A DNA stretch of 33,374 bases, taken from Parcubacteria group bacterium. Its GTDB lineage: Bacteria > Patescibacteriota > Patescibacteriia > Magasanikbacterales > GCA-002688135. The position numbers were made by a program, and so were the translations under genes. Of the stretch, positions 1-33,374 are shown piece after piece (position 1 is the first letter of the stretch; each line of letters opens with the position of its first letter). The notes under the pieces were generated by a model that saw nothing but the letters and a program-made list of their open reading frames with translations, did not search any database and had not been told where the DNA came from. The stretch is from contig NZCD01000015.1 in the NCBI GenBank assembly GCA_002688135.1, forward strand, positions 1 through 33,374. Reading direction: 5' to 3'.

Positions 1-2
1 GA

Positions 3-170
3 AAAGCAAAAGTAAATTTAACACAAGCATACAAAAAAGCATCAAAATTAGAACCAGAAGCAGAATGGTATCTCCACCACTCAAAACGAATGCTCATCTG
101 CGGATCCGACGTAGCAGAAAACAAAAAACTTTCAAAAATGTCACTTGAAAAACTTATCTCTCTTCTATGA
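3..170 (+). CDS. C-terminal fragment of an unidentified protein, truncated by window start
   Basis: Open frame from the window edge (KAKVNLTQAYKKASKLEPEAEWYLHHSKRMLICGSDVAENKKLSKMSLEKLISLL*), with TGA overlapping the serS ATG (ATGA). Confidence 0.55.
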   Translation, partial: KAKVNLTQAYKKASKLEPEAEWYLHHSKRMLICGSDVAENKKLSKMSLEKLISLL

Positions 171-1402
171 TAGACATACAACTCATTCGGGAAAATCCGG
201 ATCTTGTTAAGAAAAATAACGAAAGTCGTTCTGTTGATGTTGATGTTGATGCGATTTTGAAATTAGATGGGGAGAGACGAGAGCTGCAAGCAAAGTTTGA
301 TACTAAACGTGGGGGGCAAAAAAAGATGTCAAAAGGAAAACCTGAAGGCGATGATCTAAAGAAACTAAAGAAACTCAAAAAGGAAGTAAAAGACTTAGAA
401 AAAAAAATAAGCAGTTTGGCAGCGGAGTTAAAATCAATATTGATTCAACTTCCAAATGTGAATTTACCTGGTGTGGTGGTTGGCGGCGAAGAAGCAAACA
501 AGGTAGAACGAGAAGTTGGGAAAAAACCAAAATTGGAAAATCCAAAACCTCATGAGAAACTTGGTGCTCGTTTGGGATGGTTCGACTTAGAACGGGGAGC
601 AAAAGTTTCAGGAAATCGTTTTTGGTACTTAAAAGGACAAGCTGTGATGCTGCAAATGGCGTTACAGGATTTTGTGATGCGCAAGTTGGTTCAAAAAGGC
701 TTCACACCGATGGTAGTCCCAAACCTAGTCCGCGAAGATACATTGTATGGCGCAGGGTTTCTCCCAGCGCAAGAATTTGAAATTTATTCGGTAAATCCCG
801 GTGAAGATAATTTATTTCTAATTGGAACCGCGGAAGCTCCACTAGTTGCATATTTCAAAGACGAAACAATCGATGTCAAAAAACCAAAACGCCTATGCGC
901 ATTCTCACCAGCATATCGCCGTGAAGCTGGCGCATACGGAAAAGACACAACTGGAATTTTCCGCGGACATCAATTTGATAAACTTGAAATGGTATCTTTT
1001 ACGACACAAGAAGATTCAGAAAAAGAACATCAATTCTTACTTACAATTGAAGAAGAAATTATTTCAGAACTTGGTCTGCCGTATCAATTAGTAAGTTTAG
1101 CTTCTGGTGATATGTCTCCACAAGCCGCACAATGTTATGACATTGAAGTTTGGCTTCCTGGACAAAATAAATATCGTGAACTAACAAGCTGTTCGAATAC
1201 GACGGATTATCAGTCTCGCAGATTAAACATCAAACACAAAACAAAAGATGGACTAAAACTAGTACATACTCTTAATGGAACAGGTGTGGCAATCGGCCGC
1301 ACGCTCATCGCCATTTTAGAAAATCATCAAGACGAAAATGGCGATATTCATGTTCCAAAACCTCTTCAAGCCTACATGGGAGTTACAGTTTTAAAACCGT
1401 AA
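167..1402 (+). CDS. serS: Seryl-tRNA synthetase
   Basis: N-terminal coiled coil MIDIQLIRENPDLVKKN; class II motifs LIGTAEAPLV, FRREAGAYGKDTTGIFRGHQFDKLEM, ELTSCSNTTDYQSRRLNI, NGTGVAIGRTLIAILENHQ. Confidence 0.97.
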   Translation: MIDIQLIRENPDLVKKNNESRSVDVDVDAILKLDGERRELQAKFDTKRGGQKKMSKGKPEGDDLKKLKKLKKEVKDLEKKISSLAAELKSILIQLPNVNLPGVVVGGEEANKVEREVGKKPKLENPKPHEKLGARLGWFDLERGAKVSGNRFWYLKGQAVMLQMALQDFVMRKLVQKGFTPMVVPNLVREDTLYGAGFLPAQEFEIYSVNPGEDNLFLIGTAEAPLVAYFKDETIDVKKPKRLCAFSPAYRREAGAYGKDTTGIFRGHQFDKLEMVSFTTQEDSEKEHQFLLTIEEEIISELGLPYQLVSLASGDMSPQAAQCYDIEVWLPGQNKYRELTSCSNTTDYQSRRLNIKHKTKDGLKLVHTLNGTGVAIGRTLIAILENHQDENGDIHVPKPLQAYMGVTVLKP

Positions 1403-1504
1403 CACTAATGAACTAACGAATCTATGAACTCAACAACCTCACATTCGCAGCTACAAACACCAGTACATGAGTTCTTCAGTTCTTCAGTTCTTAAGTTCTT
1501 CGGT

Positions 1505-1523
1505 GCCTCAGCAAAGCTGAGGC
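1505..1523. repeat. Mini-hairpin GCCTCAGC-AAA-GCTGAGGC flanked by GTTCTTCA-type periodic words
   Basis: Perfect 8-bp stem, preceded by gagttcttcagttcttcagttcttaagttcttc. Confidence 0.7.
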
Positions 1524-1558
1524 TTATGTTCTTCAGTGCGAAACACTAGCGAAGCCTT

Positions 1559-2515
1559 ATGCAAAACTCGACAGCTTCTCGCTATCGAGGAGGGAGAAAG
1601 GGTGGTTATAACAACCCTTTTTTTCCGAAGAAGCAACCCACCAGAAAAGCAAAGAAATCACCAATTAAATATGTGGTCTTTTTTTTGTTATGTGTAGGAA
1701 TAGTCGTGGCAGCATCAGAGTATCCTGGCTTTCACATCACACAAGTAAATATAAATGGAGCCCAGCTAATTGATGAGTCAAAAGTAGGGGAGACAGCACA
1801 AAGCTTCCTCAACAAGCGCACGTGGTTCATACAAAATAAAAGTTCAATACTGCTGTCGAAAAAAAATCTCAAACAAGAACTACAGAACACGCTACCAGTC
1901 ACGGATGTGGAGATAAATCGAGATGGATTAAATACTATCACCATCACAATAGGGGAGAGGTTACCAGTCTTTCGCCTCAATTATCCTCCTGACCACTTCT
2001 CGGTCATCGACGAAGATGGCATCGTTGTGTTCGCAGAAATTGGTACTACACTAGAGGTACCTGATGTAATGGAAGAGGAAGAAGAAAAAAATAATTCTGA
2101 AACTGTAAGTGATGATACAACAACAGAGGAGCCCCCTACAACTAGTGTCGTAGAATGTATCTTTTGCGACACATTCACTAATTTGACTCTTATAACAGCC
2201 TCCTCAACACCCCCGAGTTTTTGGAAATCTGGTACATCTACCCTACCTAAATCGACTGTATCTTCCCTTCTAACCATCAAGGATAGATTTAACTCATTAG
2301 CAATTCCTGTTAAACATTTTACTATTACGGAGAAGTCGCCCGAAACTGCCGAAATTAGGGTCCAGGAGGGGTTTTTGGTATACATTGACCTATCTAAGGA
2401 TATAAACGCTCAAATCGAAAATCTGGGCGCTTTATTGGACCGCGAGTATCCAACTGCTCCGCGTAACGTGCGTTATATAGATGTACGGTATGGGAATAGA
2501 TTGTACTACCAATAA
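1559..2515 (+). CDS. FtsQ/POTRA-domain cell-division-like membrane protein
   Basis: Basic N-terminus, one TM (YVVFFLLCVGIVVAA), POTRA-like GFHITQVNINGAQLIDESKV...LPVTDVEINRDGLNTITITIGERLPVFRL, followed by VIDEDGIV. Confidence 0.75.
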   Translation: MQNSTASRYRGGRKGGYNNPFFPKKQPTRKAKKSPIKYVVFFLLCVGIVVAASEYPGFHITQVNINGAQLIDESKVGETAQSFLNKRTWFIQNKSSILLSKKNLKQELQNTLPVTDVEINRDGLNTITITIGERLPVFRLNYPPDHFSVIDEDGIVVFAEIGTTLEVPDVMEEEEEKNNSETVSDDTTTEEPPTTSVVECIFCDTFTNLTLITASSTPPSFWKSGTSTLPKSTVSSLLTIKDRFNSLAIPVKHFTITEKSPETAEIRVQEGFLVYIDLSKDINAQIENLGALLDREYPTAPRNVRYIDVRYGNRLYYQ

Positions 2516-2567
2516 TATTTACATTCTGACAAAAAATAGTACGGGAACTTTTTTAGTGTCGCAAAAC

Positions 2568-2593
2568 AAAAAACCATCAGATGATGGTTTTTT
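2568..2593. terminator. Bidirectional intrinsic terminator between convergent genes
   Basis: AAAAAACCATC-AGAT-GATGGTTTTTT. Confidence 0.85.
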
Positions 2594-2605
2594 AAATATG
2601 TTTAT

Positions 2606-3850
2606 TTAAGGCAAGAATAATTCTGCATTCACAGGAACGCCATCTTTACGAACCTCAAAGTGCAAATGAGGACCAGTTACAAAAGGCCCTGCTCCGCGAG
2701 TGCCAGGAGTTCCTCCAGATAGTCCAATAATATCACCTTGCTGAACATACTCCCCTTTCTTCACATACATTTTAGATACATGTCCGTACACTGTAGAAAA
2801 ACCCTGTGGATGAATTAACATGATATAGCTATACCCCATCCCATTATCGCGGGCTCGTGCAACATACCCAGCCGCAGCAGCATTTAAAGATGTAGACTGT
2901 CTTGCCCGAATATCAGTTCCAGAATGCTCAAAAATATGACGAAACGGATATCCAGGATCATGAAACTTTGATGTAACATACATACTCGGCACAGGCCACA
3001 TCAAACTAAACGGCCCATCACTTGTAAGCTTTCCTTCTTTAGTTAATCGCTGACGCATCGTACGTTCTAAATTAAACACCTCTGCCTCAATTGATTTTGC
3101 TTGAGATTTCAAATCTGCAACTAACGAAGAATACTTTTTTTCAGATGATTTTGTTTGCGCAATCAACAATGTTTTACGCCCTTCTTCACCTTTTAATTCT
3201 TCGTGTTTGTGATCAAGTTTAACTTTAAGCGCTACTAACTGATCCTTTCGATCAAGTTCTTCAACTTTACGTTCATCAAGTGCAATTTTCGCTGCCTGCA
3301 ATTGCTTGAGACTTGAATCCAAATTTGCTTCCATTTCTGCTAGTTGCTGTTTGCTTTTGATAAATTCAGAAAGTGAGTCATCCATCAACAATACACTTAC
3401 CACGCTTGTTTGATCTGTACGTCGAATTTCACGCAACAAAGACCCCAGCCATTCCTTGTTTTCGCCAATAGTTAATTCTTTATCATCAATCGCCAAAGCT
3501 ATGATGGCGAGCTCTTGTTCTGTAGTTTCAATTTCAATAGAAGTTGATTCAATTTCCAATTCAGTTTTAGCAACTCGATTTTGGATAATTGAAAGTTCAT
3601 TTTTAAGTGTGTTTGCCTCTTGATTTTTTTGAGAGATTTGTTTTTTGAGTTTTTTAATTCGAGACTCAAGTTCAGCAACATCTTTTTTACGCTCTGAAAT
3701 TTTATCCTGCAAATCTTTAACTGCCGGGTCTTCTGTTGTTTTCTCAACAGCTGTCTCTGAATCCTCATCAGCCATCACAACCCCAAAACCAAACATGAGG
3801 CTGAAAAGCCCGATCAGAACAGATACCGACAATAACTTGGCGGTTTGCAT
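2606..3850 (-). CDS. Secreted coiled-coil M23 (LytM/EnvC-like) peptidase
   Basis: Signal peptide, long coiled coil, C-terminal M23 motifs (HSGTDIRA, YGHVSKMYVKKGEYVQQGDIIGLSGGTPG, GPHLHFEVR). Confidence 0.9.
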   Translation of the reverse strand: MQTAKLLSVSVLIGLFSLMFGFGVVMADEDSETAVEKTTEDPAVKDLQDKISERKKDVAELESRIKKLKKQISQKNQEANTLKNELSIIQNRVAKTELEIESTSIEIETTEQELAIIALAIDDKELTIGENKEWLGSLLREIRRTDQTSVVSVLLMDDSLSEFIKSKQQLAEMEANLDSSLKQLQAAKIALDERKVEELDRKDQLVALKVKLDHKHEELKGEEGRKTLLIAQTKSSEKKYSSLVADLKSQAKSIEAEVFNLERTMRQRLTKEGKLTSDGPFSLMWPVPSMYVTSKFHDPGYPFRHIFEHSGTDIRARQSTSLNAAAAGYVARARDNGMGYSYIMLIHPQGFSTVYGHVSKMYVKKGEYVQQGDIIGLSGGTPGTRGAGPFVTGPHLHFEVRKDGVPVNAELFLP

Positions 3851-3858
3851 ATACTAAA

Positions 3859-3887
3859 ATTATAACAGATTACACTGTACGTACCAA
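3859..3887 (-). promoter_or_regulatory. Promoter of the M23 peptidase gene with leaderless geometry
   Basis: TTGGTA (3882-3887)-N17-TATAAT (3859-3864), then 8 nt to the ATG at 3850. Confidence 0.7.
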
Positions 3888-3963
3888 ACCTGTTTTCGTC
3901 TTATAGTAACGCTTTTGAGCACTACGTTCTCAAAAGCAGCTCTTCTATTACATTTGTTGCAAA

Positions 3964-5352
3964 CTAAGAGAGTTTTTTAATTGCGGTTGTTAAACGAGAA
4001 AGCACTTCTTCTTTGCCGAGAACATGTGCAATAGCAAATGGCGGAGGTGAATTTTTCTGACCAGAAAGCGCAGTTCGCAAAGGCCACAACACATCTCCAT
4101 TTTTATATTCATTTTTTGTAATCCAGTTTTTGAGATCTTCCTCAAGTTTTTCTACATCAGAACAGTTTGCATCTTCAAAATAATCCTTAAGTTCTTGTAG
4201 CATAGATGTTGCCGTAACCACATCAGATTTTTTCCATACTAGTATATCTGCGTCATAATCCGGAATTTCAAATATAAAATCAGAAAGTTCATCAATCTCT
4301 GCTAATCGAACCAATCTATCTTTCAGCATGTCTAAAATCCGCGAAAGTTTCGCATCATCGACATCACGCTTCACAAAAGGTCGCGCAACTTTTAATAATT
4401 CCTCATCAGACTTTTCCTTTATGTAATGCGATTGCATCCAATCCAATTTTTCAAAATTCACGACACTTCCCGAAGAATTCACTTTTGTGATATCAAACAA
4501 CTTCACCAACTCATCCATATCATATAGTTCCTGATCTCCCTTCGGATTCCAACCTTGCAGCGCGACAAAATTCAAAAGCGCTTCAGGAAGATATCCCTTC
4601 GCAATATAATCCTCCACCGCCACATCCCCCTGACGTTTGGAAAGTTTCGATTTATCAGCATTAAGCAATAACGGAAGATGCGCAAACTTCGGCACATCAA
4701 AACCAAAAGCTTCGTACAAAAGCACATGTTTCGGAGTAGAAGCAATCCACTCCTCTCCCCTGAAGATATGTGAGATTTCCATCAGATGATCATCAACAAC
4801 AACAGCCAAATGATATGTTGGAAACCCATCAGACTTCATCAAAACTTGATCATCAATATCTTTATTCGGGATACTAATCTCACCACGAATTAAATCAGTA
4901 AAAGTCGTTTCTCCAGAGTTCGGGACTTTCAATCGCACCACTTCCCCACTCTCCAATTTCTTATCACGACAAAACCCTGGATATCCTAAATGCTGTTTAC
5001 GAGATTCTTCTAAAGCCTCTTGCGTACAATCGCACCAATACGCCGCACCAGAAGCAAGTAATGCATCAACATGAGTACGATAAATATCCAACCTTTCAGA
5101 TTGCGTATAAGGCCCATACTCCCCTCCTAATTTGTCCGGCCCTTCGTCTGGCGTCAGCCCAGCCCACCGCAAAGTTTTTAAAATATTTGATACAGCTCCC
5201 TCAACTTCACGAGATTGATCGGTATCCTCAATCCGCAAAATAAATTTCCCATTATTTTGCTTAGCAAAAAAATAATCGTACAAAGCAACACGCAATGTAC
5301 CTAAATGCATAAAACCTGTAGGGCTGGGAGCTAATCTAACGCGTACTGACAT
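3964..5352 (-). CDS. gltX: Glutamyl-tRNA synthetase
   Basis: MSVRVRLAPSPTGFMHLGTLRVALYDYFFAKQ and LSKRQGD class I motifs. Confidence 0.97.
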   Translation of the reverse strand: MSVRVRLAPSPTGFMHLGTLRVALYDYFFAKQNNGKFILRIEDTDQSREVEGAVSNILKTLRWAGLTPDEGPDKLGGEYGPYTQSERLDIYRTHVDALLASGAAYWCDCTQEALEESRKQHLGYPGFCRDKKLESGEVVRLKVPNSGETTFTDLIRGEISIPNKDIDDQVLMKSDGFPTYHLAVVVDDHLMEISHIFRGEEWIASTPKHVLLYEAFGFDVPKFAHLPLLLNADKSKLSKRQGDVAVEDYIAKGYLPEALLNFVALQGWNPKGDQELYDMDELVKLFDITKVNSSGSVVNFEKLDWMQSHYIKEKSDEELLKVARPFVKRDVDDAKLSRILDMLKDRLVRLAEIDELSDFIFEIPDYDADILVWKKSDVVTATSMLQELKDYFEDANCSDVEKLEEDLKNWITKNEYKNGDVLWPLRTALSGQKNSPPPFAIAHVLGKEEVLSRLTTAIKKLS

Positions 5353-5378
5353 ATGGGTCTATCATCCCGGACTTTATT

Positions 5379-5408
5379 GTCATCCCGAGCGAAGTCGAGG
5401 GATCTCTT
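5379..5408. repeat. REP-like interspersed repeat copy 1
   Basis: GTCATCCCGAGCGAAGTCGAGGGATCTCTTA; near-identical to the inverted copy near 10047-10078, diverged copy at 14653-14688. Confidence 0.8.
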
Positions 5409-6162
5409 AATAAGTAATCTTATGCTTCATGGCTACAACCGGAAATATCACAACCGCACGAAATATACGTGCAACACGAGTTGGCTGTAAAAACAATCGC
5501 CACATCCATTCTAATCCAATTTTCCGAAAAAACAAAGGCGCGCGAGGAAGTGCGCCACTAATCATATCAAACGCACCACCAATTCCAATCAAAATTTTGA
5601 CACTTGAAAATCGATCTTTATATTTATTAAGCCACACTTCTTGCTTTCCAGCGCCTAACGCAACCGCTAAAACATCCGGTTTAAAATTATCGATTTCTGT
5701 TAAAACTTCTTCATCATCTTTTGCAAACGGACTTGTCCCCTCTATTTTATATGACATGTTTGGCCCAACGTATGAATGGATTTGAAGATTCGGATATTTC
5801 GCCAATAATGATTCTTTCGCTTCGGCAGCAACTCCCGGACGAGCTCCAACTAACATCATTCTCTTATTCTGCTGCGAACATATTTTCGCGAGTGTCCAAA
5901 TTGTATCAATCCCAGTTATGCGTTCCACACCATGCACTCCCTTCATTTTTAACAATCCCACAACTCCTGTGCCATCCACACATCCTAAATCTGAATTCTG
6001 TAAAACATCTCCCAAATTTTTATGCTTCTGACCCAATATCAACATTTCTGGATTTGGAGTCGTTACCAACTTCGTCTCATCCCCACACAAAAAATCAACC
6101 AATCGATTCTCAATAACGACGGCTGGAAATGGATCTAATCGTGCTCCCATGAATTGCAACAT
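5407..6162 (-). CDS. WecG/TagA/CpsF family glycosyltransferase (start trimmed from ORF-track 6252)
   Basis: TTPNPEMLILGQKHKNLGDVLQNSDLGCVDGTGVV...MLVGARPGVAAEAKE...LAVALGAGKQEVWLNKY...IGIGGAFDMISGALPRAP. The region above 6165 contains a terminator hairpin for the upstream gene, so the start is probably 6162 or 6150. Confidence 0.9.
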   Translation of the reverse strand: MLQFMGARLDPFPAVVIENRLVDFLCGDETKLVTTPNPEMLILGQKHKNLGDVLQNSDLGCVDGTGVVGLLKMKGVHGVERITGIDTIWTLAKICSQQNKRMMLVGARPGVAAEAKESLLAKYPNLQIHSYVGPNMSYKIEGTSPFAKDDEEVLTEIDNFKPDVLAVALGAGKQEVWLNKYKDRFSSVKILIGIGGAFDMISGALPRAPLFFRKIGLEWMWRLFLQPTRVARIFRAVVIFPVVAMKHKITY

Positions 6163-6198
6163 AGTGACCGATCTTACTCTAAAACACGCAAAAAGAAA

Positions 6199-6231
6199 AG
6201 CCCCAACCAGATTAGTAAAATCGGTCGGGGC
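6199..6231 (-). terminator. Intrinsic terminator of the small orphan gene at 6304-6570
   Basis: On the minus strand GCCCCGACC...GGTTGGGGC followed by TTTTCTTTTT. Confidence 0.7.
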
Positions 6232-6303
6232 ATCTGTCAGAGAATTCATCAATCTTGGAGCAAAGTATGAATTTTCTGCTGAAAGAGGGCATTGCGATAC
6301 TCA

Positions 6304-6570
6304 TCAGCCAGTCGCTTTTCTTGATGCACTATTTTGCTCAAGCCATGTAAAAATCTTCTTAGCATCTTCTGCTGCGTAGAAGCCATCGAATGTCCCAGGT
6401 ATACGGTTGAATTTTCGCAATGCGACTACCCTAGAAATATGCTGTTCCTTGAGCCACACGGAAAGACGGTCACAAAGACCGTCATCTTCACGCACGAGAG
6501 GTTGACCCTTCAACTCACCACTTACCGTAATCCACACACATTCACACACATCAAATGTAATCTCTGGCAT
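6304..6570 (-). CDS. Small orphan protein (88 aa), function unknown
   Basis: Shine-Dalgarno GGAGGTGG upstream of ATG, consensus promoter, downstream terminator. Confidence 0.7.
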   Translation of the reverse strand: MPEITFDVCECVWITVSGELKGQPLVREDDGLCDRLSVWLKEQHISRVVALRKFNRIPGTFDGFYAAEDAKKIFTWLEQNSASRKATG

Positions 6571-6606
6571 GCTGCCACCTCCATATTTTTCGTTGGACTC
6601 AAACGC

Positions 6607-6635
6607 AAAATAGCTTACAAATCAACACTTGTCAA
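6607..6635 (-). promoter_or_regulatory. Sigma70-type promoter of the 88-aa orphan gene
   Basis: TTGACA (6630-6635)-N17-TATTTT (6607-6612). Confidence 0.8.
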
Positions 6636-6673
6636 TGCCTTGGCAGACATTTTGTGCTATATTCAATGTATAC

Positions 6674-6702
6674 TTGACTTTTTTGTGGATATGTACTACA
6701 TT
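6674..6702 (+). promoter_or_regulatory. clpB promoter overlapping the CIRCE operator
   Basis: TTGACT (6674-6679)-N17-TACATT (6697-6702). Confidence 0.75.
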
Positions 6703-6727
6703 AGCACTCAAAGGTAGAGAGTGCTAA
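6701..6727 (+). promoter_or_regulatory. CIRCE operator (HrcA binding site)
   Basis: TTAGCACTC-N9-GAGTGCTAA, a perfect match to the CIRCE consensus. Confidence 0.97.
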
Positions 6728-6825
6728 GGGCATAAGATTGCCGCGCTAAAACGCTCCCCGATAAAATCGGGATAAACCTTCGATGACAGTCAAAGAACTC
6801 ACCTCTCAATCCTCAATCCTAAATT

Positions 6826-9495
6826 ATGATTCCAAACAACTTCACAACAAAATCACAAGAAGCACTCCAACACGCACATCAAATTTCAATAGAAAATGGT
6901 CAGCCTCAAATTGAGCCTATTCATCTTTTTAAGGCACTGATCGAACAATCAAATTCTACGGTGGTTGCAACTGTCGCGAAGCTCGGCATCGATATTAATG
7001 CTATGCGATCATCAATCAACAGATTTCTAGGACGTTTACCAAAACAACAAGGCTACTCAAACAACTCATTCAATGTCGGGCAAATTTATCTCTCACCCGA
7101 GACAATGAGTATTCTCGGAGCTTCCGGCCAAGAAGCTCACAAAATGAAAGACGAATATATTTCAACCGAACATATTTTGCTCGGATTTTTGTCATCTAGA
7201 AATAGTATTCACGGATTACTCCGACATTTTGGCTTGCGATACAATGATGTGCAAAAAACACTCGTAGAAATCCGCGGAAATCAAAAAGTAGATTCACCAG
7301 AACCAGAATCAAAATTCCAAGCGCTCGAAAAATACGGAATTAATCTCACACAATTAGCAAAACAAGAAAAACTCGATCCAGTCATTGGACGAGATATGGA
7401 AATCCGCCGAGTCATGCAAGTAGTTACACGCAGAACAAAAAACAATCCCGTCTTGATCGGCGAACCTGGTGTAGGAAAAACTGCTGTTGCAGAAGGTTTG
7501 GCGCAGCGAATTGCAGATGGAGATGTGCCAGAATCATTGTTAGATAAAGAATTAATCCAGTTAGATTTAGGATCTCTTGTTGCAGGAACAAAATTTCGCG
7601 GTGAATTTGAGGATCGCTTAAAAGCTGTGTTAAAAGAAATCAACAAATCAGAAGGAAACATCATTCTTTTTATTGATGAATTGCACACATTGGTTGGTGC
7701 AGGATCCGCAGAGGGTGCGATTGATGCTGCAAACCTATTAAAACCAGCTCTCGCCCGCGGAGAGCTTCATGCAATCGGCGCAACAACAATCAAGGAATAT
7801 CAAAAATATATTGAAAAAGATGCAGCGCTTGAACGTCGATTTCAGCCATTGATGGTAAAAGAATCGTCCGTAGATGATACGATTGCGATTTTGCGTGGAA
7901 TTAAAGAAAAGTATGAAGTTCATCATGGTGTTCGTATTACTGATGCGGCTGTGATTAAGGCTGCAGAATTGTCAGACAGATACATTTCAGATCGACAACT
8001 CCCAGACAAAGCAATTGATTGTATTGATGAAGCAGCTTCAGCACTCCGAATGGAAATCGATTCTATGCCAGATGATTTAGATCGAATGAAACGAGATCAA
8101 ATGCGACTTGAGATTGAAAAGAAAGCATTGGAAAAAGAAAAGGAAAAAGAAGCAATTGATCGCTTGAAAAAGATTGAGCGTGAATTGGCAGAATTAAAAG
8201 AGAAAAGTTCTGCATTGGAAATCCAATGGAATTCCGAGAAAAAGATTATTTCCAAAATTCGAGATTCCAAAAAGAAATTAGAACAAGCTCGACAAAAAGC
8301 GGAAATCGCCGAACGTCATTCAGATTTGCAAAAAGTTGCAGAAATTCGTTATTCAACGATTCCAGAATTAGAACGTAAAATTTTAGCATCACAAAAAGAT
8401 CTCCAAAAAACACAACTTTCTCGACGCATTTTAAAAGAAGAAGTAAATGATGAGGATATTGCCGCAGTAGTTGCGCGATGGACAGGAATCCCTGTTTCAA
8501 AGATGCTTGAGGAAGAATTGAAAAAATTAGCGCGCATGGAAAAGGAAATCGACCAGCGCGTGATTGGACAATCAGAAGCGGTAACGGCAGTAGCAAATGC
8601 TGTGCGTCGTTCACGTGCGGGAATTGCAGAAGAAAATCGTCCGATTGGATCATTCATTTTCTTGGGTCCAACAGGTGTCGGTAAAACTGAATTAGCGCGC
8701 GCATTAGCTGAATTTATGTTTAATGATGATGAAGCATTGGTACGTATCGACATGTCTGAATACATGGAAAAACATTCGGTCGCGAAAATGACCGGCTCCC
8801 CCCCTGGATATGTTGGCCATGAAGAAGGTGGGCAAATCACAGAAATCATCCGACGCAAGCCATATTCAGTTGTGCTGTTTGATGAGATCGAAAAAGCGCA
8901 TCCAGATGTATTTAATATGTTGTTGCAGATTCTTGAAGATGGTCGACTTACAGATTCAAAAGGACGCATTGTAAACTTCAAAAACACAATCATCATTATG
9001 ACATCAAATGTAGGATCTGAAGATATCTTACGATTATCAGAACGCGGCACACTCGGATTTGGCTCTGAAGAAGAAGATGATTTAGAAAAACGAATGGAAG
9101 ATCGCGTACGTGAAGGATTAAAAGAAGAATTCAAACCAGAGTTCTTGAATCGTTTGGATGAGGTCATAATCTTCCATCCCCTCTCAAAAGAAAACATCAA
9201 AGAAATTGTTGAGTTGCAATTAGATCGCGTTATTGAGCGATTAAACAAAAAGAAAATCAAACTTACGTGCACTGACTTGGTCAAAGATGTCTTGGCGGAG
9301 CGTGGTTATGATGTAACATTCGGCGCACGCCCACTCAAGCGATTAATCCAAACAGAAATCCTAGATCCCCTCGCGATGGAAATCGTAAAAGGAAATGTAA
9401 CTCCAGGAGACACAGTCAAACTCGACGCAGAAAGTGACAAAATCAAACTCGGCGTTGCGGCAACCGTAAAGAAATCCATCAAAACTCCAGCTTAA
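6826..9495 (+). CDS. clpB: ClpB-type AAA+ disaggregase
   Basis: Clp N-domain, two Walker A sites ([33 protein letters not shown]), coiled-coil middle domain, C-terminal D2-small domain [16 protein letters not shown]. Confidence 0.95.
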
Positions 9496-9500
9496 AAAGA

Positions 9501-9532
9501 AAATGATCGAAGTCCGACTTCGATCATTTTTT
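9501..9532 (+). terminator. clpB intrinsic terminator
   Basis: AAATGATCGAAGT-CCG-ACTTCGATCATTTTTT. Confidence 0.9.
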
Positions 9533-9540
9533 ATTTGGAT

Positions 9541-9568
9541 AAAAAAAGGGGGGACGCATTGCGTCCCC
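9541..9568 (-). terminator. Intrinsic terminator of the ncRNA candidate
   Basis: GGGGACGC-AAT-GCGTCCCC then CC and seven Ts on the minus strand. Confidence 0.88.
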
Positions 9569-9980
9569 ACACGAAATTCGCAAGCGAATTTCGGGGTCTT
9601 GGCGGTACATCATGTTGCCGCTCAAGTTGTCTGATTAGGTTCGGGGGTCGGGCAGTCGCAATGAAAGGCAACACCCCACCCCCTATGCATTTTGTACGCG
9701 TAGCCAAGCTACTGTTAGTAGCAACAACTACCGTTACGTCGTGTTCAGGTTTCCAGACTCGTTCCGACGTGATTGATTTTAGTCGGTCAAATACTCTCTA
9801 AGTCAGTACAAGTTCGACTTCATCGCTCCTGGCCAGGATACATCCGGTAAATCTAGGTTATGAGTATATCCAGTACTCATCTATGGACATTGCGACGTGA
9901 AAGTTGAGTAAGTTTGCAAGAACACATTGCTGACGCCATACGCTACCTACACTAGAATAACGCGGTCTTCAACGTGGATG
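9541..9980 (-). ncRNA. Unidentified structured ncRNA candidate (~440 nt)
   Basis: Minus-strand consensus promoter at 9986-10014, intrinsic terminator GGGGACGC-AAT-GCGTCCCC-CC-TTTTTTT at its end, multiple internal hairpins, no convincing minus-strand ORF. Confidence 0.7.
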
Positions 9981-9985
9981 ATAAT

Positions 9986-10014
9986 AGAATAACACAAATC
10001 CCGCTCATTGTCAA
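9986..10014 (-). promoter_or_regulatory. Promoter of the ncRNA candidate
   Basis: TTGACA (10009-10014)-N17-TATTCT (9986-9991) with TGTGT upstream of the -10. Confidence 0.85.
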
Positions 10015-10036
10015 CCCTTTGCAAAAAACGTATAAT
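10008..10036 (+). promoter_or_regulatory. Promoter of the 10045 gene, overlapping the divergent ncRNA -35
   Basis: TTGTCA (10008-10013)-N17-TATAAT (10031-10036), then 8 nt to ATG at 10045. Confidence 0.8.
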
Positions 10037-10044
10037 ATGGCTGT

Positions 10045-11421
10045 ATGATAAGAGATCCCTCGACTTCGCTCGGAATGACAATCTTCCTTATTTTAGTTAT
10101 GTTGGTACCGATGGCAACATTTGCGGAAGAAGAATTCAATCCAAGTTTTGTGATAACTGATAAAGATTTGGTGAGTGTAGGAACAATGGATGTCGATGAT
10201 ATTCAGAATCTTTTGGATGCGCATAATGGTGCACTAAAATCTCTTCGGTTTTTTGATATAGATGGCGAGCAAAAATCTGCAGCAGAAATTATCTATGGCG
10301 CAGCACAGCGGAACAATATAAACCCTCGTGTTCTAATTGTCATGCTGCAAAAAGAAATGTCACTCATTACAGATCCATCCCCTTCTCTCTCACAACTGAA
10401 TTGGGCAACGGGATTTGCCGTATGTGATTCATGTGATGTGAATGATCCTGGCGTAAAAAAACACATGGGATTTGCAACACAAGTAGATTCCACCGCAGCG
10501 CTCTTCAGATTCTACATCGAAAACAAGCGCTCACATCCATGGATCAAACGAGCACTAAAAGAATATAAAATCGATGATAAAGTCGTAGTTCCTGTAAATG
10601 ACGCAACCGCATTTCTCTACACATACACTCCGCATTTAGAAGGAAACAGAAATTTTAGAACGATTTGGCGACGATGGTTTGAGCGTGATTATCCAGACGG
10701 GTTGTTAGTAAAGGCAGATCAAGATCCGAATGTTTGGTATTTAGAACGTGGAAAACGCCGCCGCGTAACCTCAATGTCAGTACTTGTTTCATACTTTGAC
10801 GAGAATGACATTGTGACAATTGACAAGGCAGACATAAACATGATTGATGAAGGGATTCCGATGAGTTATGAAAACTACTCACTCTTAAGGCAAGGAATAA
10901 GAACATATTTATTGGTAGATGAAGAGTTATTACAATTTGCATCTGCAGAAGCCATGCGCTCACTTGGATTTAATCCGCTGGAAATTATTGATGTCGTACC
11001 TTCTGAAATCGCTCATTACAACCTCGGAACAATGATCACATCTGCTTCTGCATATCCAACAGGCGCATTATTACAAGCTCGAGATTCAACACTCACATAC
11101 TATGTTAAAAATGGCGTAAAGCATGAAATACTCAATAATGGATTACTTGCAACAAATTTTAATAATGAACCTCCGGTAGTCATTGATGACGACGCACTCG
11201 CAGATTATTTTGATGGAGATCCAGTAACATTCAAAGATGGCTCGCTAGTCGCAAATATCGGAAATTCAAAAGTATATTTAATCTCAAATGGAGAACGAAG
11301 ATATATTCCCGACGAACAAACATTCGCACAACTAGGATTTTCATTTGAGGATGTTGCATGGGTTGGTGACACACTATTTGAGCTACACCCTGAAGCAGAC
11401 GCCCTACAAAGTGCATCATAA
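10045..11421 (+). CDS. Secreted protein with possible lysozyme-like/glucosaminidase-like N-terminal region and C-terminal repeats
   Basis: Signal peptide (TIFLILVMLVPMATFAEE); AAEIIYGAAQRNNINPRVLIVMLQKEMSLIT...QLNWATGFAVCDSC...ATQVDSTAALFRFY; repeats of the form VYLISNGERRYIPDEQTFAQLGF. Confidence 0.65.
   Translation: MIRDPSTSLGMTIFLILVMLVPMATFAEEEFNPSFVITDKDLVSVGTMDVDDIQNLLDAHNGALKSLRFFDIDGEQKSAAEIIYGAAQRNNINPRVLIVMLQKEMSLITDPSPSLSQLNWATGFAVCDSCDVNDPGVKKHMGFATQVDSTAALFRFYIENKRSHPWIKRALKEYKIDDKVVVPVNDATAFLYTYTPHLEGNRNFRTIWRRWFERDYPDGLLVKADQDPNVWYLERGKRRRVTSMSVLVSYFDENDIVTIDKADINMIDEGIPMSYENYSLLRQGIRTYLLVDEELLQFASAEAMRSLGFNPLEIIDVVPSEIAHYNLGTMITSASAYPTGALLQARDSTLTYYVKNGVKHEILNNGLLATNFNNEPPVVIDDDALADYFDGDPVTFKDGSLVANIGNSKVYLISNGERRYIPDEQTFAQLGFSFEDVAWVGDTLFELHPEADALQSAS
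10047..10078. repeat. REP-like interspersed repeat copy 2 (inverted), inside the 10045 CDS start
   Basis: Reverse complement GTCATTCCGAGCGAAGTCGAGGGATCTCTTA; one mismatch to copy 1. Confidence 0.85.
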
Positions 11422-11429
11422 ATAACATC

Positions 11430-11496
11430 GTCATTCCGGCGTAGGCCGGAATCCATCTTACTAAATGGCATGGATCCCGGCCTACGCCGAGATGAC
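11430..11496. repeat. REP/BIME-like inverted pair
   Basis: GTCATTCCGGCGTAGGCCGGAATCCAT ... ATGGATCCCGGCCTACGCCGAGATGAC; 27-nt arms with 3 mismatches. Confidence 0.85.
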
Positions 11497-11505
11497 ACAT
11501 TGTAT

Positions 11506-12300
11506 ATGTCCCTACACTTCGCTGCTGTCGTACCACATTCTCCCCTACTCCATAAAGTCATCGGCAAAAAAGCTGTCGGTGATTTTGATGATACATTGAA
11601 ATCACTCAAAAAAGTAAAAAAAGAATTATACATCGCTCAACTAGATACATTATTTATTCTCTCACCACACGGCCCACAGCGCGCACATTCATTTACAATT
11701 TCCGGCCATCCAGAATTACATATTGATTTAAAAAGTTTTGGAGATTTAATTACAGAAGGTACATTCAAAGTTGATACACATGTAGTTTCAAATATTCGTG
11801 AAGCAGGAAAAAAAGAAGAAGTTCCGTTTATGATAGATGGATCAGGAGAATGTGATTATGCCGCTGCGATCCCCTTGCTTCAGTTCAAAGATTCAATGAA
11901 GCATACGAAAATTATTATCATAAGGTCATCCCAGCTCAACGCACGGGCTCACATAGATTGCGGATATATTTTGAAAGGAATTGCAATGCAATCAAACAAA
12001 CGAATGGGGGTTTTAGCTTCTGCAGATTTGTCACACGCACTCACAACTTCATCCCCAGCAGGATTCAACAAGAGTGCAGAAAAATTTGATAAAAAAATTC
12101 AGGAGATTATTGAAGATGCAAACCTAGAAGATTTGATGAACATGAAGCAGAAATTCGTAGATAGTGCTGCTACGTGTTCATATGGCCCATTATTAATGCT
12201 GTTTGGAATGCTCAATCGAGTGAAAACAAAAACAAAAGTTCTGTCATACGAAGCACCTCATGGAGTTGGACACATCACTACTTTATTTAAATTTCATTAG
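11506..12300 (+). CDS. LigB-superfamily (class III extradiol dioxygenase-like / Memo-like) protein
   Basis: MSLHFAAVVPHSPLLHKVIGKK; LFILSPHGPQ; GVLASADLSHAL; LSYEAPHGVGH. Start trimmed from ORF-track 11470 because the first 12 codons lie in the REP pair. Confidence 0.7.
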   Translation: MSLHFAAVVPHSPLLHKVIGKKAVGDFDDTLKSLKKVKKELYIAQLDTLFILSPHGPQRAHSFTISGHPELHIDLKSFGDLITEGTFKVDTHVVSNIREAGKKEEVPFMIDGSGECDYAAAIPLLQFKDSMKHTKIIIIRSSQLNARAHIDCGYILKGIAMQSNKRMGVLASADLSHALTTSSPAGFNKSAEKFDKKIQEIIEDANLEDLMNMKQKFVDSAATCSYGPLLMLFGMLNRVKTKTKVLSYEAPHGVGHITTLFKFH

Positions 12301-12312
12301 GGGTGTTGTTAT

Positions 12313-14109
12313 ATGATCGCTCACGTCATTCCACTAAAACGCATGCCCATGAAAATGGCATATTTTGATTACACAATTCCGGATGGGATGGATATTAAAA
12401 TAGGACAACTTGTAGAAATTCCATTCCGATCAAGTACACTATTGGGTTGTGTGTCTGGAACAACAAATAAATCACAACACAAGGGATCGCTAAAACCAGT
12501 CGCAAGACTATTGAATGAAACCCCATTTCTGTCAGAGAGATCGATTAATTTGGCGATCGAAACAGCACGCGTATACGGCGTAGCACCAAGTGTCATTATC
12601 ACCATGATGCTTCCATCATTACAAAAAAGAGCTCTCACAAACTTAGAATTAAAACCGATTATAGAGAAAAGAGGTTCATCCACAAAAAAAGTAATACGTT
12701 ACATGGACGAACAATCTTTAGAGGAAAAAATAAAATCCGGAATTAAGAACAACAAAAAACAGATTCTGATCCTAGCACCAACACTATCAAGATTATTAGA
12801 AGTGAGGAATTATGATTTTGATGCTGTCTCATGGGAAAGTACGATGTCAGTGAAAAGTAAGCGCGAGGCATGGCAAAAAATCCGAAACGGCACTCCGGTT
12901 ATCATGGGGATGAGATCCGCTGTTTTCTTGCCATTATACAACCTAGAAAAAATACTAATAATAGATGAAGAAGAACAAGATCATAAAAGCTGGGATCAGG
13001 CTCCTCGATATCGAGTGCATGATATTGCGGAACGTTTAGGTGTGGATGTTACATATTTTAGTCGCACGCCAACTTTCACTACTGTGCACAACACAACAAA
13101 AAAAAATCTCTCGCAAATCGGAAAAAGAAAACCAACAAACATCACGATCGCAGACATTGCAAAAGAACGAGGATCTGGAAATTACGATGTTGTGAGCTCC
13201 ACGCTCGAAGCGCAAATACGTAAAAAAGTTGAAGATAAACAAAATGTATTTCTCTTCATAAATAAAAAAGGTTTTGCGCAATTATTACGTTGTAGAGATT
13301 GTGGATTCATCTTTTCATGCGTATCTTGTTTTTTGCCCTACACTCTTTCAGACAATAAAGCGCTCTGTCGACATTGCAAAAGTGCAGCTGAAATTCCCAC
13401 AAAATGTCACAAATGTGGAGGCATTACATTGCGGTATCAAGGAACTGGTGTGCAGCAAATCGCTCATTGGGCAGGAAAAGAATTTGCGCATAAAGCAAAT
13501 ATTATTGAATGGACAGCAGATGATGAACATGAGCAATTACCAACAGAAAAACCTATCATCATTGTCGGAACCACAGCCGCTATTTCAAATGTACAATCTA
13601 AAAATATCAAACTATTCGGGGTAGTGGATGCGGATCACATTCTAAATATTCCTGAATATGATGCTGCAGAACGAGGATTGGCACTCTTTGTAAAATTACT
13701 AACAATGGCGCAAAAAAGTGAGGCAGATTTCGTAGTACAAACACAAGCACCAAATCATGTAGTATTTGAAACACTCATTTCTGGCAAGCTCCAGCCATTT
13801 ATCAAAACGGAAAATTCTGTGCGAAAACAATTGCGATATCCTCCATATTCAAAGTTAATGAAAATAGCAATGGAGTCTCAAAAAGCAATATCAACACTGC
13901 AAAACCTCGCTGAAACAATCAAACAAAACATGAAAGAGATTGATGTAGTAGCGTATCCTCTGCTTCCTGAAACTCGTGGAAAAAATAAAAGATATGCGCT
14001 GTTATGCAAACTTGATTCCGAGAAATGGTGGAAGCAAGCGCAAGAAATTACACCTCTTTTGAAACAAGGCATGAAGGTTGACATAGATCCAAATTCTCTG
14101 TTATCGTAA
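12313..14109 (+). CDS. priA: Divergent PriA-like primosomal protein N', apparently lacking helicase motifs
   Basis: N-terminal 3'BD-like region, eight zinc-binding Cys (CRDC, CVSC, CRHC, CHKC), LRYPPYSKLMKI C-terminal region, upstream of def-fmt. Confidence 0.8.
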   Translation: MIAHVIPLKRMPMKMAYFDYTIPDGMDIKIGQLVEIPFRSSTLLGCVSGTTNKSQHKGSLKPVARLLNETPFLSERSINLAIETARVYGVAPSVIITMMLPSLQKRALTNLELKPIIEKRGSSTKKVIRYMDEQSLEEKIKSGIKNNKKQILILAPTLSRLLEVRNYDFDAVSWESTMSVKSKREAWQKIRNGTPVIMGMRSAVFLPLYNLEKILIIDEEEQDHKSWDQAPRYRVHDIAERLGVDVTYFSRTPTFTTVHNTTKKNLSQIGKRKPTNITIADIAKERGSGNYDVVSSTLEAQIRKKVEDKQNVFLFINKKGFAQLLRCRDCGFIFSCVSCFLPYTLSDNKALCRHCKSAAEIPTKCHKCGGITLRYQGTGVQQIAHWAGKEFAHKANIIEWTADDEHEQLPTEKPIIIVGTTAAISNVQSKNIKLFGVVDADHILNIPEYDAAERGLALFVKLLTMAQKSEADFVVQTQAPNHVVFETLISGKLQPFIKTENSVRKQLRYPPYSKLMKIAMESQKAISTLQNLAETIKQNMKEIDVVAYPLLPETRGKNKRYALLCKLDSEKWWKQAQEITPLLKQGMKVDIDPNSLLS

Positions 14110-14628
14110 TTGCGATTTATGACTATCGCCCCAGCAAAAAAGGGACTCACAGTTCTAACAGATCCAAATCCACAACTTCGAAAGGTTTCGGAGGATGTTT
14201 CTGTTGAGGAATTACAAACAGACGAAATGAAAAAGTTTCTATCAGAATTATATAAAACAATGCTTGATGATGACGGAATTGGAATCGCAGCACCACAGGT
14301 TGGCGTGGCAAAAAGAATTTGTTTTATTTCTGATGTAGGGAAAAATCCGCGCGTTCTTATCAATCCCGAAATTGCATGGAGTTCCAAAACAATGATTAGT
14401 ATGCAAGAAGGATGTCTGTCAGTTCCAAATGTGTTTGGTCCAGTGACTCGTCCAAAAGCTGTCCATATAAAGGCATTAGATGAAAACGGAAAGAAGCTGA
14501 AGATAAAAGCAAAAGGGTGGCTCTCGCGTGTCACACAACATGAAATTGACCATTTAGATGGCATTCTATTCGTAGATAAAGCAGATTACTTAGAAAAAAA
14601 TAATGATGAAAAACAATCACTTCTCTAA
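14110..14628 (+). CDS. def: Peptide deformylase
   Basis: GIGIAAPQVG, EGCLSVP, QHEIDHLDG. Start at 14110 or the in-frame ATG at 14119. Confidence 0.96.
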   Translation: MRFMTIAPAKKGLTVLTDPNPQLRKVSEDVSVEELQTDEMKKFLSELYKTMLDDDGIGIAAPQVGVAKRICFISDVGKNPRVLINPEIAWSSKTMISMQEGCLSVPNVFGPVTRPKAVHIKALDENGKKLKIKAKGWLSRVTQHEIDHLDGILFVDKADYLEKNNDEKQSLL

Positions 14629-14652
14629 ATCAGAATCAAGCCCAATCAACTC

Positions 14653-14688
14653 GTCATCCCGAGCGTTTTAGTCGAGGGATCCCTCTTA
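14653..14688. repeat. REP-like interspersed repeat copy 3 (diverged)
   Basis: GTCATCCCGAGCGTTTTAGTCGAGGGATCCCTCTTA. Confidence 0.7.
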
Positions 14689-14697
14689 TTCAAACTT

Positions 14698-15627
14698 GTG
14701 AAAACCTCAAACGAAACACAAAACATTCTTCTCATCGGGACATCAGATTTCGCTGTCCCGATTTTTGAATCGATCGCAAATGATCAGCGATTTTATATTG
14801 TAGGAGTCATAACTCAACCAGACAAACCAGCAGGACGAAAAAAAGAATTAAAAGAATCGCCTGTAAAAGAATGGTCAAAAACAAAATCAATTTTGCCACT
14901 GCAACCAGAATCACTCAAGGACGGATCAATTGATGAGCAAGTCAAAAAAATGAACGCAGATGTCGCACTTGTCGTAGCATACGGAAAATTAATTCCAGAT
15001 GATTTGCTCAACATGCCTAAATTCGGGACAGCAAATGTGCACCCTTCCCTACTCCCAGAATATCGAGGTCCTGCACCAATTCAATATGCGATTTTAAAAG
15101 GCAATCACAAAACCGGAACAAGCGTAATGTTAATTGATGAACAAATGGATCACGGCCCCCTCCTCACGCAAATGGAATATAAATTGAGTGGCAATGAAAC
15201 ATATCAAGAATTGTCAGACACACTTTCTCGCCTATCTGCAAACATCGTTCCAGAAGCACTTTCGTTATACATCAACGGAACACTCAAACCAGTAGAACAA
15301 AATCACAACAAAGCAACATTCACCAAAATGATCACATCAAATGACGGATCTTTATTTTGGGAAAAAGACGCTGTAAGTTTAGGGCGCCGTATTCGAGCAT
15401 TAAACCCAGAACCAGGAACATACTGCATGATCGACGGAAAAAGATTAAAAATAAAACACGCCCGAAATATCGGACGCGATGGAAAACCTGGAGAATATTT
15501 TGAACACGAGGGATCACTCGCAGTACAATGTGGCGGTGACGCACTCGTACTAGATGAAGTTCAACCAGAAGGAAAAAAATGGATAACAGGAGAACAATAC
15601 CTCAACGGCTACGGACTTCCTAAATAA
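14698..15627 (+). CDS. fmt: Methionyl-tRNA formyltransferase (GTG start)
   Basis: LLIGTSDFAVPIFESI, VITQPDKPAGR, NVHPSLLPEYRGPAPIQYAILKG, RRIRALNPEPGTY. Confidence 0.96.
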   Translation: MKTSNETQNILLIGTSDFAVPIFESIANDQRFYIVGVITQPDKPAGRKKELKESPVKEWSKTKSILPLQPESLKDGSIDEQVKKMNADVALVVAYGKLIPDDLLNMPKFGTANVHPSLLPEYRGPAPIQYAILKGNHKTGTSVMLIDEQMDHGPLLTQMEYKLSGNETYQELSDTLSRLSANIVPEALSLYINGTLKPVEQNHNKATFTKMITSNDGSLFWEKDAVSLGRRIRALNPEPGTYCMIDGKRLKIKHARNIGRDGKPGEYFEHEGSLAVQCGGDALVLDEVQPEGKKWITGEQYLNGYGLPK

Positions 15628-15636
15628 GCCTGATAT

Positions 15637-15665
15637 TTGACGCGTCATATTTCGTAACGTATACT
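15637..15665 (+). promoter_or_regulatory. Promoter of the 15674 gene with leaderless geometry
   Basis: TTGACG-N17-TATACT, 8 nt to the ATG. Confidence 0.75.
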
Positions 15666-15673
15666 TAATAAGT

Positions 15674-16066
15674 ATGCTAGAAAAAAATGATCTACAACAA
15701 ATCAAGGGGGTTGTGAAAGAAGTCGTCGAAACTGCAATTGAAAATACAGTACCAGTGATGATCAAAAAAGGTATTGAAGATACCGTGCCAGTGATGATTG
15801 GCGAGGTTCTCGCTGATAATGTTATTCCTGCACTGGATAATATACACACACGACTAGATGTCATGCAAAAGCAAATCGACAGAATGCCTGACAGGGATTA
15901 CATCGATCGTGTTGTCGGAAAATCTCAAGCTGTTTTTGTAGAAAAATTACGAACCGAAGATAAAAAAGTAAATTTGCATACAAAATTTTTAGTTGAGCAA
16001 GAGGTGTTTACTGAAGAGCACGTCACTGAACTCAAGACATTAAAAGTATTTCCTGCCACAGAATAA
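15674..16066 (+). CDS. Small helical/coiled-coil protein, function unknown
   Basis: 130-aa ORF with dedicated promoter; heptad-rich DNIHTRLDVMQKQIDRMPDRDYIDRVV. Confidence 0.75.
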   Translation: MLEKNDLQQIKGVVKEVVETAIENTVPVMIKKGIEDTVPVMIGEVLADNVIPALDNIHTRLDVMQKQIDRMPDRDYIDRVVGKSQAVFVEKLRTEDKKVNLHTKFLVEQEVFTEEHVTELKTLKVFPATE

Positions 16067-16080
16067 TTCAAAGCATTTAA

Positions 16081-16112
16081 AAAAGTAGACCCTCGCATAT
16101 CCCATGCGAGGG
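16081..16112 (-). terminator. Intrinsic terminator of the Cys-rich orphan gene
   Basis: CCCTCGCAT-GGGAT-ATGCGAGGG then TCTACTTTTTT on the minus strand. Confidence 0.8.
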
Positions 16113-16135
16113 CCTTTGTGACGGCGTACCGTCGA

Positions 16136-16687
16136 TTACTTGAACGTCAACGAACCGAGGCGAGTTTTGTGGTTGTAGAAACCAGTGAACTCACGCGCTG
16201 CATCGGGATCACCTGTGCCGTTGACCAGAGCAAATCCTCGAATCTCCCAGCCTTCGTGGGAGGGGAAGCTGTGAACCAAGCCCGTGATCTGGCACAGCAT
16301 TCCGCAAGCATCCTCTCTGTTGCGCTTGGGTGTGATGAAGAACTGAAGCTTCTTGCATGTGAGAAAATCTCGATCTCCGTGATTGGCCATCATGAGAGCC
16401 ATCTCACTAGGACCTTTCGTGATGAAGAATCTCTCGAACTCTTTCCACCACTGGTCAATCTTGTGCCAGCGCTGCGGTTCATCACGTTTGCCGATCGGAC
16501 CACCGGGACGCTTAATGCGCAACGGTCGATCTTCGCGACCAGCCGCGATGACGACTGGAACGGAATCGACATCCGAGACTTCCTGACCACCATAAGGATC
16601 AACGCACTGAGTCGAATGACAATGGATACAACAGCCCGGGCAATCAACAGCTTCACAAGACACATATGCGTATTTATCAGTAGACAT
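16136..16687 (-). CDS. Orphan protein with Cys-rich N-terminus
   Basis: Shine-Dalgarno AAGGAG 7-8 nt before ATG, consensus promoter, terminator; N-terminal CEAVDCPGCCIHCHSTQC. Confidence 0.75.
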   Translation of the reverse strand: MSTDKYAYVSCEAVDCPGCCIHCHSTQCVDPYGGQEVSDVDSVPVVIAAGREDRPLRIKRPGGPIGKRDEPQRWHKIDQWWKEFERFFITKGPSEMALMMANHGDRDFLTCKKLQFFITPKRNREDACGMLCQITGLVHSFPSHEGWEIRGFALVNGTGDPDAAREFTGFYNHKTRLGSLTFK

Positions 16688-16740
16688 ACATCTACTCCTT
16701 TTCTAAAGATCACTTGCAATGAAGATGCGCAAGTTAACAC

Positions 16741-16768
16741 CCTGATTACCTTTCGGCAACGACTCAGG
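16741..16768 (-). promoter_or_regulatory. Structured leader hairpin of the Cys-rich orphan gene
   Basis: CCTGA-GTCG-TTGCC-GAAA-GGTAA-TCAGG (GNRA-capped) in a ~98-nt leader. Confidence 0.5.
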
Positions 16769-16790
16769 CATACACCCAAGAATTAAGAGT

Positions 16791-16819
16791 AGAATAACAC
16801 ATAAAACCGGTTTTGTCAA
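16791..16819 (-). promoter_or_regulatory. Promoter of the Cys-rich orphan gene
   Basis: TTGACA (16814-16819)-N17-TATTCT (16791-16796) with TGTGT before the -10. Confidence 0.85.
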
Positions 16820-16856
16820 TGCTCCAGGAAGGACAGATACATTGAAAAACCGGTAT

Positions 16857-18314
16857 TTAACCAAATTTAGAGCTGGCATCCTGTAAGCTATCACGCAACA
16901 ATATAGAACTCAGAAAAATCATCACTAAAGCGCCAATTCCGAGAGGATGGTTTGTATATGGGGTGAAAATGTTGATGATAATTAAAGCGAAAACAGTGCA
17001 GATTAATCCTCGTTTAATTTGGCAGTTCCTTTTTGGTAACTGTAATTGATAAATTTTTCTAATGATGTTATAGATAAGCCAGACATAGGCTAAAACTCCT
17101 AATAATCCCGCTTTGATCCACAAATCCAACCATCCCCATTCAAATGCGATTCTGTCCTCACTAATTGCTGCATCGTGAGGATTTTTTATTTCTAATGATT
17201 TCGCAAATCCATGACCCATAACAGGTTTTTCTTTGACAGCACTCCACAATATCGGAAGTTGTTCCCATCGACTTGCAGCTGCAACCTCTGAATCAATTGC
17301 CTGAATTCGTTGTGTAAACAATGTATGAAGCGGCGCACGATCCTGATATTCACCAAACGGCAAAATATATAAAGCATGTAATACAACAAATCCAAGAAGC
17401 ACAGAAGAAATTCCAATCACACCAACACGCTTCACCAAACCAAATCTCTTTTTAATCAACAACCACATCACAAGAACTAGACATCCAACTCCAACTCCCA
17501 ACCACATACTTCTAGACAAACTTAAAAGAACAACAGCACTTACTCCTAATAACAGCTTAGTGAAATGCTTTGGTCGATATTTACTTGGTAGTGAAATCAA
17601 AATAATAAATGCTAGAGCAACAAAAATGTGAGATTGAAGAAATACTCTCACCAAACCATCTCCATACGGAGTGATTTCAGCAACGCGCATATCTCTTAGC
17701 CAAATATAAAACCAAGAATCAAAGAATGGTTGAGAAACGTGTGTGAAGTATGTGAAAATGATCAGACTTTTTACGACAAGCCATGAAAGAACTACAGAAG
17801 TAAATGTAATAAGTTGAGACAAAGCATTCCGCGCTAATTTCATAGTTGCCACAGGAATAAACAGTAGCAAAAATAAATATCCATTCGCATCATTAAAGAT
17901 CGACATGAAACTACGATCCGCAAATGCCCCGTGTTGAAATGCAATTGCGAGAATTATCATCAAAACAAAAAGTGGTGAGCTTATTCCAGATTTATTGAAA
18001 GTACGAGATAATTCTTTTCGTCCATTCGTGCTTGTAGGAACATGTTTGATAGACCACACAAACAGAACAACAAAAAACAAAAGCATGCGTAATGACAAAG
18101 ATTCATACGACAACATTCTTCCAAATGAACTCACAATTAATTCACCAAATATCAAAAAAAGACCATACTCAAGTTTTTTGTATGTGAGTACAGCAGCAAT
18201 AACTGCGAATAATCCTAAACTATATAATTGACTTTGAGCGTGAAAAAAAGCAAGGAGTGATGTAGCCTCCAATAATACGATAAGTGAAATTGCAGTGAGG
18301 ATTTTACGCTTCAT
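16857..18314 (-). CDS. O-antigen ligase/polymerase-family membrane protein
   Basis: Polytopic protein with RWEQLPILWSAVKEKPVMGHGFAKS loop typical of the family. Confidence 0.85.
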   Translation of the reverse strand: MKRKILTAISLIVLLEATSLLAFFHAQSQLYSLGLFAVIAAVLTYKKLEYGLFLIFGELIVSSFGRMLSYESLSLRMLLFFVVLFVWSIKHVPTSTNGRKELSRTFNKSGISSPLFVLMIILAIAFQHGAFADRSFMSIFNDANGYLFLLLFIPVATMKLARNALSQLITFTSVVLSWLVVKSLIIFTYFTHVSQPFFDSWFYIWLRDMRVAEITPYGDGLVRVFLQSHIFVALAFIILISLPSKYRPKHFTKLLLGVSAVVLLSLSRSMWLGVGVGCLVLVMWLLIKKRFGLVKRVGVIGISSVLLGFVVLHALYILPFGEYQDRAPLHTLFTQRIQAIDSEVAAASRWEQLPILWSAVKEKPVMGHGFAKSLEIKNPHDAAISEDRIAFEWGWLDLWIKAGLLGVLAYVWLIYNIIRKIYQLQLPKRNCQIKRGLICTVFALIIINIFTPYTNHPLGIGALVMIFLSSILLRDSLQDASSKFG

Positions 18315-20034
18315 GAAGAGAGTGTTTTGTATCGATGATATGTTTTGCTTCGTTGTAGGACTTTACTTTCGGAAGTGCTGTAAAATTGTATGCAAAGCGT
18401 GGCAGCCAATGACTCATGCCAAGCTTGTGAGGTTTTACAGAAAATAATACATCGGAAATCCCAATCCCCTTCCTTCCTTCCTCCAACATAGTGAGCCACA
18501 AATCCCAATCCTGAAAACGATTAAGAGATTCATCAAATCCTGGAAAATCATTTCGTCTAATCAAGGATGTTGTATGAATATAATTTTCTTTCTTAAGTTT
18601 ATTCGAATCAAATGCTGGAGCTACAAACTTCTTAAATCCAAAATAAAATGAAGAATAAGTGTATGAAGCTTGAGGATTCACAGTGAGGGCATTCATCATG
18701 CGATGAAGCATACCTTGTTTCATCACAACATCAGCATCACAGAAAATAACGTACTCACCATTTGAATGTCGGAATCCAGTGTTGCGCGCTGCTGGCGCTC
18801 CTCTATTTTCTTGTCGTATAAGTTTTACGTTTGAATCCTTGATAGCGACAGGAATCTCACTTCCATCATCAACAACAATCACTTCAAGATTCGAATAATT
18901 TTGATTAAAAATACTTTTCAAACATGACTGCAATTCCTCAGCATGATTATACACAGGAATGATTACAGAAATCTTTTCTGGTTGTAGCCAATTCAATAAA
19001 GGCTGTACAGTGACATTCCAAGGAAACTTTTCAATAGCACGTTCTCGCGCATCAATTCCCATTTGCACACTCATCGATTCATTTGAAAGTAATCTGACAA
19101 TACAATCTGAAATAGATTCGAGATGAGTTGGATCACATACAAACCCAGAAGCATCATGTTGAACTGCCTCGCTCACTCCGCCAGAACCTCCGGCAACAGT
19201 AGGCAAACTATGTAATGCAGCTTCTAAAAACACAATCCCAAATCCCTCCACATCCCCCTCAATCTCTCGCGGCAATAAACAAAACAAATCACTTCGCGCA
19301 TACAATGCATTCAATCTATCTCGCTCAACAGAACCTTCAAATGTTACTGTTTCCTGTAAATTCAAAGATGATACAAGCGATTCAAGTTCTTCTCGTTGAG
19401 GTCCATCCCCTGCTACGGTAAGGTGCGCATCTGGACATTTTTTTAGCACACGCGGCATTGATTTAATCAAAGTATCAAAACCTTTACGCTCAACTAATCG
19501 CCCTACACTCAAAATTCGATATCCTTCTCTAGCAGCTGGAACAGGATCAAAAGGAATAATTCCAGGATATACGACACGAGTTTCAGTTTTAGTTTGATAA
19601 GAATCCGCGATGCGTTTCGTATTCTTACTATTACAAATAATAAGCGATGAATTCTGCAAAACTTTTTTAATAAGCCACTGTTTCAATCCTTTTGGTTTTA
19701 AAATATCCAAACCATGTACAACAGAAATATATGACACACCAGTTAATCGCTTGATAATCATCGCCATCAATCCCACCGAAAGAACATGACTAATCATCAC
19801 ATAATCAGGTTTGATATCTCGCACGCGCTGCGCTAGCGCAAATGAGGGAAATAACCATCGCGGCCAAAAAAACCGAGACGAAAATGACTCCTTCATGTGC
19901 ACATCACCAGTTGGACCCATCACAAAAAATTCATGACCGTTTCGATCACATTCATCTCGAAACCCTTTCAAGTATTCTGCAACACCTCCTTTGAATGGTG
20001 GATACTCTAATGTTAAGAGGAGAATTCTAGACAT
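18304..20034 (-). CDS. Fused GT4-GT2 glycosyltransferase
   Basis: GT4: LEYPPFKGGVAEYLKGF, SVGRLVERKGFDTLI, EGFGIVFLEAALHSLPTVAGGSGGVSEAV. GT2: ISVIIPVYNHAEELQSCLKSIFNQNYSNLEVIVVDDGS, PAARNTGFRHSNGEYVIFCDADVVM. Confidence 0.93.
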   Translation of the reverse strand: MSRILLLTLEYPPFKGGVAEYLKGFRDECDRNGHEFFVMGPTGDVHMKESFSSRFFWPRWLFPSFALAQRVRDIKPDYVMISHVLSVGLMAMIIKRLTGVSYISVVHGLDILKPKGLKQWLIKKVLQNSSLIICNSKNTKRIADSYQTKTETRVVYPGIIPFDPVPAAREGYRILSVGRLVERKGFDTLIKSMPRVLKKCPDAHLTVAGDGPQREELESLVSSLNLQETVTFEGSVERDRLNALYARSDLFCLLPREIEGDVEGFGIVFLEAALHSLPTVAGGSGGVSEAVQHDASGFVCDPTHLESISDCIVRLLSNESMSVQMGIDARERAIEKFPWNVTVQPLLNWLQPEKISVIIPVYNHAEELQSCLKSIFNQNYSNLEVIVVDDGSEIPVAIKDSNVKLIRQENRGAPAARNTGFRHSNGEYVIFCDADVVMKQGMLHRMMNALTVNPQASYTYSSFYFGFKKFVAPAFDSNKLKKENYIHTTSLIRRNDFPGFDESLNRFQDWDLWLTMLEEGRKGIGISDVLFSVKPHKLGMSHWLPRFAYNFTALPKVKSYNEAKHIIDTKHSLHEA

Positions 20035-21541
20035 TTCTTTTGATATAAGTTGAGATAAAAGTTTTTACTTCTGCAATCGTAATAGCTCGAAGTACAAAAA
20101 TGAGAATAATATAAACAATTCCTAATCCTGCGAGAGATCCCAACAAAACAGCAAACAAATAAAGGGTCTGACCGGATTGAGATAAGTACTCAAGAAACGA
20201 AGTTAATCGAGGAAGTAATGCCAATGCAAGTGCTGCAACAGCTCCCCCACTCGCTAACATCCGAACAGCACGCGACAATAATACAGAAACATCCCAATGA
20301 ATCACATTTCGAGCGAAATACAGCCCAGTGCTAAATAACACAGTTTGACCCACTACGGCCGCTATGGTGGCTCCTAGAGCGCCATATCGAGGGATTAAGA
20401 GGAGATTCAGGCCAAGATTGGTGACTAATGTAATAAACATCGACATCGTCTGTAAGTGTTGCTTATGTACCGCATTTAACAATGATCCGATCGGAAAGTC
20501 AATGAATCCAAACAGCATTGAAATTGAGAGAATTTGAAGCAAGATAACACTTGAAAGGTATGCATCCCCAAATACGTATTTGATGATAACAGGACTCATC
20601 GTTAACAAAATTACAATCAACGGAATCGCAAGAAACATGAGATATGACATAGAAATCTGAACGATGCGAGATAACTTTTCTCGACTCGCAACAAACGCAC
20701 GACTCATCGCAGGATAGAGTGCTGCAGCCAACGCGATCGGAATAAACTGAAATGCAAAAACGATTTTTGAAGGAACGGCATATAATCCTACTGCAGTTAA
20801 TCCTGTCATCTTAGAAAGGAGTATCACATCAATTTGTGCATATCCGCGAGCAAGAATTCCGGCTGCAGCAAACGGCCAAGCCATGAGAAGCAATCCCTTA
20901 ATATCACCAAAAGAAATTTTGTATGAAAATGGAATTTTGATTCCCGCACGCCACACATGATACACACCATTAATCACATTAAATAAACTTCCCACTGCGA
21001 GCGCACCAACAAGTAAAAAGATAGATTGAGTATTGAACAAAACATAACCACCAAGCAACACAACTAAGAGTTGCCCGCCAAACATTCCAATCGCCTCATA
21101 GCGTAAATTCTGAACTCCACGCAAAATCCCATAAGCAAATACATGAATCGCATCAAGCATCATCACACCAGAAGTAGCCAATACAATCATGATCGTACGT
21201 TCCTCATATCCTAACAACTTCGCAAACCCAACAGCAGCGACAGCCGAGATAACAATAAACAAAGCTTTCAACCGCAAACTAACAATCAACCTCGTTTTAA
21301 CCGAAGGAGAAAATTGAGAATGATCTCGCTCCTTCGCAACCTCTCGAATAACAACTGGCGTCAAACCAAAATCCGCAAAAATCCCAAACAGCGCAGTAAA
21401 CGCCAAAGCAAAAACATACAATCCAGTCTCCTCAACACCAAGCTGCCGCGCAATAATCGCAAAGTATACAAAAGACAGCACTTTTTGTGCTACCAAACTT
21501 CCAGTCAACCAAATTGTATTATGCGCTACAGACTTTCTCAT
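20027..21541 (-). CDS. Polysaccharide flippase (MOP/Wzx-like); start trimmed from 21562
   Basis: MRKSVAHNTIWLTGSLVAQKVLSFVYFAIIARQLGVEETGLYVFALAFTALFGIFADFGLTPVVIREVAK. A promoter places the ATG at 21541. Confidence 0.9.
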   Translation of the reverse strand: MRKSVAHNTIWLTGSLVAQKVLSFVYFAIIARQLGVEETGLYVFALAFTALFGIFADFGLTPVVIREVAKERDHSQFSPSVKTRLIVSLRLKALFIVISAVAAVGFAKLLGYEERTIMIVLATSGVMMLDAIHVFAYGILRGVQNLRYEAIGMFGGQLLVVLLGGYVLFNTQSIFLLVGALAVGSLFNVINGVYHVWRAGIKIPFSYKISFGDIKGLLLMAWPFAAAGILARGYAQIDVILLSKMTGLTAVGLYAVPSKIVFAFQFIPIALAAALYPAMSRAFVASREKLSRIVQISMSYLMFLAIPLIVILLTMSPVIIKYVFGDAYLSSVILLQILSISMLFGFIDFPIGSLLNAVHKQHLQTMSMFITLVTNLGLNLLLIPRYGALGATIAAVVGQTVLFSTGLYFARNVIHWDVSVLLSRAVRMLASGGAVAALALALLPRLTSFLEYLSQSGQTLYLFAVLLGSLAGLGIVYIILIFVLRAITIAEVKTFISTYIKRNV

Positions 21542-21549
21542 ACATCGTA

Positions 21550-21578
21550 AGTATATGCTCATTTATAGATTCATTCAA
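21550..21578 (-). promoter_or_regulatory. Flippase-operon promoter with leaderless geometry
   Basis: TTGAAT (21573-21578)-N17-TATACT (21550-21555), 8 nt to ATG at 21541. Confidence 0.65.
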
Positions 21579-21580
21579 CC

Positions 21581-21602
21581 AAAAAACCTCCGAGAGGAGG
21601 TT
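21581..21602 (-). terminator. Intrinsic terminator after rpsI
   Basis: AACCTCC-TCTC-GGAGGTTTTTT on the minus strand. Confidence 0.88.
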
Positions 21603-21618
21603 CTGCCTTTTAATGACT

Positions 21619-22038
21619 TTATCGCTTCGACCACTGTGCTGCCTTTCGAGCTTTTTTCAATCCAGGTTTTTTTCGTTCTTTTTCTCGAGCATCTCTCATC
21701 AATAATCCAGCAGCTTTTAATGCAGGTCGATATTCAGGATTGTGTGCTACTAATGCACGAGCAATTCCCAAAGAAATTGCATCTGCATGCCCAGCCAATC
21801 CCCCACCCAAAACCTTCACACTCACATCAAATGATTTTGCTTGCCCAACAATATTCAAAGGTTTCAAGGCTGTTGTCTGCATAGTATCTACAGGAAGATG
21901 TGTTGCAAGCGGTTTTTCATTTACAACAACCTCACCCTTTCCATTTGCAAACAATCGAATACGAGCGCTAGCCGCCTTTCGACGTCCAACTGCATGTGTG
22001 TATGCTCGTTTTTCTTCTACTTTTTCTTCTTCAGCCAT
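21619..22038 (-). CDS. rpsI: Ribosomal protein S9
   Basis: AVGRRKAASARIRL, GGGLAGHADAISLGIARAL, KKPGLKKARKAAQWSKR. Confidence 0.98.
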   Translation of the reverse strand: MAEEEKVEEKRAYTHAVGRRKAASARIRLFANGKGEVVVNEKPLATHLPVDTMQTTALKPLNIVGQAKSFDVSVKVLGGGLAGHADAISLGIARALVAHNPEYRPALKAAGLLMRDAREKERKKPGLKKARKAAQWSKR

Positions 22039-22040
22039 AA

Positions 22041-22412
22041 TTATCGATTAATAACGAGACGCTTAATCATACGATCACGCAACTTATTTTTCGGAAGCAT
22101 GCGATATACTGCCAAGTACAATACGCGCTCTGGACGTTCTGCAAATACATTCTTCAACTTTCGTTCCTTCATTCCACCTGGATATCCAGAATAGTGATAG
22201 TAAATTTTCTGCAATCCCTTCTTTTCAGAAATTTTCATTTGTGAAACATTCTTCACAACAATTGAATCACCAAGATCCCACTGTGGTTCATAATTAACCT
22301 TATGTTTTCCCTGCAACAATTTTGAAATTTGCGTAGCCAAACGACCCGGAACTTGTCCGGTTGCATCAATCACATGCGTTTCTCTTTTAACTTGTGGTTG
22401 TACAAAAGGCAT
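22041..22412 (-). CDS. rplM: Ribosomal protein L13
   Basis: VIDATGQVPGRLATQISKLLQGKHKVNYEP, YRMLPKNKLRDRMIKRL. Confidence 0.97.
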   Translation of the reverse strand: MPFVQPQVKRETHVIDATGQVPGRLATQISKLLQGKHKVNYEPQWDLGDSIVVKNVSQMKISEKKGLQKIYYHYSGYPGGMKERKLKNVFAERPERVLYLAVYRMLPKNKLRDRMIKRLVINR

Positions 22413-22420
22413 AATTTTTA

Positions 22421-22532
22421 AGTTTGTAGTTGGTAGTGAGTAGTGAGTAGTAAGGTATCGGCGAAGCCGATGTATTAATACGTCGCCTTTGGCGACACAT
22501 TTCTACTCACTACTCACTACCAACTACAAACT
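22421..22532. repeat. Intergenic periodic-word inverted repeat, element A
   Basis: Perfect 30-bp arms AGTTTGTAGTTGGTAGTGAGTAGTGAGTAG (22421-22450) / complement (22503-22532); loop has ATCGGC-GAA-GCCGAT and GTCGCC-TTT-GGCGAC hairpins. Confidence 0.95.
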
Positions 22533-22536
22533 AATA

Positions 22537-22887
22537 CTAGACAAACTCGATAACTGCCATCGGGGCATTGTCGCCCAATCTATTAGATAACTTTGTAATT
22601 CTGGTGTATCCACCCGGACGTTCTTTATATTTTGGACCTAATACTTCTAAAATCTTGTTTACTGCTTTTTCGTCGTACAAGTATTTCATGAGTTGTCGGC
22701 GGTTCGCCAATGTAGGCTCTGATCCTCGAGTAATAAGTTTTTCAACAATAGGACGAATAGCTTTTGCTTTTGCTTGCGTCGTAGTGACTTTTTCGTACAA
22801 AACAACACTCTGTGCAAGGTTTCGAAGCATAGCCTCGCGAGGGGCTTTCTTTCTTCCAAATGTTGTTTTTTTAATTCGATGACGCAT
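22537..22887 (-). CDS. rplQ: Ribosomal protein L17
   Basis: MRHRIKKTTFGRKKAPREAMLRNLAQSVVLYEKVTTTQAKAKAIRPIVEKLIT. Confidence 0.98.
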   Translation of the reverse strand: MRHRIKKTTFGRKKAPREAMLRNLAQSVVLYEKVTTTQAKAKAIRPIVEKLITRGSEPTLANRRQLMKYLYDEKAVNKILEVLGPKYKERPGGYTRITKLSNRLGDNAPMAVIEFV

Positions 22888-22927
22888 ACATTAAGTATCA
22901 AGTATGAAGAATAAAGTATTAAGTATT

Positions 22928-23656
22928 CTATTCTTCAGATGATTCAGTTGCCTCGGGTTCGGCTGATCCACCGAGCCCGTCTTTCACGATACTAAAGTGA
23001 TCTACCAAAATCTGCGATGCTTGTTTTAATGCTTCTTCTGGCTCGATCGTTCCATCTGTTTCAATATCCAAAATCAATCGTTCATAATCTGTCACATCAC
23101 CAACACGAACATCTTCTGTTTTATATCCAATATTCACAACAGGATTATAAATTGAATCAACAGCAATTGTTCCTAATTCCAAATCTTTTGTCTCACGCTC
23201 CTCAACAGGAATGTATCCACGTCCTTGCTCAACTAGAATATCCATTGAGAATTCCAACTTATCATCAGTCAAAGTTGCAATAACCAATTCTGGATTAGCA
23301 ACTTCAGCATCTGCATTAGCAGCGATATCTCCAGCAGTAACTTGTTTCTTGCCTTTAACATCAACTTTCAATCGAGCTTCTGGAGTATGCAATTTCAAAT
23401 TCAACTGCTTTAAGTTCAACAAAATTTCTACTACATCTTCTTTCACACCTTCCATTGAAGAAAACTCATGTGAAACACCTTTAATTTTCACTGCTGTTAC
23501 AGCAGCTCCGGGCAGTGATGACAATAATACGCGTCGCAACGCATTTCCTAATGTCTGTCCGTAGCCAAAATAACATGGCTCAACAATAGCGCGCGCATGA
23601 GCCTTTGACTCACCCGCTTCGATCTTTACTGTTGATGGATGCAGTAATTGTTCCAT
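22928..23656 (-). CDS. rpoA: RNA polymerase alpha subunit, N-terminal domains only
   Basis: CYFGYGQTLGNALRRVLLSSLPGAAVTAVKIKGVSHEFSSMEGVKEDVVEI; ends after the NTD with an acidic tail. Confidence 0.97.
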   Translation of the reverse strand: MEQLLHPSTVKIEAGESKAHARAIVEPCYFGYGQTLGNALRRVLLSSLPGAAVTAVKIKGVSHEFSSMEGVKEDVVEILLNLKQLNLKLHTPEARLKVDVKGKKQVTAGDIAANADAEVANPELVIATLTDDKLEFSMDILVEQGRGYIPVEERETKDLELGTIAVDSIYNPVVNIGYKTEDVRVGDVTDYERLILDIETDGTIEPEEALKQASQILVDHFSIVKDGLGGSAEPEATESSEE

Positions 23657-23704
23657 AGATTTGGATCAAATAATATAATTTTTGTTTTGTATTTATGTTG
23701 ATGG

Positions 23705-23830
23705 TAGTGCCTTGGCATTTTGCACAAGGTTTGAGATAAAATCATTGAGAAGTGAGGAGGGATACTATCAGCTATCGCGACGAGCTTCGAAATGATTTTA
23801 GCCAAACGTTGGGCAAAAGGGCTGGCACTA
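23705..23830 (-). promoter_or_regulatory. Long imperfect RNA hairpin in the rpsD-rpoA spacer
   Basis: Arms 23791-23830 and 23705-23746 pair: TAGTGCC/GGCACTA, TTTTGC/GCAAAA, GTTTG/CAAAC, TAAAATCATT/AATGATTTTA with small mismatches between. Confidence 0.7.
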
Positions 23831-23850
23831 TTATCAAGATGAATGCATTG

Positions 23851-24471
23851 TTATCGTGAGTAGAACTCAATAATTTGTCCTGCGTTGAATGATTTATCAA
23901 AATCAGCTTCAGTAACTTCACTAACAACTTTTCCGCTCATAGCAGCAACATCAAGCGTAAGCCATGATGGAAGTGTCATGTTTTCCAATCTTCCTGCAAT
24001 AGTATCACCAAGTTTCCCTTTGCTGATTTTCTCTTTTACGCTAATAATCTGTCCAACTGATACTTGATAAGAAGGAATATTCAACATTTTTCCATCAACC
24101 AATATGTTTCCATGTCCAACCATCTGACGAGCTGCACGACGTGTCGGAGCAAGCCCTAATCGATACACAGCATTATCTAAACGACCCTCAAGTAACTTTC
24201 TCAAATTGATACTGGTATTTCCTTTATGGGTTGTTGCAGTCGCAACATACTTACGAAACTGTTTTTCAAGAATATTATATAAAGCACGCGCTTTTTGCTT
24301 CTCCATTAATTGCTTTCCATAATCAGTTTGACGACGACGTTTTGCAGCCTTAAGAGGACCATGTTGTCCAGGAGGAGTTTGGCGTCGTTTTACCGCACAG
24401 CGAGGACGACCGCAGACTGATTCTCCGAACTGGCGACATACTTTACATTTCATTGCTACTTTTGAAGGCAT
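23851..24471 (-). CDS. rpsD: Ribosomal protein S4
   Basis: CKVCRQFGESVCG; LEGRLDNAVYRLGLAPTRRAARQMVGHGNILVDGK. Confidence 0.97.
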   Translation of the reverse strand: MPSKVAMKCKVCRQFGESVCGRPRCAVKRRQTPPGQHGPLKAAKRRRQTDYGKQLMEKQKARALYNILEKQFRKYVATATTHKGNTSINLRKLLEGRLDNAVYRLGLAPTRRAARQMVGHGNILVDGKMLNIPSYQVSVGQIISVKEKISKGKLGDTIAGRLENMTLPSWLTLDVAAMSGKVVSEVTEADFDKSFNAGQIIEFYSR

Positions 24472-24480
24472 ATTTGTTTA

Positions 24481-24540
24481 GTTTGTAGTTTGTAGTGAGT
24501 AGTTTGTAGTCGAGTTTCTACTCACTACCAACTACGAACC
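24481..24540. repeat. Intergenic periodic-word inverted repeat, element B
   Basis: GTTTGTAGTTTGTAGTGAGTAG (24481-24502) versus CTACTCACTACCAACTACGAAC (24518-24539), two mismatches. Confidence 0.85.
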
Positions 24541-24551
24541 ACCCACTGACG

Positions 24552-25022
24552 CTAGATGCGTCTCGGTTTACGACGTCTGCATCCGTTATGTGGAATAGGC
24601 GTAACATCCTTAATTGATAAAACATTGATTCCTCCAGAATGAATTGATCGGATTGCTGATTCACGACCAGACCCAACACCTTTCACAAATACATGCGCTT
24701 CCTTAACATTAAATTTCTTACATTTCTCAACTAACACACGAGTTGTAACATTTGCTGCGTATGGAGTAGCCTTTTTAGGACCACGGAATCCACAACCTCC
24801 AGCAGATGACCACGCAAGTGTATCACCTTGTAAATCAGTTGCTGTCATCAAAGTATTATTGTAACTCACTTGTACATAAATAATGGCAGTTGGGACATTG
24901 CGATCTGCGCGCTTTTTCTTACGCTTCGCATTTTTATTCTTTGCACCTGTCTGCTTTGGAGCGGCCAAAATTGCGGCTGCTGCCTCTGCGACGGGATCAA
25001 GTGATGTTTGTTCATCTGACAT
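24552..25022 (-). CDS. rpsK: Ribosomal protein S11
   Basis: AIIYVQVSYNNTLMTATDLQGDTLAWSSAGGCGFRGPKKATPYAA; PIPHNGCRRRKPRRI. Confidence 0.98.
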   Translation of the reverse strand: MSDEQTSLDPVAEAAAAILAAPKQTGAKNKNAKRKKKRADRNVPTAIIYVQVSYNNTLMTATDLQGDTLAWSSAGGCGFRGPKKATPYAANVTTRVLVEKCKKFNVKEAHVFVKGVGSGRESAIRSIHSGGINVLSIKDVTPIPHNGCRRRKPRRI

Positions 25023-25025
25023 AAC

Positions 25026-25415
25026 CTATGTTTTGCTTACAGAAACACGTCCACTTCCCATGGTGTTTCGCTTATTTCCACGAACAGTTCGACTGTTAGT
25101 TTTTGTTCGTTGTCCGTGAACTGGTAAATTTCTTGAATGACGAGATCCGCGATACGACTTGATTTGCTTCAATCGTTGAATATTTGAAACAACCTCACGC
25201 CGCAAATCACCTTCTACTACGATATCTTTCTCAATAATTTTACGAATTCCTGCAACTTCATCTTCAGACAAATCCTTAATTTTCGTATTTCGATCTACAC
25301 CAGATTCTTTCAAAATGTTCAACGCACGAGTAGCTCCAACACCAAAAATCTTGGTGAGACCAATCTGAACGCGTTTATTGTCATCTAGGATGACGCCTGA
25401 AATACGAGTTGCCAT
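25026..25415 (-). CDS. rpsM: Ribosomal protein S13
   Basis: MATRISGVILDDNKRVQIGLTKIFGVGATRALNIL; GSRHSRNLPVHGQRTKTNSRTVRG. Confidence 0.97.
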   Translation of the reverse strand: MATRISGVILDDNKRVQIGLTKIFGVGATRALNILKESGVDRNTKIKDLSEDEVAGIRKIIEKDIVVEGDLRREVVSNIQRLKQIKSYRGSRHSRNLPVHGQRTKTNSRTVRGNKRNTMGSGRVSVSKT

Positions 25416-25420
25416 ATTTG

Positions 25421-25507
25421 TTTAGTTTGTAGTGGGTAGTTTGTAGTTTGTAGTCATCGCCTACGGCGATACTGCTCACTACTCACTACAACCTACTCAC
25501 TAATAGT
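25421..25507. repeat. Intergenic periodic-word inverted repeat, element C
   Basis: tttagtttgtagtgggtagtttgtagtttgtagt - ATCGCC-TAC-GGCGAT - ctgctcactactcactacaacctactcacta; imperfect arms. Confidence 0.75.
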
Positions 25508-25621
25508 TTATCCTTGTCGTTGTTTATGCTTTTTTGTCTTACACAAAACATGAACGCGTTTTCCACGTCTAACGACTTTGCAATCTTTGCAGCGTTTTTT
25601 TACTGACGCAGAAACTTTCAT
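25508..25621 (-). CDS. rpmJ: Ribosomal protein L36
   Basis: [37 protein letters not shown]; internal start of ORF-track 25508..25714. Confidence 0.95.
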
Positions 25622-25713
25622 ATCCCTTTTCAAAAAAATGATCGCCAGCGGAGCATATTTAAGCCCATGTTCGGGCAGCCTGGCTGACAAATTACTTCTT
25701 AATTGTTGGCACA

Positions 25714-25742
25714 AGTATAGTAGATAGGCAGTTTTCTGTCAA
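25714..25742 (-). promoter_or_regulatory. Ribosomal-protein operon promoter
   Basis: TTGACA (25737-25742)-N17-TATACT (25714-25719) upstream of rpmJ. Confidence 0.85.
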
Positions 25743-25767
25743 TACGACGATGTGGATGAATTCAGAT

Positions 25768-25830
25768 AAATGGTTAAATTGTTAGTGCCTAGAAACTGCC
25801 TAACAATTTAACCATTTAACAATTTAACCA
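25768..25830. repeat. Intergenic periodic-word inverted repeat, AAATTGTTA-type
   Basis: AAATGGTTAAATTGTTAG (25768-25785) perfectly complementary to 25800-25817, followed by a duplicated word AACAATTTAACCA. Confidence 0.85.
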
Positions 25831-25841
25831 GATAATTTAGC

Positions 25842-26060
25842 CTAAAAACGGTAAATCACTCTCCCCTTCGTCAAGTCATACGGTGAAAACTCAACCTGAA
25901 CATCATCACCTATCACAATACGAATACGAAATCTGCGTAACTTTCCAGCCAAATGACCCATCACGGTCTGACCTGATTCCAACTTTATCTTAAATTTAGC
26001 ACCTGGTAGAACTTCCTCCACGGTTCCTCGAAGTGTAATAGCGTCGTCTTTTTTTGCCAT
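25842..26060 (-). CDS. infA: Translation initiation factor IF-1
   Basis: MAKKDDAITLRGTVEEVLPGAKFKIKLESGQTVMGHLAGKLRRFRIRIVIGDDVQVEFSPYDLTKGRVIYRF. Confidence 0.97.
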   Translation of the reverse strand: MAKKDDAITLRGTVEEVLPGAKFKIKLESGQTVMGHLAGKLRRFRIRIVIGDDVQVEFSPYDLTKGRVIYRF

Positions 26061-26071
26061 AATTGAACAAA

Positions 26072-26100
26072 AGTATATCACGAATGTTAATTTCCGACAA
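26072..26100 (-). promoter_or_regulatory. infA promoter within/at the alaS 3' end
   Basis: TTGTCG (26095-26100)-N17-TATACT (26072-26077), 11 nt to ATG at 26060. Confidence 0.6.
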
Positions 26101-27847
26101 CTGCCTTGATGCGTCGGATACCTTGTGAACTTGATTCTTCCTTAATGATTTTAAAACTCTTAATTTCACCAGTCGACACAACATGCGGACCTCCGCAAAT
26201 CTCTTTAGATGCATCTCCAACAAAGTACACTTTAATTTTATCTCCAATTTGCGCATATGCATCATCAAACAATCCGATAGCGCCACGTTCTTTTGCTTCT
26301 TCAACAGAAAGCATTTCAAATTGAACAGGAATATTTTTTTCAATATTCTCGTTCACAATGGCCTCTACACGAGCTTTCTCATCATCAGTTAATTTATCAG
26401 GATGAGAAAAATCAAATCGTAATCTCTTTGCCGTAATGTTAGATCCTTTTTGCTCAACATGATCACCTAAAACCTCTCGCAATGCAGCATGCAACAAATG
26501 CGTCGCAGTGTGCCCCATGATTGTTTTTGGATCACTATCAGCTAATCCTCCTGCAAACTTTTGCCCTGCTCCTGCGCGAGATAATTCTTGATGTTTCTTA
26601 AACTCTTCATCAAATACTTTGTGATCAACCATTTGTCCTTTTTCACGAGCAAGCTCAATCGTTAATTCCAAGGGAAATCCATATGTTGAAAACAAATGAA
26701 ACGCATGTTCACCAGATAACTCATGCTTGGCAATCATCTTTTCAAACTCCTTTAAACCACGCTTGATTGTTTTAGAAAATTTATCTTCTTCTGTTTGAAG
26801 GCAAGAAATAACATGTTCTTTATTTTCAGAGAGTTCCGGATAAGCTTCAGAATATTCAGAAATCACAACTTCGGCAAGATCAACAGTAAATGCATCTTCA
26901 ATCCCAATCATACGACCATGACGAATCGCACGACGTATTAAACGTCTAATAATATAGCCCTGATCAACATTAGATGGAGATAATCCAGCACGATCCGCAA
27001 GCATGAAAGTAGCCGAACGCATATGATCAGCAATAATTCTCACAGAAGTTTCGTCCGCACCCTCATCTGCACGCTCTTCAATTTTCTGAATAATAGGAAT
27101 AAATAACTCTGTGTCATATACGCTTACCTGTCCTTGTAATACTGCAGCAGTTCTTTCAAGCCCCATTCCCGTATCAACATTCTTTTGAGAAAGCGGTTTC
27201 AGCTCATCACCAACCTTATCAAACTCCATGAAAACATTATTCCAAATCTCAACCCAACGATCATCAGATGGATCAAAAGTATCAGGAACATCAACACCAC
27301 CAGTCCAATAAAAAATTTCAGTGTCAGGGCCTTGTGGTCCAGGATGCTTTCCGCCAGCAGGCCACCAATTATCATCCTTTCCTAAATAAGAAATTCGTTT
27401 TTCTGGAATTCCTAATTCGATCCACAACTTTGCAGATTCGTCATCGCGAGACGCATCATCATCTCCAGCAAACACACTTACCGCCAACATGTTCACATCC
27501 AACCCGAGCCACTTATCAGAAGTGAGAAACTCAAAACTCCACTTGATTGAATCATCCTTAAAATAATCACCAAGCGACCAATTCCCCAACATCTCAAAAA
27601 AAGTAAGATGCGTATTATCCCCCACCTCATCAATATCACCAGTACGCACACATTTCTGATAATCAACCAAACGAGTACCAGAAGGATGAGCCTCCCCCAT
27701 TAAATAGGGAACTAAAGGGTGCATGCCCGCTGTTGTAAACAATACAGATGGGTCATTTTCAGGAATTAAAGAAGCGGAAGGAATATGTGTATGTCCCTTT
27801 TCTACAAAAAATTTGATAAATGTTTCTCGTAATTGATGTGCAGTCAT
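26087..27847 (-). CDS. alaS: Alanyl-tRNA synthetase, short form lacking the C-terminal domain
   Basis: MTAHQLRETFIKFFVEKGHTHIPSASLIPENDPSVLFTTAGMHPLVPYLMG; editing motifs HTATHLLHAALREVLG and CGGPHV. Confidence 0.93.
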   Translation of the reverse strand: MTAHQLRETFIKFFVEKGHTHIPSASLIPENDPSVLFTTAGMHPLVPYLMGEAHPSGTRLVDYQKCVRTGDIDEVGDNTHLTFFEMLGNWSLGDYFKDDSIKWSFEFLTSDKWLGLDVNMLAVSVFAGDDDASRDDESAKLWIELGIPEKRISYLGKDDNWWPAGGKHPGPQGPDTEIFYWTGGVDVPDTFDPSDDRWVEIWNNVFMEFDKVGDELKPLSQKNVDTGMGLERTAAVLQGQVSVYDTELFIPIIQKIEERADEGADETSVRIIADHMRSATFMLADRAGLSPSNVDQGYIIRRLIRRAIRHGRMIGIEDAFTVDLAEVVISEYSEAYPELSENKEHVISCLQTEEDKFSKTIKRGLKEFEKMIAKHELSGEHAFHLFSTYGFPLELTIELAREKGQMVDHKVFDEEFKKHQELSRAGAGQKFAGGLADSDPKTIMGHTATHLLHAALREVLGDHVEQKGSNITAKRLRFDFSHPDKLTDDEKARVEAIVNENIEKNIPVQFEMLSVEEAKERGAIGLFDDAYAQIGDKIKVYFVGDASKEICGGPHVVSTGEIKSFKIIKEESSSQGIRRIKAVVGN

Positions 27848-27904
27848 AAATATAAATCATGTTATCCGAATACACAGTGTAATAAAATCCTGATATTTAC
27901 GCAA

Positions 27905-27925
27905 TAAAAAAGCCCCGTAGGGCTT
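27905..27925 (-). terminator. Intrinsic terminator after the small membrane-protein gene
   Basis: AGCCC-TAC-GGGGCTTTTTTA on the minus strand. Confidence 0.85.
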
Positions 27926-28218
27926 TAAGATGGATCCTGCTTCTCTACAACATTCAAATGCGTAGCTTCTTTAATGCGTTGTGTACGAGCTGGACCACGA
28001 GGAGTCGTGGATCGAATTGATCGCCGATGAGTGCGATGGGCTCGCAAATACTGACGTGTGCAATGACCAACTAAATATGGAATACACAAAACAAGTGTAA
28101 TACCGCTCACTAACATAGAAATGATATGAAACCAGCCATATGCAGTAATTGCTATGATCGAGGCAACCATCATCCCAACAAGCAAACCCAAACGAAACTC
28201 ATCTCCTGAATCGTACAT
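27925..28218 (-). CDS. Small orphan membrane protein
   Basis: AAGGAGG-aatc-ATG; MYDSGDEFRLGLLVGMMVASIIAITAYGWFHIISMLVSGITLVLCIPYLVG, two TM segments and a basic tail. Start trimmed from 28299. Confidence 0.7.
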   Translation of the reverse strand: MYDSGDEFRLGLLVGMMVASIIAITAYGWFHIISMLVSGITLVLCIPYLVGHCTRQYLRAHRTHRRSIRSTTPRGPARTQRIKEATHLNVVEKQDPS

Positions 28219-28237
28219 GATTCCTCCTTTGACAACA

Positions 28238-29299
28238 CTATGCATAACACAATGTATCGACAGCGTCAATAACACCACCACCCAAACACTCGTCTCCACT
28301 GTAGATAACCAAAAATTGTCCTGGCGGGACAGATTTTACAGGAGATGCAAATGAAATCATATTGTTATTTAAAGTAATGACTTCTCCGCCGTGAAGGTAC
28401 CTAACATGCCCTACAAGTTTTTCTGAAGAGTGTGGTTTTCTAATCCAATGCACACTTGCTAAAGATGCTCCAGAAGCAGACAAAGCAGGATGATCATCAC
28501 CAGCTGCAACAGTCACAGTATTTGTAACCGCATCTTTCTCAACTACATAATACGGTACGCCACCACCAACGCCAAATCCTTTCCGCTGTCCTATCGTAAA
28601 AAACTGTACTCCGTCATGCTCGCCAAGAATCTTTCCATCCGTATCTTTAATAACACCTTTCTTTTCTGGTAACCGCTCTTTTAAGAATGTTTTTAAAGCA
28701 ACATTTCCCACAAAACATATTCCGCGAGTAGACCTCTTATCTGCAACACAAAGGCTCAAATCACTCGCAATTTTTCTGACTTCATCTTTTGTCTTCTCTC
28801 CGAGAGGAAATAATGTTTTAGAAAGTTGATTCTGTGTGAGTCTATGTAAAAAATAAGACTGATCTTTTTTATTATCTTTCCCTTTTAATAATGCAAATCG
28901 ATCACTGCGCTGCTCAACACGAGCATAGTGACCAGTCGCAATAAAATCACAATTCAACTTTTCAGCATCCTTCAATAACAATTCAAATTTTACCAAAGAA
29001 TTACATAACACATCTGGATTCGGTGTCCGACCTGCTGCATATTCAGCATACATATATTCTGTAACATGCTCACGGTATGCATCCTCATAATCAAAAGTCA
29101 CAACCTCAATTCCCAATTCAGCACCTACTCGCAACGCATCACGACGATCCTCAATCCAACACGGATCAAATCCATGATCACCAGACCAGCATTTCATAAA
29201 TGCACCAACAACCTCATAACCTTCCTGTAACAAAAAATGCGCCGCAACAGCACTGTCGACGCCGCCAGATAATCCAAGTAATACGCGCTTTTTTGTCAT
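28238..29299 (-). CDS. mnmA: tRNA-specific 2-thiouridylase MnmA
   Basis: LLGLSGGVDSAVAAHFLLQEGYEVVGAFMK, PNPDVLCNSLVKF, ATGHYARV, KDQSYFL, GICFVG. Start trimmed from 29326. Confidence 0.95.
   Translation of the reverse strand: MTKKRVLLGLSGGVDSAVAAHFLLQEGYEVVGAFMKCWSGDHGFDPCWIEDRRDALRVGAELGIEVVTFDYEDAYREHVTEYMYAEYAAGRTPNPDVLCNSLVKFELLLKDAEKLNCDFIATGHYARVEQRSDRFALLKGKDNKKDQSYFLHRLTQNQLSKTLFPLGEKTKDEVRKIASDLSLCVADKRSTRGICFVGNVALKTFLKERLPEKKGVIKDTDGKILGEHDGVQFFTIGQRKGFGVGGGVPYYVVEKDAVTNTVTVAAGDDHPALSASGASLASVHWIRKPHSSEKLVGHVRYLHGGEVITLNNNMISFASPVKSVPPGQFLVIYSGDECLGGGVIDAVDTLCYA
28241..28269 (-). promoter_or_regulatory. Promoter of the small membrane-protein gene, inside the mnmA 3' end
   Basis: TTGACG (28264-28269)-N17-TATGCA (28241-28246), TGTGT before the -10. 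Confidence 0.6.
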
Positions 29300-29307
29300 A
29301 GAAACAC

Positions 29308-29336
29308 AGAGTAGTACATGACGCACCGCGCGTCAA
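29308..29336 (-). promoter_or_regulatory. mnmA promoter with leaderless geometry
   Basis: TTGACG (29331-29336)-N17-TACTCT (29308-29313), 8 nt to ATG at 29299. Confidence 0.7.
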
Positions 29337-29343
29337 TGTGGCG

Positions 29344-29460
29344 AGCTTTTAGCTGTTAGCTTTCAGCTGTCAGGAAATGAGGCGAGCAAAGCTCGCAATT
29401 AAAAAACGTCGCCTCTGGCGACACATTGTCTAAAAGCTAACAGCTAACAGCTGAAAGCTC
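29344..29460. repeat. Intergenic periodic-word inverted repeat, element E
   Basis: Arms gagcttttagctgttagctttcagctgtcag / ctaaaagctaacagctaacagctgaaagctc; core hairpins GCGAGC-AAA-GCTCGC and GTCGCC-TCT-GGCGAC. Confidence 0.9.
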
Positions 29461-29462
29461 AA

Positions 29463-30104
29463 TCAAGCCAATTCCAACATACACTGCTCCAGTACAACAG
29501 GACACGAAGGACGCCCTGGAACTTCATGATGTTTAAAACAACGAGCCTCATATAATTCCGCTGCTCCAATTATGTGTACAGGACTATCATATGATGCAGC
29601 ATTCCCATCAATTAAGCGTTGAGTCCGAGAAGCCGTATTACCACAAACACGCCCATCAGGGCGCGCTCCTGTACATACAGCACTAAGTTGTACAACTTTA
29701 TCAGCAGAAACAAGTAAGTCAGCCATGGTTCTCTCTCCAGAAGCAAAAGGGAATGCTTCTCCGCGAAAATCTAAAGTCAATCCAGCAACCTTTACATAAA
29801 CACGACTTTCAACCAACGCACGAATAACATCGATAATTCCATCATCAAAAAACTGCGCTTCATCAATTACAACATCATTACAACTCCTATCCAGCTTTGT
29901 CAAAATCTGCTTGCTATGATCAACAGGAACCGCCTCTAGATGAACACCATCCATAGAAGCCATCTGATCTTTCTGAGCATAACGAGCATCATGCTCAAAT
30001 TTAAACAACTGCACCTTACGACCACCAATGCGATCACGACGAACCAAACGAATCAATTCCGCAGTCTTGCCTGAAAACATCGGACCACAAATTACAGTCA
30101 ACAT
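29463..30104 (-). CDS. tdk: Thymidine kinase
   Basis: MLTVICGPMFSGKTAELIRL, VVIDEAQFF, AGLTLDFRGEAF, zinc-site cysteines. Confidence 0.97.
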   Translation of the reverse strand: MLTVICGPMFSGKTAELIRLVRRDRIGGRKVQLFKFEHDARYAQKDQMASMDGVHLEAVPVDHSKQILTKLDRSCNDVVIDEAQFFDDGIIDVIRALVESRVYVKVAGLTLDFRGEAFPFASGERTMADLLVSADKVVQLSAVCTGARPDGRVCGNTASRTQRLIDGNAASYDSPVHIIGAAELYEARCFKHHEVPGRPSCPVVLEQCMLELA

Positions 30105-30107
30105 ATG

Positions 30108-30266
30108 TTAGTTTGTAGTTTGTAGTGAGCAGTTATTTAGTTTGTAGTTTGTAGTGAGTAGAAATGTGTCGCCGAAGGCGACAATCTATAAACATCGCTT
30201 CGCGATACATTCACTACAAACTACCAACTACTCACTACAAACTAACAAGTTATCAACTACAAACTA
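30108..30266. repeat. Intergenic periodic-word inverted repeat, element D
   Basis: TAGTTTGTAGTTTGTAGTGAG words on the left and complements on the right, with core hairpins GTCGCC-GAA-GGCGAC (30168-30182) and ATCGC-TTC-GCGAT (30194-30206). Confidence 0.9.
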
Positions 30267-30268
30267 AA

Positions 30269-32527
30269 TTATTGAATACCCAGGATACCCCTCAACTGCT
30301 TAACTCGCGTTGAAACAGCTTCATTTCCAGGGTCACGTTTCAAAACCTCTTCAAAATATCGCAATGCAACCTCCCTATCTCCTCGTCTATCAAATATCAC
30401 GCCCGCACTAAACAAAGCATTCGCATTATTTGGATTAACTGCCAGCGCTGCATTAAACACTGTCAACGCGCGATCCCAGTCTCCATCACTCGCTCGATTA
30501 AAATACAAACGACCAAGCTGGAATAAAAATGTATCGTTCTGTCGACCAACCTGCAAAGCTTTCTCTAGCTCACTAATTGCACGGTCAATATCTTCTTCCT
30601 GTTCATAATAAGCAGCCAACTGAATATATGCATCCAAATAATCTACTTTCAAACGAATTGCTTCCTCAAATGCTTCCTTAGCCTCGGTCGTTTTCCCTTC
30701 AGCATATTTAGCTTGCCCAAGTTGCAAATGCAATGTTGGATTTGAAGGCTCAAGCGCTACAGCTTTTTCAAATGAATCTGAAACAAATGGAATTACCTGA
30801 AGCGTAAAAGATCTAGCATTTAGATACATATTCGCCAATGTTTCCCAAGTATCAACACTCCGTGGTGATGTTTCTGTTGCAATACGAGCTTCATCAACTG
30901 CTTTAGCGACTAGCCGAGCAATCAAATCCGGAGATCCATCCGCCTGACCTGCAACCACACGCGCTTCATTCAAATATGCTTGTGCTAACGCCACCCTGTA
31001 CCGAGCACTTTTCTTGTTTAAGCTAGTCGCATTCGTCAACATCGTAATTTGTTGCGCAGGTGAAGACGCAGTTGTCTGTGCATTAGTATATTGAACTTCA
31101 GCTGCATAGTAACGACCTGAAAAAATTGCAAAAACAATTCCACCTGCAAATAGCAGCACAACGCTAAACGAAGTTGCTAAAAGATATTGTGGAGAACTTT
31201 TCAGTGAGATTTCAATCTGATCATGCTTTGACGCCGGCACAAGAGCTGACGACAACATCGCCAATAACATAAAAAATAACAACCAAGAATTAATAGACAA
31301 ATGAATAAAAAACATTGAAACAAATAATGTAATCCATACAGGAGCAATCAGATACACAAAAGATGATTTAGCATTAAATCTACCAGATGCACGCGCCTTT
31401 TCACTTAAAGACCTCATCCACAAGCCTGTGATATAACCCAACACAATCAAAATCAAAAACACGAAAGCAAGCGCACCCAACACCCCAGTTTCAGCGATCA
31501 TTGATACAAATGTCGAATATGGTTTACCAAATCTGATACGCCACGCAAAATTATTCTGATTAAGCGCCTCTGGTTTAAATTGAGAAAAATCATGAACAAA
31601 TGTTGCTGGACCAGATCCTAACAAAAATTTCTTAGTATCATCTGTAACAGTACTCCATGCAACATCATATGAAGACCCAACTCCCAACGCAACCTCAACA
31701 GGGAGCTGAAAATCTACCAATCGAGGAGTTTTTAAAAATATAAACAATACCGCAATTACCACCAATGCAAACGTTGCTGTGATCCAAGGTAAACGCAAAA
31801 AATCGGCATATGTCAGCATGAACGCGAGAAGTATTGCCAATCCAATTGCCAAAACAATGTAAACGACCTTAAATCCAATCGACAAAATTATAAACAAAGA
31901 AAGTGCGGCAACAACAGACGCCATAATGTCAATAACCCATGACTTCTTCTTAACAGATAGTAACGCAACCGACCCAAGCAACAACATGGTCAAGTACACG
32001 CCAAATTCAGAATTAGACAAAGAAGTAGAATTAGAAATTATCACACTAAAATCAGAAAACTGTATAACCTTAAATTTATCCAATAAAAACCATACTCCAG
32101 CTAACACACCACCAAACGCAGCACTTCCAAGCAGATAAAGCCTCGATCGATCAGTAATAAAAATCTGCGTGACCAAAAAAGCATATGCAACCAAAAAAAC
32201 AAGAGCAAGCACGCTCATTTGAATATTATTATAATCCCCAACAAAACTTAAAAAACGATCCAAAGAAAAAAGTCCAGCAAGTACAACAACTCCAAGGTAA
32301 ACCAATATCGGAACATCAAATGCAGTTCGATGTATAACAAATTTTCTAGTAACCGATCCCTCTAGTAACCACAACATTAACGCCAAAAGAATAATTCCAT
32401 ACAACAAAAAATGCTTATTTAACTCCAGCACCTCAAGCGTATAAGGCAGAAAAAAAACAGGCATCAGCACGGTGACTAGCATAAGAAGCCCAGTTACAGC
32501 ACGCCTAATAAAGGTAGTAGATTGCAT
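30269..32527 (-). CDS. O-antigen ligase-like membrane protein with C-terminal TPR repeats
   Basis: N-terminal polytopic region with LLGSGPATFVHDFSQFKP loop; C-terminal TPRs (PTLHLQLGQAKYAEGKTTEAKEAFEEAIRLK, NANALFSAGVIFDRRGDREVALRYFEEVLKRDPGN). Confidence 0.88.
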   Translation of the reverse strand: MQSTTFIRRAVTGLLMLVTVLMPVFFLPYTLEVLELNKHFLLYGIILLALMLWLLEGSVTRKFVIHRTAFDVPILVYLGVVVLAGLFSLDRFLSFVGDYNNIQMSVLALVFLVAYAFLVTQIFITDRSRLYLLGSAAFGGVLAGVWFLLDKFKVIQFSDFSVIISNSTSLSNSEFGVYLTMLLLGSVALLSVKKKSWVIDIMASVVAALSLFIILSIGFKVVYIVLAIGLAILLAFMLTYADFLRLPWITATFALVVIAVLFIFLKTPRLVDFQLPVEVALGVGSSYDVAWSTVTDDTKKFLLGSGPATFVHDFSQFKPEALNQNNFAWRIRFGKPYSTFVSMIAETGVLGALAFVFLILIVLGYITGLWMRSLSEKARASGRFNAKSSFVYLIAPVWITLFVSMFFIHLSINSWLLFFMLLAMLSSALVPASKHDQIEISLKSSPQYLLATSFSVVLLFAGGIVFAIFSGRYYAAEVQYTNAQTTASSPAQQITMLTNATSLNKKSARYRVALAQAYLNEARVVAGQADGSPDLIARLVAKAVDEARIATETSPRSVDTWETLANMYLNARSFTLQVIPFVSDSFEKAVALEPSNPTLHLQLGQAKYAEGKTTEAKEAFEEAIRLKVDYLDAYIQLAAYYEQEEDIDRAISELEKALQVGRQNDTFLFQLGRLYFNRASDGDWDRALTVFNAALAVNPNNANALFSAGVIFDRRGDREVALRYFEEVLKRDPGNEAVSTRVKQLRGILGIQ

Positions 32528-32623
32528 ACAATATAAATATCATTCCGGCAAAAGCCAAGATCAATTCCAAATTAGTATAGCACAACAAATCATTATCAAA
32601 ATCCTACTTATGCACAGAAATAA

Positions 32624-33374
32624 CTAAAATTTAATAACATCACCAGGGTTAAGAGAACCTGAAGATGGCAAATCACTCTTTTTATCAGAAGTCTGATCAT
32701 TCTTTCTGTAATGATGACGCGATGGACGAGGTTTTTGATCAGAACCAGTTACTTTCGATTGATTTCGATTACGCTGATCTTGCTGCTTTTTCTTTGGTTG
32801 AGGAGATTTTTTTAGAGCATCAGCTATACTGATTTCAGGCTGTACGGTCGGTCGATAAGTATTCTGTGAAGGACGCGATGATGGTTTGCGCAAATCACGA
32901 CGCTGTCGGCGTTGTTCATAACGCTGGGACGTACTTGGACCACTAGCTTGCGATGCGGGCGGTGTTGATGATGCAGGAGTCGGACGGGTTCGATTTGCAG
33001 TAGGCGGAGAATCAGAACGAGGAGTAGGTTTATCAAACTTGTCAGGCGAATCTCCAGCTTTATGCGCATGATTTTCCGCCGTTGGTGTGATCCCCTGCTT
33101 TCGCAATTCATAACAATCCGGACAATACACCGGACGATCTCCTGTTGGACGAAATGGAGGATTAAATTCCTTTTTACAATCAGTACACTTTGCAATAATC
33201 TTTGGTTTCTTTTTTGCAGCCTTTGCTGCTTTGGCCGCCAACTTAGCTTCAGTCATTGAGCCCTGCATCGCTTCAGAAAACTTCGCAATCTTTGTTTCCA
33301 TTACAGCTCGCTTTACTGCAAACCGTTCTCTAGAAGCACGAACTACTTTATCGTAACTTCCAGTTGGTTTTGAA
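32624..33374 (-). CDS. Zinc-ribbon (CxxC...CxxC) protein with disordered basic tail; 5' end runs off the window
   Basis: CTDCKKEFNPPFRPTGDRPVYCPDC; Pro/Arg/Ser-rich tail. Frame stays open upstream of ORF-track start 33301 (SKPTGSYDKVVRASRERFAVKRAVMETK). Confidence 0.7.
   Translation of the reverse strand, partial: SKPTGSYDKVVRASRERFAVKRAVMETKIAKFSEAMQGSMTEAKLAAKAAKAAKKKPKIIAKCTDCKKEFNPPFRPTGDRPVYCPDCYELRKQGITPTAENHAHKAGDSPDKFDKPTPRSDSPPTANRTRPTPASSTPPASQASGPSTSQRYEQRRQRRDLRKPSSRPSQNTYRPTVQPEISIADALKKSPQPKKKQQDQRNRNQSKVTGSDQKPRPSRHHYRKNDQTSDKKSDLPSSGSLNPGDVIKF

Follow-up and report, generated by a model that had tools for sequence, protein, structure and literature searches.

Background

Correia (NEMIS) elements in Neisseria and ERIC (IRU) elements in enterobacteria are non-autonomous sequences of approximately 100-200 bp, with inverted repeats and target duplications, that lie mostly between genes; their transcripts make long stem-loops and NEMIS RNA has been proposed to be a substrate of RNase III (PMC2229807). 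RUP elements in Streptococcus pneumoniae are also non-autonomous and are proposed to be moved in trans by the IS630-Spn1 transposase, while the Rickettsia palindromic elements (RPEs) include inserts in RNA genes, among them that of RNase P RNA (PMC2229807). Certain Borrelia plasmid repeats are described as conserved RNA stem-loops with many compensatory changes, specific to Borrelia and partly tied to surface-protein genes (PMC2674063).

The present analysis concerns a hairpin in a stretch of 33,374 nucleotides (contig NZCD01000015.1, positions 1 to 33,374, hereafter the window) from a Patescibacteria genome of 1.05 Mb. On the minus strand the genes run infA-rpmJ-rpsM-rpsK-rpsD-gap-rpoA-rplQ-rplM-rpsI. 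The reading frame of rpsD, the gene for ribosomal protein S4 (23851-24471, minus strand), had tblastn matches in 30 order-level loci, and that of rpoA, the gene for the RNA polymerase alpha subunit (22928-23656, minus strand), was present in 56 of 57 relatives. An earlier note had read the hairpin in the gap between them as a possible autoregulatory RNA, responsive to S4, that could uncouple rpoA from r-protein expression, and had offered a small MITE-like insertion as the alternative. S4 is the repressor of the alpha operon in E. coli, and the classical S4-regulated leader is expected upstream of rpsM. A strong promoter-like site, TTGACA-17-TATACT (11 of 12 positions), was seen at 25714-25742 on the minus strand, ahead of rpmJ-rpsM, in the place expected for such a leader.

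Results

Extent, fold and strand of the hairpin

All of the arms listed in the earlier note were found within the 194-nt rpsD-rpoA gap and the hairpin is real, although the extent assigned to it was too short. The part described there, TA-flanked TAGTGCC ... GGCACTA, lies at 23705-23830 with no strand implied, and the exact pattern TAGTGCC-N97..127-GGCACTA occurred once in the genome. The RNA fold of the whole element (plus strand, 23688-23847, 160 nt) had 62 pairs, the outermost being 23688/23847. The pairing starts 4 nt past the rpsD stop codon and fills the gap. These limits are those of the pairing and are only putative as ends of the transposon in so old a copy.

The apical region of about 44 nt was not a plain loop and contained the most conserved part of what is described below as a family of hairpins. 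Within the core matched by covariance models (23726-23810, plus strand), the two strands of a tandem-G·A module, GTGAGGAGG at 23752-23760 and CGACGAGC at 23778-23785, were invariant in the seven founding copies of the family, and between them lay an apical stem-loop (23761-23777) whose sequence varies among copies with compensatory changes.

The hairpin does fold on the minus strand, as had been claimed, but the better fold was on the plus strand, antisense to the operon. The predicted RNA folding energy was -75.8 kcal/mol on the plus strand and -43.1 kcal/mol on the mRNA strand, the latter (23680-23860) compared with a mean of -24.0 (sd 3.4) for shuffled sequences (z -5.6). The z-scores of the hairpin on the plus and minus strands were -9.0 and -6.0 as RNA, and -9.2 and -4.8 as DNA. 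G·U pairs on the plus strand turn into A·C mismatches on the minus strand. Other palindromes of the window folded nearly equally on both strands, so the asymmetry belongs to the rpsD-rpoA hairpin itself.

Two other identities for the gap sequence were discarded. There was no T-run beyond either arm and the hairpin was absent from the output of a terminator scan, as against an intrinsic terminator, and the gap held just short overlapping reading frames of 35-59 aa, as against a hidden gene.

The window also contains, between genes, other palindromes made up of TAGTTTGTAGTGAGTAG / AGCTGTTAGCTTTCAGCTG units (22413-22536, 24472-24551, 29327-29462 and 30105-30268), and two further gaps in this ribosomal gene cluster are among their sites; they are strand-symmetric and lie outside the hairpin family. 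A further palindrome, GTCATTCCGGCGTAGGCCGGAATCCAT (11430-11496), is flanked by reading frames with WIPAYAGMT/DPGLRRDD-like stretches and is presumably a repeat common in many bacteria.

The rpsD-rpoA spacer in relatives

The comparison genomes were relatives at the level of the order, none from the same family. The spacer in 28 of them was mostly 8-60 nt long, with one of 80 and one of 93 nt; a single value of 343 was an alignment failure inside rpsD. No comparable hairpin was present in these 28 spacers, which the earlier note had proposed to align, and the loci of the same relatives gave no match to a covariance model from which the window copy had been left out. When the 160-nt hairpin is subtracted, the remaining spacer would be about 35 nt, like that of the relatives, and the rpsD-rpoA hairpin is very likely an insertion.

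These results bear directly on an S4- or rpoA-specific autoregulatory RNA. The position between rpsD and rpoA and the role of S4 as repressor in E. coli speak for such an RNA. However, the structure is absent in relatives and recurs at 27 unrelated loci of the same genome (see below), the conserved strand is antisense, nothing in Rfam, the alpha-operon leader included, matched the window at gathering score, and the classical S4 target is the leader before rpsM. The proposed S4-responsive uncoupling of rpoA was rejected on these grounds, and we give it almost no credence.

A dispersed family of hairpins

Whole-length BLASTN of the hairpin found nothing in its own genome, in phages or in plasmids. 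Taken alone, this null result gives the false impression of a unique feature; the copies were revealed only by a covariance model. The BLASTN search for other copies that had been suggested thus failed within the genome but succeeded phylum-wide, where the apical part matched a distant Patescibacterium, G377, also within a long hairpin, and exposed the family. The motif GTGAGGAGG-stem-CGACGAGC occurred three times in the source genome and four times in G377, and an alignment of these seven founding copies (A1, plain MAFFT) was used to build covariance model R1.

R1 detected 28 copies in the 1.05-Mb genome (E<=1), 24-25 of them strong. Copies were present in at least 38 of 380 genomes sampled phylum-wide, about a tenth; the counts of this survey are lower bounds because few candidates were scored per genome. 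In the order, nine of 86 genomes had copies, G001 having 37. The window copy scored 78.8 bits on the plus strand and 13.1 bits on the minus strand. Since R1 had included the window copy, the remaining six founding copies were used for a second model, R2, which recovered the window copy with 53.1 bits (E 1.1e-12) as the sole match in the window.

The copies in the source genome had a mean identity of only 53%. The nearest relative of a copy was found within the same genome for 29 of 30 matches in the source genome, 11 of 11 in G377 and nine of nine in G001. A search of the hairpins against Rfam 15 gave only sub-threshold matches of miRNA-type and similar families. Among open papers searched in full text, none joins Patescibacteria with such elements; an earlier description is possible, and the family is apparently undescribed.

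Several further candidates were rejected. The apical motif had 110 matches in viral contigs, near the number estimated for chance, and none of the 80 listed loci that were folded had the family architecture. Pattern or BLAST matches in G150 (GC-rich, without the family fold) and G065 (a lone 24-nt match) were judged to be chance.

Conserved structure and covariation

Between its ends, an element of the family is a single rod-like hairpin, some 160-250 nt long, in which tandem G·A pairs lie close to the apex. The conserved pairing register is U·G, G·A, A·G, G-C, G·A, A·G, G-C, and another G·A/A·G step follows on the outer side at a distance of five pairs; in the window, 23778-23785 against 23752-23760 reads G·A, A·G, G-C, G·A, A·G. 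Columns of the 5' strand of the module were mostly 66-99% conserved in 95 copies, two being less so. Values in the conserved part included A 0.99, A 0.98, A 0.95 and G 0.91, while the surrounding stems vary freely but pair.

In the 95 copies, all 28 modelled pairs had two-sided changes. Standard pairs occupied 92.3% of the cells, compared with 61.9% in shuffled alignments and at most 48.3% when partners were slid, and none of 500 shuffles matched any covariation measure. This alignment, A2, was aligned to the model and hence leans towards it, but the outcome was the same in the seven founding copies of A1, a plain MAFFT alignment.

If templated repair or arm-to-arm conversion, rather than selection, kept quasi-palindromes perfect, apparent compensatory changes would arise in any hairpin. 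Such conversion predicts that mismatches are erased and that the two strands are symmetric, whereas fixed mismatches, the tandem G·A pairs and bulges, lie at the same positions in the copies of many genomes, and the remaining mismatches are biased towards G·U on one strand. Homogenisation by templated repair was rejected because the fixed mismatches persist; we regard it as highly improbable.

Selection on one strand

In neutral decay of a hairpin, transitions yield G·U and A·C mismatches in equal number. Arm mismatches were counted from an alignment blind to wobble pairs, and the ratio of G·U to A·C was 206:59 in the copies of the source genome and 177:88 in copies elsewhere. Every untied copy of the source genome had more G·U than A·C. 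The outer arms, which the model does not see, gave 138:31. Insertions antisense to both neighbours gave 61:10, and sense insertions had a weaker bias (28:13). The pooled p-values are overstated because copies share ancestry, and the argument lies in the consistency across copies and genomes.

The excess of G·U over A·C implies selection on one single strand. The pattern points to source lineages that were selected to fold on one strand, as RNA or as single-stranded DNA. The bias is evidence for the source lineages and not for selection on every resting copy: singleton changes in young G001 copies were six to G·U and four to A·C.

Copies inside or near RNA genes

Two copies in the source genome lie within RNA genes. 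One splits a tRNA-Ile(TAT) pseudogene (L216:1416-1733, G000:C24) directly upstream of an intact tRNA-Ile(TAT). The other (G000:C22:2979-3063) lies in sense orientation within the sole RNase P RNA gene found in the genome, rnpB (L205:1011-1727, G000:C22:2489-3205), which is 717 nt long and, at 110 bits, passed the gathering score. The site is the P15/L15 region, which in the class A model, as in some bacteria, carries helices P16-P17; the two relatives checked had just a short loop there. As the core is intact, the RNA probably accommodates the insert by lengthening a helix; its excision is a less probable alternative.

A second rnpB insert of about 140 nt, at P12, had a predicted folding energy of -83.1 kcal/mol on the opposite strand versus -53.8 kcal/mol, and is perhaps another old hairpin insertion. 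Another family copy (L212, G000:C23:1816-1899) sits on the opposite strand to a 16S rRNA gene, some 320 nt past the gene's 5' end.

The present family resembles RPEs in having a copy inside rnpB, but its copies are mainly intergenic, whereas RPEs are noted for inserting in frame into proteins.

The sense-oriented copy within rnpB is one of the observations expected if the hairpins were a functional RNA, a structured gene product or a processing site acting in trans or in cis, that spreads by duplication and whose fold is kept at each locus for a cellular job. The very strong compensatory change, the strand-specific tolerance of G·U, the conserved tandem-G·A module and the retention of the fold in copies that have diverged to 53% mean identity are others. 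The distribution and history of the copies, described next, tell against such an RNA.

Evidence for mobility

The copies of the source genome lie in both orientations relative to genes, without a common neighbour. Near-identical copies, absent from the source genome, were present in G001, G142, G313, G400 and G039 at different loci, which suggests recent movement there and, on this sequence evidence, that the elements may be mobile at present. The near-identical copies in G313, G142, G400 and G001 were often located at contig ends, as is the case for repeats that break assembly.

Target duplications were read from the young copies of G142, G377, G400 and G001. Terminal inverted repeats were GAGCCTGTTCAAAATCTCA at both ends in G142 and G377, GAGCCTGTT in G400 and GGGACTGTCGCC in G001. 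When G400 copies were compared, the exact ends proved to be GAGCC...GGCTC and the duplication TAA. Six of 11 G377 copies were flanked by a perfect duplication, either TAA or TTA, as were G142 copies. The duplications in G001 were 5 bp long (ATAGT, ATTAT, ACTAT, TTAAT, ACACT, ATAAA, ATAAT and AGTAT).

An agnostic search with the G142/G377 terminal repeat returned hairpins and one 690-bp element in G142 with the same termini, GAACCTGTTCAAAATCTT, a TTA duplication and a broken transposase of the IS5 family (PF13340, 75 bits). PF13340, the only transposase family searched, was absent from 11 other carriers, the source genome included, so partner transposases elsewhere are missing or of another family. 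The duplication length differed by subfamily, 5 bp in G001 and 3 bp (TNA) in G377, G142 and G400, and more than one transposase would therefore be needed; it looks as though several transposase systems had each captured one and the same hairpin core.

Thus, the elements are short (160-250 nt), non-coding and dispersed (28 copies in the source genome, 37 in G001), and copies in other genomes have terminal inverted repeats and target-site duplications; ends in common with an autonomous transposon were found solely in G142, where the IS is broken. The MITE-like insertion that had been the second choice of the earlier note is supported by the dispersed copies, inverted repeats, target duplications, split tRNA gene and transposon with the same ends.

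The functional RNA with a job at each locus is contradicted by the two orientations and varied neighbours, the bursts of identical copies with target duplications, the patchy presence in 38 of 380 genomes and the G001 singletons, which have no clear pairing preference. We consider it unlikely.

Discussion

Very likely, the rpsD-rpoA hairpin is an aged and partly degraded copy from a MITE-like, non-autonomous Patescibacteria family that was moved in trans and whose fold was selected on one strand. The short terminal inverted repeats would be acted upon in trans by DDE transposases, generating the target duplications; an IS5-like transposase is the candidate mover of the G142 subfamily. Against this explanation, no autonomous partner was found in the source genome or in 10 other carriers when PF13340 was sought, and the two lengths of target duplication would call for more than one transposase. 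The one-strand fold would matter through a transcript or single-stranded DNA. Our best guess is that a folded transcript is bound or processed by a protein that acts on double-stranded RNA, such as RNase III; alternatively, the fold may keep insertions within transcribed genes harmless. At the present locus, the element would have landed just past rpsD with the conserved strand antisense to the operon, and any local effect would be incidental, for instance if RNase III cut the weaker hairpin of the mRNA between the two genes.

The family appears to work like known bacterial hairpin MITEs (Correia/NEMIS, ERIC, RUP; PMC2229807). With Correia/NEMIS and ERIC/IRU it shares small size, inverted repeats, target duplications and long stem-loops, and the hairpin is a candidate RNase III substrate. 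No sequence relation to these elements was detected, and the Patescibacteria copies, in another host phylum, are divergent yet covarying, with one strand selected and an apical tandem-G·A module. The module, the one-strand selection and an extreme divergence with the fold kept appear, from sequence comparison, to set the family apart from known MITEs. In contrast to RUP, the sole partner found is IS5-like (PF13340), with 3-bp TNA duplications. The abstract of the Borrelia report mentions neither a tandem-G·A module nor transposon ends (PMC2674063). The G142 remnant resembles IS5-family elements of the DUF4096 type and has the terminal repeat and TNA target duplication of the hairpins, but the body of the hairpin does not derive from a transposase gene by deletion; the transposase of the remnant occupies the place of the hairpin.

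A transposon that moves as double-stranded DNA offers no obvious reason for structural selection on one strand. A tentative and rather less probable reading is that the elements are a phylum-wide mobile RNA whose spread depends on the one-strand fold and the tandem-G·A module, rather than passive palindromic MITEs; such an RNA might, for example, be bound by a protein, fold out harmlessly or be excised from host RNAs like RNase P RNA.

On the preferred reading as a MITE-like family, it is unusual, among elements assumed to move as double-stranded DNA, that one strand of a transposon is selected for its fold. The rnpB copy suggests a route by which inserts become part of an essential RNA. Lone hairpins in operons call for caution before they are read as autoregulatory sites. 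An apparently undescribed repeat family, which a covariance model recognises despite 50% sequence divergence, is added to the Patescibacteria, a group with reduced genomes in which abundant mobile DNA would not be expected.
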